Below are positions 1 to 64,000 of a stretch of 64,000 nt of DNA, one piece after another (within the stretch, counting starts at the first letter, position 1; the number at the start of each line of letters is the position of its first letter). Made by a program: the position numbers and the translations under genes. The DNA is from Arthrobacter pascens (lineage in GTDB: Bacteria; Actinomycetota; Actinomycetes; Actinomycetales; Micrococcaceae): positions 1,302,001 through 1,366,000 of the forward strand of contig NZ_JAUSWY010000001.1 of assembly GCF_030815585.1 (NCBI RefSeq), read 5' to 3'. A model generated the notes under the pieces. That model was not told the origin of the DNA. It searched no databases and worked only from the letters and a program-made list of their open reading frames with translations.

Positions 1-1218
1 TGGGCTGCCCTGGGAGATGCGATCGCCCGCGTACTGCGCGCTTCCGGCGCGAAGGTCACCGCCGAGTACTACATCAACGACGCCGGTTCGCAGATGAATG
101 TCTTTGCCAACTCTGTGTACTCCAGGCTCCACGGCCGGGCGGTACCTGACGGCGGTTACCCGGGCCAGTACATTGCGGACCTGGGCCACGAGGTCCTCAC
201 CGAGCACCCGGACATCCGTGAACTCACCGAGGTGGCCGCCATTCCCGTCATCCGCGCCGCCGCCTACAAGGCTCAGATGAAGGACATCAAGTCCACCCTC
301 GCCGACTTCGGCGTTGAGTTTGACGTGTACTTCTCCGAACAGGAACTGCACGACGCCGGCGCGATCGAAAATGCCGTTTCCCGCCTTCGCGAGCAGGGCC
401 ACGTGTTCGACGACGGCGGTGCTGTCTGGCTGCGCACCACGGACTTCGGGGACGACAAGGACCGGGTGATGATCCGTGCCAACGGCGAGCCTACGTACTT
501 CGCTGCTGACGCCGCCTACTACCTGTCCAAGAAGGACCGCGGCTTCACCGAGAAGATCTATCTCCTGGGCGCCGATCACCACGGCTACATCAACCGTCTC
601 AAGGCCATCGCGGCCTGCGCTGGTGATGATCCCGACGTGAACATCGAGGTCCTGATCGGCCAGTTGGTCTCCGTGAACGGAGCAAAGCTGTCCAAGCGTG
701 CAGGCAACATCATCGAGCTCAAGGACCTGATCGACTGGCTGGGCAAGGACGCCGTCCGGTACTCCCTGGCCCGGTTCCCGGCAGATTCCCCGCTGACCCT
801 CGATCCAGACCTGCTCAAGAAGCACAGCAACGAGAACCCCGTTTTCTACGTCCAGTACGCCCATGCAAGGTCCCGCGGCACAGCCCGGAACGCAGTGGCT
901 GCCGGTGTGGACCGCAGCGCCTTTGATGCCTCCTTGCTCGACCACGCCACGGAAAACGAACTGCTCTCCTATCTGGGAAGCTATCCGTCGATTGTGGCCA
1001 AAGCCGCGGAACTGCGCGAACCGCACCGCGTGGCCCGCCACCTTGAGGTGATCGCTGGCGCCTACCACCGCTGGTACGACGCCTGCCGCGTTGCCCCGCA
1101 GGGCGATGAGCCGGTCACCGACGTCAACCGCACGCGGCTGTGGCTCAACGACGCCACCAGCCAGGTGCTGGCCAACGGCCTGGACCTCCTTGGCGTTTCC
1201 GCGCCGGAACGGATGTGA
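1..1218 (+). CDS. argS: Arginyl-tRNA synthetase, 5'-truncated by the window edge
   Basis: Charges tRNA-Arg with arginine in the cytoplasm (class I aminoacyl-tRNA synthetase). The reading frame is open from base 1 and begins WAALGDAIARVL, the stretch that normally follows the HIGH-type motif, so only the N-terminus is outside the window; 405 residues are visible. The KMSKS-like loop reads KLSKRAGN, and the C-terminal helical DALR-type anticodon-binding domain ends in LLGVSAPERM, a typical family C-terminus. lysA starts 5 bp after the stop, suggesting one transcript with the amino-acid genes. Nothing looks broken; the missing start is an edge effect. Confidence 0.97.
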   Translation, partial: WAALGDAIARVLRASGAKVTAEYYINDAGSQMNVFANSVYSRLHGRAVPDGGYPGQYIADLGHEVLTEHPDIRELTEVAAIPVIRAAAYKAQMKDIKSTLADFGVEFDVYFSEQELHDAGAIENAVSRLREQGHVFDDGGAVWLRTTDFGDDKDRVMIRANGEPTYFAADAAYYLSKKDRGFTEKIYLLGADHHGYINRLKAIAACAGDDPDVNIEVLIGQLVSVNGAKLSKRAGNIIELKDLIDWLGKDAVRYSLARFPADSPLTLDPDLLKKHSNENPVFYVQYAHARSRGTARNAVAAGVDRSAFDASLLDHATENELLSYLGSYPSIVAKAAELREPHRVARHLEVIAGAYHRWYDACRVAPQGDEPVTDVNRTRLWLNDATSQVLANGLDLLGVSAPERM

Positions 1219-1223
1219 ACCCG

Positions 1224-2717
1224 ATGTCAGTACAGGACGCGGATACCGCTTCCCCTCTTGCCCCCGGGTGGCTCGCCGTTCCCGACGACCTGAACGCGCT
1301 CCACGAGCCCATGTGGGCCCAAGGCGTTCAACGGGACATCGACGGCGTCCTCGCCGTTAACGGGTTGACCGTCAGCGCGTTGAAGGAACAGTTCGGCACC
1401 CCGCTGTTTGTGATGGACGAGGCCGACTTCCGGGCACGGGCGCGTTCCTTCAAGGACGCTTTTGATGCAGCTTTCGCTGATATCTGCGGGGGAGTGGACG
1501 TCTACTACGCCGGTAAATCCTTCCTGTGCACCGCGGTGGTGAAGTGGGTAAAGGAAGAAGGCCTGCGCCTGGACACCGCGTCCGGCGGCGAACTCGCCGT
1601 GGCCGCGCGCGCGGGCATCGATGGTTCACGGGTGGCGCTGCACGGCAACAACAAGTCGGACGCAGAAATTAACCGTGCCCTGGACATGGAGCTTGGCCGC
1701 ATCGTGGTGGACAGCTTGGACGAACTGGAGCGCGTTGCCAAGATCGCCTCCGGCCGCGGCGAAAAAGCCAAGGTCATGCTGCGGCTGACCCCCGGCGTCC
1801 ACGCCCACACCCACGAGTTCATCGCCACCGCCCATGAGGACCAGAAATTCGGCCTCTCCATGGCGGGGGACTCCACCGACCAGGCCGGTCTCTCCGCAGC
1901 CGAGGAGGCCGTGGCGGCGGCCACAAGCCATTCCAGCATCGAACTGCTGGGAGTGCACTGCCACATCGGTTCCCAGATCTTCGAGCCGGACGGTTTTGCC
2001 CTTGCCGCTGAGAAGCTCCTTCGCTTCCTTGCTGCCATGCAGGAAAAGTACTCCATTGTGATGCCCGAACTGGACCTGGGCGGCGGCTACGGCATCGCCT
2101 ACACCCCGGTGGACACCCCCCGCCCCGCAGCAGAGATCGCGCAGGCGATGGCCGCCGTCGTGCGTTCCACGTGTGCCGAGCTGGGCATCACGGCTCCCCG
2201 GATTTCCATTGAGCCGGGACGTGCCATTGTGGGCAGCACCACTTTCACCCTGTACGAAGTGGGCACCCTGAAGACTGTCCGGGTTGACGCGCCGGCCGCG
2301 GAAACCGGAGACACGGCCGGAACACCGGATCAGGGTGGAAAAAACGTTACGCATCCTCGCCGCTATGTGTCGGTGGACGGCGGCATGAGCGATAACGCCC
2401 GCCCGGTGCTCTACGACGCGGATTATTCGGCCATTCTCGCCTCCCGGACCTCGGCGGCGGCTCCGCAGCTGTCCCGCGTGGTGGGCAAACATTGCGAGAG
2501 CGGCGACATAGTTGTTAGAGATGTATATCTGCCCGAGGACGTGGCAGCCGGTGATCTGCTTGCTGTACCGGGTACCGGCGCCTACTGCTGGGCCCTGTCG
2601 AGCAACTACAACTATCTGGCCCGGCCGGGCATTGTCGCGGTGCGCGACGGATCTGCCCGGCTGATTGTCCGCGGGGAAACCGAAGAAGATTTGCTCAACC
2701 GCGACATGGGAGTCTGA
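1224..2717 (+). CDS. lysA: Diaminopimelate decarboxylase
   Basis: Last step of lysine synthesis: PLP-dependent decarboxylation of meso-diaminopimelate. The 497-residue protein is a fold-type III (alanine racemase-like barrel) enzyme. The PLP lysine lies in YYAGKSFLC near residue 98, followed by HCHIGSQ, the glycine loop LDLGGGYGI, EPGRAIVG, and the C-terminal substrate motifs CESGD and GAYCWALSSNYN. ATG at 1224 was chosen because an upstream in-frame start (1140) lies inside argS and gives a non-family N-terminus. The stop is directly followed by hom with no spacer, so translation is probably coupled. An Ala/Gly/Asp-rich insertion around residues 362-385 is a mild length variation. Confidence 0.97.
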   Translation: MSVQDADTASPLAPGWLAVPDDLNALHEPMWAQGVQRDIDGVLAVNGLTVSALKEQFGTPLFVMDEADFRARARSFKDAFDAAFADICGGVDVYYAGKSFLCTAVVKWVKEEGLRLDTASGGELAVAARAGIDGSRVALHGNNKSDAEINRALDMELGRIVVDSLDELERVAKIASGRGEKAKVMLRLTPGVHAHTHEFIATAHEDQKFGLSMAGDSTDQAGLSAAEEAVAAATSHSSIELLGVHCHIGSQIFEPDGFALAAEKLLRFLAAMQEKYSIVMPELDLGGGYGIAYTPVDTPRPAAEIAQAMAAVVRSTCAELGITAPRISIEPGRAIVGSTTFTLYEVGTLKTVRVDAPAAETGDTAGTPDQGGKNVTHPRRYVSVDGGMSDNARPVLYDADYSAILASRTSAAAPQLSRVVGKHCESGDIVVRDVYLPEDVAAGDLLAVPGTGAYCWALSSNYNYLARPGIVAVRDGSARLIVRGETEEDLLNRDMGV

Positions 2718-4034
2718 ATGACGGAAATGCGAACCCTGAAAGTAGCCCTGCTGGGCTGTGGCAACGTTGGGGCCCAGGTTGCGCGGATTCTCATTGAGGA
2801 CGCCGACGCCCTGGCCGCAAGGACCGGCGCACGGCTGCAGCTGAGCGGCATTGCCGTCCGCAATGTCAACGCCCGCCGCGATGTGGACCTGCCCCAGGAA
2901 CTGTTCACCACCGACGCCGACACCCTGGTCAAGGACGCCGACCTGGTGATCGAGCTGATGGGCGGGATCGAGCCCGCCCGCTCCCTGATTGTCACCGCGC
3001 TCCGCAACGGCGCCTGCGTTGTCACCGGCAACAAGGCGCTGCTGGCACAGGACGGTCCCACGCTCTATGAAGAGGCCGACAAAGCCGGCGTGCAGCTGTC
3101 CTACGAGGCAGCTGTTGCGGGCGCCATCCCCATCCTGCGGCCCATCCGCGACAGCCTCGCCGGCGACCGCATCACCAAGGTCCTGGGCATCGTGAACGGG
3201 ACCACCAACTTCATCCTGGACCAGATGGACACCACGGGGGCGCAGTTCGCCGACGCCCTCGCCGAGGCCCAGCGGCTCGGTTACGCGGAAGCGGACCCCA
3301 CCGCCGACGTCGAAGGCCATGACGCCGCCGCCAAGGCCACCATCCTCGCCTCGCTGTCCTTCCACACCCGCTTTGCGCTGGAGAACGTGTATTGCGAAGG
3401 CATCTCGTCCGTGAGCGCAGCGGACATCGCCGCGGCCAAGGACGCCGGATTTGTCATCAAGCTGCTGGCCATCGCCGAGAAGCTCACCGACGCCGACGGC
3501 AACGACGGCGTGTCAGTGCGTGTGCACCCCACCCTGCTTCCCCGCGAACACCCGCTGGCCGCGGTGCACGGGGCCTTCAACGCGGTCTTCATCGAGGCGG
3601 AAAACGCCGGAGAGCTCATGTTCTACGGCCAGGGCGCCGGAGGAACCCCGACGGCGTCTGCCGTCCTTGGCGACCTCGTCTCGGCAGCCCGCCGCATTGT
3701 GCTGGGTGGTCCCGGACGCACCGAGACCACCACCGGGCACGTTCCGGCGCTGGGCATCGAGGCCGCCACCACCAGCTACTACATCGGACTCGATGTTGCG
3801 GACCAGCCCGGCGTCCTGGCCCGGATCGCGCAGCTCTTTGCCGAGCACGGCGTGTCCATTGAAATCATGCGCCAGACCATTCACACGGATACGGCGTCCA
3901 ACGTGGAATCGGCCGAACTTCGGATCGTCACCCACCGTGCGTCAGAGGCCGCGCTCGCGGCCACCGTCGAGGCCGTCAAGGGCCTGGACGTCATCAATTC
4001 AGTTACATCCGTTCTGCGGGTAGAAGGAGTCTAA
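2718..4034 (+). CDS. hom: Homoserine dehydrogenase
   Basis: Reduces aspartate semialdehyde to homoserine with NAD(P)H, the branch point to threonine and methionine. The 438-residue protein has an N-terminal Rossmann motif GCGNVGAQVA (about residues 11-20), the catalytic-domain signature with GAIPILRP and GIVNGTTNFIL, and a C-terminal ACT domain (YYIGLDVADQPGVLARIA, from about residue 354). The ACT domain implies feedback control, by threonine in related actinobacteria. The gene starts on the base after the lysA stop and thrC starts on the base after its own stop, forming a fully abutting lysA-hom-thrC series. Confidence 0.97.
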   Translation: MTEMRTLKVALLGCGNVGAQVARILIEDADALAARTGARLQLSGIAVRNVNARRDVDLPQELFTTDADTLVKDADLVIELMGGIEPARSLIVTALRNGACVVTGNKALLAQDGPTLYEEADKAGVQLSYEAAVAGAIPILRPIRDSLAGDRITKVLGIVNGTTNFILDQMDTTGAQFADALAEAQRLGYAEADPTADVEGHDAAAKATILASLSFHTRFALENVYCEGISSVSAADIAAAKDAGFVIKLLAIAEKLTDADGNDGVSVRVHPTLLPREHPLAAVHGAFNAVFIEAENAGELMFYGQGAGGTPTASAVLGDLVSAARRIVLGGPGRTETTTGHVPALGIEAATTSYYIGLDVADQPGVLARIAQLFAEHGVSIEIMRQTIHTDTASNVESAELRIVTHRASEAALAATVEAVKGLDVINSVTSVLRVEGV

Positions 4035-5138
4035 GTGGCTCACCAATGGCGCGGCGTCATCCGCGAATACGCTGACCGTCTGCCCGTGACGGAATCCACC
4101 AGGGTCATCACCTTGGGCGAGGGCGGTACGCCGCTGGTCCACGCGCAGAAGCTTTCCGAACTGACAGGTTCCGCCGTGTACCTGAAGGTCGAGGGAATGA
4201 ACCCCACGGGCTCGTTCAAGGACCGCGGGATGACCATGGCCATGACGGCCGCCGTTGCCTCAGGTGCCAAGGCCGTAGTGTGTGCCTCCACCGGCAATAC
4301 GTCAGCCTCCGCCGCAGCCTACGCGACGGCGGCCGGGCTAAAGTGCGCGGTCCTGGTCCCCGAAGGCAAGATCTCCATGGGCAAGCTCAGCCAGGCGATC
4401 GCGCACGGGGCCACCCTGCTCCAGGTGGACGGCAACTTCGACAACTGCCTGGACATCGCACGGAAGCTGGGGGAGTCCTACCCGGTTTTCCTGGTCAACT
4501 CTGTCAACCCGGCACGCATCCAGGGCCAGAAGACCGGCGCCTTCGAGATAGTGGATTCACTGGGCGACGCCCCGGACATCCATGTGCTCCCGGTGGGCAA
4601 TGCCGGCAACATCACCGCGTACTGGAAGGGCTACAAGGAGTACTCGGCGCCGTTCGAATCGGAGACTGCCGGCACGTTGCCCGCCGTTTCCACTAAGACC
4701 CCCGTGATGTGGGGCTTCCAGGCCGCCGGCGCGGCCCCCTTCGTGGCGGGCCACCCCATCACCGAGCCGGACACCATCGCCACCGCCATCCGGATCGGCA
4801 ACCCCGCGTCCTGGGACGGTGCCATCGCTGCCCGCGACGAATCCGGCGGCCTGATCGACGCCGTGACGGATGAGGAAATCCTGGACGCGCACCGCTGGCT
4901 GTCTGCCCGCGAAGGTGTCTTCGTGGAGCCAGGGTCCGCCGCCGGCGTGGCCGGTCTGCTCAAGAAGCACGCCGCGGGAGAGGTTCCCGCAGGCAAAACG
5001 ATCGTCATCACCGTCACCGGCCACGGCCTCAAGGATCCACAGTGGGCCCTGCGCACCGAAGACGGCAGCGAGGTGCAGCCGGTCAAGGTCTCCAACGACG
5101 TTGTGACGGTTGCGGCCGAATTGGGACTGGAAGAATAA
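4035..5138 (+). CDS. thrC: Threonine synthase
   Basis: Converts O-phosphohomoserine to threonine with PLP. The 367-residue length fits the short actinobacterial/Bacillus-type enzyme. The PLP lysine is K62 in [12 protein letters not shown], with [14 protein letters not shown] and [16 protein letters not shown] forming the substrate and phosphate-binding loops. GTG at 4035 immediately follows the hom stop, with no spacer. It sits between hom and thrB, so the three make the whole threonine branch from aspartate semialdehyde. Two consecutive stop codons (TAA TAA) end the gene. Confidence 0.96.
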
Positions 5139-5143
5139 TAACC

Positions 5144-6118
5144 GTGGACACCACCCCGCAAACCACCGTTGGGCTGCCGCTCATTGAGGCCGGACAACAA
5201 GTCACCGTCCGGGTTCCGGCAACCAGCGCCAACCTCGGCCCGGGATATGACAGCCTGGGCCTGGCCCTGGCGCTGCATGACACCCTGACCGTGGAGAGCC
5301 TTGAGACGGATCAACTCCTTTTCGAGCTCAGCGGCGAGGGGGCGGACACACTCCCGCAGGATGCCAGCCATTTGGTGGTCCAGGCGATGGAAGCCGCTTT
5401 CGACCGGCTCGGTTACCGCCACGGCGGCCTGAAAATAACGGCGGAAAACGTCAACCCCCACGGCCGCGGGCTGGGCTCCTCCGCCTGCGCCGTGGTGGCT
5501 GCCGTCTCCGCGGCCAATGCGCTGGTGCCACTGGAGGGCCGGCGTGACCGCGACTGGATTCTTCAGCTCACCAGTGAGCTGGAAGGGCATCCGGACAATG
5601 TTGCACCTGCGATTTTCGGCGGACTGGCGCTGTCCTGGCAGGACAGTGACCGGTACAGCAGTACGTGTGCAACCGTGGCGGAGTCGGTGGTCCCTGTGGT
5701 GGCGGTTCCCGATTTCGAGCTGTCCACCGAGGCTGCCCGGGCTCTGCTCCCGGCATCGGTGGGCCACCATGCAGCGGCCATGAACTCCGGCCGCGCTGCC
5801 CTGCTGATCCACGCGCTGACGCAAAAACCGGAATTCCTGCACGCGGGGACTGAGGACTACCTCCACCAGAGCTACCGCGCCGAGGCCATGCGCCCCAGTG
5901 CCGCCCTCATCGCGGCACTGCGCAAGGCCGGACTGGCTGCGGTTGTCTCCGGAGCCGGACCCACGGTGCTGATATTGGCCAACGGCGAAGCTGAAGCCGC
6001 CGAAGTGGTCGGTTTCATCGAAGCGTTCACCGCGGCAAACACGCCTGATATCGACTGGCGTGTGATGAAGCTGGCAGTGGACGTCGAAGGTGCTAAGGTG
6101 GAGTTGCACCGGCGGTAA
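5144..6118 (+). CDS. thrB: Homoserine kinase
   Basis: Phosphorylates homoserine with ATP, feeding thrC. The 324-residue protein belongs to the GHMP kinase family: N-terminal VPATSANLGPGYDSLGLAL, the phosphate-binding loop HGRGLGSSACAVVAAV and the following GHPDNVAPAIFGGLA are all present. GTG at 5144 is preferred because an in-frame upstream start at 5042 lies well inside thrC and adds a non-family arginine/glycine stretch. The gap to thrC is 5 bp. It is the last gene of the amino-acid operon; no strong terminator follows. Confidence 0.95.
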   Translation: MDTTPQTTVGLPLIEAGQQVTVRVPATSANLGPGYDSLGLALALHDTLTVESLETDQLLFELSGEGADTLPQDASHLVVQAMEAAFDRLGYRHGGLKITAENVNPHGRGLGSSACAVVAAVSAANALVPLEGRRDRDWILQLTSELEGHPDNVAPAIFGGLALSWQDSDRYSSTCATVAESVVPVVAVPDFELSTEAARALLPASVGHHAAAMNSGRAALLIHALTQKPEFLHAGTEDYLHQSYRAEAMRPSAALIAALRKAGLAAVVSGAGPTVLILANGEAEAAEVVGFIEAFTAANTPDIDWRVMKLAVDVEGAKVELHRR

Positions 6119-6149
6119 TCCCGCCTATCTGATCTGCAACTGCATTCAG

Positions 6150-6178
6150 TTGTTAATTGATCTCCTACTGCGCAATAT
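6150..6178 (+). promoter_or_regulatory. Possible promoter for rho
   Basis: TTGTTA (6150-6155) and CAATAT (6173-6178) are separated by 17 bp, in the 298-bp gap between thrB and rho. The hexamers are only partial matches to the housekeeping consensus, so this is a candidate only. Confidence 0.3.
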
Positions 6179-6252
6179 TTTCCGGTGCCACCTGCTTGGT
6201 CTGTCGCAGGAATCTGCAGCATTCACTATCTGCCCCTGAACCGTCAGTCCGG

Positions 6253-6273
6253 CGCTCCGCCATTATCGGAGCG
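6253..6273 (+). other. rho leader stem-loop 1
   Basis: A perfect 7-bp inverted repeat CGCTCCG / CGGAGCG with the 7-nt loop CCATTAT. It lies in the untranslated region upstream of rho. No U-tract follows, so it is not a typical intrinsic terminator. Confidence 0.5.
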
Positions 6274-6333
6274 TGGGTGAATCAGTATCCGGCCCTGCTG
6301 GCCGAAATCCAACCGGCAAGGCCGAAAAATCCC

Positions 6334-6356
6334 GGCTGCAGATCTGAACTGCAGCC
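6334..6356 (+). other. rho leader stem-loop 2
   Basis: A perfect 8-bp inverted repeat GGCTGCAG / CTGCAGCC with a 7-nt loop, ending 60 nt before the rho start codon. Rho is autoregulated through its leader in other bacteria, so a regulatory role is plausible, but this is inference. Confidence 0.5.
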
Positions 6357-6416
6357 CAGATCAAATCATCGCGTCCAGCTCCCAGTCTGGACGCCGTCGA
6401 GGGGGAAGGATCCTTC

Positions 6417-8633
<2,217 letters not shown>

Positions 8634-8639
8634 CGCTCT

Positions 8640-8666
8640 GGTGAGCCGCTGATTCTGCTGCTCACC
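8640..8666 (+). other. Stem-loop just after rho
   Basis: Inverted repeat GGTGAGC / GGCTCACC-type (7 bp, arms 8640-8646 and 8660-8666) with a 13-nt loop, seven bases after the rho stop. No U-tract follows. It may end or protect the rho mRNA. Confidence 0.4.
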
Positions 8667-8668
8667 TG

Positions 8669-8784
8669 GCCGTTCGGTTCTTGCCGCCCCCGCCCCTACG
8701 CTGGGAGGCTTACGATCTTCGATCGTTTGCCTCCCAGCTCCGGCAGGCCCGATGCCACTCCCGGGGCGGCAAGAACCGAACGGC
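8669..8784. repeat. Nested palindrome with perfect 22-bp outer arms
   Basis: The outer arms at 8669-8690 (GCCGTTCGG...CCGCCCC) and 8763-8784 (GGGGCGG...CCGAACGGC) are exact reverse complements over 22 bp. Inside sits a second inverted repeat, arms 8701-8717 and 8721-8737 (CTGGGAGGC...GATC / GATC...GCCTCCCAG), matching at 15 of 17 positions around a TTC loop. No coding capacity is apparent and no target-site duplication was found at the edges. It could be an RNA structure in the rho-prfA mRNA, a cruciform, or a decayed miniature inverted-repeat element; the sequence does not decide between these. Confidence 0.7.
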
Positions 8785-8865
8785 TTTGCTGTTTGCCCAC
8801 CTTCGCCCGGCGTCACGCTGCCGGCAAAAATATGCGCCGCCGTTCGCGGCGTCACCTCCCGCTGC

Positions 8866-8891
8866 CTTGCGTTACTAAACTGGAACGCAAG
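8866..8891 (+). other. Stem-loop before the prfA ribosome-binding site
   Basis: A perfect 8-bp inverted repeat CTTGCGTT / AACGCAAG with a 10-nt loop, ending 4 nt before the prfA Shine-Dalgarno GAAAGG (8896-8901). It is close enough to influence ribosome access. Confidence 0.45.
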
Positions 8892-8910
8892 CGTTGAAAG
8901 GTTTCTGAAA

Positions 8911-9984
8911 ATGTTTGAGTCCGTACAGGGCCTGCTTGATGAGCATGATGCTATCCAGGCGCAGCTTGGTGATCCCGCTGTTTATGCTGACCAGCGGCTG
9001 GCCCGGAAGCTGGGGCGGCGGTCTGCCCAGCTCAACGGCATTGTGGAGGCTTACAACAAGTGGCATGCCATTGAGGATGACCTCGCTGCGGCCAGGGAGA
9101 TGGCCGGGGAGGATCCTGAGTTTGCAGCCGAGGTACCGGTGCTGGAGGCTGCCTTGGAGGAGGCTGCTGCCAAGCTGCGCCGGTTGCTTATTCCCCGCGA
9201 CCCGGACGATGCCCGCAATGTGATCCTTGAGGTCAAGGGCGGTGAAGGCGGCGATGAGGCTGCTCTTTTCGCCGGCGACCTGCTGCGGATGTACACCCGG
9301 TACGCGGAATCACGCGGCTGGAAGACTGAACTCATCTCGGCCACCGAATCGGACCTTGGCGGCTACAAGGACGTGCAGATGGCAGTCAAGGGCAGCTCCA
9401 ACGATCCCGCCGAAGGTGTTTACGCGCGGCTGAAGTTCGAAGGCGGCGTGCACCGCGTCCAGCGTGTGCCTGTCACGGAGTCGCAGGGACGCATCCACAC
9501 CTCGGCCGCCGGCGTGCTGGTGCTTCCCGAAGTGGATGAGCCCGAAGAGCTTGAGATCAGCCAGAACGACCTCAAGATCGATGTCTACCGTTCGTCGGGA
9601 CCCGGCGGCCAGTCCGTGAACACCACCGACTCGGCAGTGCGCATCACGCACCTTCCCACCGGGATCGTGGTGGCCATGCAAAACGAAAAGTCGCAGCTGC
9701 AGAACCGCGAAGCCGGCATGCGCGTCCTGCGAGCCCGCATCCTGGCGCACCAGCAGGAGCAGATCGACGCCGAGAACTCGGCCCAGCGGAAGTCCCAGAT
9801 CCGTACCATGGACCGCTCTGAGCGCATCCGCACCTACAACTACCCGGAAAACCGGATCGCTGACCACCGCACCGGCTACAAGGCATACAACCTGGACCAG
9901 GTCATGAACGGGGATCTGGAACCGGTGATCCAGTCCGCCATCGAGATGGACGAACAGGCCCGCCTGGACGCCATCGGCGAATAG
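8911..9984 (+). CDS. prfA: Peptide chain release factor 1
   Basis: Recognises UAA and UAG stops and triggers peptide release. The 357-residue protein starts [16 protein letters not shown] at ATG 8911, with GAAAGG 9 nt upstream; a longer in-frame reading from 8752 runs through the palindromic spacer and is unlikely. The stop-codon recognition loop [15 protein letters not shown] carries the PxT motif typical of RF1, and the catalytic GGQ lies in [17 protein letters not shown] (about residues 229-233). prmC, whose product methylates this glutamine, follows 12 bp later, so modifier and target are co-transcribed. Confidence 0.97.
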
Positions 9985-9996
9985 CCGCCGGATCCC

Positions 9997-10866
9997 ATGA
10001 CAATCAGGTCGGGACAGTCCCTAGCGGCTGCCGTCAGCGAGGCCACGGCCATCCTCAAGGACGCCGGAGTTCCCAGCCCGCGCGTCGATGCGGAACTGCT
10101 GGCGGAGCATCTGCTGGGTGTGGGCCTGGGCCGGCTGCGCGCCATGATGCTAGGGGATGCGGCGGCGCCGGAAGGTTATGCCGAACTCGTGGCCGAAAGA
10201 GCTCAACGGATTCCGCTGCAGCACATCACCGGAGTTGCGCATTTCCGGTATCTGGAGCTTGCCGTGGGGCCCGGCGTCTTTATCCCGCGCCCTGAAACCG
10301 AATCCGTCGTCCAACTGGTCATCGACCATGTCAAAGGGATGGCCCACCCCAGGATTGTCGATCTGGGCACCGGCTCCGGGGCAATTGCGGGTTCAATCGC
10401 CCATGAGGTGCCCGGCGCCGAAGTCCACGCCGTGGAGTTCAGCCCGTTTGCCCACGCCTGGGCAGGGAAGAATCTGGCGCCCCTGGGCGTCCATCTGGTG
10501 CTCGGGGACCTGCGGAATGCACTTCCGGAACTCAACGGAATGTTCGACGTCGTAGTTTCCAACCCGCCGTACATCCCGGCGGAAGCCGTCCCGAACGAAG
10601 CCGAAGTGGCCCTGCACGATCCGCCCGAGGCGTTGTACGGCGGGGGAGCGGACGGCATGGAACTTCCGACGGCGGCGGCAGGCTCGGCTGCGCGGCTGCT
10701 TGTACCCGGGGGCTACTTCGTGATGGAACACGCCGAGGTCCAGGCCACGTGGATCGCCGCCATGATGAGGCGGGCCGGTGTTTGGACCGGGATCACCACA
10801 CACCTGGATCTCAACGGCAAGGAACGCGCCACCAGCGCCCTGCTTGACGCTCCGGACCACGAGTGA
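9997..10866 (+). CDS. prmC: Release factor glutamine N5-methyltransferase
   Basis: SAM-dependent methylation of the GGQ glutamine in release factors. The 289-residue protein has an N-terminal helical domain, the linker GVFIPRPETE, the SAM-binding motif VDLGTGSGAIA, and the catalytic NPPY signature in VVSNPPYIPAEA (about residues 187-191). It lies directly after prfA. Its 3' end (from about 10753) and an internal piece (10244-10293) are duplicated in degenerate form at 11969-12168, on the far side of the epimerase gene. This copy looks intact and is presumably the functional one. Confidence 0.96.
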   Translation: MTIRSGQSLAAAVSEATAILKDAGVPSPRVDAELLAEHLLGVGLGRLRAMMLGDAAAPEGYAELVAERAQRIPLQHITGVAHFRYLELAVGPGVFIPRPETESVVQLVIDHVKGMAHPRIVDLGTGSGAIAGSIAHEVPGAEVHAVEFSPFAHAWAGKNLAPLGVHLVLGDLRNALPELNGMFDVVVSNPPYIPAEAVPNEAEVALHDPPEALYGGGADGMELPTAAAGSAARLLVPGGYFVMEHAEVQATWIAAMMRRAGVWTGITTHLDLNGKERATSALLDAPDHE

Positions 10867-10917
10867 TGAAAGACTAGGCCAGTTACAAACCTATGACTGC
10901 ACCTCCGACGATCAGCG
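10753..10917 (+). repeat. Direct repeat, left copy (prmC 3' end plus tsaC 5' stub)
   Basis: The last 114 bp of prmC, the junction, and the first bases of a tsaC-like gene recur at 12024-12222. The tsaC part is only a stub here: the initiating GTG has become GTT (10882-10884) and 2 nt are lost. The terminal 26 bp (10892-10917) match 12197-12222 at 25 positions. The stop codon of the epimerase gene on the other strand falls inside this stub. Confidence 0.85.
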
Positions 10918-11841
10918 GCGGGTAAGCACTTCCCGGACGTTGCCGCGGACAGCGACACCGTGGGCGGCGGCCCAGCCAAGCACCTGGTCCTGACCGAACC
11001 ACATCACCTCCAGGCGCCTTAGAGCCCCGTGGAAGCGGCTGCCCGCAAGCCGGGACAACCCAAAACCGAGACCCAGGGCGCCCCGGCAGAGCCATTCGGG
11101 AAGGTGGCGTGGCGGGCGGCCCCCCGCCAGTTCAAGGACCTCGGACGTGGTGAGCCCCTCCGCGGGCTGCAGCACCGTCGTCGACACCGTCCCGGGAAAG
11201 GTTGCGAGCGCCGACACCAGCTCGGCAAGACCCAGGACGGAGGTCACCGGAGTGGGCCGCTGGCCCGGGCCGGCCACGCTTGAGAGCACGGACGCCGCAA
11301 TGCGTTGGAGCTTCCGCGTGGTGGCCCGCCCCGGACCCTGCACCGAGGTGGCGCGCAGGATGACGATATCCAGCCGTGCTGCCGGGTCCGGCTGCCGCAC
11401 CCGGAGCGCTTCCTCGCCCAAGGCCTTGGAACGTGAATACGACGAGAAGGGTTCAACACTGGCGGACTCGTCCAGGCGCTGCCGCCTGCCCTGGACCGCG
11501 GCACTGCTGATGTGGACCAGGCGGCGCACCCCGGCACGTTCGCAGGCTCGGGCAATGACGGCGGGCAGGAGGGCGTTGGCCCCCAAGAGAGAGGTTTCGC
11601 CGCCTGCATCGGGAGACGCGAGGCCAGCGGCATTGACCACTACGTCCGCGCCGGCAATCGCATGGGCCAGCAGATCGGCAACGGGCAGCAGTTCCGTCTG
11701 CAACAAAATGTCCGCCGAGTCCGCACCGGACCAGGCCAGGCGAGGCGCACTGACCCGGACAACTTCCAGCCCGTCAGCGGACAGCCGCGCAACGACGGCG
11801 CTGCCGACGAAACCGCTGGCACCTACTACTGCACATTTCAC
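10912..11841 (-). CDS. NAD-dependent epimerase/dehydratase family protein (extended SDR)
   Basis: A 309-residue extended short-chain dehydrogenase: Rossmann motif VGASGFVGSAVVARL near the N-terminus, HISSAAVQG strand, and the catalytic pair in SYSRSKALGEEAL (YxxxK). The relatives act on nucleotide sugars, but the substrate cannot be named. GTG at 11841 has AAGGA 9 nt upstream. It lies on the opposite strand to all its neighbours, between prmC and tsaC, which are adjacent in the usual actinobacterial order, and is flanked by a decayed duplication of that junction. Its last codons run into the duplicated tsaC stub. This suggests acquisition by recombination. The glycan cassette just downstream of tsaC could be its functional partner (inference). 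Confidence 0.85.
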   Translation of the reverse strand: MKCAVVGASGFVGSAVVARLSADGLEVVRVSAPRLAWSGADSADILLQTELLPVADLLAHAIAGADVVVNAAGLASPDAGGETSLLGANALLPAVIARACERAGVRRLVHISSAAVQGRRQRLDESASVEPFSSYSRSKALGEEALRVRQPDPAARLDIVILRATSVQGPGRATTRKLQRIAASVLSSVAGPGQRPTPVTSVLGLAELVSALATFPGTVSTTVLQPAEGLTTSEVLELAGGRPPRHLPEWLCRGALGLGFGLSRLAGSRFHGALRRLEVMWFGQDQVLGWAAAHGVAVRGNVREVLTRR

Positions 11842-11870
11842 GCCAATGCATCCTTAGATCTTTACGTCCG

Positions 11871-11903
11871 GAGGGCAGCGCCATGGAACGGGGCGCTGCC
11901 CTC
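11871..11903 (-). other. Stem-loop upstream of the epimerase gene
   Basis: A perfect 12-bp inverted repeat (arms 11871-11882 GAGGGCAGCGCC and 11892-11903) with a 9-nt loop, 30 bp before the epimerase start codon in its own leader. It could be a leader structure of that gene or a terminator belonging to the inserted DNA. Confidence 0.5.
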
Positions 11904-11968
11904 GCGCGGGAAGTAGCCGGGTTAAGCTAAACCACCGGTGTTCGGAGCTCATCCTATCGCTTGGACAC

Positions 11969-12168
11969 TACCGGCACCCGGAGCTGGCCGTCGGGCCAAG
12001 GGGACTCATCCCGCGACCCGTATATCGCCGCCATGATGAATCGGGCCGGTGTCTGACCGGGATCAGCACGCACCTCGATCTCAACGGCAGGGAACGCGCC
12101 ACCAGCGACGGGCGTGCCGGTCCGGACCGCGCCACCAGCGACGGGCGTGCCGGTCCGGACCGCGAGTG
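11969..12168 (+). pseudogene. Decayed second copy of prmC (internal piece and 3' end)
   Basis: 11969-12019 resembles prmC 10244-10293 (encoding a degenerate FRYLELAVGPGVFIPRP), then sequence jumps to a match of 10753-10866 starting at 12024 (IAAMM, HLDLNG, ERATS). About 460 bp of prmC are missing between the pieces, a 1-nt loss near 12044 creates a stop, and a 33-bp tandem repeat has grown in the 3' end. There is no start codon. This is a remnant left by duplication of the prmC-tsaC junction. Confidence 0.8.
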
Positions 12169-12222
12169 ATGAAAGAATAGGCCAGTGACCACAACCTACG
12201 ACTGCACCTCCGACGATCAGCG
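12024..12222 (+). repeat. Direct repeat, right copy (prmC 3' remnant plus true tsaC start)
   Basis: Partner of 10753-10917. Here the prmC half is decayed and the tsaC half is intact, the mirror of the left copy. The 1.2-kb interval between copies holds only the epimerase gene and its leader. Confidence 0.85.
12096..12161 (+). repeat. 33-bp tandem repeat, two copies
   Basis: 12096-12128 and 12129-12161 are identical 33-bp units beginning GCGCCACCAGCGACGGGCG. They arose inside the prmC 3' remnant; the intact prmC has one copy of the corresponding region. Confidence 0.85.
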
Positions 12223-12958
12223 CGCCCTGGGACTGGAACATGCCCAGCGTGCCATCAGCGAAAAGAAGTGCGTGGTGTTCCCGACCGACACGGTGTACGG
12301 GATCGCTGCGGACGCTTTCTCACCCCAGGCCGTCACCATGCTGCTGGTCTCCAAGGGACGCAGCCGCACCATGCCGCCGCCCGTGCTCATCCCGCGGCTT
12401 AACGCCCTGGACGGGCTGGCCACTGACGTTTCCGCGGATGCCCGGAGGCTGGCCGAAGCCTTCTGGCCCGGTGGGCTGACCCTCATCCTGCACGCCCAGC
12501 CCTCCTTGGACTGGGACCTCGGCGAGACCAAGGGAACGGTGGCCCTGCGCATGCCGGCGGACGAGATAGCCCAGGAGCTGCTCACCCTGACCGGGCCGCT
12601 GGCAGTCTCGTCGGCCAACCGGACCGGCCAGGCGCCTGCGCAGACCGCGGTGGAGGCCCGCTCGCAGCTCGCTGAATCGGTGGAGGTCTACTTAGAGGGC
12701 GGCTTCCGTCCGGTCGCAGGAACGGACGCCGTGCCCTCCACGATCGTGGATGCCACCGGCCCCCGCCTGCGGGTTGTCCGCAACGGCGCAGTGACGCTGG
12801 AGCAGTTGCGTGAGCATGTTCCCGGTGTCCTCGGCCTGGGCGAAGTCCCGATGGCCGAGGAACCGGCGGCGGAAGTTCCCGCTGATGACACCACCGCTGA
12901 AACGCCCACCGCTGAAAATAACGGCACAACCGCCGTCGACGATTCACCAAGGAACTGA
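12185..12958 (+). CDS. tsaC: L-threonylcarbamoyladenylate synthase (Sua5/YrdC/TsaC family)
   Basis: Makes threonylcarbamoyl-AMP from threonine, bicarbonate and ATP for the t6A37 modification of ANN-decoding tRNAs. The 257-residue protein has the YrdC fold: VFPTDTVYGIAADAF, the lysine/arginine loop VSKGRSRTMPPPVLI, and GPLAVSSANRTGQ. A C-terminal Ala/Glu/Thr-rich tail of about 40 residues is dispensable-looking. GTG at 12185 is the start of the conserved region; its sequence is duplicated as a dead stub at 10882. The stop is followed 1 bp later by a glycosyltransferase ATG, so this gene leads into the glycan cassette. Confidence 0.94.
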   Translation: MTTTYDCTSDDQRALGLEHAQRAISEKKCVVFPTDTVYGIAADAFSPQAVTMLLVSKGRSRTMPPPVLIPRLNALDGLATDVSADARRLAEAFWPGGLTLILHAQPSLDWDLGETKGTVALRMPADEIAQELLTLTGPLAVSSANRTGQAPAQTAVEARSQLAESVEVYLEGGFRPVAGTDAVPSTIVDATGPRLRVVRNGAVTLEQLREHVPGVLGLGEVPMAEEPAAEVPADDTTAETPTAENNGTTAVDDSPRN

Positions 12959-12959
12959 C

Positions 12960-13868
12960 ATGCAGCCCAAAGTCGCCGTCGCGGCAGTAACCTTTGACCG
13001 CCATGAGGAACTGGCCCTGCTCCTCAGCGGGCTGGCGGCCCAGACGGCGCCCATCCACTCCATCGCACTTGTGGACTCGGGGACCGTGCCTGCTACGGAG
13101 GTAGTGAGCGCCGGCGGGGACAACATCAACTATCTGCGCTCCGAAGCCAATCTCGGCGGTGCCGGCGGCTTCGCCTACGCCATCATGGCCGCGATGGCCA
13201 GCGGAGCCGAATGGATCTGGCTGATGGACGACGACGGCCATCCCGAGGACGGCAGCTGCCTCGCGGAACTCCTCAAGACCGCAGAAGAGCACCGCCTCGA
13301 TATCGTGAGCCCTCTCGTGGCCGCCACTGCAGATCCCAACCGGCTCTCCTTCAACTTCCGGATCAACGGCCTCCTGACCAACGACCGATCCAGGCTGGCG
13401 CCCATGGGCTACCTCCCGGACATGGTGCACTTCTTCAACGGCGCCCTGATCCGCACCGAAGTCTTCTATAAAATCGGAATCCCGGACGTGAAGTTCTTCA
13501 TCCGTGGTGACGAAGTCGATTTCCTCTCCCGGGTCAAGAAAGCTGGCCTCAAGTACGGAACGCTCGCCACCGTGGCCGTGCAGCACCCAGCCACCTGGAC
13601 GGAGATGAAATCCGTGTTCGGCGGGTTCATCACCCCCGTTGTCCCGGAGGGCGAGTTCAAGCGTTACTGCTACTTCCGCAACCGGGGTTACCTCACCCGG
13701 AAGTACCGCAATCTGCGCTGGTTCGGCGCTGACATCGTCGGGTTCCCGTACTACTTCTTGAAGACCGGTGACTTGAAGGGACTGGCGCAGTGGTTCGGCG
13801 CCTACTCCGCTGGTTTCCGCGGCAAGGGCTTCGGCTCGCCCGCGCAACTGATGTCCAGCGCCAGCTAG
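12960..13868 (+). CDS. Family-2 glycosyltransferase, GlfT-like
   Basis: A 302-residue inverting glycosyltransferase of GT-A fold: N-terminal VAVAAVTFDRHEELALLL, the acceptor/donor motif NLGGAGGFAYAI, and the metal-binding DDD in WIWLMDDDGHPEDG. This arrangement resembles the galactofuranosyl/rhamnosyl transferase branch that includes GlfT proteins, but donor and acceptor cannot be deduced. ATG at 12960 has AAGGA at 12949-12953; an upstream start at 12810 is inside tsaC. Together with the next gene it forms a pair of paralogous transferases acting presumably on a lipid-linked surface glycan at the inner membrane face. Confidence 0.88.
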   Translation: MQPKVAVAAVTFDRHEELALLLSGLAAQTAPIHSIALVDSGTVPATEVVSAGGDNINYLRSEANLGGAGGFAYAIMAAMASGAEWIWLMDDDGHPEDGSCLAELLKTAEEHRLDIVSPLVAATADPNRLSFNFRINGLLTNDRSRLAPMGYLPDMVHFFNGALIRTEVFYKIGIPDVKFFIRGDEVDFLSRVKKAGLKYGTLATVAVQHPATWTEMKSVFGGFITPVVPEGEFKRYCYFRNRGYLTRKYRNLRWFGADIVGFPYYFLKTGDLKGLAQWFGAYSAGFRGKGFGSPAQLMSSAS

Positions 13869-13874
13869 GCCGCC

Positions 13875-14831
13875 GTGGAGAACCTGTTCGTCGTCGTCGT
13901 CACCTACAACCGTGCCGACTTCCTGGAGAATCTGCTGGATTCCTTAGGCCGCCTGGACATGCGCCCCGAAGGGATCATCGTGGTGGACAACGCCAGCAGC
14001 GACCACACTGCCGACGTCGCCTCCCGGGCCATTTCCGCCGGCGACCTGCCCATCCGTTACGAACGGCTGCCGGAGAACCTGGGCGGCTCCGGCGGGTTCT
14101 CCCGCGGCGTGGAGCTTGCTCTCGAAGCCGGCGCCGGATGGCTGTGGCTGATGGACGACGATGTGGAGGTGCTTCCGGGGGCGGTGGATGAACTGGACCG
14201 CTTCACGCCCGACTACTCCTGCATTATCGGACGCCGCTACGACGCCAACGGCAACCCGTTCTTCTGGCAGCACCATTTTGTCGAGGCACTCGGAATCTTC
14301 CTCCCCGTCTCCCACGGCGTCTTCAAGCATTCCGATGTGTTCCGGACCAACGTGGGCAACTTCGAAGGAATGCTCATCAAGGCTCCACTGGCCCGGTCTA
14401 TCGGGCTGCCGGATCCACGATTCTTTATCACCTGGGATGACGTCATCTACGGCTGGCTCGCCGCGCAAAGGACGCCGGTTGTCTACGTCAACGCCTTCGT
14501 CATCCAAAAAGTCCGCGCCCAGCGCCAGGTGGACCTCGGCCTGCGGCACCTCAACGACTCCAGCGACCTGAGTCGCCGCTACGTCATGCGGAACCGTGGC
14601 CACGTGGCGCAGTATCTTCGGGCGCACGGAAAGTTTAACCGGATCGGCTTCGGCACAGGGACTGCCCTGACGTTCCTGAAGGAAATCTTTCGCCTCGCAC
14701 TGGTTGAACGCACCCCGAAGGGGTTCGGTGCCTTATGGCGCGGCTGGCGGGAATCGCGCGCCATCCTCGCCGACCAAGGCTGGGAGCCGATGCCGCCGGT
14801 GCCTGCGCAGGCAGGCCGGGACACCGCCTAG
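13875..14831 (+). CDS. Family-2 glycosyltransferase, second of a pair
   Basis: A 318-residue GT-A enzyme paralogous to its neighbour: VVVVTYNRADFLENLLDSL, VDNASSDHT (nucleotide-sugar binding), NLGGSGGFSRGV and the metal-binding triad in WLWLMDDDVEVL. Later residues (ITWDDVIYGWLA) match the usual catalytic-base region. GTG at 13875 lies 6 bp after the preceding stop. The two transferases may add successive sugars to the same polymer. The exact sugar is unknown. Confidence 0.88.
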   Translation: MENLFVVVVTYNRADFLENLLDSLGRLDMRPEGIIVVDNASSDHTADVASRAISAGDLPIRYERLPENLGGSGGFSRGVELALEAGAGWLWLMDDDVEVLPGAVDELDRFTPDYSCIIGRRYDANGNPFFWQHHFVEALGIFLPVSHGVFKHSDVFRTNVGNFEGMLIKAPLARSIGLPDPRFFITWDDVIYGWLAAQRTPVVYVNAFVIQKVRAQRQVDLGLRHLNDSSDLSRRYVMRNRGHVAQYLRAHGKFNRIGFGTGTALTFLKEIFRLALVERTPKGFGALWRGWRESRAILADQGWEPMPPVPAQAGRDTA

Positions 14832-14910
14832 CGGCTCACCGGACGGGGATAAAAGGCAGAATACGAGTCCACCTGCGGCCACCGAAACGGGGAACCGGGT
14901 CGATTGCGAT

Positions 14911-14916
14911 TAGTAT
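14911..14916 (+). promoter_or_regulatory. Possible -10 box for the CapD-like gene
   Basis: TAGTAT fits the actinobacterial TANNNT pattern, in the gap after the second glycosyltransferase. Transcription from about 14923 would leave an 80-nt leader and argues against a GTG start at 14931. No clear -35 is visible. Confidence 0.35.
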
Positions 14917-15002
14917 CGTTTTAGGACCCGGTGCTGTCCGACAGTTGCGCCCCGGGGTATTTCTTGAAACAGGCGCATGGCCGCCGTGGTAGTGGAAGTC
15001 GG

Positions 15003-16886
15003 TTGCAATCTCTGTTGACTACGAAATCTGAAGCGCGCGAACCCGCCGCAGTACGGGACGAGAAGCCCCTCCTCTGGATCTGGATCCAACTGTTCTTCGA
15101 CTCCGTGTCCTGGGTCGTGGCGATCGCCCTCGCGCTGCTGCTGCGCTATGAACTGGGAATCCGCGCAGACCAGTTGGTCGGTGCCATGGCCATCGCCGGA
15201 ATTGCCGTGGTTGTCCAGGCGGTGGCCGGCTACGCCCTCGCCCTGTACCGGGGCAGGCACCCCTTCGGCAGTTTCCAGGAAGCCAGGGCCCTTGTCTTTG
15301 TAACCGTGATTGTCGCAGCCTCGATCACCGTGAGCCTGCTGGTGCTCTACGAAGAGATCGGAATCGGCCGCAGCGTCGGCCTCATCGCCTTTCCCTTCGC
15401 CTGCCTGTTCATGGGCGCCGCCCGCTACGTCAAGCGGCTCTACGTCGAGGGCAAGTTCCGGCCCGGAGACGGCGCCCAGAACACCCTGATCTACGGGGCA
15501 GGCTTCCTCGGTAATTCGCTCCTGACCCGGATGATGCAGGACCCTGATTCGCCTTACGTCCCCGTGGGCCTGATCGACGATGACCCCTCCAAGAAGCACC
15601 TGAGGCTGACCGGAGTGCAGGTCCTCGGCCGGGGAGACGATCTCCCGGCCATCATCCGCCGGACCCGCGCAACCGTCCTGGTGCTGGCCTTCGCCCATGT
15701 GGAGGCGTCCGTCGTGCGCCGGATCTCCGACGCCGTTGCCGGCCTGAACGTCAGGGTGCTGGTGCTTCCCCCATTGAGGGACATGCTCGGCAGCGGTGCC
15801 CCCGACGGGTTCTCCGATTTCCGTGACGTCGCGGTCGAAGACCTGATCGGCCGCCGGCCAGTGGACATCAAGGTCGATGAAATTGCCGGCTACATCAAAG
15901 GCAAGCGGGTGCTGGTCACCGGCGCTGGCGGATCCATCGGCTCCGAACTCTGCCGCCAGATCGTCCAGTTCTCACCTGCGGAACTGATCATGCTCGATCA
16001 CGACGAAACCGGCCTGCAGCAAACCCAGATTTCCATCACCGGCCGCGGACTGCTCGCCGGCCGCGACACGGTCCTTGCCAACATCCGCGACGGGGCAGCC
16101 CTGCGGGACATCTTCACGGACCGCCGCCCCGAGGTTGTCTTCCACGCGGCTGCTCTGAAGCACGCACCGTTGCTCCAGCAATATCCCGTCGAGGCCTGGA
16201 AAACCAACGTCTGCGGCACGCTCAATGTCCTTCGGGCGGCGGAAGGGGCGGAGGTTTCACACTTTGTCAACATTTCCACCGATAAGGCCGCCAACCCCAC
16301 AACAGCCCTCGGCCACTCCAAGCGCGTGGCCGAAAAGCTGACCGCCTGGATGGCCGGGCAGACCGGCCGCAAGTTTGTCTCCGTCCGCTTCGGCAACGTA
16401 ATGGGAAGCCGCGGCTCGATGCTGCCTCTCTTCACCGAGCAGATCCGCGTCGGCGGACCTGTCACTGTCACGGATCCCGACGTCACACGCTTCTTTATGA
16501 CGATTCCCGAAGCCTGCCAACTGGTAATCCAGGCCGGAGCGATCGGCACAGGCGGCGAAGTCCTGATCCTGGACATGGGCGAGCCGGTGAGGATCCTGGA
16601 CGTGGCCCAGCGCATGATCGCCATGTCCGGCAAGCAGGTGGAGATCATCTATACCGGGCTGCGGCCGGGGGAGAAGCTGCACGAGGAGCTCGTGGGCAAC
16701 GGCGAGCTGGATCAGCGGCCATTGCACCCGAAGATCGCCCACACCAGGGCCTCCGAGCAGGATCCGGCCAAGCTGGACCTCGACGTCTGGCTCGCCCGCT
16801 GCGAAGCCGAACAGGGCGCCTCCTACATCGCGGACATCCCCGACGACGAGGCTGATGAATCCGGCGACATCAGGGTGGCGTCATGA
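15003..16886 (+). CDS. CapD/PglF-type nucleotide-sugar dehydratase, membrane-bound
   Basis: Likely UDP-HexNAc 4,6-dehydratase (or epimerase) that makes a modified sugar for a surface polysaccharide. About 627 residues: four N-terminal membrane segments (starting WIQLFFDSVSWVVAIALALL), a first nucleotide-binding domain (NTLIYGAGFLGNSLL), then the SDR domain with VLVTGAGGSIGSELC (about residues 305-319), NISTDKAANPTTALGHSKR (family active-site region) and NVMGSRGSMLPLF. TTG at 15003 is chosen with GGAAG at 14994-14998; GTG 14931 and TTG 15015 are alternatives. The longer N-terminus from 14931 reads like non-coding DNA. It overlaps the next gene by 4 bp (ATGA), so translation is coupled. Confidence 0.9.
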   Translation: MQSLLTTKSEAREPAAVRDEKPLLWIWIQLFFDSVSWVVAIALALLLRYELGIRADQLVGAMAIAGIAVVVQAVAGYALALYRGRHPFGSFQEARALVFVTVIVAASITVSLLVLYEEIGIGRSVGLIAFPFACLFMGAARYVKRLYVEGKFRPGDGAQNTLIYGAGFLGNSLLTRMMQDPDSPYVPVGLIDDDPSKKHLRLTGVQVLGRGDDLPAIIRRTRATVLVLAFAHVEASVVRRISDAVAGLNVRVLVLPPLRDMLGSGAPDGFSDFRDVAVEDLIGRRPVDIKVDEIAGYIKGKRVLVTGAGGSIGSELCRQIVQFSPAELIMLDHDETGLQQTQISITGRGLLAGRDTVLANIRDGAALRDIFTDRRPEVVFHAAALKHAPLLQQYPVEAWKTNVCGTLNVLRAAEGAEVSHFVNISTDKAANPTTALGHSKRVAEKLTAWMAGQTGRKFVSVRFGNVMGSRGSMLPLFTEQIRVGGPVTVTDPDVTRFFMTIPEACQLVIQAGAIGTGGEVLILDMGEPVRILDVAQRMIAMSGKQVEIIYTGLRPGEKLHEELVGNGELDQRPLHPKIAHTRASEQDPAKLDLDVWLARCEAEQGASYIADIPDDEADESGDIRVAS

Positions 16887-17908
16887 TGCCGCTTGCCCTC
16901 GCGGCCGGGATCACCCTGCTCGCCAGCCTTCTGCTTCCCCTGGCCGTCAAGCCGTGGCTGGTCCGGATGGGAGTCGTCGACGTTCCGTCGGCCCGCTCCT
17001 CCCATGGCAAGACGACCATCCGCGGCATGGGCGTGGCCGCCGCCCTGGCCACCGCCGTCGGCTATCTGGCCGCAGTATTCCTCGGTGCCGTCACGGTAGA
17101 CCGTTCCGTCTTCGGCGTGGTCCTCGGGATCATCGCCGCGAGTGCCGCCGTAGGCTGGATCGAGGATCTCCGGGGCCTTTCCATCCGTGGCCGTGCCGCC
17201 GCCCAACTGGGGATCGGCGCCGCGGGCTCCGCAGCGCTGCTGGTGCTGACCGCGCAGTCCTTCTGGTGGTTGCCGCTGGCGGCCCTGGCCATCGCTGCCT
17301 ACGTCAACATTGCCAACTTCATGGATGGCATCAACGGGATCTCCGGCTTGCACGGTGTCACCGCAGGCGCCGCCTATGCGGTGGCAGGAGTACTGGCCGG
17401 GCAACCCTGGCTCACCGCCGGCGGAGCGGTGCTGGCGATGGCCTTCCTTGGCTTCCTGCCATGGAACCTCGGCCGTGGCACGGTGTTCCTGGGCGACGTG
17501 GGCAGTTATCTCCTCGGCGCCTCGGTTGCGGCGCTTGCCGTGGCCGGCTTCCTGAGCGGCGTCTATGTTGAATACGTCCTTTCACCGATCCTGGTCTATG
17601 TCGCGGACACGGGCTTCACGCTGCTGCGCAGGATCAAAGCGGGGGAGCGTTGGTACGCGTCCCATCGCGAGCACGTCTACCAGCGGCTCACCGACGTCGG
17701 ATTCTCACACCTGCAATCCGCTGCCGTGGTCACGCTTTGCACCGTCGCCGTCATTGTCCTTGGCTTCATCGCCGCCACAGCCCCCCTGCCCACTGTGGCG
17801 CTCTGCGTTGCCGGAAGCCTTGCCGTGTTGGGCCTGTACGTGGCTTCCCCCGCCCTGATCCGGCGTTTCCGGCGCCGTATGAAAGTCACCCGGGCCCCGG
17901 TGGTCTAG
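16883..17908 (+). CDS. WecA/MraY-family polyprenyl-phosphate sugar-1-phosphate transferase
   Basis: Starts a lipid-linked glycan by moving a HexNAc-1-phosphate from UDP-sugar to polyprenyl phosphate at the membrane. The 341-residue protein has about ten hydrophobic segments, the family aspartate motifs in NIANFMDGINGISG and VFLGDVGSYLLGA, and the cytoplasmic loop SHREHVYQRL equivalent to the HxxHR-type motif. ATG overlaps the CapD-like stop (ATGA). In most actinobacteria this gene follows tsaC directly and precedes atpI, so the three genes before it look inserted into the ancestral order. The exact sugar (GlcNAc or other) is not determined. Confidence 0.9.
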   Translation: MMPLALAAGITLLASLLLPLAVKPWLVRMGVVDVPSARSSHGKTTIRGMGVAAALATAVGYLAAVFLGAVTVDRSVFGVVLGIIAASAAVGWIEDLRGLSIRGRAAAQLGIGAAGSAALLVLTAQSFWWLPLAALAIAAYVNIANFMDGINGISGLHGVTAGAAYAVAGVLAGQPWLTAGGAVLAMAFLGFLPWNLGRGTVFLGDVGSYLLGASVAALAVAGFLSGVYVEYVLSPILVYVADTGFTLLRRIKAGERWYASHREHVYQRLTDVGFSHLQSAAVVTLCTVAVIVLGFIAATAPLPTVALCVAGSLAVLGLYVASPALIRRFRRRMKVTRAPVV

Positions 17909-17925
17909 CCATCTTCTATCTCGTG

Positions 17926-17953
17926 TAGAATTCAGGTGCGGCTTATCGCCGCA
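17926..17953 (+). promoter_or_regulatory. Putative atp operon promoter (-10) and leader hairpin
   Basis: TAGAAT at 17926-17931 matches the TANNNT -10 pattern. It is followed by a perfect 6-bp stem-loop TGCGGC / GCCGCA (17937-17942 and 17948-17953) in the predicted 5' leader. No good -35 is visible. Confidence 0.4.
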
Positions 17954-17990
17954 TTCCTGTCAACACCAAACCCGCGACGATTGGGATCCT

Positions 17991-18473
17991 ATGACCTCCA
18001 ACGCCGACTCCGGACCCCCGTCCGGCAACGGATCCGTTGGCGTCTCCGGTCCCACCAGGTCATTGTGGCTCCGCCTCCTGCTGCTCAGCTCAGTCGCGGG
18101 CGCCGGGGCGATCGTCCTGGCCGGTGTTCCGGCGCTGGTCCTTGATGGGGCCAACGGTGTCCTATCCAGTACCTTTGGCGGCCTGCTGGTGATGCTGTTC
18201 TTCGCGATCAGCCTCCTGGTCGGCCACTTCATGGGACGCAATAATCCGTCCGGCGCGATTGGTCTCTTCGTCGCCACCTACTTCGTGAAGGTTGTGGGTT
18301 TCGCGGTGGTCCTCTTTGTTGTCGGGGCACCCGCGTGGCTTCATGGCCGTTGGTTCGTGATCGGCGCCGTTGCCACGGTAGTTCTCTGGCAGGTCGCTGA
18401 GGTCTACGGGTTCAGCAAGGCGAGGCTGCAGATCTACAACGACCCCGAGACCAAGGAACCGCACCATGGCTGA
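17991..18473 (+). CDS. AtpI-like membrane protein
   Basis: A 160-residue protein with four hydrophobic segments (LWLRLLLLSSVAGAGAIVLA, a second around VLSSTFGGLLVMLFFAISLL, then two more), in the position where actinobacterial atp operons carry an ATP synthase subunit I-like gene. It resembles the family in topology and place rather than in strong motifs. Members are thought to help c-ring assembly or ion supply. ATG at 17991 follows GGGAT. Its last 8 bp overlap the next gene. Confidence 0.7.
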   Translation: MTSNADSGPPSGNGSVGVSGPTRSLWLRLLLLSSVAGAGAIVLAGVPALVLDGANGVLSSTFGGLLVMLFFAISLLVGHFMGRNNPSGAIGLFVATYFVKVVGFAVVLFVVGAPAWLHGRWFVIGAVATVVLWQVAEVYGFSKARLQIYNDPETKEPHHG

Positions 18474-18804
18474 CCGGAAACGAAACGGCAGGACGGGTGC
18501 CGGCAAGCCCTCAGCAACCGGTTCCGCACCGGGGGTTTCGGCGGACAACAGCGACGGCGGATACAACGCCGGGATGGCCGTCTTCAGCTACATTATTGGC
18601 GGAATCATCGTCTGGAGTTTGATAGGGTGGGGTCTGGATTATCTGTGGGGAACCCGCTGGATCGTGCTCGCAGGCGCTCTGCTTGGAGCTGCCGGAGGAT
18701 TTTATCTTTCCCACATGCACGGTCTTACCAGTCACAGAAACACAGCCGGTAAGAGCGGCGCGGACAGCGGCCCGTCCGCGGACGGAAACACTAATGCCAA
18801 ATAA
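18466..18804 (+). CDS. AtpZ/AtpI-family small membrane protein
   Basis: A 112-residue protein with a polar Gly/Lys N-terminus and two membrane segments. FSYIIGGIIVWSLIGWGLD and the following TRWIVLAGALLGAAGGFYL show the glycine-spaced two-helix pattern of the AtpZ (ATPase gene 1) family, which forms a complex with AtpI in other bacteria. It overlaps the preceding gene by 8 bp, implying coupled synthesis of the two assembly factors. An 81-bp gap separates it from atpB. Confidence 0.75.
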   Translation: MADRKRNGRTGAGKPSATGSAPGVSADNSDGGYNAGMAVFSYIIGGIIVWSLIGWGLDYLWGTRWIVLAGALLGAAGGFYLSHMHGLTSHRNTAGKSGADSGPSADGNTNAK

Positions 18805-18885
18805 TTTCACACGGGGAACAGCGGAACGCAAATCCGCGGGTCCCCGACCAACGCCCAATGATGGACACTGCAGAGAGGAAACGCG

Positions 18886-19686
18886 TTGATCGCGCTTGCG
18901 CTCCCGGCCCAAGATTCAGGACCTTTTACGCCTCCTGGAATTGAACAAATGCACCTGCCGGCAATCCTGCCGTGGGGGGCGGCAGACGGATTCTCCAAGC
19001 AGATGCTGCTGGTAATCCTGTCGGTCGTCATTATCGCCGCATTCTTTCTGCTAGCTGCACGGAAGCAGCAGCTTGTCCCCGGCAAGCTCCAGTTCGCTGG
19101 TGAAATGGCTTATGGCTTTGTGCGTAACAGCATCGCCAAGGACATTATCGGCGGCAAAGACTTTATGAAGTACGTCCCGCTGTTGTTCAGCCTCTTCTTC
19201 TTTATCCTGGTGAACAACATTTACGGCGCCATCCCCGTACTCCAGCTTCCGAGTTTCTCGCATGTTGGCGGTGCCTATGTCCTCGCGGGCATCGTGTACG
19301 TCACCTGGATTGCCATTGGCATCAAGAAGAACGGCATCAAATACTTCAAGCTGGCCACCGTGCCGTCCGGGGTACCGTTCTACATCCTCCCGATCGTCAT
19401 TCCGATCGAGATCATCTCCAACTTCCTGGTCCGCCCCGTTACGCACAGCCTCCGTCTGTTCGCGACGATGCTGGCCGGCCACCTGATCGTGATGATCGCC
19501 GGTTCCGGCATCGAGTACCTCATCATGCAGGAGAATGTGCTCCTCAAGGGCACCTCGGTCCTGGTGCTCGGCGGCGCGATTGCCATGTACATGCTCGAAG
19601 CGCTGATCATGGCGTTGCAGGCTTACGTGTTCACGCTGCTTACAGCCATCTATATTGAAGGCGCCCTGCACGCGGACAGCCACTAG
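18886..19686 (+). CDS. atpB: ATP synthase F0 subunit a
   Basis: Membrane stator subunit forming the proton half-channels. The 266-residue protein starts at an unusual TTG (18886), chosen because AGAGGAAA (18873-18880) lies 5 nt upstream and the N-terminus then matches family length. The essential arginine is in THSLRLFATMLAGHL, and later helices (LEALIMALQAYVFTLLTAIYI) close the channel. It is the first structural gene of the operon after the assembly factors. Confidence 0.97.
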   Translation: MIALALPAQDSGPFTPPGIEQMHLPAILPWGAADGFSKQMLLVILSVVIIAAFFLLAARKQQLVPGKLQFAGEMAYGFVRNSIAKDIIGGKDFMKYVPLLFSLFFFILVNNIYGAIPVLQLPSFSHVGGAYVLAGIVYVTWIAIGIKKNGIKYFKLATVPSGVPFYILPIVIPIEIISNFLVRPVTHSLRLFATMLAGHLIVMIAGSGIEYLIMQENVLLKGTSVLVLGGAIAMYMLEALIMALQAYVFTLLTAIYIEGALHADSH

Positions 19687-19762
19687 GCACCCACAAACTT
19701 CCCCTCGGGGATGAAGCAAACCAAACAACCTGCCACACAGATGGCATCTTGAAAGGAAAAAA

Positions 19763-19966
19763 ATGGAAGGCAATCTCAACCTCGTAGGTTACGGTCTGTC
19801 CGCAATCGGAGGTGGTATCGGTGTTGGTCTCGTGTTCGCCGCTTACATCAACGGCGTGGCACGTCAGCCGGAAGCACAGCGCGTGCTCCAGCCGATCGCA
19901 TTCCTCGGCCTCGCGCTGACTGAAGCTCTCGCCATCCTCGGCCTGGTCTTCGCTTTCGTTCTCTAG
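19763..19966 (+). CDS. atpE: ATP synthase F0 subunit c
   Basis: A 67-residue hairpin protein that forms the rotor ring. Two glycine-rich helices flank the polar loop VARQPEAQ, and the proton-carrying carboxylate is E54 in ALTEALAIL. No sodium-type ligand set is seen, so proton coupling is expected. A good ribosome site (GAAAGGAAAAAA) precedes ATG 19763, fitting the high copy number needed for the ring. Confidence 0.98.
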
Positions 19967-20024
19967 TCTGAAACTTCAGAACCAAGCGAACATCCAGAAC
20001 CGAGTAGATAAGGACGGGTGAATT

Positions 20025-20573
20025 ATGAATCAGCTGATCATCTCAGCCGCCACGGAGGGTACTAACCCTCTGGTTCCCAACGTCTGGGAAATGGGCGTCG
20101 TCCTCGCCGGCTTTGCTCTCCTCATGTTCATCGTGGTCAAGTTTATTGTCCCGATGTTCGAGAAGACTTTCGCAGAGCGTGCCGAGGCTATTGAAGGCGG
20201 CATTGCCAAGGCTGAAAAGGCCCAGGCAGAAGCTTCCGCTGCCCTCGAGGAATACAAGCAGCAGCTGACTGATGCCCGCGCAGAGGCCAACCGCATCCGC
20301 GAGGAAGCACGTGCAGAAGGCGCTCAGATCCTTGCCGATCTGAAGGAGAAGGCGGCTGCAGAGTCCGCCCGAATCACTGCCCAGGCACACGTGCAGATCG
20401 AGTCTGAGCGCCAGGCGGCAGTAGTGTCCCTGCGTTCTGAGGTCGGCACACTGGCCACCACGCTGGCAGGCCGCATCGTTGGCGAAGCGCTCAACGATGA
20501 CGAGCGTTCGGCCCGCGTGGTTGACCGCTTCCTGGCAGATCTGGAGTCCCAGAACGCAGGTGCAGCTAAATAA
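20025..20573 (+). CDS. atpF: ATP synthase F0 subunit b
   Basis: Peripheral stalk subunit. The 182-residue protein has one N-terminal membrane helix (MGVVLAGFALLMFIVVKFIV) followed by a long Ala/Glu/Lys/Gln coiled coil (from about residue 45). The stop overlaps the atpH start by one base (TAATG), coupling the two stator subunits. Confidence 0.97.
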   Translation: MNQLIISAATEGTNPLVPNVWEMGVVLAGFALLMFIVVKFIVPMFEKTFAERAEAIEGGIAKAEKAQAEASAALEEYKQQLTDARAEANRIREEARAEGAQILADLKEKAAAESARITAQAHVQIESERQAAVVSLRSEVGTLATTLAGRIVGEALNDDERSARVVDRFLADLESQNAGAAK

Positions 20574-21400
20574 TGGCAGGTGTATCGAGCGAATCGCTGA
20601 CCACGGCCCTGACCGCATTGGAAGCCAAGCTTCCGACGGCCTCGCTGCAGTTGGCTAAGGAACTCTTCGGAATCCTGGGAACGGTGGACAGCTCGGCTGG
20701 CTTGCGCCGCGCCCTGACTGACCCGTCCCGCAGCGGTGACGAAAAGTCGGCGCTGGTCAAGCAGTTGGTTGGCGGGAAAGTCTCCGCTGATGCTGCGGAA
20801 ATCGCGGGCGGACTGGCCAGTTCACGCTGGGCATCGGCCCGAGACATCGGCGATGCACTCGAGACTCTTGCCGCAACGGTCGTTATTGCCGTTGCTGAAA
20901 ACAAGTCGGCCGTTTCTGCCTCCGGAATCTCTGGACTGGAAGAGCTGGAGAACGATCTGTTCTCCTTCAACCAGACCGTTGCCTCCAGCCATGAGGCACA
21001 ACGTGCTCTGTCTGAACCGCAGGCCAGTGCTGCAGCAAAGATCACGCTGGCTGAGAAGCTGGTTCCCGGCGCGAGTGACGAAGCCAAGGTCCTCATCGGC
21101 CAGGCAGCGTCACAGCCCCGGGGCATCAGGCCCACCAGGCTGGTGGCCCGGTTCGCCGAGCTGGCAGCTAAGCGGCAGCAGCGCTGGATCGCAACAGTCA
21201 GCGTGACCCGTCCCTTGACGGAGACGCAGGCAAGCCGCCTCCAGGCGGGGCTCAACGCCCTGTACGGGCGCGAGCTCAAGGTCAACATCAATGTTGACCC
21301 TGCACTGATCGGTGGAATCCGTGTCCAGGTGGGTGACGAAGTGCTTGACGCTTCTGTTGTCTCCCGTCTGGGCCAGCTTCACCGCCAACTGGCCGGTTAG
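20573..21400 (+). CDS. atpH: ATP synthase F1 subunit delta
   Basis: Joins the peripheral stalk to the top of F1. The 275-residue protein is longer than the roughly 180-residue E. coli subunit, as usual in this lineage. The C-terminal region with LKVNINVDPALIGGIRVQVGDEVLDASV is the family signature. Start ATG 20573 overlaps the atpF stop. Confidence 0.95.
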   Translation: MAGVSSESLTTALTALEAKLPTASLQLAKELFGILGTVDSSAGLRRALTDPSRSGDEKSALVKQLVGGKVSADAAEIAGGLASSRWASARDIGDALETLAATVVIAVAENKSAVSASGISGLEELENDLFSFNQTVASSHEAQRALSEPQASAAAKITLAEKLVPGASDEAKVLIGQAASQPRGIRPTRLVARFAELAAKRQQRWIATVSVTRPLTETQASRLQAGLNALYGRELKVNINVDPALIGGIRVQVGDEVLDASVVSRLGQLHRQLAG

Positions 21401-21435
21401 CCGGACAAGCACAACTTAACTGATAGAAACCCCGG

Positions 21436-21454
21436 TCATCGTGAGCAACGATGA
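21436..21454 (+). other. Stem-loop between atpH and atpA
   Basis: Perfect 7-bp repeat TCATCGT / ACGATGA with loop GAGCA, about 30 nt before the atpA start. It may tune atpA translation; no direct evidence. Confidence 0.4.
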
Positions 21455-21483
21455 TCACGAAAACAGGAGAGCAGGGACTGCAG

Positions 21484-23121
<1,638 letters not shown>

Positions 23122-23132
23122 TTTCGCTGGGC

Positions 23133-23165
23133 GGGGGTGCCGGGCCCGAGCGGTCCGGCACCCCC
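23133..23165 (+). other. Strong intercistronic stem-loop, atpA-atpG
   Basis: A perfect 11-bp GC-rich inverted repeat GGGGGTGCCGG / CCGGCACCCCC with an 11-nt loop, 11 bp after the atpA stop. No U-run follows, so it is unlikely to be an intrinsic terminator. A processing or mRNA 3'-end stabiliser within the operon is the simplest reading. Confidence 0.65.
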
Positions 23166-23194
23166 GATCAACGGAATCTTAGGAAAGGATAAGT

Positions 23195-25623
<2,429 letters not shown>

Positions 25624-25624
25624 T

Positions 25625-25909
25625 ATGGCTGAGCTTGAGGTTGAGATTGTCGCAGCGGACCATTTCGTGTGGTCCGGAGCGGCCAAGATGGTCAAGGCCC
25701 GCACCAGCGATGGTGAAATCGGAATCCTGCCCGGCCACGCGCCCCTGCTGGCGATCCTGGCCGAAGGTGAACTGGCGATTCAGCCGGTTTCCGGTGACCG
25801 CATTGCCGTAGTTGTTGACGGCGGATTCTTCTCCGTCGACAACAACCGCGTGGTTATTGTTGCTGACAACGCCCAGTTGGGTGACGCGGCTACTGCTGGG
25901 ATCCGCTAG
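25625..25909 (+). CDS. atpC: ATP synthase F1 subunit epsilon
   Basis: A 94-residue subunit that regulates rotation. Only the N-terminal beta-sandwich is present (VEIVAADHFVWSG, GEIGILPGHAPLLA); the C-terminal inhibitory helices of the E. coli type are much reduced, as in many actinobacteria. The start is 1 bp after the atpD stop. Confidence 0.95.
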   Translation: MAELEVEIVAADHFVWSGAAKMVKARTSDGEIGILPGHAPLLAILAEGELAIQPVSGDRIAVVVDGGFFSVDNNRVVIVADNAQLGDAATAGIR

Positions 25910-25919
25910 CACGACCTTG

Positions 25920-26351
25920 ATGGACGCTCCGAGTCTTCCGTTCATCGCCATGGCAGTCGTTTTTGGATTGCTGATCTTTGCACTGTGTCTTTCCGGGGTG
26001 CGCCGCTTCAATTTACGGCGCGCCCTGGGCACGGTGGACGCCTCCATTTGCATGGCTGGAAACAGCTGGCAGATGGGGGTTTGTCGTTATCAGGACAACG
26101 ACCTTGAATGGTTCCGGCTGCTCTCGCTGAGCGTCCGTCCCAAGCACAGGTTCAAGCGCAGTTCCCTTGAACTCCTGGGCCGCCGGAAGCCGACCGAGGC
26201 TGAGGCAGTCAAGGTCCAGCCCGACGTCGTGATCGTGGAGCTGAGGTACGAAGGCCACGACCTGAGGCTGGCCATGAAGTTCGATGCCTACGCGGGGCTG
26301 TCATCCTGGCTTGAGGCCGGTCCGGTCATCGGCGTGGGCACCTGGCGCTAG
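25920..26351 (+). CDS. DUF2550 membrane-anchored protein
   Basis: A 143-residue protein with one N-terminal membrane helix (LPFIAMAVVFGLLIFALCLSG) and a soluble basic domain containing WFRLLSLSVRPKHRF. Proteins of this family occur directly after atpC throughout actinobacteria; their function is unknown. ATG 25920 is used (TTG 25917 is possible). It lies 10 bp after atpC and 5 bp before the esterase gene. Confidence 0.85.
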   Translation: MDAPSLPFIAMAVVFGLLIFALCLSGVRRFNLRRALGTVDASICMAGNSWQMGVCRYQDNDLEWFRLLSLSVRPKHRFKRSSLELLGRRKPTEAEAVKVQPDVVIVELRYEGHDLRLAMKFDAYAGLSSWLEAGPVIGVGTWR

Positions 26352-26356
26352 CCATC

Positions 26357-27667
26357 GTGGATTTTGTCGCCGACGTGCGCCTGACAGACGGCCCGGTTTT
26401 CTGGACCGTGTGCGTCCTCGGCGCGGCCGCAGCACTCTATCTCGTGTGGCGTCCCCCCGCTTCCGGTACCCGCCGTTGGCTGAAGGCCCTCACTTTCTCC
26501 CTTGTCGCCGGCCTCGTAGTTGTTGCCGCGGTGCACTGGGCATTGATTGATGTCTTTTCCACCTTCCCCGACGATCTTCCGGTCGAGGTCCTGATCTGGA
26601 CGGTCCTGGCCGTTTCCGCGCTGATTCTGCTGGTGGTCCGCCTGCCGCGAAGCTCGTGGCGCCAGCGAAGCGCAGGATGCGCAGCGTTCCTTTTGGTGCT
26701 GCTGCTCTCTGCCGTCCAGATCAACGCCTACTTCGGCCTCAACCGCACAGTCAGCGACGTCATGGGCACGGCCGTCGCGCGGGTAGCCACCTTGGAACCT
26801 GCACTGACGCGGCAGGCCGAGGCCGCGGCCCCTGTGCTCCTCGAAGGATGGCGGCCGCAGGGGGACCTTCCGGGCGAGGGCGTCCTGCGCAAGGCGGCGA
26901 TCCCCGGACTGGCATCCGGGATGGCCACCCGCGAGGCCTACGTCTATCTGCCACCGGCCTACTTTGCCGCTAACCGTCCCGCCCTTCCGGTGCTGCTTCT
27001 TTTCTCCGGCCAGCCGGGCGGGCCCTCCGATTGGCTCACCGGGGGGGCCCTGCGTGTCCACATGGACAGCTTCGCAGCGGCCCATGGCGGGGTGGCGCCG
27101 GTTGTGGTGGTCGCGGATCCCAATGGTTCCCAGTCGGCGAACACCCTCTGCATGGACAGCCGGATAGCGCAGGCTGACACCTACCTGTCCGACGACGTTC
27201 CCCGCTGGATCAGCGCCACACTGGACGTTGATCCCAACCACCGGAAATGGGCTGTGGGCGGGTTCTCGTTCGGTGCGACGTGCGCCCTCCAGATGGGCAC
27301 CCGGCATCCGGACATCTTCAGCTCGGTGCTGGCGTTCTCCAGCGAACTCGAGCCGGCCCTGGCCAAGGAGAGGGAGAAGACGATCGACGCCTCGTTCCCC
27401 GGTGACACAGCGGCCTTCGACCGCCAGACGCCGCTGTCCATGATGGAACGGACCAGGTTCGACTCCAGCGGGATCTACTTTGCAGCCGGCGAGCGTGATC
27501 CGGAGTTTGTGGGCTACATGGACAAGCTTGCCGAGGCTGCCCGAAAGTCAGGCTTCAGCGTCGAAGCCAAACAGGTGCAGTCTGCCGGCCACTCCTGGGC
27601 CACACCGTCCAAGGGAATGGCAGGCGGGCTGGACTTCCTGGCCGCACGCTGGGGACTGAAGCCATGA
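26357..27667 (+). CDS. Membrane-anchored esterase, alpha/beta-hydrolase fold
   Basis: A 436-residue protein with about four N-terminal membrane helices (to about residue 125) and an extracytoplasmic esterase domain of the antigen-85/Esterase D type. The nucleophile elbow is GGFSFGAT, the acid is likely in AGERDPEF, and the histidine in AGHSWATP. GTG 26357 follows DUF2550 by 5 bp. Its stop overlaps the MprF-like gene by 4 bp (ATGA). In Corynebacterium and in some proteobacteria, aminoacyl-lipid synthases are paired with hydrolases that remove the amino acid; this pairing suggests the same role here (inference). Confidence 0.8.
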   Translation: MDFVADVRLTDGPVFWTVCVLGAAAALYLVWRPPASGTRRWLKALTFSLVAGLVVVAAVHWALIDVFSTFPDDLPVEVLIWTVLAVSALILLVVRLPRSSWRQRSAGCAAFLLVLLLSAVQINAYFGLNRTVSDVMGTAVARVATLEPALTRQAEAAAPVLLEGWRPQGDLPGEGVLRKAAIPGLASGMATREAYVYLPPAYFAANRPALPVLLLFSGQPGGPSDWLTGGALRVHMDSFAAAHGGVAPVVVVADPNGSQSANTLCMDSRIAQADTYLSDDVPRWISATLDVDPNHRKWAVGGFSFGATCALQMGTRHPDIFSSVLAFSSELEPALAKEREKTIDASFPGDTAAFDRQTPLSMMERTRFDSSGIYFAAGERDPEFVGYMDKLAEAARKSGFSVEAKQVQSAGHSWATPSKGMAGGLDFLAARWGLKP

Positions 27668-30237
27668 GCGCGGGCACTGGCATCCGCACGGCTGCCCTGG
27701 CTTGGGCGACGGTGGGACGGCCCACGTGGAAGAGGATCATGGGCCGCCTCGCGTCGGTGCCGTTCACCTTGGCTGTTCTGGTTGTCTTTCTCCTGACGGG
27801 TGCCATCACCGGGAGCTTCCTCAGCGGGCCGCCGGAGTCAATGCTGGACGTTGCCGGAGTCAGCGGCCCGGGGTTGAAGTCCGGCAGCTGGTGGTCACTC
27901 TTCACGTCGCTGTTCTTTGCCACCAACCCCGTGGCCTACCTCACGGCATCCCTGATGATCCTCCTGCTGCTGGGCCTGGCTGAGAGGAAACTCGGAACGC
28001 TGGCCGCTGCCGCGTTGTTCTTCGGCGGCCAGTTTGCCTCCGTCACGGTGTTCCTGCTGCTCACCCAGCTTGCCCGGTATGCAGGGGACGGCTGGCTGGG
28101 CCTCATGGCAGACAGTGCGCTGATCGGACCCTACGGAGCCGTCCTGACCGTTTCCCTGGCGGCGAGCGGCAGGCTTCCGGTCCTGTGGCAGCGCAGGCTT
28201 CGGACAGTGCTGCTGTCCGTGTCGCTCTTGCTGGTTCTTTACGTCGGACACGCGGAGACCGTGATCGGCCTGCTGGGGGCACTCCTTGGCCTCGCTGCCG
28301 GTGGATGGATCCAGGCCGAATCCGGCCAGCCTCACCGCCACCGCTCCACCGGCCGTGAGACCAGGAACCTCCTTGCCCTGACTGTTGCCGTCTTTGCGGT
28401 TGGCCCCATCCTCACGGCGGTGGCCCGGACACCTACCGGTCCGCTTGCACTGCTGCGCGACGTTGTCCTGAACCCGTTGCCTACACTGGGCCAGCTTGAA
28501 TTCAACTGCGGTGCCACAGTGGAGGCTTCCTGTTTGGAGGCCGGGAGGCAGGGCTTCGCCGGACCTTTCGGACTTGCGTTGGCCATCGTGCCGGTGGTCC
28601 TGCTGCTCATCTGCGCCGACGGAATGCGCCGTGGCCGCCGGATGGCGCTGCGCATCGCCCTCACCCTCCAGCTGGCGGTCACGGCCTTGGCAGCCGTCTA
28701 CCTGGCCCTGTTCGCACTGATCCCGCATTATCCGTCCCGGCCGCACACCGCGGCGATGGGGTCGGGTTTTGCCCACATCCTGCCCCTGGTGACAGTACCG
28801 CTGCTGCTGACAATCCTGTTGTGGCTCAACCGGCGGCAGTTCAGGGTGGAGACGTCCCCTTCTGCCAGAAGGAAACTGGCAGCCGTGGTTGGCGGTGTCT
28901 GGCTGGCCCTGACGGGAAGCTACACGCTGGCCTGGCTCGGGGCCGGCGGAATGGCCCGGGATGGAGGGCTGCTCGGCCTGCTGGCGGAACTGTCCCGGCA
29001 ATACCTTCCGGTACCGATTCCCAACCTTTATCAACGTGTGTTTGCGGAACGCAACAGCCTGGAATCGTTCATCTTTGCCTACTCCGGGCCGGTCTTCTGG
29101 ATCATCACCCTGGTGGGCGTCTGGTCGGTCCTCCTGGGCCGGCACCACGGCCACGATTCCGGCAGCAACGACAGGGCTGCGGTGCGCAGTCTCCTGCATC
29201 AAGGGGGCGATTCGCTGTCCTGGATGGCACTTTGGGAACCCAACCGCTACTGGTTCAGCCCGGATGGCCGCGGCGCTGTGGCGTACCAGCAGCACGGCAG
29301 CGTGGCGCTGACGCTGGCCGGCCCGTTTGGCGCGAGGCAAGGCCATCCGGCCGTGGCTGAGGGTTTCCTGGCCTATTGCAGCGGCCATGCCCTCATTCCG
29401 GCGTTCTACTCATGCGAAGACAGGCTGTGGCCGCTTCTGCGGGACCGGGGATTTCACCGGGTGGCGGTAGCTCAGGAGACGAGGCTTGCCGTGAGGGAGC
29501 TCGAATTCAAGGGTAAGGAATGGCAAAACGTGCGCACCGCCCTGAATCGGGCGGCCAAGACCGGAGTGAAGGCAGTCTGGGGGACCTACGAAGGGTTGCC
29601 CGCCGGCCTTCGTGCCCAGCTCAGCGAGGTGTCTGAAGAGTGGGCGGCCGGCAAGTCGGTTCCGGAAATGGGTTTTACCCTGGGCGGCATAGATGAACTG
29701 ATGGACGATGAGGTGTTGTGCTGCCTCGCCGTGGACGGGGACGGCATCGTCCACGGGGTCACCAGCTGGCTCCCCGTGTACGACGGCGGGAGGCTGGTCA
29801 GCCGTACGCTGGACGTCATGCGCCGGGGTGCTGAGGGATTTCCCGGGGTGATGGAATTCCTGATCGCCTCCGCAGTCCTGGAACTTCGGAAATCGGTGGA
29901 GTTCATCTCCCTGTCCGGATCGCCGCTGGCGCGTCGTCCTGGGGACACTGACGCCGACACTGTTAACGACCAGGAAGCGGGGGAGGCACCCGAGCCCATG
30001 CCGGCCGAGAACTTTGCGCGCATCCTCGACGTCGTGGGCCACGCATTGGAACCGGTCTATGGGTTCCGCTCGCTGGCGGCCTTCAAGTCACGCTTCAGAC
30101 CTGATTACCGCACGTTGTACCTCTATTACCAGGATCCGCTGCAGCTGCCTGCGATCGGCAGGGCCCTCACCCGGGCTTATCTGCCAGGGCTCTCGCTTCG
30201 GCAGGGTGCCCGGTTGCTGCGGGAACTCGTAAGCTAA
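27664..30237 (+). CDS. MprF-like aminoacyl-lipid synthase with a rhomboid-like membrane domain
   Basis: An 857-residue membrane protein. Residues about 35-220 look like a rhomboid fold: WWSLFTSLFFATNP, LLGLAERKLG, and IGPYGAVLTV where active rhomboids have GxSG; the serine is replaced by tyrosine, and the usual helix-2 histidine is absent. Further membrane helices follow to about residue 500. The C-terminal DUF2156 (GNAT-like) domain, from about residue 507 (HQGGDSLSWMALWEPNRYWF), is the catalytic part of lysyl- or alanyl-phosphatidylglycerol synthases, which transfer an amino acid from tRNA to a lipid and then flip it. The transferred amino acid is not known. It is translationally coupled to the upstream esterase. 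Confidence 0.85.
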   Translation: MSAGTGIRTAALAWATVGRPTWKRIMGRLASVPFTLAVLVVFLLTGAITGSFLSGPPESMLDVAGVSGPGLKSGSWWSLFTSLFFATNPVAYLTASLMILLLLGLAERKLGTLAAAALFFGGQFASVTVFLLLTQLARYAGDGWLGLMADSALIGPYGAVLTVSLAASGRLPVLWQRRLRTVLLSVSLLLVLYVGHAETVIGLLGALLGLAAGGWIQAESGQPHRHRSTGRETRNLLALTVAVFAVGPILTAVARTPTGPLALLRDVVLNPLPTLGQLEFNCGATVEASCLEAGRQGFAGPFGLALAIVPVVLLLICADGMRRGRRMALRIALTLQLAVTALAAVYLALFALIPHYPSRPHTAAMGSGFAHILPLVTVPLLLTILLWLNRRQFRVETSPSARRKLAAVVGGVWLALTGSYTLAWLGAGGMARDGGLLGLLAELSRQYLPVPIPNLYQRVFAERNSLESFIFAYSGPVFWIITLVGVWSVLLGRHHGHDSGSNDRAAVRSLLHQGGDSLSWMALWEPNRYWFSPDGRGAVAYQQHGSVALTLAGPFGARQGHPAVAEGFLAYCSGHALIPAFYSCEDRLWPLLRDRGFHRVAVAQETRLAVRELEFKGKEWQNVRTALNRAAKTGVKAVWGTYEGLPAGLRAQLSEVSEEWAAGKSVPEMGFTLGGIDELMDDEVLCCLAVDGDGIVHGVTSWLPVYDGGRLVSRTLDVMRRGAEGFPGVMEFLIASAVLELRKSVEFISLSGSPLARRPGDTDADTVNDQEAGEAPEPMPAENFARILDVVGHALEPVYGFRSLAAFKSRFRPDYRTLYLYYQDPLQLPAIGRALTRAYLPGLSLRQGARLLRELVS

Positions 30238-30373
30238 CGGGATCCTGATAATTCAGGAACTGAAACATTTGTGACCGATAAAGTCTTCCGCAAAATCGGT
30301 GGTCAATCCGACGCCCTGTTACCGGCGACCTGTTGGATAGTCGCTTTACTCTCTGGGGAGAAAGCTGCAGGAC

Positions 30374-30413
30374 AAAAAGTGGTCCCCGGCACGAATGCCG
30401 GGGACCACTTTTT
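30374..30413. terminator. Bidirectional intrinsic terminator between mprF-like gene and csp
   Basis: A perfect 18-bp stem (30374-30391 AAAAAGTGGTCCCCGGCA and its complement at 30396-30413) with loop CGAA. The stem has A-run and T-run ends, so it gives a GC-rich hairpin followed by a U-run in both directions. It fits the convergent gene pair. Confidence 0.92.
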
Positions 30414-30449
30414 CGCAGATGGCCGCTTGTGCGGCCGTCCCACGAGGGA

Positions 30450-30653
30450 CTAGACCAGCGTTACACCGGTAGCCTGGGGGCCCTTGGCGCCCTGACCGAT
30501 CTCGAACTGAACGCGCTGGTTCTCGTCGAGGGTCTTGAAGCCACCGGTCTGGATCTCAGAGTAGTGAACGAAGACATCGCCATCGGAGTCATCCGGGGTG
30601 ATGAAGCCGAAGCCCTTTTCAGCGTTGAACCACTTGACGGTTCCCTGTGCCAT
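30450..30653 (-). CDS. Cold-shock protein
   Basis: A 67-residue CspA-type RNA chaperone: RNP1 KGFGFI (residues 13-18) and RNP2 VFVHY (27-31). It binds single-stranded RNA and melts structure. A clear ribosome site (GAGGAG) precedes the ATG. Its own leader carries two strong hairpins (30682-30708, 30774-30795), as long structured leaders often control csp genes. Which paralogue (CspA or other) cannot be told. Confidence 0.97.
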
Positions 30654-30681
30654 TTATTTCTCCTCATTATGGAACTTGTCT

Positions 30682-30708
30682 AAGTCCAGCACACCTCGTG
30701 CTGGACTT
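30682..30708 (-). promoter_or_regulatory. csp leader hairpin 1
   Basis: A perfect 11-bp stem AAGTCCAGCAC / GTGCTGGACTT with a 5-nt loop, 29 nt upstream of the csp start codon in its predicted leader. It could be a temperature-sensitive or Csp-responsive element (inference). Confidence 0.55.
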
Positions 30709-30773
30709 GGTCACTCCGCGAGAAGAATCCTGGATTGCCGGTTCCTGGGGAATCGGCGCTGCAGGAGCTTCGC

Positions 30774-30795
30774 GCTCGCAACATGTCTTGCGAGC
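30774..30795 (-). promoter_or_regulatory. csp leader hairpin 2
   Basis: A perfect 8-bp stem GCTCGCAA / TTGCGAGC with loop CATGTC, further up the csp leader. The 307-bp gap 30654-30960 holds these two hairpins and, I assume, the csp promoter; no convincing -35/-10 pair was identified and no gene is seen. Confidence 0.45.
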
Positions 30796-30960
30796 ATGAA
30801 AAACACCTACACAAAGACTCATATAAGAATTTCACGACAGTTCCGTCAGGTCAACGGTCTAAACGGCCAATCCGACAAAATTTGGGTAAAAAGCGGGTGA
30901 ACGCCCTCGTCAGCGGCATATGGCGCCGGGTCCGGGGTGGTTCAACGGACCAGGACGGAG

Positions 30961-31656
30961 TCAGAACAGGCGGGATTCGCTGTCGTCCACGCCGCGCATC
31001 GCATCGTAATCCAGAGTGATGCAGTCGATTCCGCGGTCGGCCGCCAAAACTTTGGCCTGTGGTTTGATCTGCTGGGCCGCAAAAATCCCACGGACCGGCG
31101 CCAGCAGCGGATCCCTGTTCAGCAGCTCAAGGTAGCGGGTCAGCTGTTCGACGCCGTCGATATCGCCCCTGCGCTTGAGTTCGATGGCCACCGTGGCCCC
31201 GTCGGCGTCGTGGGCCAGGATATCCACTGGGCCGATGGCAGTGAAGTACTCACGCCGGATCAGTGAGAAGCCCGAGCCCAGGGTTTCGATCTGTTCTGCC
31301 AGCAGCCGCTGCAGGTCCGCTTCCACGCCGTCCTTAATGAGGCCAGGGTCGATCCCCAGGTCGTGGGCGGACTCGTGGATCTGCTCGTGGATGTTAATGA
31401 TGAGGCGGTCGTCGGTCTTGGCAGACTGCACGGTCCACTGCTCGGTGACCCCCAGCTCCAGGTCAACATCTTCGGGCGAGGACACACGGAGGGTGGCTGG
31501 CGGGCTCATCCAGTTCAGCGGCTTGTAGGAACCGCCGTCGGAATGGACCAGCACCGAGCCGTCTGCCTTGACCAGGAGGAGCCGGGTGGCAAGGGGGAGA
31601 TGGGCTTTGAGCCGGCCAACGTAATCAACGGAACATCTGGCTATGACAAGTCGCAC
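30961..31656 (-). CDS. nucS: Mismatch-specific endonuclease NucS/EndoMS
   Basis: Cleaves both strands at mismatched DNA and supplies mismatch repair in actinobacteria that lack MutS/MutL. The 231-residue protein begins [16 protein letters not shown]. The PD-(D/E)xK nuclease core has D145 (GPVDILAHD) and the E159-x-K161 pair (AIELKRRG). The C-terminus SESRLF resembles the tail used for beta-clamp binding. GTG 31656 is preferred over far upstream in-frame starts: it fits the family N-terminus and lies exactly 7 nt after a TANNNT box, so the mRNA is probably leaderless. Confidence 0.95.
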
Positions 31657-31663
31657 GCCGTAC

Positions 31664-31669
31664 AGACTA
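31664..31669 (-). promoter_or_regulatory. -10 box of nucS, leaderless arrangement
   Basis: TAGTCT on the minus strand, separated by 7 nt from the GTG start at 31656. Transcription would begin at or next to the start codon. Confidence 0.6.
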
Positions 31670-31744
31670 CCGTCTCGCCACCGGCCCGGTCGCCGGACGG
31701 CCTGGCCGGGCCGGTTCCGGGCGCGCAGGCCGCCTGGGCTGGGG

Positions 31745-31750
31745 CAGAAT
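31745..31750 (+). promoter_or_regulatory. -10 box of the zinc-ribbon gene, leaderless arrangement
   Basis: CAGAAT (one off TANNNT) is 6 nt before ATG 31757. The GGAGG that follows is too close to the ATG (1 nt) to work well as a ribosome site. Confidence 0.5.
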
Positions 31751-31756
31751 GGAGGC

Positions 31757-32113
31757 ATGCCGCGTTCCAACCGTCCCCGCCGTCTCACATCCGGAAAAGG
31801 TGGGGGACCCGCAGGCAAGGGCGCAGGTAAGAAAGGCGGCGGAGAAATACCCGAGCTGGACCTGGAACGGGCGCGGGCAGGAATCGCCCGCCGCGAAAGT
31901 GCTCCCGACGGCGAATGGATGGTCAGGACCATGACCGCCAAGAACGCCGAAAAGACGTACATCTGCCCCGGCTGCTCAACGGCCGTCCTGCCTGGCGTTG
32001 CCCACCTGGTGGTGTGGAAGGACGACCACCTGTTCGGTGCCGCCGCCGGACTCGCGGATCGCCGCCACTGGCACACCAACTGCTGGATGTCACGGAGTTA
32101 CCGCTACCGCTGA
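31757..32113 (+). CDS. Conserved actinobacterial zinc-ribbon-like protein
   Basis: A 118-residue protein of unknown function. The N-terminal 35 residues are Lys/Gly/Arg-rich; the C-terminal half has a likely metal site CPGC...HLVVW...HWHTNC. It resembles small proteins found beside nucS in Micrococcaceae. ATG 31757 is the natural start; a longer reading from 31643 would run into the nucS promoter region. It is divergent from nucS across 100 bp. Confidence 0.75.
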
Positions 32114-32141
32114 TAAGACCATCCGGTGCCGCGCAAGTCGC

Positions 32142-32147
32142 TAAGCT
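32142..32147 (+). promoter_or_regulatory. -10 box of the alpha/beta hydrolase gene, leaderless arrangement
   Basis: TAAGCT ends 7 nt before ATG 32155. Confidence 0.5.
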
Positions 32148-32154
32148 GGCAGGC

Positions 32155-32955
32155 ATGACTTTTGATCCGGCGTCGTACGAATTCAACCAGCCCACAGGTC
32201 CTTCGCCCATCCGTGCCTCCACGGTCCTTCCGGCCCGGCGCGAGAATGTGGAACTGCATACAGAGGACGGTCACACGCTGGTGGGTGAGCTCGCGCTGCC
32301 GGAATCGGGATCGATCCGCGCCACCCTCATTACCCTGCACCCGCTTCCCACCCACGGCGGATTTATGGATTCGCACGTGTACCGCAAGGCGTCCTACAGG
32401 CTTCCTGCCCTTGCCGGCATCGCCGTGCTGAGGTTCAACACCCGGGGAACGGCCTCTCCCCGCGGAACCAGCGACGGCTCTTTTGAGGAAGGGATCGGCG
32501 AACGGTTCGACGTAGAGGCTGCCGTCCGATTTGCAGTAGAGCGGCGGCTGCCCAACCGGTGGCTGGTGGGGTGGTCCTTCGGCACGGAGCTGGCGCTGAT
32601 GTACGGGGCGGTGGAGCCTGTGGCCTCCCAGGTGGAAGGAGCCGTCCTGCTCTCGCCCCCGCTGCACCGGGCCACTGACGCCCACCTGGGGCAATGGGCG
32701 GAGAGCGGCAAACCGCTGGCGGTGCTGGTGCCCGAACACGATGACTACCTCCGCCCTGCGGCGGCGGCCGAACGCTTCCGCCTGGTGCCCCAGGCCCGCG
32801 TTACAGGGGTCGACGGCGCCAAACACCTTTGGGTGGGTGAGAAATACGCCGGCCGGGCACTCAACGAGATTGTGGATGAGGTGACCGAAGCCGGCGCCGG
32901 TCCGGGCGGGCTTCCGCAGGAATGGGACGGCCCGGTAGCGACAGCAGTTGGCTAG
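32155..32955 (+). CDS. Alpha/beta hydrolase
   Basis: A 266-residue serine hydrolase: the LHPLPTHGG oxyanion region, nucleophile elbow GWSFGTE, acid in PEHDDY, and histidine in GAKHLW. The arrangement resembles the small peptidase/dienelactone-hydrolase-like group; the substrate is unknown. ATG 32155 starts the conserved region; an open reading upstream from 31915 overlaps the previous gene in another frame. It converges on the AI-2E permease gene 12 bp downstream. Confidence 0.82.
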   Translation: MTFDPASYEFNQPTGPSPIRASTVLPARRENVELHTEDGHTLVGELALPESGSIRATLITLHPLPTHGGFMDSHVYRKASYRLPALAGIAVLRFNTRGTASPRGTSDGSFEEGIGERFDVEAAVRFAVERRLPNRWLVGWSFGTELALMYGAVEPVASQVEGAVLLSPPLHRATDAHLGQWAESGKPLAVLVPEHDDYLRPAAAAERFRLVPQARVTGVDGAKHLWVGEKYAGRALNEIVDEVTEAGAGPGGLPQEWDGPVATAVG

Positions 32956-32967
32956 TGCCTGTCCTGC

Positions 32968-34284
32968 CTAGTGTTTGTCCTGGCGGACAATATAGATCTC
33001 CTTGACCAGCAGCAGGATGGCGGCGGCCGTGGGTATGGCGATCAGCGCGCCGAGGACGCCCAGCAGGCTGCCGCCGGCAATGACGGAGATGACAGCCACG
33101 GCACCGGGCACCGCAACCGCCTTCTGCATGATGCGCGGCGAGATGAAATAGGCCTCAAACTGCAGGTAGGCGAAGTAGCAGACCGCGTAGACGGCCGCGG
33201 TCTGCCACCCTTCGGTCAGTGAGACCAGGAGCACCACAACAGCTGCGATCAGGCCTCCCACCAGCGGAATGAAGGCAAGCAGGGCCACCACGAACGCCAG
33301 CAGGACGGCGAACGGGATGCCCAGGATGGTCATGACGATGAATGCGAACGTAGCGTTCAACAGTGCCACGCAGGCTTGCCCGATCACGTAGTTGCCCACG
33401 GAGCGCGTGATTTCCTCGGAGAGTGCCTCCACCCGGGCCCGCCGTGAGCGGGCTGCCAGGCGGTAGCCCCACTTCTTCATGGCAGGCAGAGCCGCCAGGA
33501 AGTAGAGGCTAAGCACCAGGACGATCAAGGTACCGAACAGCCCGTTGGCCAGGGTAGAGCCGAAGCCCAGCACCCCGCCGAAAATGCCGCTCATCGCCGC
33601 AGGATCGTTGACGAACTTGTTCAGCTCTTCGCTGATGCGGTCGCGCACGCCAAACTGGTCATCCAGGCTGCGGAAGAACTCGGAGTCGATGAAGTCGCGA
33701 ATCCAGACTGGCGCCTGCTGCACAATTTCGGTGACCTGTTCCACGATGGTGGGGATCAGGGTGGCAAAAAAACCTGTCACTGCAGTGATCAGCACTGTCA
33801 CGGCAACAAGGATGCCGGCCGGGCGCGGAATCCTCCGGCCTTCCAGCCACCGCACCACCGGATCCAGTCCCAGGGCGATAAAGAGGGCCGCAACGATCCA
33901 CAGCAGGAGCTGCGTGTTGTTGGAGCCGATCCAGTACAACAGGAGGGCCAGTCCAACGCCCACTGTGCCCATGAACCCCAGATAGAGCGGGTGCTGGGCG
34001 GACATTCTGGGCCCCGGGTTGCCGAACGGCGCGGCCGGCTGGCCGGAGGCATCTGTGTCAGCTTCGTGCTGCGAATATTCCGGCGGCATCTCAAAACGTA
34101 GCCGCGGCTGTGCCCCGGGCAGCGGCTGGCGGAGGCGGCGCAGGACAGATCCCAGAGCGGCTGCGGCGGACCCTGCCCGCGTGGCCCGCCCCGGCCTCGC
34201 CTGCCGCTCCGGCTTAGCCGGCAGGGGGTCAGCGGACGCTGGATTCTCCTGTCCCGCTGGGAACTCTTCCGTCTTGTCAGTCAC
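32968..34284 (-). CDS. AI-2E family transporter (PerM-like)
   Basis: A 438-residue membrane protein: a 100-residue Pro/Ala/Arg-rich cytoplasmic N-terminus, then about eight helices (MGTVGVGLALLLYWIGS, WIVAALFIALGLDPVVRWLE, and the C-terminal group with FAVLLAFVVALLAFIPLVGG). The family includes AI-2 exporter TqsA and Na+/H+ antiporters, so the substrate cannot be named. GTG 34284 is the start. The 207-bp divergent region 34285-34491 contains a 10-bp palindrome GATGATCATC (34335-34344). Confidence 0.88.
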   Translation of the reverse strand: MTDKTEEFPAGQENPASADPLPAKPERQARPGRATRAGSAAAALGSVLRRLRQPLPGAQPRLRFEMPPEYSQHEADTDASGQPAAPFGNPGPRMSAQHPLYLGFMGTVGVGLALLLYWIGSNNTQLLLWIVAALFIALGLDPVVRWLEGRRIPRPAGILVAVTVLITAVTGFFATLIPTIVEQVTEIVQQAPVWIRDFIDSEFFRSLDDQFGVRDRISEELNKFVNDPAAMSGIFGGVLGFGSTLANGLFGTLIVLVLSLYFLAALPAMKKWGYRLAARSRRARVEALSEEITRSVGNYVIGQACVALLNATFAFIVMTILGIPFAVLLAFVVALLAFIPLVGGLIAAVVVLLVSLTEGWQTAAVYAVCYFAYLQFEAYFISPRIMQKAVAVPGAVAVISVIAGGSLLGVLGALIAIPTAAAILLLVKEIYIVRQDKH

Positions 34285-34437
34285 TGCGTTTTGGGGCCTG
34301 TTCCGTGCGTGGCGCCGTCGCTGCGGGCCGGTGTGATGATCATCGCAAACACTATCAGCAGCCTTGTGAACAGCAGGGTGGGACGCCCGAGCCGTTGCCC
34401 CGAGCGGGGCCTTCTGCCGCCCTGAACTGAGCTATTG

Positions 34438-34456
34438 GTAACAAACTGGTTACTAT
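34438..34456 (+). promoter_or_regulatory. Dyad operator overlapping a -10 box
   Basis: GTAAC-N6-GTTAC (34438-34442 and 34449-34453) overlaps TACTAT (34451-34456), a good TANNNT -10, upstream of the 573-residue membrane protein gene. A regulator binding here would block the promoter (inference). Confidence 0.5.
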
Positions 34457-34491
34457 TGAAGGTAAACCCCCGCTGATGATAGGTGTTTCCT

Positions 34492-36213
34492 TTGCGTTTC
34501 AAGACTGCAGTCGCACTCGTGCTGCTCGGCCTCCTGACACTTCTGGCCGGTATCGGCCAGAAGACCATCTGGGCCCCGTCCGAGACCTTTACGGCCTCGG
34601 CTCCCACAGACGCCGCCGAGGCGCCGCTGACCGTCATTGACCAGAATCTCCGTTCGCTCCATGGCGGGACGGTGAAAATCAACATCAAGGGTGACGGCAA
34701 CTTCATCCTTGCGGCCGGCCGCCCGGATGATGTGGACGCGTGGGTGGGCCAGACGGCCCATAACACCGTCACGGGTGTTTCCGAAGACCAGAAGTCGCTT
34801 CAGGTGGAGCACGCGGGCGGCGAAGCCACTGCGCCCAGCCCCGCCGGGTCCGATCTGTGGGTTTCCAGCGAAAATGCTAGCGGCGAACTGGACTACTCCT
34901 GGACTCCTCCCGCAGATGGTGACTGGTCGCTGTTGCTCGCCTCCGACGGCACAAAGCCCGCCCCGTCTTCCATCTCCATGACGTTCCCGAACGATACGGC
35001 CACGCCGTGGGCCGTTCCCCTGATGGTTATTGGCGGACTGCTGGTCCTCGCCGGTATTGCCCTGGCTGTTCTCTCTGCGCGGAAGCCGAACGGTGAGAGC
35101 GGGGGCGGCAGCGGCCAGGGAAGCCTCTTCGCCAAGCGGGCACGGGCCAAGGCTGAGGCCCGCGCTGCGGCACGGCTGCCCAGGGTGACGCCCGGCGGAG
35201 CCACCGCCACCGGCATTCTCACCGCCGCTGTCACGGCCGCGGTTCTGGCCGGAACGGGTGCTGCGGCCAACGCCACCACAACGCCTGCCCCGGCTCCGTC
35301 CACGGAGTCCGCTGCCGGCGCCGCCCCAGCGTCACCCGTCCTCATTGACTCCCAGTTCCGGCGCATCCTGGAGCAGGTATCAAGTGCCACCGATGCCGGA
35401 GATGCGGCCAAGGACGCCAGCAAGCTTGCCGACCGCGTGGCTGGAACTGAGCTGGAGGTCCGCACCCAGAACTACAAGATCCGGTCAGAGGTGGGATCGT
35501 ACGAGGCCCGCATGCCGGTGCGCTCGACGAAGCTCCTCACCACTGTGGTGACCAGCGGACGCGCATGGCCGAGGTCTGTCATGGCTGTCACCCAGGGCGA
35601 GGGGAACGTTGTTCCGCAGCTGCTGACGCTGGTCCAGCCGTCGCCGCGTGAGAACTACAAACTGGTGGAGACCACGCCGCTTCAGCCGGGAACCACATTC
35701 CCATCGATCGCCCGGGGCGGAACCCAAACGCTGGCGGCCAATGACAAGTCAGGCCTGGCTTACAGCGGCGAGGAGGCCCTGGCCGGTCTCGCCGACCGCC
35801 TGAGCACGGCAGATTCAAGCTTCAAGGACAAGCTGGTGGAAGGCGAATCCTCGCCGTACATCGCCGATACCCTGTCCTACCAGGCTGAAGTGGTGAAGTC
35901 AGGCGAGAACGGCAACTTTTCCTTCACCCACAAAGTAGTGCCCGAAAGCACCGTGGTGTTCCGCACAGCCGACGGCGGGGCACTGGTCCTGGGCCGCATC
36001 AACTTCGGGTTTGACGGCACGCCCAAGGCATCCGGCGACAAACTGACCATCGGTGACGACGCCGCCGCGCTTGCCGGCGGCAAGGAGACCACCACCGGAA
36101 TGGTCCTGAGTTTCGCTGAGTCGATGGCTGTCTATATTCCGCCTGCCGGTTCAAGTGATCCCATGAAGCTGGTGGCCGCAACCCGCGGGCTGGTTGGCGC
36201 AAGCTTCAAGTAG
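34492..36213 (+). CDS. Membrane/secreted protein of unknown function
   Basis: A 573-residue protein I do not recognise. A signal-anchor helix (AVALVLLGLLTLLAGIG) is followed by an extracytoplasmic domain (residues 25-175) rich in small residues, then a helix (WAVPLMVIGGLLVLAGIALAVL), a basic Ala/Arg-rich cytoplasmic stretch (AKRARAKAEARAAARL), a third helix (TAAVTAAVLAGTGAAAN), and a C-terminal extracytoplasmic domain of about 300 residues (RAWPRSVMAVTQGEG; YSGEEALAGLADRL). TTG 34492 is chosen because AGG (34481-34483) is 8 nt upstream; GTG 34483 is an alternative. A glycan- or cell-wall-related role is possible, but there is no direct evidence. Confidence 0.75.
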   Translation: MRFKTAVALVLLGLLTLLAGIGQKTIWAPSETFTASAPTDAAEAPLTVIDQNLRSLHGGTVKINIKGDGNFILAAGRPDDVDAWVGQTAHNTVTGVSEDQKSLQVEHAGGEATAPSPAGSDLWVSSENASGELDYSWTPPADGDWSLLLASDGTKPAPSSISMTFPNDTATPWAVPLMVIGGLLVLAGIALAVLSARKPNGESGGGSGQGSLFAKRARAKAEARAAARLPRVTPGGATATGILTAAVTAAVLAGTGAAANATTTPAPAPSTESAAGAAPASPVLIDSQFRRILEQVSSATDAGDAAKDASKLADRVAGTELEVRTQNYKIRSEVGSYEARMPVRSTKLLTTVVTSGRAWPRSVMAVTQGEGNVVPQLLTLVQPSPRENYKLVETTPLQPGTTFPSIARGGTQTLAANDKSGLAYSGEEALAGLADRLSTADSSFKDKLVEGESSPYIADTLSYQAEVVKSGENGNFSFTHKVVPESTVVFRTADGGALVLGRINFGFDGTPKASGDKLTIGDDAAALAGGKETTTGMVLSFAESMAVYIPPAGSSDPMKLVAATRGLVGASFK

Positions 36214-36272
36214 GGCGGCCGCCGCCAAGACGGCGCCAACTACGGATTACCCCGGGCAGCGGTCGGAGTGGC

Positions 36273-36278
36273 TAGAGT
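36273..36278 (+). promoter_or_regulatory. -10 box of the thioredoxin/TPR gene, leaderless arrangement
   Basis: TAGAGT ends 7 nt before ATG 36286. Confidence 0.5.
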
Positions 36279-36285
36279 GGAAAGC

Positions 36286-37296
36286 ATGAGTTCGCCTGCT
36301 TCCCGCCCAGTCCCTCCAGCCGCTGCCAGCCCGCTTAACTTGCGAGGCGCCGTCGACCTTTCCGCGCTGAAACAGCGCCCCGCGCCGCCTGCGCCGGCGG
36401 AACGCAGTCCGGGAAGCGCCGCTCCAGGCGGCGGCCCGGGCGGCGCCGCGGAGTCAGGGGCCCCTGATGCCGGCGCGCCTCCGCTGCGGGTCAACGTCAC
36501 GGAGGGAAATTTCCAGGAGCTGGTGGAGCTTTCCGCCCAGGTGCCGGTGGTCTTCGCGCTGTGGGCCGGCTATTCACCGGAATCTGCCCAAATGCTGGAC
36601 ACCCTCGAGCGCGTGGTGGGCAGCTACGCCGGCCGCCTGGTGCTTGCTGCAGCGGACATCGACGCATTCCCGCAGCTCGCGCAGGCTTTCCAGGTGCAGG
36701 CCGTACCCACCGCGGTGGCCGTCCTCAAGGGCCAGCCCGTGCCGCTGTTCCAAGGCGGCGCCGACGAAGCCCAAATGCGCAGCCTGCTTGAGGAACTGCT
36801 GAAGGTGGCCGCTGCCAACGGGGTCACCGGAAGCCTCGGCGGCAAGGCGCCGGAGGACGCAGACCCCGCGCCGCTTCCCCCGCTGCACCAGGCAGCCTTC
36901 GACGCCATCGAAGCGGGGGACTATGAAGCCGCCGCCGCAGCCTACCGCCAGGCGCTCCTGGAAATGCCCGCAGATGCGGAGGCCAAGACCGGCCTTGCCC
37001 AGGTGGAACTGATGGCACGGCTTCAGCCGCTGTCCGTCCAGGACACCGAGGAGCTGCGCACACTGGCGGCCGACGAACCGGACAACCTGGATGCCCAGCT
37101 GAGCGTTGCGGACCTGGACGTCGGCGGCGGACATGTAGAAGACGGCCTGAACCGCCTTGTCAGCTTTATCGGGCGCAACTTCGGCCCGGAACGCGAAACT
37201 GCGCGCATCCGGCTCCTTGAACTCTTCGAGGTGGTTGGCACCTCGGACGAGCGCGTTGCCAAAGCCCGCCAAGGCCTGGCGAGAGTGCTGTTTTAG
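36286..37296 (+). CDS. YbbN-like thioredoxin-fold/TPR protein (CnoX type)
   Basis: A 336-residue protein: Pro/Ala/Gly-rich N-terminus, thioredoxin fold (residues 70-180) and C-terminal TPR-like repeats (QAAFDAIEAGDYEAAAAAYRQAL). The active-site segment reads LWAGYSPES, with neither cysteine of CxxC, so it cannot act as a redox thioredoxin; E. coli YbbN/CnoX is a holdase chaperone, and this is a fair analogy. ATG 36286 is preferred over GTG 36268, which lies just before the -10 box. The stop overlaps the next GTG by one base. Confidence 0.83.
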   Translation: MSSPASRPVPPAAASPLNLRGAVDLSALKQRPAPPAPAERSPGSAAPGGGPGGAAESGAPDAGAPPLRVNVTEGNFQELVELSAQVPVVFALWAGYSPESAQMLDTLERVVGSYAGRLVLAAADIDAFPQLAQAFQVQAVPTAVAVLKGQPVPLFQGGADEAQMRSLLEELLKVAAANGVTGSLGGKAPEDADPAPLPPLHQAAFDAIEAGDYEAAAAAYRQALLEMPADAEAKTGLAQVELMARLQPLSVQDTEELRTLAADEPDNLDAQLSVADLDVGGGHVEDGLNRLVSFIGRNFGPERETARIRLLELFEVVGTSDERVAKARQGLARVLF

Positions 37297-38393
37297 TGCC
37301 GGCTCTCTTCCAGCCGCTCAAGCTGCGCTCATTGGAGCTCCAGCATCGCGGCTGGGTGTCACCCATGTGCCAGTACAGCTGCAGTCCCGACGCCGCCCCC
37401 GGACTTCCGAACGACTGGCACCTGATGCATTTGGGATCCTTCGCCGCTGGCGGCGCCGCGCTGATCCTCACCGAAGCTGCGGCCGTGAACGCGGAGGGCC
37501 GGATCAGCCCGCGTGACGCCGGGCTGTACAACGACGAGCAGGCCGAAGCATGGCAACGGATAACCTCGTTTGTGCACAAGCACGGCGCAGCAGAGGCGAA
37601 GATCGGTGCCCAGCTTGCCCACGCCGGCCGGAAGGCCTCTACGTACTGGCCGTTCTCCGGCCAGCGGGGCAGCGTGCCTGAGTCCGACGGCGGCTGGACC
37701 ACCGTGGGACCGTCCCCGTTGGCCTTTGACGGCTATGCAGAGCCCGCCGGGATGAGTGAGGACCAGATCAACGGTGTGGTTGCCGATTTCGCTGCCGCCG
37801 CCGTCCGTGCCGTTGACGCCGGGTTTGACACGCTTGAAGTCCATGGTGCGCACGGCTATCTGCTGCACCAGTTCCAGAGTCCGCTGGCTAACACCCGGAC
37901 GGATGCATGGGGCGGTGATGAAACCGGGCGGAACCGCCTGATGCTCGCCGTGATAGATGCTGTCCGCGATGCCATCCCTGAATCCATGCCGCTGCTGCTC
38001 AGGATTTCGGCCACGGACTGGGCAGAGGGCGGGATTGATATTGAGGCCTCGGTGCGCCTGGTTGAGCAGGCGGCAGAGCATGGCGTGGACCTGGTGGACG
38101 TTTCCAGCGGGGGAGCCGTCGCCCACCAGCAGATCAAGCCCGGCCCCGGCTATCAGACAGGATTCTCCGCACGGATCCGGCGGGAAGCCGGTGTTCCCAC
38201 CGGAACCGTAGGCCTGCTTACCTCCGCAGGACAGGCCGAGCACGCCCTGGCCACCGGGCAGGCAGACGGTGTGTTCATCGCCAGGGCCGCCCTGCGCGAC
38301 CCGCATTGGTGGCTGCGTGCCGCCTTTGAACTGGGCCATGACATTAGCTGGCCGCCCCAATACGAACGCGCCCTGCCACGGCATGCGTTTTAG
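37296..38393 (+). CDS. NADH:flavin oxidoreductase, Old Yellow Enzyme family (YqjM-like)
   Basis: A 365-residue FMN-dependent ene-reductase. YqjM-class features include the active-site cysteine in SPMCQYSC, HAGRKAS, the substrate-binding pair in EVHGAHGYLLHQF, and NTRTDAWGG. It reduces activated C=C bonds in vitro; the physiological substrate is unknown. GTG 37296 overlaps the preceding stop (TAGTG), so it is translated with the YbbN-like protein. Confidence 0.93.
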   Translation: MPALFQPLKLRSLELQHRGWVSPMCQYSCSPDAAPGLPNDWHLMHLGSFAAGGAALILTEAAAVNAEGRISPRDAGLYNDEQAEAWQRITSFVHKHGAAEAKIGAQLAHAGRKASTYWPFSGQRGSVPESDGGWTTVGPSPLAFDGYAEPAGMSEDQINGVVADFAAAAVRAVDAGFDTLEVHGAHGYLLHQFQSPLANTRTDAWGGDETGRNRLMLAVIDAVRDAIPESMPLLLRISATDWAEGGIDIEASVRLVEQAAEHGVDLVDVSSGGAVAHQQIKPGPGYQTGFSARIRREAGVPTGTVGLLTSAGQAEHALATGQADGVFIARAALRDPHWWLRAAFELGHDISWPPQYERALPRHAF

Positions 38394-38465
38394 TCCTTAG
38401 TGAGTCAGTCCGTACGCCTTTGTCCCTACTCCTCGGGGACGACCCCCTCAGGTGTGCGGTAGGTC

Positions 38466-38471
38466 TAGGGT
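38466..38471 (+). promoter_or_regulatory. -10 box of the ABC ATPase gene, leaderless arrangement
   Basis: TAGGGT ends exactly 6 nt before ATG 38478. Confidence 0.6.
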
Positions 38472-38477
38472 GGCAGT

Positions 38478-39272
38478 ATGACTGCTCCGCATGCTGATCC
38501 GGTGGCGCACGCCGGCACGGTTCCAGCCCTGTCCATCCGTGGCCTCGCCAAGAGATTCGGCGGAAAAATCGCCGTGGACGGCATCAGCCTCGACGTGCCG
38601 GCTGGCTCGTTTTTTGGCATCGTAGGCCCCAATGGCGCCGGCAAAACCACCACCCTGTCAATGGCAACGGGTCTTCTGCGTCCCGACTTCGGCACTGCCG
38701 TGGTCCACGGAGTGGATGTCTGGTCCAGGCCGCTGGAGGCCAAAAGGCTGATGGGCATACTCCCTGACGGAGTCCGCCTCTTTGACCGGCTCACCGGCGA
38801 ACAACTGGTGACCTATGCGGGACTGCTCCGGGGGATGGACAAGGATGTGGTCTCCCCGCGGGTAGCGGAGCTCCTGTCCGCCCTGGACCTCAGCCAGGAT
38901 GCCGGCACACTCGTGGTGGATTATTCGGCAGGCATGACCAAGAAGATCGCGCTCGCTTCTGCCCTGATCCACGCTCCGCGGCTCCTGGTGCTGGATGAGC
39001 CGTTCGAATCTGTGGACCCCGTTTCGGCGTCCAATATCCGCGCCATCCTGGACCGCTATGTGGCCTCCGGCGGCACGGTCATCGTCTCCAGCCACGTCAT
39101 GGACCTGGTCCAGCGTATGTGCGACCACGTGGCGGTGGTGGCGGCCGGCAGGCTGCTGGCGGCCGGGACGGTGGATGAGGTACGCGCGGGTGCTTCCCTC
39201 GAGGACAGGTTCGTCGATCTGGTGGGCGGCCGGAACCATACGGAAGGCCTGGAATGGTTGCGCACCTTCTGA
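38478..39272 (+). CDS. ABC transporter ATP-binding protein (ABC-2 type)
   Basis: A 264-residue nucleotide-binding subunit: Walker A GPNGAGKTT, the degenerate signature DYSAGMTKK in place of LSGGQ, and Walker B LLVLDEPFESVDP. It couples ATP hydrolysis to the permease encoded next, which overlaps it by 19 bp. ABC-2 exporters of this kind move lipids, polysaccharides or drugs; no substrate is indicated. Confidence 0.93.
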   Translation: MTAPHADPVAHAGTVPALSIRGLAKRFGGKIAVDGISLDVPAGSFFGIVGPNGAGKTTTLSMATGLLRPDFGTAVVHGVDVWSRPLEAKRLMGILPDGVRLFDRLTGEQLVTYAGLLRGMDKDVVSPRVAELLSALDLSQDAGTLVVDYSAGMTKKIALASALIHAPRLLVLDEPFESVDPVSASNIRAILDRYVASGGTVIVSSHVMDLVQRMCDHVAVVAAGRLLAAGTVDEVRAGASLEDRFVDLVGGRNHTEGLEWLRTF

Positions 39273-40825
39273 GGCTCAAGCTGACCCTGCTCCGCAACGG
39301 CCTGCGGCGGAGCCCCTGGCAGCTGGTTGGCATGGCCTTCGGCGGACTGTATGCGCTGGGGCTGGTGGGGGCGCTGGTGCTGGCGCTTGTGCTGCTCCGC
39401 CAAGAAGACAGTGAGCTCGCGCAGACTGCCGTGGTGCTGGGCGGTTCGGCGGCCATCCTGGGCTGGGGCATCATCCCGGTGGTGGCCTCGGCGGCAGACC
39501 TGACCCTCGATCCGTCCCGCTTTACAACGTCCGCCATCCCGATGCGGCAGCTGTTGGCCGGGCTGGCCCTCGGGGGCCTCATTGGCATTCCGGGCCTGGC
39601 CACGGCGCTCGTGGCGCTCGCCACCGTCTGGACCTGGTCCCGCGGCGTGTTCCCCGGACTGGCGGCGCTCGTCGGGGCCGCCCTGGGGGTCCTTAGCTGC
39701 ATTGTCCTGTCCAAGGTGGTGACGACGGCAACGGCCAGCCTTGCCGCGTCCCGCCGTTTCAAGGATGTCAGCGCCATTGCCTTTATGGTTCCTTTGGTCC
39801 TGATGGGGCCCATCGTGGCAGGAGTGTCCCGGGGGATCTCAGCCTCCGCCGGCTTTCTGCCGGAGCTTGCCCGGACTCTGGCCTGGACGCCGCTGGGCGC
39901 GGCGTGGTCCCTCGGCGGTGACATCGCGGCAGGACGGCCAGGTGATGCGGCTGCCAAGTTGCTCGTCGCACTGGCCACGCTGGCCGGCCTTGCCTGGTGC
40001 TGGAAGGTCCTCCTGGAACGGGCCCTGGTTAATCCGCCGTACGCGGGAAGCGGAAGCAGGAAGGGCGGGAAAATGGGACTTTTCGGTCTCCTGCCCGCAA
40101 CGCCGGCCGGCGCGGTGACAGCACGGTCGTTGACCTATTGGCTCCGGGATCCGCGCTATGCCGGCTCCCTGGTGGTCATTCCCTTGTTGCCCATCCTGCT
40201 GCTGTTCCAGGGAAGCCAGTCCGGTGACTACGGCAGCCTGGCGTTCACCGCTCCGTTGGCTGCCTTCCTGCTGGCCTGGTCCATCTCGGCCGATGTCTCG
40301 TACGACAACACGGCCTTTGCCCTGCATCTTGCAACCGGGGTGCGCGGCGTGGATGACCGCCTGGGCAGGGCCCTCGCCTGCCTGGCCTTCGCCCTGCCTG
40401 TGGTGCTCATTTTCGCGGTGGGACACCCTGTTTTTACCGGGGGATGGGAGGGATTGCCCGGACAGCTGGGACTCAGCCTCGGAATCCTGTTCACGGGGCT
40501 GGGGTTGTCGTCGGTGGTATCTGCCCGCTACACCGTTGCCGTTCCACTGCCTGGAGACAGCCCGTTCAAGAAGCCGCCGGGCAGTGTTGGCCAGACCATG
40601 GCGGTGCAGTTTGCCGGCATGGGGATCCTGGCGCTCCTGGTACTGCCCGAAGTCGCATTGCTTATCGCGCAGGGGGTTACCGGCAACCCCCTTTTCGGAT
40701 GGGTCAATCTTGCGGTGGGCCTGATGCTGGGACTGGCATTGTTTGGCGCCGGCGTCAGGCTCGGCGGACGATGGCTCGATGCGCGCGGGCCTGAACTCCT
40801 GGCCCAGCTGACCGTCAACCGCTGA
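39254..40825 (+). CDS. ABC-2 type transporter permease
   Basis: A 523-residue integral membrane protein with about twelve hydrophobic segments (PWQLVGMAFGGLYALGLVGA, LVGAALGVLSCIVLSKVV and others). It partners the ATPase with which it overlaps. Large actinobacterial permeases of this size are common but uncharacterised. Confidence 0.85.
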   Translation: MVAHLLRLKLTLLRNGLRRSPWQLVGMAFGGLYALGLVGALVLALVLLRQEDSELAQTAVVLGGSAAILGWGIIPVVASAADLTLDPSRFTTSAIPMRQLLAGLALGGLIGIPGLATALVALATVWTWSRGVFPGLAALVGAALGVLSCIVLSKVVTTATASLAASRRFKDVSAIAFMVPLVLMGPIVAGVSRGISASAGFLPELARTLAWTPLGAAWSLGGDIAAGRPGDAAAKLLVALATLAGLAWCWKVLLERALVNPPYAGSGSRKGGKMGLFGLLPATPAGAVTARSLTYWLRDPRYAGSLVVIPLLPILLLFQGSQSGDYGSLAFTAPLAAFLLAWSISADVSYDNTAFALHLATGVRGVDDRLGRALACLAFALPVVLIFAVGHPVFTGGWEGLPGQLGLSLGILFTGLGLSSVVSARYTVAVPLPGDSPFKKPPGSVGQTMAVQFAGMGILALLVLPEVALLIAQGVTGNPLFGWVNLAVGLMLGLALFGAGVRLGGRWLDARGPELLAQLTVNR

Positions 40826-40865
40826 CTCACCGCATGAAAGCCGGGCACCAGAAAGGGGATTGACC

Positions 40866-41648
40866 ATGGAAGTTGTCATTGTTCCGGGCAGCAAACAGAT
40901 CGGAAAGCTCGCGGCCGATGCCATCGAGGCCCTGCTGCGCCGCAAGCCGCAGGCTGTCCTGGGGCTGGCCACAGGATCATCACCCTTGCCCATCTACGAC
41001 GAGCTGGCGGCCAGGCACGAACGTGACGGGCTGGATTTCAGCCAGGCCCATGCCTTTGCCCTGGACGAATACGTCGGCCTGGAGCGGGGCCACCCGGAAT
41101 CCTATCGGGAGGTCATCCGCCGCGAATTCACCAGCCGGGTGAACATTACCCCGGAGAATGTCCACAACCCGGATGGGAGCGCGGCGGACATCCCGGCGGC
41201 GTGCAGTTCGTACGAGGAAGCGATGCACGCGCTCGGCGGCGTGGACCTCCAGATCCTGGGGGTGGGAACTGACGGCCACATCGGTTTCAACGAGCCTGGT
41301 TCGTCGCTGGCCTCCCGGACCCGCATCAAGAGCTTGATCGAACAGACCCGGCGGGATAATGCCCGGTTCTTCAACAGCATGGCGGAAGTACCGCACCACG
41401 TGGTGACGCAGGGCCTGGGCACCATCATGGAGGCCAGGCATGTGATGCTGGTGGCCACCGGAGCGCAGAAGGCGCAGGCCGTCCGCGACTTCGTGGAAGG
41501 TCCGGTTTCGGCCATTTGCCCGGCTTCGGTCCTGCAGTTCCACCCGCACGCCACCGTCCTGCTGGACGAGGCCGCGGCGTCGTCGCTGAAACTCGCCGAT
41601 TTCTACCGGCACACATATGACAACAAACCGGGCTGGCAGGGCCTGTAG
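40866..41648 (+). CDS. nagB: Glucosamine-6-phosphate deaminase
   Basis: Converts glucosamine-6-P to fructose-6-P and ammonia, the exit from amino-sugar catabolism. The 260-residue protein has VLGLATGSSPLPIYDEL (phosphate loop), ALDEYVGLERGHPESY with the catalytic aspartate, and GVGTDGHIGFNEPGSS. ATG 40866 has GAAAGGGG at 40851-40858. No nagA or PTS gene is nearby. Confidence 0.95.
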   Translation: MEVVIVPGSKQIGKLAADAIEALLRRKPQAVLGLATGSSPLPIYDELAARHERDGLDFSQAHAFALDEYVGLERGHPESYREVIRREFTSRVNITPENVHNPDGSAADIPAACSSYEEAMHALGGVDLQILGVGTDGHIGFNEPGSSLASRTRIKSLIEQTRRDNARFFNSMAEVPHHVVTQGLGTIMEARHVMLVATGAQKAQAVRDFVEGPVSAICPASVLQFHPHATVLLDEAAASSLKLADFYRHTYDNKPGWQGL

Positions 41649-41751
41649 CTGCTTCCGGGAGCCGGTCTGAGCCGACCGGGCTGAGCCGCCGGCAGGCGCG
41701 CCAGCCGCAAAACGGTCCTCCCGCCGTCGAACGTCACCAGTCCGGAAAGGC

Positions 41752-41757
41752 TAAGAT
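41752..41757 (+). promoter_or_regulatory. -10 box of the DUF3039 gene, leaderless arrangement
   Basis: TAAGAT ends 7 nt before ATG 41765. If it is the -10, the first of three nearby ATGs (41756) is inside the promoter. Confidence 0.5.
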
Positions 41758-41764
41758 GGATGGC

Positions 41765-42097
41765 ATGACTAGCATGACGGACCCTCTCGAAAACGACCCG
41801 ATGCGCGAGCTTTCCGGGGCTGGAACGTCCACGGCCACCATTGAGCGCGAGGAACTGCGCCAGGAAGTTGAGCCCGGTGACCGGGAGCGCTTCTCGCACT
41901 ACGTGCGCAAGGAAAAGATCATGGAATCCGCGCTGACGGGTGATCCCGTCATTGCCCTTTGCGGCAAAGTGTGGACGCCGGGCCGGGACCCCCAGAAGTT
42001 CCCGGTGTGCCCGATGTGCAAAGAGGTTTATGAAGGCCTCCGCCCGGGCAACGACGGCGGCAAGGGTCCCGGAGGGGACTCGGGCAACAACAAGTAG
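41765..42097 (+). CDS. DUF3039 zinc-ribbon protein
   Basis: A 110-residue conserved actinobacterial protein of unknown function. A polar N-terminus leads to a conserved core RERFSHYVRKEKIMES and a probable zinc site LCGKVWTPG...FPVCPMCKEVYEGL. The start is uncertain: ATG 41756 has GGAAAGG upstream, ATG 41765 fits a leaderless promoter, and 41774 is also possible. The stop overlaps the helicase GTG by one base. Confidence 0.82.
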   Translation: MTSMTDPLENDPMRELSGAGTSTATIEREELRQEVEPGDRERFSHYVRKEKIMESALTGDPVIALCGKVWTPGRDPQKFPVCPMCKEVYEGLRPGNDGGKGPGGDSGNNK

Positions 42098-43881
42098 TGC
42101 CGGAAACACTCTTTGGCGGTCCCACCCTGCCTCCGGCGTTTCCGGAACGTGCAGCCTGGGGAACCGCCCAGAAACTGCGTGCCTGGCAACAGGAAGCGCT
42201 TGACCTCTATTTTCGGACCGGTCCCAGGGACTTCCTGGCGGTAGCCACGCCCGGCGCCGGCAAGACCACCTTCGCCCTGCGGGCAGCCACCATGCTCATC
42301 GAGTCCGGTGCAGTGAACCGGGTCACCATCGTGGCGCCTACAGACCACCTCAAGCGGCAGTGGGCAGACGCGGCCGCGCGGGTGGGTATCGCCATTGACC
42401 CCAACTTCAAAAACTCTGACGGGCAGCACGGCCGGGGCTTTATCGGCGTAGCCGTGACGTATGCGCAGGTTGCCAGCAAACCCATGCTGCACCGTGCGAA
42501 AACTGAGGCGGCACGCACCCTGGTCATCCTCGATGAGATCCACCACGGCGGCGAGGCCCTGTCCTGGGGCGACGGTCTGCGGGAGGCCTTTGAGCCTGCC
42601 GTCCGGCGGCTCTCGCTCACCGGCACGCCGTTCCGCTCGGACACTTCACCCATTCCATTCGTTGAATACGCCGAGGACAGGGACGGCATCAGGCGGTCCA
42701 GGGCCGACTACACCTACGGATACGGCAACGCGCTGCGGGACCACGTGGTGCGGCCGGTGATGTTTATGGCCTATTCGGGGCAGATGCGCTGGCGGACCAG
42801 CGCGGGGGAGGAGATGGCTGCGTCCCTTGGCGAGGCGGCGGTCACCAAGGACGTCACGTCACAGGCGTGGCGGACGGCACTGAATCCCACGGGCGAGTGG
42901 ATACCTGCCGTCCTGGCCGGGGCTGACAGGCGCCTCAGCGAGGTCCGCCGGACCGTGCCGGACGCGGGAGGGCTGGTCATCGCCACGGATCACGACGACG
43001 CCAGGGCCTACGCCGGACAGCTGAAAAGGATCACCGGCGAGTCTCCCACGGTGATCCTCTCCGACGACACCAAGGCCTCCAGCAAGATCGAGGAGTTCAC
43101 GGCGAGCGACAAACGCTGGATGGTTGCCGTCCGCATGGTTTCCGAAGGGGTGGACGTTCCCCGGCTGTCGGTGGGGGTTTACGCCACGTCAACGTCCACG
43201 CCGCTGTTCTTCGCCCAGGCCGTGGGCCGCTTTGTGCGTGCCCGCAAGCGGGGTGAAACGGCCTCTGTGTTTCTTCCGTCCGTGCCGCAGCTGATGGCCC
43301 TGGCCAACTCGATGGAGGCCGAACGCGACCACGCACTGGACCGTCCCGAGAAAGAGGACGGGGACGGCCTCTTCAACCCCGAAGATTCGCTCATGGCAGA
43401 GGCCAACCGGGAGGACAAGGCTTCAGACAGCCTGACGAAGGGCAAGTTCGAGGCACTCGACTCGCAGGCTTCCTTCGACCGGGTGCTGTTCGACGGCGGC
43501 GAGTTCGGCACCGGGGGAGAAGTGGGCTCCGAGGACGAGCTGGACTTCCTTGGCATTCCGGGGCTGCTGGATGCCGAGCAGGTGGGCACCCTGCTACGGC
43601 AACGTCAGCATGAGCAGCTCAACAGGAAGAACCGGAGATCCCCGGCCGCTGCTCCTCTCAGCGCAGCACCCGCCGTACCGGACCACCGGATGCTCATGGA
43701 CCTGCGCAACGAGCTGGCCAAGAATGTTGCGGCCTGGTCCGCGAGGACCGGGACTCCGCATGGTGTGGTCCACACCAAGCTGCGGACGGTCTGCGGCGGT
43801 CCTCCCGTGGCTCAGGCCAATGAAGAGCAGCTCCAGTCCAGGCTGCGGAAGCTCCAGGACTGGTTCATCGGGCGGAAGTAG
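42097..43881 (+). CDS. DEAD/DEAH-box superfamily 2 helicase
   Basis: A 594-residue SF2 ATPase: Walker A VATPGAGKTTFALRAA, motif II LVILDEIHHGGEA, motif III LTGTPFRSD and motif VI QAVGRFVRARKRGE. The unusual 'DEIH' box and the ATPase layout resemble the type III restriction/RecG-like DEAD helicases. It is always coupled to DUF3039 in this lineage, so the two may work on the same nucleic-acid substrate (inference). GTG 42097 overlaps the DUF3039 stop. Confidence 0.9.
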   Translation: MPETLFGGPTLPPAFPERAAWGTAQKLRAWQQEALDLYFRTGPRDFLAVATPGAGKTTFALRAATMLIESGAVNRVTIVAPTDHLKRQWADAAARVGIAIDPNFKNSDGQHGRGFIGVAVTYAQVASKPMLHRAKTEAARTLVILDEIHHGGEALSWGDGLREAFEPAVRRLSLTGTPFRSDTSPIPFVEYAEDRDGIRRSRADYTYGYGNALRDHVVRPVMFMAYSGQMRWRTSAGEEMAASLGEAAVTKDVTSQAWRTALNPTGEWIPAVLAGADRRLSEVRRTVPDAGGLVIATDHDDARAYAGQLKRITGESPTVILSDDTKASSKIEEFTASDKRWMVAVRMVSEGVDVPRLSVGVYATSTSTPLFFAQAVGRFVRARKRGETASVFLPSVPQLMALANSMEAERDHALDRPEKEDGDGLFNPEDSLMAEANREDKASDSLTKGKFEALDSQASFDRVLFDGGEFGTGGEVGSEDELDFLGIPGLLDAEQVGTLLRQRQHEQLNRKNRRSPAAAPLSAAPAVPDHRMLMDLRNELAKNVAAWSARTGTPHGVVHTKLRTVCGGPPVAQANEEQLQSRLRKLQDWFIGRK

Positions 43882-43894
43882 GCCGAAGGATCCA

Positions 43895-44554
43895 TCAGGT
43901 GATGTCCACTCCGCCGAGTTCCATCTCGGCAATGGCATCTTCCAGGTCGTCGGCTATTCCGGCCGTGAGTGAGCGGATGACGGTCACCGAATAGCCGGCC
44001 TGGACTGCATCAAGGGACGTCGCCATCACGCAGTAGTCCGTGGCGATGCCCACCACCACCACGTCTTCGACATCGTGGCTCTGCAGCCAGTCGTCCAGGC
44101 CGATAGCGTCATCGGAGGGCGCATAGGTTTCGGCGCTATCGGCTGTGACCGCGGGGTCACCTCCAGCAGGGAGGACTCCCGGCTGGCGGTCTCCGGTGGG
44201 AACGGCATCCTCCGGGGCCAGAAGGCCCTCGAAGCCCGAATAGGCCGCGGCGAACTGTCCCTTCCGGAAATAGGCCTGGATGTATTCGGTGTCCAGGTCC
44301 GGGTGGAGCTCCGCGCCACGGGTGCCTGCCACGCAGTGCCGAGGCCAGCTGTCGGTGAAATCGGGGGTGTCCGAAAAATGCGCGCCGGGATCGATGTGCC
44401 AGTCCTGGGTCGCAACAATGTGGTCAAACTCAAGGTGGTGGGCGTCAACATACTCACTGATCGCCCCGGCGACGTCGGCGCCCCCTGCTACGGCAAGGGA
44501 ACCGCCTTCACAAAAGTCGTTCTGGACGTCAACGATGATCAGGGCACGGGACAT
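43895..44554 (-). CDS. pncA: Nicotinamidase
   Basis: Hydrolyses nicotinamide to nicotinate for NAD salvage. The 219-residue protein has the metal and catalytic aspartate regions DVQNDFCEGGSLAV and TQDWHIDPGAHF, and the catalytic cysteine in GIATDYCVMATSLDA. Its ATG overlaps the pncB stop by one base (TGATG), so both salvage enzymes are made together. Confidence 0.95.
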   Translation of the reverse strand: MSRALIIVDVQNDFCEGGSLAVAGGADVAGAISEYVDAHHLEFDHIVATQDWHIDPGAHFSDTPDFTDSWPRHCVAGTRGAELHPDLDTEYIQAYFRKGQFAAAYSGFEGLLAPEDAVPTGDRQPGVLPAGGDPAVTADSAETYAPSDDAIGLDDWLQSHDVEDVVVVGIATDYCVMATSLDAVQAGYSVTVIRSLTAGIADDLEDAIAEMELGGVDIT

Positions 44555-45882
44555 CAGTTCTCCTCATAGATGGTGGGGATGGCGGCGTCGCCGCGCTGGA
44601 GCCGGTTGACCACGGAGGGCAGTTCCGCCATGGTGTCCGCATGCCGTTGGCGTGCACGGACCACGCCTTCATGGCCGGTCCAGCCCGGCAACAGCTCACC
44701 GTTCTTGATGAACTGCTGCAGCAGGGGCCGGTCATTGCCGTCGTCTTCCGGCGGGCGGCCGATTCCCACGATTTCCTGGGTGGCGATGCCGTGCTCGTTG
44801 AGCCGGCGAAGCGCGTATTTGCGGCCGCCCATGCTGGCTTTGTTCTTGGCGGTCTTCGCGACCGAGACGAAGTTGCCGGCGTCGTCGGTCCGGCTCACGA
44901 GCTTGTAGACCATGCTGGCCGTGGGGGCACCGGAGCCGGTAACCAGCGATGTGCCAACGCCGTAGGAGTCAACCGGCGCGGCCTGGAGCGCCGCGATGGC
45001 GAATTCGTCCAGATCCGATGTCACCACAATCTTGGTGTTCTCATTGCCCAGCTGGTCCAGGAGCTGGCGGACCCACTGGGCCTGGGCCACCAGGTCGCCG
45101 GAGTCAAGGCGCACCGCGCCGAGCTTGGGGCCGGCCAGCCCCACGGCCGACCGGACCGCTGCCTCGACGTCGTAAGTGTCCACCAGCAATGATGTCCCTT
45201 TCCCCAGCGAGGCGAGTTGCGCCTCAAAGGCGTCCTGCTCGGTATCGTGCAGGAGGGTGAAGGAGTGCGCGGCGGTGCCCACCGTTTTGATGCCGTACCG
45301 GATGCCCGCCTCAAGGTTGGATGTGCTGTCGAATCCGGCGATGACGGCGGCCCTGGCGGCGGCCGGTGCTGCCTCTTCGTGTGTCCTGCGGGAGCCCATT
45401 TCGATGCAGGGCCGGTTGCCAGCGGCAGTGATCATCCGTGACGCGGCCGACGCGATGGCGCTGTCGTGGTTCAGGACGGAAAGCAGGTAGGTCTCCAGCA
45501 TGCAGGCCTCCGCGAACGTGGACTCCACAATCAGGATGGGCGAATTGGGAAAGTACGCTTCACCCTCCGGGTACCCCCAGATATCCCCGGAGAACCGGTA
45601 GCCCGCCAGATAGTCCAGGGTGTCCTGGTTGACCACTCCCGTCCGTCCCAGGAAGTCCAGCTCGGCTTCGCCGAAACGGAAATCGGCGATGCCTTCCAAC
45701 AGCCGGCCCGTACCGGCCACTATCCCGTACCGCCGACCGTCGGGCAGGCGGCGGGCAAACGCTTCGAAGACCGACCTGCGGTGCGCGGCGCCGGAGTGGA
45801 GCGAGGCCTGCAGCATGGTCAGCTCATAGTGGTCTGTATAAAAGGACGCGCGGGGATGCTCCCAGCCGGCAGAGGTACTCAC
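44554..45882 (-). CDS. pncB: Nicotinate phosphoribosyltransferase
   Basis: Joins nicotinate to PRPP with ATP, giving nicotinate mononucleotide. The 442-residue protein starts MSTSAGWEHPRASFYTDHYE and contains the family motifs YPEGEAYFPNSPILIVES, MGSRRTHEEAA and GAVRLDSGDL. GTG 45882 lies exactly 6 nt after a TAGAGT box. It is divergent from clpS across only 37 bp. Confidence 0.95.
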   Translation of the reverse strand: MSTSAGWEHPRASFYTDHYELTMLQASLHSGAAHRRSVFEAFARRLPDGRRYGIVAGTGRLLEGIADFRFGEAELDFLGRTGVVNQDTLDYLAGYRFSGDIWGYPEGEAYFPNSPILIVESTFAEACMLETYLLSVLNHDSAIASAASRMITAAGNRPCIEMGSRRTHEEAAPAAARAAVIAGFDSTSNLEAGIRYGIKTVGTAAHSFTLLHDTEQDAFEAQLASLGKGTSLLVDTYDVEAAVRSAVGLAGPKLGAVRLDSGDLVAQAQWVRQLLDQLGNENTKIVVTSDLDEFAIAALQAAPVDSYGVGTSLVTGSGAPTASMVYKLVSRTDDAGNFVSVAKTAKNKASMGGRKYALRRLNEHGIATQEIVGIGRPPEDDGNDRPLLQQFIKNGELLPGWTGHEGVVRARQRHADTMAELPSVVNRLQRGDAAIPTIYEEN

Positions 45883-45888
45883 AAATTC

Positions 45889-45894
45889 ACTCTA
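45889..45894 (-). promoter_or_regulatory. -10 box of pncB, leaderless arrangement
   Basis: TAGAGT on the minus strand; 6 nt (GAATTT) separate it from GTG 45882. Confidence 0.6.
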
Positions 45895-45907
45895 GTGCGC
45901 ATCCCCA

Positions 45908-45913
45908 TAGAAT
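45908..45913 (+). promoter_or_regulatory. -10 box of clpS, leaderless arrangement
   Basis: TAGAAT; 6 nt (GGACAG) separate it from ATG 45920. TTCACT (45887-45892) may serve as -35, 15 bp upstream. It lies back-to-back with the pncB -10 in a 37-bp region. Confidence 0.65.
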
Positions 45914-45919
45914 GGACAG

Positions 45920-46303
45920 ATGACCTTAAGCGTTGCGCTCGGCCCCGATACACAGGAGGGTACCCGGACCGGAACAGAGACGTCCACGGACTCCCTGACC
46001 GCACCGGACATCCCTTGGAACCTGGTGATCTGGAACGATCCCGTCAATCTGATGAGCTACGTTAGCTACGTGTTCCAGAGCTACTTCGGCTATTCCGAGA
46101 GCAAGGCCAACAAGCTCATGATGGAGGTCCACAAGAAGGGCCGGTCCATTGTTTCCCATGGCAGCAAGGAGCAGGTTGAACGGCATGCCGTCGCCATGCA
46201 CGGCTTCGGCCTGTGGGCAACGGTGGAGAAAGCAAGCGGCGGGCCGGGCGGCAACTCCGGCAAGTCCGGCGGACCCGGGCAGGGCAATGGGAAACGTGGC
46301 TAA
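45920..46303 (+). CDS. clpS: ATP-dependent Clp protease adaptor ClpS
   Basis: Delivers N-degron substrates to ClpCP/ClpAP. The 127-residue protein has a 30-residue polar N-terminus, the ClpS core (PWNLVIWNDPVNLMSYVSYV and KANKLMMEVHKKGRSIV), and a Gly/Lys-rich C-terminal tail. The last 17 bp overlap the DUF2017 gene. Confidence 0.94.
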   Translation: MTLSVALGPDTQEGTRTGTETSTDSLTAPDIPWNLVIWNDPVNLMSYVSYVFQSYFGYSESKANKLMMEVHKKGRSIVSHGSKEQVERHAVAMHGFGLWATVEKASGGPGGNSGKSGGPGQGNGKRG

Positions 46304-46862
46304 GGCATTCAAAAACGGACTCAAGGGCATCACCGGCTTCCTCGAACCTGCCGAGCGCGAACTGCTCCGCAGCCTCATCCACGACGTCATCTCCATGCTC
46401 CAGCCGGAGGAACGGGCCAACCAGGATCCGCTGGCGGCCATGATCGGGTTGGACATGGATGTCCGCGAGCCTTCAGACCGGGCGCTTAAACGCCTCCTGC
46501 CCAACGTCGTGAAAAACGACGACGGCGCGTCCCTGGAGTTCCGCCAGCTCACCGAACGCTCGCTGCGGGAAACAAAGATCGGCGCCCTGCGGGCAGCCGC
46601 GCTGGACCTCGACAAGGACGAAATCATCCTCAGTCCCGAGGGCGCCAGGCATTGGTCCATGGCCCTCAACGACGTCCGCCTGGTGCTCGCGGAGCGCCTG
46701 GACATCCAGGATGAAGAGGACGCCGAACACGTCCACCTCATGCAGGACTGGTCCCAGGCCGAGGACGTGGAAAGCTACCTCGCACTGGTCTACAACTTTG
46801 CCACCTGGCTGCAGGAGTCATTGGTCCAGGCGATGCTCCAGTCATTGGATTCACGCGCCTGA
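46287..46862 (+). CDS. DUF2017 protein
   Basis: A 191-residue conserved actinobacterial protein of unknown function. It is mainly helical, with recognisable RLLPNVVKNDDGASLEFRQL and LNDVRLVLAERLDIQDEE. It always follows clpS and overlaps it by 17 bp, implying joint expression, so a role in regulated proteolysis is a reasonable guess. ATG 46287 was chosen over earlier in-frame starts because it is the first after the ClpS core. Confidence 0.82.
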   Translation: MGNVAKAFKNGLKGITGFLEPAERELLRSLIHDVISMLQPEERANQDPLAAMIGLDMDVREPSDRALKRLLPNVVKNDDGASLEFRQLTERSLRETKIGALRAAALDLDKDEIILSPEGARHWSMALNDVRLVLAERLDIQDEEDAEHVHLMQDWSQAEDVESYLALVYNFATWLQESLVQAMLQSLDSRA

Positions 46863-46927
46863 CTCCGGCCGTTGTCCCGGCCCTGACCTGTGCTTGACCC
46901 TTCGGGCCGTTGCGCACTGTGACAAAT

Positions 46928-46956
46928 TTGACATGAGTCGGGCGCCACAATGTGAT
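46928..46956 (+). promoter_or_regulatory. murI promoter
   Basis: Perfect -35 TTGACA (46928-46933), 17-bp spacer, -10 TGTGAT (46951-46956, 4/6). Transcription from about 46963 excludes the GTG at 46952 as a start codon. Confidence 0.55.
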
Positions 46957-46993
46957 GGCTGCGGCCACAGGGAAGACCTATCCTCGAATAATC

Positions 46994-48025
46994 ATGACAA
47001 CAGCCTCGAGCATGGATCCGTCAGCGGCAGCTGCAGCGGAGTCCGCAACCAGCACCACCACCGGCGGCCACATGGGATCCCGGCCAATCGGCGTCTTTGA
47101 TTCGGGCGTTGGCGGGCTGACTGTTGCCCGGTCCATCATCGACCAACTCCCCAACGAGTCAATACTGTACGTGGGGGACACCGCCCACGGGCCATACGGC
47201 CCATTGCCCATTGCGGAAGTCCGGGCGAACGCCCTGGGAGTGATGGACGAACTGGTCGATTCCGGAGTCAAGCTGCTCACCATCGCCTGCAACTCGGCGT
47301 CGGCCGCTGTCCTGCGGGACGCCCGCGAACGGTATACCGCGCGGTACGGGATCCCGGTGATAGAAGTGATCCAGCCGGCCGTCAGGCGGGCCGTCGCGGC
47401 CACGCGGAGCGGCCGGGTGGGGGTCATCGGGACATCCGCCACAGTGGGTTCCAGGGCTTATGAAGACACTTTTGCAGCAGCTCCGGACCTGGAGATCACG
47501 TCCGTGGCCTGTCCGGAATTCGTGAGCTACGTGGAGGCCGGGATCACCACGGGGCCGGAGCTGCTGGCCGTAGCGGAGGGATACCTGGCCCCCTTGAAGG
47601 CCGCCGGAGTGGACACGGTGGTGCTGGGCTGTACGCACTATCCGCTGCTGACAGGGGTCATCTCCTACGTGATGGGCGAGGACGTGACGCTGGTTTCGAG
47701 CGCTGAGGAGACAGCGAAGGATGTCTACCGGGCCCTCGCCACCCACGACCTGCAGCGCACCACGGCAACGCCGCCGGAGTATCACTTCATCGCGACCGGC
47801 GACGCCTCCCAGTTCGAGGCCCTCGCGCGCCGCTTCCTGGGGCCCGAGGTCCTGTCCGTCAGGCACGTGGACCATGTCTCCGCCCAGTACCCCACCGGCA
47901 GTCTGGCCCGGATCACCCCCGAAATGATCGCCGCCGCGCAAGGCGCAACAGCCCGGAACGCCGCGGCGGGGCCGCGGATCTCCAATTTCGTGGGCGGTAA
48001 CCGGTCCGGGGGTCCTGTCCTGTGA
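46994..48025 (+). CDS. murI: Glutamate racemase
   Basis: Makes D-glutamate for peptidoglycan. Motifs are [33 protein letters not shown] with one catalytic cysteine, and [12 protein letters not shown] with the second. ATG 46994 gives 343 residues with an extra Ser/Ala/Thr-rich leader; ATG 47072 just before PIGVFDSG is also possible, and none of the candidates has a clear ribosome site. The stop overlaps the next GTG by 4 bp. Confidence 0.95.
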
Positions 48026-48819
48026 AGCTCACCGTCGTGGGCTGCACGGGCTCCTTCCCTGGCCCGGGCTCGCCGGCGTCGTGTTATCTCCTGACGGCCG
48101 ACGACGGGGAGCGGACCTGGAAGATCGTGATGGACCTGGGCAGCGGTGCTCTGGGGGCGATCCAGAGATACACGGATCTTGAGGACATTGACGCCATCTT
48201 CCTGACGCACCTGCACCCGGACCACTGCATGGACCTCTGCGGCCTGCACGTGGCCGTCCGCTGGAAGCCCGGCGGCTGGGGGCGCGGCAGGATCCCGGTA
48301 TGGGGACCAGCGGCAACGGCAGACCGAATGGCCACCGCCTACGGCCTGGAACTCGATCCTGGCATGCACGAGGAATTCGACTTCACCAACTGGGCCGAGC
48401 GGGAATCCGTGGCGTTTGGCCCGTTCACCGTGACCCCGTTCGCGGTGAACCATCCGGTGGAGGAGGCCTACGCCCTCCGTGTGGAAGTCACAGAGCCCGA
48501 CAAGGACGGCAACCGGGTGACGCGTGTCCTGACGTATTCGGGGGACACTGACTCCTGCACAGGGCTGGAGGAAGCCGCCAAGGATTCGGACCTTTTCCTC
48601 TGCGAGGCCGCCTTTGAGGAAGGCCGGGACGACGACATCAAGGACGTGCACCTGACGGGCAAGCGGGCGGGGGAGGCGGCAGCAGCGGCCGGTGCAAGGA
48701 GGCTGCTTCTTACCCACATTCCCGTCTGGACATCACAGGCGAAGGTCATGGCCGAGGCCCGGCCGGTGTTCCCAGGCGACGTTGCAGTTGCCGTGGCCGG
48801 GGTGCACTACACGATCTGA
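48022..48819 (+). CDS. Metallo-beta-lactamase-fold hydrolase (RNase Z-like group)
   Basis: A 265-residue zinc-dependent hydrolase: [11 protein letters not shown] (HxHxDH), and later metal-binding histidines in [11 protein letters not shown] and LLLTHIPVW, with the LTYSGDTDS aspartate. Actinobacterial members of this position are annotated as MBL-fold hydrolases or cyclic-nucleotide phosphodiesterase-like; the substrate is not known. GTG overlaps the murI stop (GTGA). Confidence 0.88.
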
Positions 48820-48865
48820 GCGGCTCCATCCGAGCGGCCGGGGCTGCCGGCGGCCAGTGAGTCGA

Positions 48866-48871
48866 TAAGCT
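48866..48871 (+). promoter_or_regulatory. -10 box of rph, leaderless arrangement
   Basis: TAAGCT ends exactly 6 nt before ATG 48878; AAAGG in those 6 nt is too near the start to serve as a ribosome site. Confidence 0.5.
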
Positions 48872-48877
48872 AAAGGC

Positions 48878-49636
48878 ATGACTTCTGAAGCAACCGCAGT
48901 TCCCGTAGTGCGCGGCGACGGCCGGGCCCCCGACCAGCTCCGCCCCATCAGCATCACACGCGGATGGTCCAAGCAGGCCGAGGGATCGGCCCTGATCGAG
49001 TTCGGCAATACCCGGGTCCTGTGCACGGCTTCCCTCACCGCAGGTGTGCCGCGCTGGCTCAAGGGCGAAGGCCGCGGCTGGGTTACCGCCGAATACGCGA
49101 TGCTGCCCCGGGCCACGAACACACGGTCCGACCGTGAATCGGTCAGGGGGAAAATCGGTGGCCGCACCCACGAGATCTCCCGGTTGATCGGACGCTCCCT
49201 GCGCTCCATCATTGACACCAAGGCCTTGGGTGAGAACACGATTGTGCTGGACTGCGACGTCCTCCAGGCCGACGGCGGCACACGCACGGCGGCCATCACA
49301 GGGGCCTACGTTGCCTTGGCCGATGCCATCCGGTTTGCGCGGGACAACAAGCTGATCGCCAAGAGCGCCCAACCCCTTATCGACACCATCGCGGCTGTAT
49401 CCGTGGGCATCATCGACGGCGTCCCCATGCTGGACCTGCCGTACGTCGAGGACGTGCGTGCCGAGACGGACATGAACGTGGTTGTCACCGGTTCCGGAAA
49501 GTTCGTGGAAGTGCAGGGCACCGCCGAGGGGGCGCCCTTCGACCGGGACGAGCTCAACAAACTCCTGGACCTCGCCCTGCTGGGAACCACCCAGTTGGCC
49601 GCCATCCAGCGCGAAACCCTTGCGGACGCCCTGTGA
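48878..49636 (+). CDS. rph: Ribonuclease PH
   Basis: Phosphorolytic 3' trimming of tRNA precursors. The 252-residue protein has [34 protein letters not shown] (phosphate-binding arginines) and [17 protein letters not shown]. The rdgB GTG overlaps its stop (GTGA); the pair is conserved. Confidence 0.96.
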
Positions 49637-50304
49637 ACCTGCCCGCGCCGGAAGGGGCGGTTCAGGGCCTTACGGCTCCCCGCCTGGTCCTCGCCACTCA
49701 CAACAAGGGCAAGCTAAAGGAACTGCGTGAACTCCTGCGCGGGCAGGTCCCCGGGCTCGACGTCGACACCCAGGTGGTGGATGCCGCGGCGGCCGGTGCG
49801 CCGGACGTCGTCGAAACGGGCGTGACGTTCGCCGAAAACTCGCTCCTGAAGGCCCGTGCCGTGGCCGACGCCACGGGACTGGTTGCGATCGCCGACGATT
49901 CGGGGCTGGCGGTCGACGTCCTGGGCGGAGCCCCCGGAATCTTCTCCGCAAGGTGGGCCGGCAGGCACGGTGACGATGCCGCCAACCTCAGGCTCCTGCT
50001 GGACCAGCTCTCCGATGTACCGGATGCGCACCGGGGCGCTGCCTTTGTCTGCGCGGCGGCGCTGGCCGTTCCCGCGCACGGCGACGGCGGCGCTGGCCGC
50101 GAGGTGGTGGAGTACGGCCAGCTTGAGGGGATGCTCCTGCGGGAACCGCGCGGCGACGGCGGCTTTGGCTACGATCCGGTGCTGCAGCCGGCGGGTGATG
50201 TCCGCAGCTGCGCTGAGCTGTCACCGGCTGAGAAGAACGCCATCAGCCATCGCGGCAAAGCCTTCAGGGCGCTCCTCCCTGCGATCGTGGAGGCCCTCAC
50301 GTAG
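49633..50304 (+). CDS. rdgB: XTP/dITP pyrophosphatase
   Basis: House-cleaning nucleotidase that removes ITP, dITP and XTP. The 223-residue protein has the substrate motif [43 protein letters not shown] and GFGYDPVL...[17 protein letters not shown]. It is translationally coupled to rph and convergent with dedA. Confidence 0.95.
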
Positions 50305-50321
50305 CAAGCCCCGCCAACCTG

Positions 50322-50384
50322 GAGTTTTTGTCCAGATATCGCGGCCAAAAGCGGCCTTAGAGGGCGATATCTGGACAAAGACTC
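50322..50384. repeat. Long inverted repeat between rdgB and dedA
   Basis: Arms 50322-50342 (GAGTTTTTGTCC...) and 50364-50384 (...GGACAAAGACTC) are complementary at 20 of 21 positions; the mismatch is a possible G-U pair. The 21-nt loop holds an inner GGCC...GGCC hairpin. It lies in a convergent gap, so a bidirectional terminator is likely, although no U-run follows either arm. Confidence 0.75.
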
Positions 50385-50393
50385 TTGGGGGAA

Positions 50394-51185
50394 TCAGTTG
50401 TCCCGGGGGGTCTTCCGCTCGGCCTCGGGTTCGTGCTCCTCGATGAACTCCTCAACAGGATCTGTTCCGAAGGCGGCCGCCTGGCGCTTGGCCGAAATGC
50501 CTCGAAGCACCTCGATGCCGATCGGAATCACGGAGACCAGCACAATCGCGATGAAAATGATGTCCAGGTTCTCCCGGACCCACGGCACCCTGTCGCCCAG
50601 GAGGTACCCGAGGAGTGTGACACCGCCGCCCCACAGGACCGCGCCGATAACGTTGAAGAGGAAGAACTTTTTCTTGTTCATCTGGGCAACGCCGACGATC
50701 ACCGGAACGAAGGTCCGGATGATCGGGACGAAGCGGGCCAGGATCAGGGCCTTGCCGCCGTGCTTTTCGAAGAAGGCATGTGCATTTTCGACATTTTCGC
50801 GCTTGAACAGGCGGGAGTTCGGCTTGTTGAAAATCGCAGGGCCGGCCTTTGATCCGATCAGGTAGCCGGTCTGGTTGCCGATGATGGCCGCGACGATGAT
50901 CAGCAGTGACAGCAGCCAGACGTTGAATTTGATGGTGTCCGTTGCCACCAGCAGGCCAGCTGTAAATAGCATCGAATCACCGGGGAGGAAGAACCCCACC
51001 AGCAGTCCCGTCTCGGCAAAGACGATGCCGCACACCAGCAGCACCACCCAGGGTGCCAGTGCGGGGTCGGCCAGGAAGACCTGGGGGTTCAGCCAGTCGG
51101 GCAGGAAGGAGGCCAGCTGCGGCTGGACCGGTCCTGCGCCGCCCAGCATGGGCACGGCAAGGTCGCTGATCGCAAGAAAGTTCAC
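50394..51185 (-). CDS. DedA family membrane protein
   Basis: A 263-residue integral membrane protein with about five helices. DedA/VTT motifs are FAETGLLVGFFLPGDSMLF and the basic reentrant-loop sequence ARFVPIIRTFVPVIVG. DedA proteins scramble lipids and act in membrane homeostasis. GTG 51185 lies 6 nt after a TANNNT box. The C-terminus is charged. Confidence 0.92.
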   Translation of the reverse strand: MNFLAISDLAVPMLGGAGPVQPQLASFLPDWLNPQVFLADPALAPWVVLLVCGIVFAETGLLVGFFLPGDSMLFTAGLLVATDTIKFNVWLLSLLIIVAAIIGNQTGYLIGSKAGPAIFNKPNSRLFKRENVENAHAFFEKHGGKALILARFVPIIRTFVPVIVGVAQMNKKKFFLFNVIGAVLWGGGVTLLGYLLGDRVPWVRENLDIIFIAIVLVSVIPIGIEVLRGISAKRQAAAFGTDPVEEFIEEHEPEAERKTPRDN

Positions 51186-51191
51186 TTACCT

Positions 51192-51197
51192 AGGGTA
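51192..51197 (-). promoter_or_regulatory. -10 box of dedA, leaderless arrangement
   Basis: TACCCT on the minus strand, with 6 nt to GTG 51185. Confidence 0.5.
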
Positions 51198-51225
51198 CTT
51201 GACCGGGGTGGGCGCTTTTCGGCGG

Positions 51226-51231
51226 TAAAGT
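51226..51231 (+). promoter_or_regulatory. -10 box of the exonuclease gene, leaderless arrangement
   Basis: TAAAGT ends 7 nt before GTG 51239. Confidence 0.5.
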
Positions 51232-51238
51232 GTGGGCC

Positions 51239-52253
51239 GTGGGTTTGGACTTTACGGCGATCGACTTTGAGACCGCCAATGGCTTCCGGGGTTCACCGTG
51301 CGCGGTGGGCCTGACCAAGGTCCGTGGCGGACGGGTGGTGGAGGAAGCATCCTGGCTGATGCGGCCACCCCGGAACCACGACCACTTTGACCACCACAAC
51401 GTCAGGATCCACGGCATCAGGGCCGAGGACGTTGCGGGCCGTCCCCGGTTCGGCGAACTCTTTCCCGAGATCGGCGCCTTCATTGGGAATGACATCCTGG
51501 CGGCCCCACAACGCCGCTTTCGATCTGGGCGTCATCCGTTCCGGTCTTGAAGTCTCCGGCCTGCCCGGTCCGGCCTACGACTACGTCTGCACGGTGATGC
51601 TTTCCCGGCGCTGCTACTCGCTGGTTTCCAATTCCCTGCCGTTTGCCGCCGAGGAAGCCGGCGTCCCGCTGGTAAACCACCACGACGCCGCCGAGGACGC
51701 CCGTGCGTGCGCCGGCATCCTGGTCGACATTGCTGGGAGAAACGGTGCCAACAGCATTGCGGAGCTGTACCTGTCGCTTGGCCTGGCATTGCCCCATCAG
51801 CAGGCCTTTGATCCGGCGCGTGATGCCCTGTCCAAGTCCAGCCTCACGGCTCTTGCCGGTGCCGCCGTCGGCGCCAACAGTGCCCCGGTCCGGGCCTTCC
51901 AGTCCGGCTGGCCTGAGGAAGGGTCCAACCCCCTGCCCAACGCCGACGCCGAGCCTGGCCATCCGCTGTATGGCCAGACGGTTGTCTTCACCGGACAGCT
52001 CTCCATGGCGCGGCCCGAAGCGAAAGTCCGCTCGGCCGAAGTGGGCGCCCGCCCGGAAAGCCGGGTCACCGCCCGCACCACCGTGCTGGTGGTGGGCGAC
52101 GGGTTTGTGGCCTCGGATCTCCGCTCCGGGAGACTGACGGGCAAGGCACGGCGCGTCCTGGAACTCCACGACCGCGGCCAGCCCATCGAGGTCCTCTCAG
52201 AAGGGGAGTTCCTGCAGATGGTGGGCGGTTACGCCGCCGCCGGGAGCGCCTAG
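51239..52253 (+). pseudogene. DEDDh exonuclease with C-terminal BRCT domain, frameshifted
   Basis: The first part (frame of 51239) reads MGLDFTAIDFETANGFRG, exonuclease motif I. The rest (starting near 51500) continues in the frame one base later with HNAAFDLGVI (motif II), DAAEDARAC (motif III) and the BRCT domain HPLYGQTVVFTGQL. One extra C in the run CCCC at 51504-51507 breaks the frame; with three Cs, GGCCCACAACGCC would give the intact AAHNAAFD. It is either a genuine inactivation or a homopolymer sequencing error. Intact relatives trim 3' ends in repair. The full length would be about 337 residues. Confidence 0.88.
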
Positions 52254-52324
52254 GGCCACCGCACTGCGAACGTTGCCCCTATTCATCTGGCGCAACAATC
52301 CTTCCCAGTCGGGAGGCAGGCTCC

Positions 52325-52330
52325 TAGCCT
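52325..52330 (+). promoter_or_regulatory. -10 box of the DUF4395 gene, leaderless arrangement
   Basis: TAGCCT ends exactly 6 nt before ATG 52337. Confidence 0.5.
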
Positions 52331-52336
52331 TGCAAG

Positions 52337-52888
52337 ATGAGCGAATCCACCAGCCTCCAACCAGCCGACGTCAAGGACAGTCCCGCGCCGGTCCGCTCCG
52401 GCGTGGATTGGCGCGCCGTGTTTGCCTTTCCCAATCCGGTCAACGAATATGCCGCACGGATTACCGCGGGCCTGGTGGTGCTGCTGGCGGCGGCCACGCT
52501 CTTATCCGGTTCCGGCTGGGGGCTGCTGGTAATTGCTGCAGGATTCTGGCTGCGGGTGCTGTTCGGGCCGCGGGTATCGCCTCTGGCACTGCTCTCAGTC
52601 AAAGTCCTGGCACCACGCCTGGGACGGACACGCCTGGTTCCGGGACCGCCCAAGCGCTTTGCCCAGGGAATGGGGGCGTTTGTTTCCACCACGGCCTTGG
52701 TCCTTTTTATTGCAGGGGCTGTTCCGGCTGCCTGGATCGTGCTGGCGGTGCTGATCGCTGCGGCGTCGCTGGAGGCATTTGCCGGCTTCTGCCTGGGCTG
52801 TGTCATTTTCGGCCTGCTGCAGCGCCGGGGACTGATTCCCGACGATGTCTGCGAGGCCTGCAACAACGTCTCACTCAGGAAGTCGTAA
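52337..52888 (+). CDS. DUF4395 membrane protein
   Basis: A 183-residue protein of unknown function with four hydrophobic segments (ARITAGLVVLLAAATLLSGS, WGLLVIAAGFWLRVLFG and two C-terminal ones) and the family core FPNPVNEYAARI...GPRVSPLALL. Two cysteine pairs are at the C-terminus (FCLGCVIF; VCEACNN). It converges on and overlaps by 14 bp the ADP-ribosylglycohydrolase gene. Confidence 0.85.
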   Translation: MSESTSLQPADVKDSPAPVRSGVDWRAVFAFPNPVNEYAARITAGLVVLLAAATLLSGSGWGLLVIAAGFWLRVLFGPRVSPLALLSVKVLAPRLGRTRLVPGPPKRFAQGMGAFVSTTALVLFIAGAVPAAWIVLAVLIAAASLEAFAGFCLGCVIFGLLQRRGLIPDDVCEACNNVSLRKS

Positions 52889-53966
52889 CACCCACCAGCA
52901 GATCTCCCATGCCCCGGATGACGTCCGGCGCTTCCAGTGCGTCCAGCCAGGCGGCCGGCAGGCACGATTCGCCGTAAAACGCTCCCAAAATGTTTCCGGC
53001 GATGGAAGCGGTGGAGTCGCTGTCCCCGCTGTGGTTGACGGCCAGGGTAACGGCCGCCCGGAAGTGCTCTTCCGCAGCAGCTGCGGTCGCTGCGGCATCG
53101 GGACCGGATGCTGTGGCCAGGACGGCGTAAAGCCCGACGGCGAACGCCTCCTCTGCGACCCAGCCCTCACCGAGCTCCCGCACCAGCTCCTCCGGGCCCA
53201 GGACCTGCGCACCAGCGAGGCGGACCGCAGCCTCCAGCCGTTCCGGCAGTTCGGGAGCGACGCCGTCGAGGCTGTGGACTTCCGCCAGGACCGCCGCCGC
53301 GGCCCCCTGAAGGCTGTCGCCGGACACCAGGCGGTGGATCAGCAGGCTGAAACTGCCGGCGCTCTGCCGGGCGGACGGATGTCCGTGCGTCAGCGAGGCG
53401 GCATCCGCACTCAACTTGTAGACGGCGTCGGGCGTAATGTGCGGGACCAGCCCGAACGGTGCGGACCGCATCACAGTGCCGCAGCCCTTGGACTCCGGAT
53501 TCACCGGACGGTAGAGCGTGCCCATTTCGCCGGTGGCCAGTCCGCTGAGGCAGGCGTTACCCGGGGCCCGGCGGTGCCTGAGCACCTCATGGCTGTCGAT
53601 CCACCGGGGCTGCGGTACGGGAGCTGAGGGCGGCGCGGCCACACCTTGGGTGGCCAGCCAGCGAAGATAGGCCAGCCACAGGCAGGCGTTGACGTCCGCA
53701 CCGACGCCGGAGTTCGCCCACTCGAGCGCCTCCACCAGACCGTCCACCGTGTATAGCGTCATCTGGGTGTCGTCCGAAAAGTGGCTGCCGCCGTCGAGCG
53801 CTGAAAAGTCCGTCAGCCCGCTGGCGCCGAAGCGGCGACGGATTGCCTCGATCGAATCGAACTCGACGGCGTAGCCGAGCGAGTCTCCCAAGGCCCCGCC
53901 CAGGAGACAGCCATGGATGCGGGACTCCAGCGAAGGGACGCCAACGGCGCCCGGATCAATGCTCAT
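52875..53966 (-). CDS. ADP-ribosylglycohydrolase family protein
   Basis: Removes ADP-ribose from proteins or small molecules. The 363-residue protein has the metal-binding segments GCLLGGALGDSLG, HFSDDTQMTL and NHSGDSDSTASIAGNILGA of the DraG/ARH family. ATG 53966 is supported by family length and a TANNNT box 7 nt upstream; a longer reading from 54149 gives a non-family basic N-terminus. The stop overlaps the convergent DUF4395 gene. Confidence 0.92.
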   Translation of the reverse strand: MSIDPGAVGVPSLESRIHGCLLGGALGDSLGYAVEFDSIEAIRRRFGASGLTDFSALDGGSHFSDDTQMTLYTVDGLVEALEWANSGVGADVNACLWLAYLRWLATQGVAAPPSAPVPQPRWIDSHEVLRHRRAPGNACLSGLATGEMGTLYRPVNPESKGCGTVMRSAPFGLVPHITPDAVYKLSADAASLTHGHPSARQSAGSFSLLIHRLVSGDSLQGAAAAVLAEVHSLDGVAPELPERLEAAVRLAGAQVLGPEELVRELGEGWVAEEAFAVGLYAVLATASGPDAAATAAAAEEHFRAAVTLAVNHSGDSDSTASIAGNILGAFYGESCLPAAWLDALEAPDVIRGMGDLLVGVTTS

Positions 53967-53973
53967 GACAGTA

Positions 53974-53979
53974 AATTTA
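53974..53979 (-). promoter_or_regulatory. -10 box of the ADP-ribosylglycohydrolase gene, leaderless arrangement
   Basis: TAAATT on the minus strand, with 7 nt to ATG 53966. Confidence 0.45.
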
Positions 53980-54118
53980 CCGTGGCGGGCACCACCGCCC
54001 GAACCGGGCGATAAGCTCGGATCAGCCAACGCCCAGACTCCGCTGGCAGAATGCAAGGCTGCAGGTGAGCATTTTCGTCCTCGTCTGTGCCACCCCCTAC
54101 GAAAAGGACCGCCCGAAT

Positions 54119-55084
54119 ATGACCACGCCTTTGCCCGACCACCCCGCACACAATGCCGAGCTGTTATCCGGCAGTGCTGCCGACGCCCGCCACGGACTGG
54201 TGTCCAGGCTGTCGGCAGAAGCGTTCGGCAGCCTGTTCCTGGTGGTCGCGGGGCTGGGAGTGCCGCTGTTCACGATTCCGCAGTCCAGTCCCTTGCCGGC
54301 CGCGCTCGCCGCAGGCCTGGCCGTCACCGCCGCCATGCTGGCCTTTGGCCACGTTTCCGGCGGCCACTTCAACCCCGCCGTGACCGTGGGCAACGCCATC
54401 GCCGGCAGGATCGGCCTTGGTGATGCAGCGGCCTACGTCGGTGCCCAGCTGCTGGGCGGGCTGCTGGGCGCCCTGGCGCTCTTCGGCATCCTGCGTACCC
54501 TGCCCAGCATTCAGGACAGCCGGACAGCCTTCGATACCGTGACCGCTGGTTTCGGTGAGCATTCCGTCATCCAGGCTCCACTCGCCGGGGTCCTCCTGCT
54601 GGAAGTACTCGGCGCCGCCGTACTGGTGGCGGTATTCCTGGGCAGCACGGCGCGGAACAACGTGAACAAAGCCGCCGCACCGGTTGCCGTGGGCCTCGCG
54701 TTTGCGGTGCTGCTGCAGCTGGGCCAGTCGGTGGGCAATGCCCCGTTCAATCCTGCCCGTGCCACTGCGTCTGCCTTGTTCAGCTCGAGCTGGTCACTGG
54801 AGCAGCTGTGGGTGTTCTGGGTGGCTCCGGTGGTGGGTGCAGCCATTGCCGGCCTGGTCTTCCGCGGATTTGCCGAAACTCCGGGCCCTGTCGCCGTCAC
54901 CGAAGACTTTGCCGATGGGGGCGCTGACGAGGAGTCCGACGACGATGATGATACCTCCGTGCCTGCGGCCGGTCCTGACGGCAGCGCGGCGCCCACGGCC
55001 GACCTTCCCGCGGATGCGCCGGACGCCGACCGCAAGGGTGGCCGCAACGAGGCGCAGGATTTCTTCGACGGAAAGCGCAACTGA
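54119..55084 (+). CDS. Aquaporin/MIP family channel
   Basis: A 321-residue membrane channel with six helices and two half-helices carrying the NPA pair: GGHFNPAVT (NPA 1) and APFNPARAT (NPA 2). The second-box residues leave water or glycerol both open. The C-terminal 60 residues are an acidic, charged tail (ESDDDDDTS) unlike typical AqpZ. ATG 54119 has AAAAGGA at 54101-54107; an earlier start at 54065 would add an unrelated N-terminus. Confidence 0.93.
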   Translation: MTTPLPDHPAHNAELLSGSAADARHGLVSRLSAEAFGSLFLVVAGLGVPLFTIPQSSPLPAALAAGLAVTAAMLAFGHVSGGHFNPAVTVGNAIAGRIGLGDAAAYVGAQLLGGLLGALALFGILRTLPSIQDSRTAFDTVTAGFGEHSVIQAPLAGVLLLEVLGAAVLVAVFLGSTARNNVNKAAAPVAVGLAFAVLLQLGQSVGNAPFNPARATASALFSSSWSLEQLWVFWVAPVVGAAIAGLVFRGFAETPGPVAVTEDFADGGADEESDDDDDTSVPAAGPDGSAAPTADLPADAPDADRKGGRNEAQDFFDGKRN

Positions 55085-55128
55085 GACTGCCTGCTGCGGC
55101 GGTTGCCCAAACTGTCAGTGGCTGCCGA

Positions 55129-55134
55129 TAGCGT
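55129..55134 (+). promoter_or_regulatory. -10 box of sbcD, leaderless arrangement
   Basis: TAGCGT ends exactly 6 nt before ATG 55141. Confidence 0.5.
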
Positions 55135-55140
55135 AGGAAT

Positions 55141-56328
55141 ATGCGGTTATTGCACACATCGGACTGGCATCTGGGCCGGTCGTTCCACGGCGTCGGGATG
55201 TTGGACGCGCAGCGGTCATTCGTTGACCAGCTCGTCGGCTCTATCTCCGAGCACGCCATTGATGTGGTCCTGATCGCCGGCGACGTCTACGACCGTGCGC
55301 TGCCGGGCGTGGACGTGGTCGGTCTGCTGGACGATGCCCTGGTCCGACTGACCGCCGCGGGTGCCAAAGTGGTGCTGACCAGCGGCAACCACGACTCCGC
55401 CATCAGGCTGGGCTTTGCCTCCCGCCTCCTGGAGCGGGGCGGTGTGCTTCTGCGCACCAGACTGGCTGACCTGGACCAGCCGCTGCTGCTGCCACTGGAG
55501 GAATCCCCATCGGGTGATGCCGTTCCCGGTGCCGTTCTGGCCATCTACGGCATTCCCTGGCTTGAACCCCGGCTGGTGGCAGAACAGCTGGGTGTGGACA
55601 CAGCCAGCCACTTCGACGTCACGCGGGCAGCCACGGATCTCATCCGTGCGGACCTGCAGCGGCGCGCCGTCCATGGCGCCGTCCATTCCGTGGTCCTGGC
55701 CCACACCTTTGCGAGCGGCGGCATCAGCTCCGACAGCGAACGGGACCTCAGCATCGGGGGAGTGGGGGCAGTGCCGCTCGATCTGTTCGACGGCTTTAGC
55801 TACACCGCGCTGGGCCATCTTCACGGCCGGCAGTCCCTGTCACCCCAAGTGCGGTATTCCGGTTCTCCGCTGGCGTATTCCTTTTCCGAAGCCAAGCACC
55901 AGAAAGGCAGCTGGCTTATCGACGTCGGCCCGGACGGGGTCACCCAGGTGGCCGAACTCCTCTGGGAAGCACCCCGGAAACTGGCAGTGCTGCGTGGAAA
56001 TATCGCAGAGCTGCTGGAATCAAGCGACTACGCCTGGGCGGAGGACGCCTACTGCCAGGTCACGCTGACTGATGCCCAGCGGCCGGCCCAGGCCATGGAA
56101 CGCCTGCGGGCCCGTTTCCCGGATACCTTGGTCCTCGGGTTCGATCCGCAGGGCGGGGCTGTGAAGGCTGCATCGAGTTACAGCAGCAGGCTGGCCGAAG
56201 CCGAGGATGACCTGTCCGTGTGCTGCGGATTCCTGGAACACGTTCGCGGGCGGGAGCCTGATGGTTCGGAACGGGCGGCCCTGGCCGCGGCCCTGGAGAA
56301 CGTCCGCCTCCAGGAGGCGTCACTATGA
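55141..56328 (+). CDS. sbcD: Exonuclease subunit SbcD (Mre11-like)
   Basis: Nuclease partner of SbcC; removes hairpins and protein-blocked ends. The 395-residue metallophosphoesterase has TSDWHLGR, IAGDVYDR, SGNHDSA, VLAHTF and GHLHGRQ (all five metal motifs). Its stop overlaps the sbcC ATG by 4 bp (ATGA). Confidence 0.95.
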   Translation: MRLLHTSDWHLGRSFHGVGMLDAQRSFVDQLVGSISEHAIDVVLIAGDVYDRALPGVDVVGLLDDALVRLTAAGAKVVLTSGNHDSAIRLGFASRLLERGGVLLRTRLADLDQPLLLPLEESPSGDAVPGAVLAIYGIPWLEPRLVAEQLGVDTASHFDVTRAATDLIRADLQRRAVHGAVHSVVLAHTFASGGISSDSERDLSIGGVGAVPLDLFDGFSYTALGHLHGRQSLSPQVRYSGSPLAYSFSEAKHQKGSWLIDVGPDGVTQVAELLWEAPRKLAVLRGNIAELLESSDYAWAEDAYCQVTLTDAQRPAQAMERLRARFPDTLVLGFDPQGGAVKAASSYSSRLAEAEDDLSVCCGFLEHVRGREPDGSERAALAAALENVRLQEASL

Positions 56329-59300
56329 GGATCCACCGGCTGAAGATCACCGCTTTCGGACCTTTCGCGAGTACGCAGGAAATCGACTTCGACAGACTCA
56401 GCGCCCATGGCCTCTTCCTTCTCAACGGGCCCACCGGCGCCGGCAAGACCAGCGTGCTGGATGCCATCTGCTACGCACTCTACGGCTCCGTTCCCGGTGC
56501 GCGCCAGGACGGCAAACGGCTTCGCAGCGATCATGCGGAGCCCGGCCTTGAGCCCGCTGTCAGCTGCGAGTTTTCGGCTCAGGGACGTCACTTCGAAGTC
56601 ACGCGTTCTCCTGCCTGGGAGAAACCCAGTGCCCGGGGCAAGAATGGTTTCACCACACAGCAGGCCAAGACCCTCCTCCGGGAACGGGTGGCCGGGGACT
56701 GGATCGAAAAATCCGGCCGCAACGATGAGGCCGGCGCGGAGATCACCGGCCTCCTGGGTATGGACCGGGAGCAATTCACCCGGGTGGTGATGCTGCCGCA
56801 GGGTGATTTTGCGGCCTTCCTCCGGTCCAAGGCAACGGACCGTCTGGAGCTGTTGCAGAAACTTTTCGGTACTCAGCGCTTTGAAGCAGTGGAACAGGAG
56901 TTGGCACTCCTGGCCCAGGCGGCCAGGAATGATGTATCACGGCTCAACAGGCAACTGGAGCTGCTGGCAGCCAGGGCCGAGGCCGAGGCATCAGCTCTGG
57001 GCCTCGACGAATCAGGGGCACCGCCCCTGGATGACGCTCTCAGCCGGATCGGGTGGCTGCAAGCAGCTGTGAGCGGCCGCGCCGCGGAACTGGCCGGCAG
57101 TGCAGATACGGCATCGGCCCTGAGCCTGGCCCGTACACGGCAGCTCCAGAGCGAGATGGCGCGGACGGACCGGCACCGACGGCTGGCGGCCGCCACGACG
57201 AGGAAGGCCGCGGCCGAAGCGGCGGCCCCCGTCCTCGAAGCACACGGAGCCCGTCTTGCACGGCACCGCCAGGCGGAAGTGCTGGGCGGGCAGCTGCGCG
57301 CTGTGGAAAATAGTGATGCCCAGCTGCGCACTGCACACGAAGCCATGGAATCGGCCTACACCCTGCTGCGGATGGCGGCGGAGGAGGACTCCGAACTGGG
57401 CCAGCTGGATGTAGACCTGGACGCCGCCTCTGAACTGAACCGTCTCCGGTCACTGCTGGCCGTCGTTGAAGCGAGGCTGCCGGACGAAGAGCGGCTCCAC
57501 TCGCTGTCCGCCCGACGCGTCACCCTTGGTAAAAAGCAGGAAGAACTCGCGAAGAGCGACATTGAACTTGCTGACCGCCTCAGTGCCCTGCATGCGGAGC
57601 GTGATGCCCTTTGCGACGCCCTGGCGCCACTGGCGGAGCTGGCAACGGCCGCTGTCCTGCACACCAAGGAAGCCGCCGCAGCCGATGAGCTGCTGGACGT
57701 TGTCCGTCGCCACCAATCAGCCATGACAACACTGGAACTGGCCCGGAAACGCCATGAGGTGTCCCGCGAGGAGCATCTGGACAGCAAGCGCCACTGGCTT
57801 GACCTGCGGGAAGAAAGGCTCGCGAATGCCGCGGCTGAACTTGCCGCGCAGCTGACAGACGGCGGGCGGTGTCCCGTCTGCGGAAGCCAGGAGCACCCGG
57901 CTCCGGCCGCGGCAGCTCCTTCAGCCCTGGGACTGGGCCAGGCGGAAAAAGCCGCCCACCAGGCATTCGAAGCCGCAGAGGCACAGCTGGCCAGGCACAG
58001 CACGGACCTGGCCGAGGCAAACCAGTTGGTCGCCGTACTGGCCACTCAAGGGGGCGACACTCCGGAGCAGGAAGCGCTCCAGGCCGCCGGCGCTGCCCGC
58101 CAGGCCGCCGCACGTTCGGAACAGGCAGCCGAAGAGCTGACCGGAGTACGGTTCCGGCTCGAGGACGTTGAGACCCGCATCGCCGCCGTCGGCTCAGCCA
58201 GGACCGCTGCCGAAGCTGAGCTCGCCCAGGTGAAGTCCACGCTCTCTGAGGTACTGGACCAGATTGCCAGCCTGGACGAGTCCCTGTCCGGGCTCCGGGG
58301 CGGCCGGCGTAGCCTCGCACAGCGGCTGCGGTCCCTGCAGGAGGCCGCGGGCACGCTCCAGAAGACTGTAGAGGCACAGACACAGCTGGACAAGGCCGGG
58401 GCGCGGGCCGCCGAAGCGCGGAAACAGCTGGACGCGGCCCTGCCTGAGGCCGGCTTCGAAACGGCGGAGGACGCCCGGGCCCAGCTGCTGGGAACGGCCG
58501 AAGCGGCCTCCCTTGAGGCCAAGATCCGGGCAGGCCACGATGAGCAGGCCCGTGTTGCGGAACTCTTCACTTCCGAAGAGCTCATACTGGCGCTGGAGGA
58601 ACAGGCGGCAAACCTTGTTCCAAGTGACATCCGGCTGGCAGAGGTCCGTGCAGATGCCGAACAGGCCGAACAGCACGCCCGCGAGGCGGGGCTGGCGGCG
58701 GGCATGGCTGCGCGGTGCCTGGAGACGCTGAGCGCCATCATGCAGGACTACGAGCAACTGGCCGAGTCTGGACGGAGGCCGCGGGAGCGCGCGCAAATGC
58801 TCACCGCCTTGGCCGATGCTGTCGGCGGACGGGGAGACAACAACTACCGCATGAGCCTGAACAGCTATGTCCTCGCGGCGCGGCTCGAACAGGTGGCCCT
58901 GGCGGCCTCAGAGCGCCTTGTGGCCATGAGCGACGGCCGGTACCTTCTTCAGCACACCGATGCCAGGGCTGCCCGCGGCGCCAAATCCGGGCTGGGCCTG
59001 GAAGTGGTGGACCAATGGACAGGGCACCGCCGGGATACGGCGACACTCTCCGGCGGTGAATCCTTCATGGCGTCGCTTTCCCTGGCGCTTGGACTGGCCG
59101 ACGTTGTTCAGCACGAATCGGGGGGAATCCAGATCGAAACGCTGTTCGTGGATGAAGGTTTCGGAAGCCTGGACGAGCAGTCCCTCGAACAGGTGATGGA
59201 CGCGCTCGAAGGCCTGCGTGACGGCGGCCGGGTCGTGGGACTGGTCAGCCACGTGGGTGAGATGAAACAGCGCATCGGAGCCCAGCTTCAAGTGGTCAAG

Positions 59301-59354
59301 GGCCGCAGCGGGTCCACGCTCCACATCTCCGACGCCGTATCACCGCTGTCCTGA
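56325..59354 (+). CDS. sbcC: Exonuclease subunit SbcC (Rad50-like)
   Basis: SMC-like ATPase that opens and tethers DNA ends. Of 1,009 residues, Walker A is NGPTGAGKTSVLD (about 34-46), long Ala/Glu/Arg/Leu coiled coils run on both sides of the zinc hook CPVCGSQEHP (about 516), and the C-terminal lobe has the signature TLSGGESFMASLSLALG (about 906) and Walker B LFVDEGFGSLDE (about 940). All catalytic features look intact. Confidence 0.96.
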   Translation: MRIHRLKITAFGPFASTQEIDFDRLSAHGLFLLNGPTGAGKTSVLDAICYALYGSVPGARQDGKRLRSDHAEPGLEPAVSCEFSAQGRHFEVTRSPAWEKPSARGKNGFTTQQAKTLLRERVAGDWIEKSGRNDEAGAEITGLLGMDREQFTRVVMLPQGDFAAFLRSKATDRLELLQKLFGTQRFEAVEQELALLAQAARNDVSRLNRQLELLAARAEAEASALGLDESGAPPLDDALSRIGWLQAAVSGRAAELAGSADTASALSLARTRQLQSEMARTDRHRRLAAATTRKAAAEAAAPVLEAHGARLARHRQAEVLGGQLRAVENSDAQLRTAHEAMESAYTLLRMAAEEDSELGQLDVDLDAASELNRLRSLLAVVEARLPDEERLHSLSARRVTLGKKQEELAKSDIELADRLSALHAERDALCDALAPLAELATAAVLHTKEAAAADELLDVVRRHQSAMTTLELARKRHEVSREEHLDSKRHWLDLREERLANAAAELAAQLTDGGRCPVCGSQEHPAPAAAAPSALGLGQAEKAAHQAFEAAEAQLARHSTDLAEANQLVAVLATQGGDTPEQEALQAAGAARQAAARSEQAAEELTGVRFRLEDVETRIAAVGSARTAAEAELAQVKSTLSEVLDQIASLDESLSGLRGGRRSLAQRLRSLQEAAGTLQKTVEAQTQLDKAGARAAEARKQLDAALPEAGFETAEDARAQLLGTAEAASLEAKIRAGHDEQARVAELFTSEELILALEEQAANLVPSDIRLAEVRADAEQAEQHAREAGLAAGMAARCLETLSAIMQDYEQLAESGRRPRERAQMLTALADAVGGRGDNNYRMSLNSYVLAARLEQVALAASERLVAMSDGRYLLQHTDARAARGAKSGLGLEVVDQWTGHRRDTATLSGGESFMASLSLALGLADVVQHESGGIQIETLFVDEGFGSLDEQSLEQVMDALEGLRDGGRVVGLVSHVGEMKQRIGAQLQVVKGRSGSTLHISDAVSPLS

Positions 59355-59373
59355 TCCAGGCGAACAGTCATAG

Positions 59374-59463
59374 CGCCCGGTCCTCGTCGTCGCGGCCGTC
59401 CTCAATGCCCTGGCAGTGCTGGGTGTGGCATCCGCCGTCGTAATCCGCCGGAACCGCGGCTGA
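59374..59463 (+). pseudogene. Possible 3' remnant of a membrane-protein gene
   Basis: After a stop (TAG 59371-59373) the frame runs to TGA 59461-59463 and encodes a 20-residue hydrophobic helix (VLVVAAVLNALAVLGVASAV) ending in VIRRNRG, the usual look of a transporter C-terminus. No start codon or upstream match exists. It lies between sbcC and iclR. This may be a deletion scar or chance; the stretch 59464-59503 shows nothing else. Confidence 0.35.
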
Positions 59464-59503
59464 GGAACGTGACTTAAGAACAGAACCTGGGCCACCATGG
59501 CCG

Positions 59504-60238
59504 CTAGGCCAGTTGGCGTTCGATCCTGGCCGCGCATTCGGCCAGGGCCGCGCCCACCGTGGCGGGGTCATGTACCGAACGGATATAGACGACGGCGAGC
59601 GCAGCAGGCCGTCCGCCCGGAACCCGCACAGGCGCTGCCAGCGATGAAACCCCTGCAATGACCTCATCATGGCTGGAGGAGTACCCTGTCCGGCGCGCTT
59701 CTGCGGCTTCGGGCCGGTAGGGGATGCCGGTGGCCAGCAGGTTCCATTCAGCTTCGGTCAGCGCGGACTGGATGGCGATGCCGGGGGCGCCGGCGTTGAT
59801 CGGATGCCGCGTGCCCGGATGCTGGGCCACTGTGGCCCCGGAATGCCGCGGTTCCACGGTGACCAGGGTGATGCAGTCCTGGTGGTCCCAAACGGTGACG
59901 AAGGCCGTCATGTCCAGCGAGTTGGCCAGCTGGGTGAGCTCAGGCAGGGCCGCGGTCTGCAGGTTCCGGGAGACGCCCCGCGCCAGCACGGCGAGCCCCG
60001 GTCCGGGCTGCACCCGGCCTGCATCGTCCCGCACCAGCAGTGAATGGTCTTCCAGCGTGCGCAGGATCCGGTACGCCACTGAGCGATGCACGCCCATGGC
60101 GTCGGCGAGCTCGGCAATCGTGAGCGGGTTCTGGGCAGCGGCCAGGATTTCAAGGGCGCGGATTCCCCGGGAAAGGGTCTGCGACGGCGAAGCCTGCGTT
60201 GGCGCTGCTCCTGCGGGGGCGGCGGCGGTGGGGTTCAT
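59504..60238 (-). CDS. IclR family transcriptional regulator
   Basis: A 244-residue regulator: N-terminal winged helix (TIAELADAMGVHRSVAYRIL) and a C-terminal effector domain (IAGVSSLAAPVR, PGIAIQSALTE). It probably controls the divergent hpaC-hpaB genes in response to an aromatic metabolite. ATG 60238 has AGGA 8 nt upstream; 60247 and 60265 are alternatives. Confidence 0.9.
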   Translation of the reverse strand: MNPTAAAPAGAAPTQASPSQTLSRGIRALEILAAAQNPLTIAELADAMGVHRSVAYRILRTLEDHSLLVRDDAGRVQPGPGLAVLARGVSRNLQTAALPELTQLANSLDMTAFVTVWDHQDCITLVTVEPRHSGATVAQHPGTRHPINAGAPGIAIQSALTEAEWNLLATGIPYRPEAAEARRTGYSSSHDEVIAGVSSLAAPVRVPGGRPAALAVVYIRSVHDPATVGAALAECAARIERQLA

Positions 60239-60325
60239 GGAGTCCATCCTAGGCGGCTGCGCCATGGCAGCTGGCGGGTCTTGTGTTGTCTCTCACATCC
60301 GAGTAGCGTCCTATATACGAATTGA

Positions 60326-60344
60326 TAGTTCAAATATAGAACTA
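60326..60344. promoter_or_regulatory. Probable IclR operator
   Basis: TAGTTC-N7-GAACTA (60326-60331 and 60339-60344), a perfect 6-bp inverted repeat in the 164-bp region between iclR and the flavin reductase gene. The GTTC...GAAC spacing is typical of IclR-family sites. Confidence 0.55.
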
Positions 60345-60402
60345 CGTCGGGTCGTGAGTCCAGAACTCAAGGTGGCCACGCACCCGAGGTGGAGGATCAA
60401 CG

Positions 60403-60939
60403 ATGAATTCCAAGCCCCGGAGCCAGGCCGGGCCCGCTGTCGCCAGCCGGACCTCAGCTCCTCGGTCCCACCACTTCCGCGGCAGTCTGGGCAGATTCGC
60501 CACGGGTGTGGCGATTGTGACTTTTGACGGCGCCACCAAGCGCCGCGGCATCACCGTCAATTCCTTTACGTCGGTGTCCATGGAACCGCCGCTGGTGCTG
60601 GTCAGCATCGCGCGCAACACCAAGGCCCACGACGAACTGGCTGGCCGGCCCTTCACCGTCAACATCCTGGGCGCCGAGCAGCGCCAGCTGGCAATGCACT
60701 TTGCCGGCCGGCCCGGTCAGGACCCCGCGTGGGTGGAAGGCGAGACGGCGCCGCGCCTCGCCGGCGTCCTGGCCTACTTCGAGTGCACCCCCTGGGCGGC
60801 CTACGACGGCGGAGACCACACCCTGTACCTCGGCGAGGTGGCCGACTTCAACTACCGCAACGGCGATGCCCTGGCCTTCGCCAACAGCGGCTTCACAACC
60901 ATTCCGGAGAGTCAGCTGGGCATCGAGGACCTTCTGTGA
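60403..60939 (+). CDS. Flavin reductase of a two-component monooxygenase (HpaC-like)
   Basis: A 178-residue NAD(P)H:flavin oxidoreductase. The family core is GRFATGVAIVTF, GITVNSFTSVSMEPPLVLVSIA and LAYFECTPWAAYDGGDHTLYLGEV. It supplies FADH2 to the HpaB-like oxygenase encoded 63 bp downstream. ATG 60403 has GGAGGA at 60391-60396. Confidence 0.9.
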   Translation: MNSKPRSQAGPAVASRTSAPRSHHFRGSLGRFATGVAIVTFDGATKRRGITVNSFTSVSMEPPLVLVSIARNTKAHDELAGRPFTVNILGAEQRQLAMHFAGRPGQDPAWVEGETAPRLAGVLAYFECTPWAAYDGGDHTLYLGEVADFNYRNGDALAFANSGFTTIPESQLGIEDLL

Positions 60940-61002
60940 TGCCCGTTCCCCGCTCACCGCAGCACCCACCCACATCAGCTCGAGACGACTGGAGAAAACA
61001 CG

Positions 61003-62457
61003 ATGGGCATCCGTACCGGCCAGCAGTATCTGGACAAGCTAAATTCCATGAAACCCCATGTCATGATCGATGGCGAGATGGTCAGCGAAAATATCGCCGA
61101 CCATCCGTCGTTTGCCAACGTTGCCCGGACGTACGCCAGGCTCTTCGACATGCAGCACGAGCCCGAGCATGCCGCCGCGCTGACGTATGACTCGCCCACC
61201 ACGGGGGACAAGGTCAGTGCATCCTTCCTGGTTCCACGCACCAAGGAGGACCTGGCGCACCGCAGGGCAGCGATCCGGACCTGGGCGGAGTACTCCCACG
61301 GATTCCTCGGCCGCACCGGAGACTACATGAACAGCGCGCTCACGGCGCTGGCCGCAGCGGAAAAATGGTTTGCGCAGGCGGATCCGATGTTCGGCGAGAA
61401 CATCCGCCGGTACTACGAACACTGCCGCGAGAATGACCTGCTGGCCACGCACACCCTGATCCCGCCGCAGGCAAACCGCTCAGTGTCCGGCTCGCAGCAG
61501 ATGGGCGGCCAGCTCTCGGCCCGCGTGGTAGAGGAGCGCGAAGACGGCATCGTGGTCCAGGGCGCCCGCATGCTGGCCACCATCGCCCCCATCGCCGATG
61601 AGCTGCTGGTATTCCCGTCCACACTCCTGCGCGGAACGCCGGAGGATGCGCCCTACTCCTATGCGTTCGCGGTGCCGAATGATGCCGACGGTGTGCGCTA
61701 CCTCTGCAGGACATCGCTGCATCACGGCGGAAGCAGGCACGACGAACCGCTCGCCAGCCGCTTCGAGGAGATGGACGCCGTCGTGGTTTTTGACAACGTC
61801 TTTGTCCCGAACGAGCGCATCTTCATGTTGGGCCATCCCGAACTCTGCAACGGCTTCTACTCCGAAACCGGTGCCGGCGCCCTGATGACGCACCAGGTGG
61901 TCACACGAACCATCGCCAAGAGCGAGTTCTACCTGGGTCTCGCGTCCGAAATTGCGGATTCGATCGGCATCGACGGATTCCAGCATATCCAGGAGGACCT
62001 TGCCGAGCTGATCCAGACCGTTGAGATCGGCAAGGCGCTCATGGCGGCGTCGGAGGCTGAAGCGGCTGTCAATGACGACGGCGTGATGCTGCCCAAGTGG
62101 TCAACGCTCAATGCCGCCCGCAACTGGTATCCCAAAGTGGCCCAGCGGTTTCCGCAGATCATCCGGAAATTCTCCGCCTCCGGCCTCATGGCCCTGCCGG
62201 GCGAGGCCGATGTGGCCGGCGAGGCACTCCCGGACATTGAGCTGTACCTGCAGGCCAAGACCCTCACGGGCCCCGAACGCGTGCGCCTGTTCAAGTTGGC
62301 CTTCGACGCCAGCATCTCATCGTTCTCAGGGCGCCAGGGGTTGTATGAGTACTTCTTCTTCGGCGATCCCGTACGCATGGCCGGTGCCCTGGTGAACTCC
62401 TATGACCGCGGGCCTGTCCGCGCCAGGGTCCGGGAGTTCCTTGCCCGCGAGGACTGA
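61003..62457 (+). CDS. 4-hydroxyphenylacetate 3-hydroxylase family protein (HpaB-like)
   Basis: FADH2-using monooxygenase that adds a hydroxyl ortho to a phenolic one. The 484-residue protein has RTGQQYLDKLNSMKPHVMI at the start and conserved HpaB features (DYMNSALTALAAA; LHHGGSRHDEPLASRFEEMD). Substrates of relatives include 4-hydroxyphenylacetate, phenol and nitrophenol; the substrate here is not fixed. GGAGA precedes ATG 61003. It lies in an operon with the reductase and next to a TetR-like operator and importer. Confidence 0.88.
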   Translation: MGIRTGQQYLDKLNSMKPHVMIDGEMVSENIADHPSFANVARTYARLFDMQHEPEHAAALTYDSPTTGDKVSASFLVPRTKEDLAHRRAAIRTWAEYSHGFLGRTGDYMNSALTALAAAEKWFAQADPMFGENIRRYYEHCRENDLLATHTLIPPQANRSVSGSQQMGGQLSARVVEEREDGIVVQGARMLATIAPIADELLVFPSTLLRGTPEDAPYSYAFAVPNDADGVRYLCRTSLHHGGSRHDEPLASRFEEMDAVVVFDNVFVPNERIFMLGHPELCNGFYSETGAGALMTHQVVTRTIAKSEFYLGLASEIADSIGIDGFQHIQEDLAELIQTVEIGKALMAASEAEAAVNDDGVMLPKWSTLNAARNWYPKVAQRFPQIIRKFSASGLMALPGEADVAGEALPDIELYLQAKTLTGPERVRLFKLAFDASISSFSGRQGLYEYFFFGDPVRMAGALVNSYDRGPVRARVREFLARED

Positions 62458-62532
62458 TAAAGAGCCATTCGCTCTGTCTCCGGAGCCCGTATTTCAAGGG
62501 AAATTGAACGAAGATTCCCGATCAGCTGTGTT

Positions 62533-62582
62533 TTGACTCACATCCCGTAGTACCCTACTTACTAACTGACCGTTCTGTCGGT
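62533..62582 (+). promoter_or_regulatory. MFS promoter with TetR-like operator
   Basis: TTGACT (62533-62538) is a good -35; 17 bp on, TACTTA is a weak -10. Just downstream, ACCG-N6-CGGT (62569-62572 and 62579-62582) inside CTGACCGTTCTGTCGGTAA resembles TetR-family sites. No TetR gene is in the window. Confidence 0.4.
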
Positions 62583-62635
62583 AATCATGAAGGCGTTTCA
62601 ACCTGCAGCATGCTGCCTTAAACAATGGAGTTTCA

Positions 62636-63967
62636 ATGACCACACCCTCCGCGGTGGATTCAGTCGCCGGACCCAGCACCCGGAGAGAGGAACGCAAGGT
62701 CCTCGCCGGGACGCTCGTGGGCACCACCATCGAATGGTACGACTTCTTTATTTTCGCCCAGCTCACGGCCACGCTGCTGTCGCCCCTGTTCCTGACGCCG
62801 CTGCAGGCGTCCAACCCCGGGCTTGCGCAGATCCTCTCATTTGCCCTGATCGGCATCAGCTTCCTCTTCCGCCCCCTCGGCGCCGTGGTGGCCGGCCACC
62901 TGGGCGACAGGCTGGGCCGGAAGGCGATGCTGGTGTTCACGCTGGTGATGATGGGTGCGGCGACGGCCCTGATAGGCATGCTTCCCACGTACAACGAAAT
63001 CGGTGTCTGGGCTCCGATCCTCCTGATCACGCTCCGCGTGGTCCAGGGATTCTCCGCAGGCGGTGAATGGGGCGGTGCGGCACTCATGGCAGTGGAGCAC
63101 GCACCCCTGAACAAACGCGGCCTGTTCGGCGCCTACCCCCAGATCGGAGTTCCCATTGGGATGATCCTCGCCACCGGACTCCTGTACTTCCTGAACTCGG
63201 GCATGTCCAGGGAAGACTTTGGCGCCTGGGGCTGGCGGGTACCGTTCCTGCTGTCCATCGTGCTGATCGTTGTGGGCTACCTGATCCGCAGGGCAGTGGC
63301 CGAAAGCCCGGTCTTCAAGGAAATGACCGCCCGCAAGCAAGAAAGCAAGGCGCCCCTGGGCGTACTGATCAGGCACCACAAGAAGTCAGTCCTCTACTCG
63401 ACCATGATCTTCATCGCCAACAACGCGGCCGGCTACCTCCTGATCGCCTTCTTCATCTCCTATGCCACCAGGTCACTCCAGATGCCGCTGCCGCAGGTCC
63501 TGCTCGCCACCACACTGGCCTCCTTCGGCTGGCTGATCTTTACCCTGGCGGGCGGCTGGCTTTCAGACCGGATCGGCCGGGTTAAGACGTTCCTGACCGG
63601 CTACGCCATCGTCTTTGTCTGGATGATTCCGATGTTCGCGCTGATCGATACCAAGAACATCTGGCTCTACGGCGTGGCCCTCTTTGTCCTGACCATCGGA
63701 CTGGGTCTGTCCTACGGCCCAATGTCTGCCATGTACGCGGAGATGTTCCCGGCCAACGTCCGCTACTCGGGCATATCCATCGGCTACGCCTTCGGTGCCA
63801 TCCTGGGCGGCGCGTTCGCAGCCACCATTGCGGAGTGGCTGCTGCTGAGCACAAAATGGACCGGGTCGATCGGTATCTACATCATGATCCTCTGCGTGAT
63901 CTCGGCCGTTGGCGTTCTGCTGGCCAAGGAAACCAAGGGCCGCCCCTTGGGCGTCAGCCACCACTAG
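62636..63967 (+). CDS. MFS transporter, metabolite:H+ symporter (MHS) family
   Basis: A 443-residue, 12-helix importer. The MHS signature is GTTIEWYDFFIFAQLTA with RPLGAVVAGHLGDRLGRKAM between helices 2 and 3, and GFSAGGEWGGAALMAVEHA. The family takes up shikimate, 4-hydroxybenzoate-type aromatics, proline or citrate. By context it probably imports the substrate of the HpaBC-like oxygenase (inference). The gap 62458-62635 holds the promoter and operator above; nothing was seen in 63968-64000. Confidence 0.92.
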   Translation: MTTPSAVDSVAGPSTRREERKVLAGTLVGTTIEWYDFFIFAQLTATLLSPLFLTPLQASNPGLAQILSFALIGISFLFRPLGAVVAGHLGDRLGRKAMLVFTLVMMGAATALIGMLPTYNEIGVWAPILLITLRVVQGFSAGGEWGGAALMAVEHAPLNKRGLFGAYPQIGVPIGMILATGLLYFLNSGMSREDFGAWGWRVPFLLSIVLIVVGYLIRRAVAESPVFKEMTARKQESKAPLGVLIRHHKKSVLYSTMIFIANNAAGYLLIAFFISYATRSLQMPLPQVLLATTLASFGWLIFTLAGGWLSDRIGRVKTFLTGYAIVFVWMIPMFALIDTKNIWLYGVALFVLTIGLGLSYGPMSAMYAEMFPANVRYSGISIGYAFGAILGGAFAATIAEWLLLSTKWTGSIGIYIMILCVISAVGVLLAKETKGRPLGVSHH

Positions 63968-64000
63968 GGGCGCACGCCGCCTCGGCCACTCATAGGAACG

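Follow-up and report, generated by a model that had tools for sequence, protein, structure and literature searches.

The prmC–tsaC junction of an Arthrobacter pascens genome carries an additional gene on the opposite strand, flanked by partial second copies of both of its neighbours. All positions given here refer to the window, the 64,000-nucleotide stretch of DNA that was analysed, which derives from a genome represented by a single contig of 4.73 Mb. The family of this organism includes Rothia, Kocuria and Arthrobacter. Genomes, loci and metagenome proteins are denoted by G, L and P labels, respectively, and g1 is the label of the window's genus; the G genomes are taken as members of the same family on account of the gene order they share.

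Genes and remnants at the prmC–tsaC junction

An intact prmC lies on the left (9997-10866, forward strand). It encodes the release factor N5-glutamine methyltransferase, scores 223.2 bits against NCBIfam TIGR03534 (cut-off 199.1) and is 86% identical in DNA to its counterparts in G169 and G099. It is followed by a dead 5′ stub of tsaC (10882-10917, forward strand), homologous to 12185-12222, and by a reverse-strand gene for a 309-residue NAD-dependent epimerase/dehydratase (10912-11841; Pfam PF01370, E 7.6e-24), whose orthologues in other genera converge on tsaC. A hairpin without a T-run, its stem 12 bp long, lies between the start of this gene and the remains of a second prmC (11871-11903, no strand assigned). 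The folding energy of a 64-nt stretch there is -34.5 kcal/mol (z -2.74), and elsewhere in the genome the hairpin has one short match only (E 0.55). The second prmC consists of a decayed internal piece (11966-12019, forward strand), homologous to about 10240-10293, and a decayed 3′ end with a one-base deletion (12024-12169, forward strand), within which a 33-bp unit is present in two tandem copies (12095-12160, forward strand), visible both as a 33-column alignment gap and as a repeat in the sequence. The intact tsaC then follows (threonylcarbamoyl-AMP synthase; 12185-12958, forward strand; TIGR00057, 155.8 bits against a cut-off of 123.2), and to its right lies a glycan cluster that we call version A (12960-17908, forward strand). 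This comprises two glycosyltransferases (12960-13868 and 13875-14831), a nucleotide-sugar dehydratase (14931-16886) and a putative MraY/WecA-type transferase (16883-17908). A consensus scan found no promoters in 10850-12250, and the list of open reading frames holds no mobility genes between the repeats.

Alignments confirmed that the prmC–tsaC junction is duplicated and eroded. The 3′ end of prmC, the spacer and the start of tsaC (10753-10917) match 12024-12222 with a blastn E of 8e-36, 146 of 200 columns being identical; of the 36 gap columns, 33 reflect the right copy's tandem duplication. Local alignment over a wider stretch reached a score of 232, where the best of 200 letter shuffles gave 92.5. 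The internal piece is weaker (11971-12018 against prmC 10245-10292, 35 of 48 identical, E 0.003; slightly widened, it scores 51.0 against a maximum of 41.5 over 500 shuffles), but it is credible because prmC of other genomes also matches it, with a best E of 2.7e-6 (L159). An earlier note, made from the letters of this DNA, had described an intact prmC with a dead tsaC stub on the left and a decayed prmC with an intact tsaC on the right; both the arrangement and the underlying similarity hold.

The decay differs between the two sides. When the stub is set against the right copy and the relatives at 23 of the 29 junction loci (all but L056-L058 and L060-L062), the GTG start of the stub has become GTT, and the stub carries more substitutions and a two-base loss; the start of the right tsaC is the same as in the relatives. 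The stop codon of the epimerase, a TGA complementary to 10912-10914, falls within the stub, just as the earlier note had it, and the gene therefore takes its stop from antisense tsaC. The right prmC bears the one-base deletion, the 33-bp duplication and a large internal deletion, and its remnant starts inside the gene, a state that would look identical if produced by later deletion. Each flanking gene is thus represented by one intact and one truncated copy, in direct order, as in a direct-repeat scar of additive recombination.

Partial copies of prmC, tsaC and prfA were sought in 67 loci, the window and 66 others, of which four (L123 and L131-L133) hold no tsaC. A second partial prmC–tsaC junction occurs in the window only; the other matches were short (L114, L115, L125 and L137) or were repeats of the prfA–prmC boundary. 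The latter are direct repeats of 31-55 bp in genus g45, at about 11252-11343 in L135 and about 5452-5608 in L136.

Across the genus, a 416-base junction probe matched all 206 genomes. It ran over prmC and tsaC in one piece in 198 of the 205 genomes other than the window's and in two pieces 72-93 bp apart in seven (G019, G111, G143, G164, G167, G193 and G215), and by this probe none of the 205 has an inserted gene at the junction. The window alone gave two overlapping pieces, spanning bases 1-253 and 87-416 of the 416. The spacing between prmC and tsaC is 14-39 bp in all 29 genus loci that were read, none of which holds an insert, and an intact tandem intermediate was found neither among the 67 scanned loci nor in the 205 genomes. 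At E 1e-25 the epimerase itself is matched in three of the 206 genomes, the window's and two others whose proteins are 44-45% identical and encoded beside an mraY-like gene elsewhere. The earlier note had asked whether relatives carry the epimerase here with no flanking repeats; the 205 genus relatives have no epimerase at this place.

Since the duplicated junction is real and unique among the 206 genus genomes, additive recombination followed by deletion is well supported. The recombination scar is genuine and well preserved, and it belongs to a known kind. Elsewhere in the family, two g52 genomes have a glycosyltransferase between prmC and tsaC (9924-10784 in L114, 9843-10691 in L118) that is 74-79% identical to the first one of the window, so this junction has been opened there too.

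The epimerase and its usual neighbours in the family

The product of the reverse-strand gene scores 84.9 bits against PF01370, above the curated cut-off of 20.9. GxxGxxG and YxxxK are the defining motifs of NAD-dependent epimerases/dehydratases (extended SDR), and the translation, read by eye, contains GASGFVG and YSRSK. Against the named NCBIfam epimerase families (HpnA, rmlD, galE and others) it stayed below threshold, with a best score of 42.9 bits for a cut-off of 367.65. Its usual neighbours suggest a role in cell-wall glycan synthesis.

Those neighbours are consistent across genera. At E 1e-40 the epimerase is present in 100 of 295 family genomes, including the window's, and in 13 of 32 genera, and in Rothia and other genera the order is prfA, prmC, tsaC and then the opposite-strand epimerase, with 3′ ends facing. 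This convergent arrangement was seen in 62 of 67 genomes or records (46/51 G genomes and 16/16 named records, one 7-bp overlap counted in), a set chosen as epimerase holders in which several Rothia records come from one species. As eight genomes have two loci each, the set amounts to 75 loci, of which 69 are convergent in addition to the overlapping one. The other five genomes (G481, G230, G195, G185 and G053) have no tsaC in the stretch examined, the G481 locus being short, and in the last four of these the epimerase match adjoins an mraY-like gene. A more distant epimerase (44-51% identical) likewise adjoins an mraY-like gene at L123, L131, L132 and L133, in stretches that contain no tsaC.

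This gene order speaks against one part of the earlier note, in which the epimerase came in with a circular molecule: in the family it is the usual convergent neighbour of tsaC. The stub is placed and oriented towards the epimerase as a full tsaC would be in the family order, and the gene therefore looks like a leftover in its usual neighbourhood rather than a random foreign insert, as far as gene order can tell. A foreign base composition was also rejected, as its GC3 of 0.774 is in line with the mean of 0.777 for the 53 long open frames of the window with GC3 above 0.7, and its divergence from 26 family genomes is close to that predicted from tsaC (z -2.0 to +1.2). A plasmid origin of the epimerase and a phage origin of the stretch were likewise rejected: the protein matched none of 72,556 plasmid records (E 1e-10), and the stretch matched none of 50,697 phage records. 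A further candidate, a glycosyltransferase remnant upstream of the epimerase, was discarded after the gap between the epimerase and the prmC remnant showed no glycosyltransferase trace, either by DNA comparison or against a set of 34 such proteins taken from 18 loci (best E 0.11).

The closest epimerases are encoded on metagenome contigs of 1.2-1.6 kb: P0001 (93% identical), P0003 (86%) and P0002 (84%). P0001 and P0003 end in TRRQ and the window protein in TRR; P0002 ends differently (THRSGRG), so that the ancestral end is not fixed. In the tree, the window protein and these three group together with support, on a long branch. AU tests, from which five long-branch rows were dropped (g34_G268, g1_G195, g1_G185, f18_G053 and g25_G230), gave p-values of 0.12 for grouping with g28, 0.053 with g28+g45+g49 and 0.21 with g24+g27, and neither the tree nor these tests single out a donor. 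This was the comparison of epimerase phylogeny with the species tree that the earlier note had proposed.

The two prmC copies agree at 100 of 115 compared positions, and the 15 substitutions were read as eight derived in the right copy, four derived in the left and three ambiguous. Relative to G169 and G099, no derived site among the 115 positions is common to both copies and four derived changes are confined to the left one; on this basis, either the two copies separated at an early point of the branch leading to the window, or a sister lineage supplied the right one. One base at the tsaC start is common to the stub, the right tsaC and one of the 23 relatives (G139).

Alternative glycan clusters to the right of tsaC

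The version A marker, a dehydratase at least 88% identical to that of the window, is present in 35 of the 206 genus genomes, with 14 further dehydratase matches at 54-58%, and the marker for a second version, B, a transferase from L141, is present in 170. The two are mutually exclusive, with none of the 35 A genomes among the B matches, and together they account for 205 of the 206 genomes, the exception being G160, which is 63% complete. The position of the marker to the right of tsaC was read in 20 genus loci, 4 with version A and 16 with version B, and the window is a further A. The two markers were noted from 12960-17908 of the window and from L141 and L142.

At fourfold-degenerate sites, the cluster of the window is more similar to that of G169 (739/924, 0.800) than seven flanking genes are (924/1385, 0.667; p 2e-12); when four flanking genes are used, these agree at 563/857 sites. 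Control genomes G007 and G175 showed no significant difference between cluster and flanks, and in G197 the cluster was below the flanks (0.525 against 0.583, p 0.008). Expression bias may raise the identity of some genes, since atpB, a flanking gene, is also high (107/140, 0.76), as are some genes further right (0.81-0.84). Judged from these identities, the cluster bears marks of an exchange with a related lineage, which is evidence that the locus recombines but not proof of the scar's origin. With an identity of 0.66 to G169, tsaC is at flank level. The exchange of the cluster and the duplication of the junction may therefore have been separate events, and a single step that delivered the right prmC and tsaC together with the incoming cluster is not supported.

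Origin of the scar and its parallels

Taking the duplication and its erosion together with the empty site in the genus, the tsaC–epimerase order of the family and the alternative clusters, we assign a probability of about 0.6 to the reading that the locus holds the trimmed remains of two tandem alleles of one neighbourhood, with the epimerase as a survivor. The left allele would have had the usual family order of prmC, tsaC and opposite-strand epimerase, and the right allele prmC, tsaC, glycosyltransferases, dehydratase and MraY-type transferase. Additive recombination with homologous pairing at prmC–tsaC would have set the alleles side by side, with the epimerase side of the left allele connected to the prmC of the right one by a further crossover or by illegitimate joining. 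Deletions would then have taken away the left tsaC beyond about codon 12, reaching into the end of the epimerase, as well as most of the right prmC, so that one working copy of each gene stayed and the epimerase remained between two scars. A deletion fusing tsaC to the epimerase would explain both the stub and the TRR end with its antisense-tsaC stop. That a tandem existed, in what order the steps took place and which allele came in are inferences; the intermediate, like the donor and the direction, is unproven.

Four other accounts were weighed against the tandem-allele reading. In the least improbable of these, which we consider doubtful, nothing was transferred: an ancestor with the canonical prmC–tsaC–epimerase order underwent tandem duplication and later lost one copy of each gene. 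The tsaC-like divergence of the epimerase, its native GC3 and the failure to reject grouping with g28 all agree with this, but the wider species-tree grouping is borderline (p-AU 0.053), and the rarity of the gene in the genus, where two of its three occurrences are distant and elsewhere, demands many losses or exchanges. Slightly less probable again is the route proposed in the earlier note, a single crossover with a circular molecule carrying the prmC–tsaC junction and the epimerase, followed by erosion. The duplication, the erosion and the topology of that proposal fit, as intact prmC, stub, insert, remnant and intact tsaC follow in the order of a one-crossover product and the two probe matches overlap; this product is not unique to a circle, however, the plasmid and phage records yielded no match, and an epimerase that is the locus's usual family neighbour needs no special vehicle. 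A circle made from a chromosomal piece would in any case resemble the tandem-allele reading.

Independent insertion of the epimerase during repair, with some 0.7 kb of the target duplicated on the way, would also fit the repeat pattern, but it gives no reason why the inserted gene should be the normal partner of tsaC in its normal orientation, and we think it very unlikely. An assembly artefact is hardly credible: uniqueness in the sample is all that speaks for it, and against it the copies differ by substitutions, indels and the 33-bp duplication and the genome is one contig. As for mechanism, such a scar can result from homology-facilitated illegitimate recombination (PMC3240628, PMC5361080), from a single crossover with a circular molecule or from tandem duplication induced by transformation (PMC3784515), and one scar does not decide among them.

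A literature search turned up no paper on this arrangement. The closest published parallel that we found is the capsule island of Neisseria meningitidis, whose Regions D and D′ contain an intact galE1 and a truncated remnant, galE2, and for which illegitimate recombination truncating the recipient's copy was proposed (PMC5349592). There, as here, a polysaccharide locus gained by recombination is bordered by two copies of one gene, of which one is intact and the other truncated; the repeats there, however, are inverted and flank a 24 kb island, whereas those of the window are direct, flank a single gene and are each missing a different part. For effector-immunity module arrays of Vibrio cholerae, homology-facilitated illegitimate recombination was proposed (PMC5361080). 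There a new module is added at a homologous anchor beside the old one, most of which is lost with one old gene kept; that gene, unlike the epimerase of the window, is an immunity gene with a plausible use. Natural transformation of Streptococcus pneumoniae similarly produces merodiploids in which exchange adds instead of replacing and so gives tandem duplications, although those described were about 100-900 kb and seen fresh, while the one proposed here is old and spans a few kb (PMC3784515).

The epimerase may be a retained modifier of the version A glycan, or may simply not yet have been lost. A broader and more speculative possibility, to which we give little weight, is that, throughout the family, a cassette-switching cell-wall glycan locus lies between tsaC and the atp operon, that exchange there is sometimes additive, and that the epimerase was kept to modify the glycan of the other cluster; if so, the scar would record a chimeric glycan pathway. 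At a site with two alternative clusters, the window preserves a legible trace of an exchange in which two alleles were probably stacked rather than swapped. Here tsaC, which follows prmC so closely in 29 relatives, is separated from it by an antisense gene. The locus illustrates that gene order across genera can overturn an obvious foreign-insert reading, and that one gene of an old arrangement can outlive the arrangement itself.
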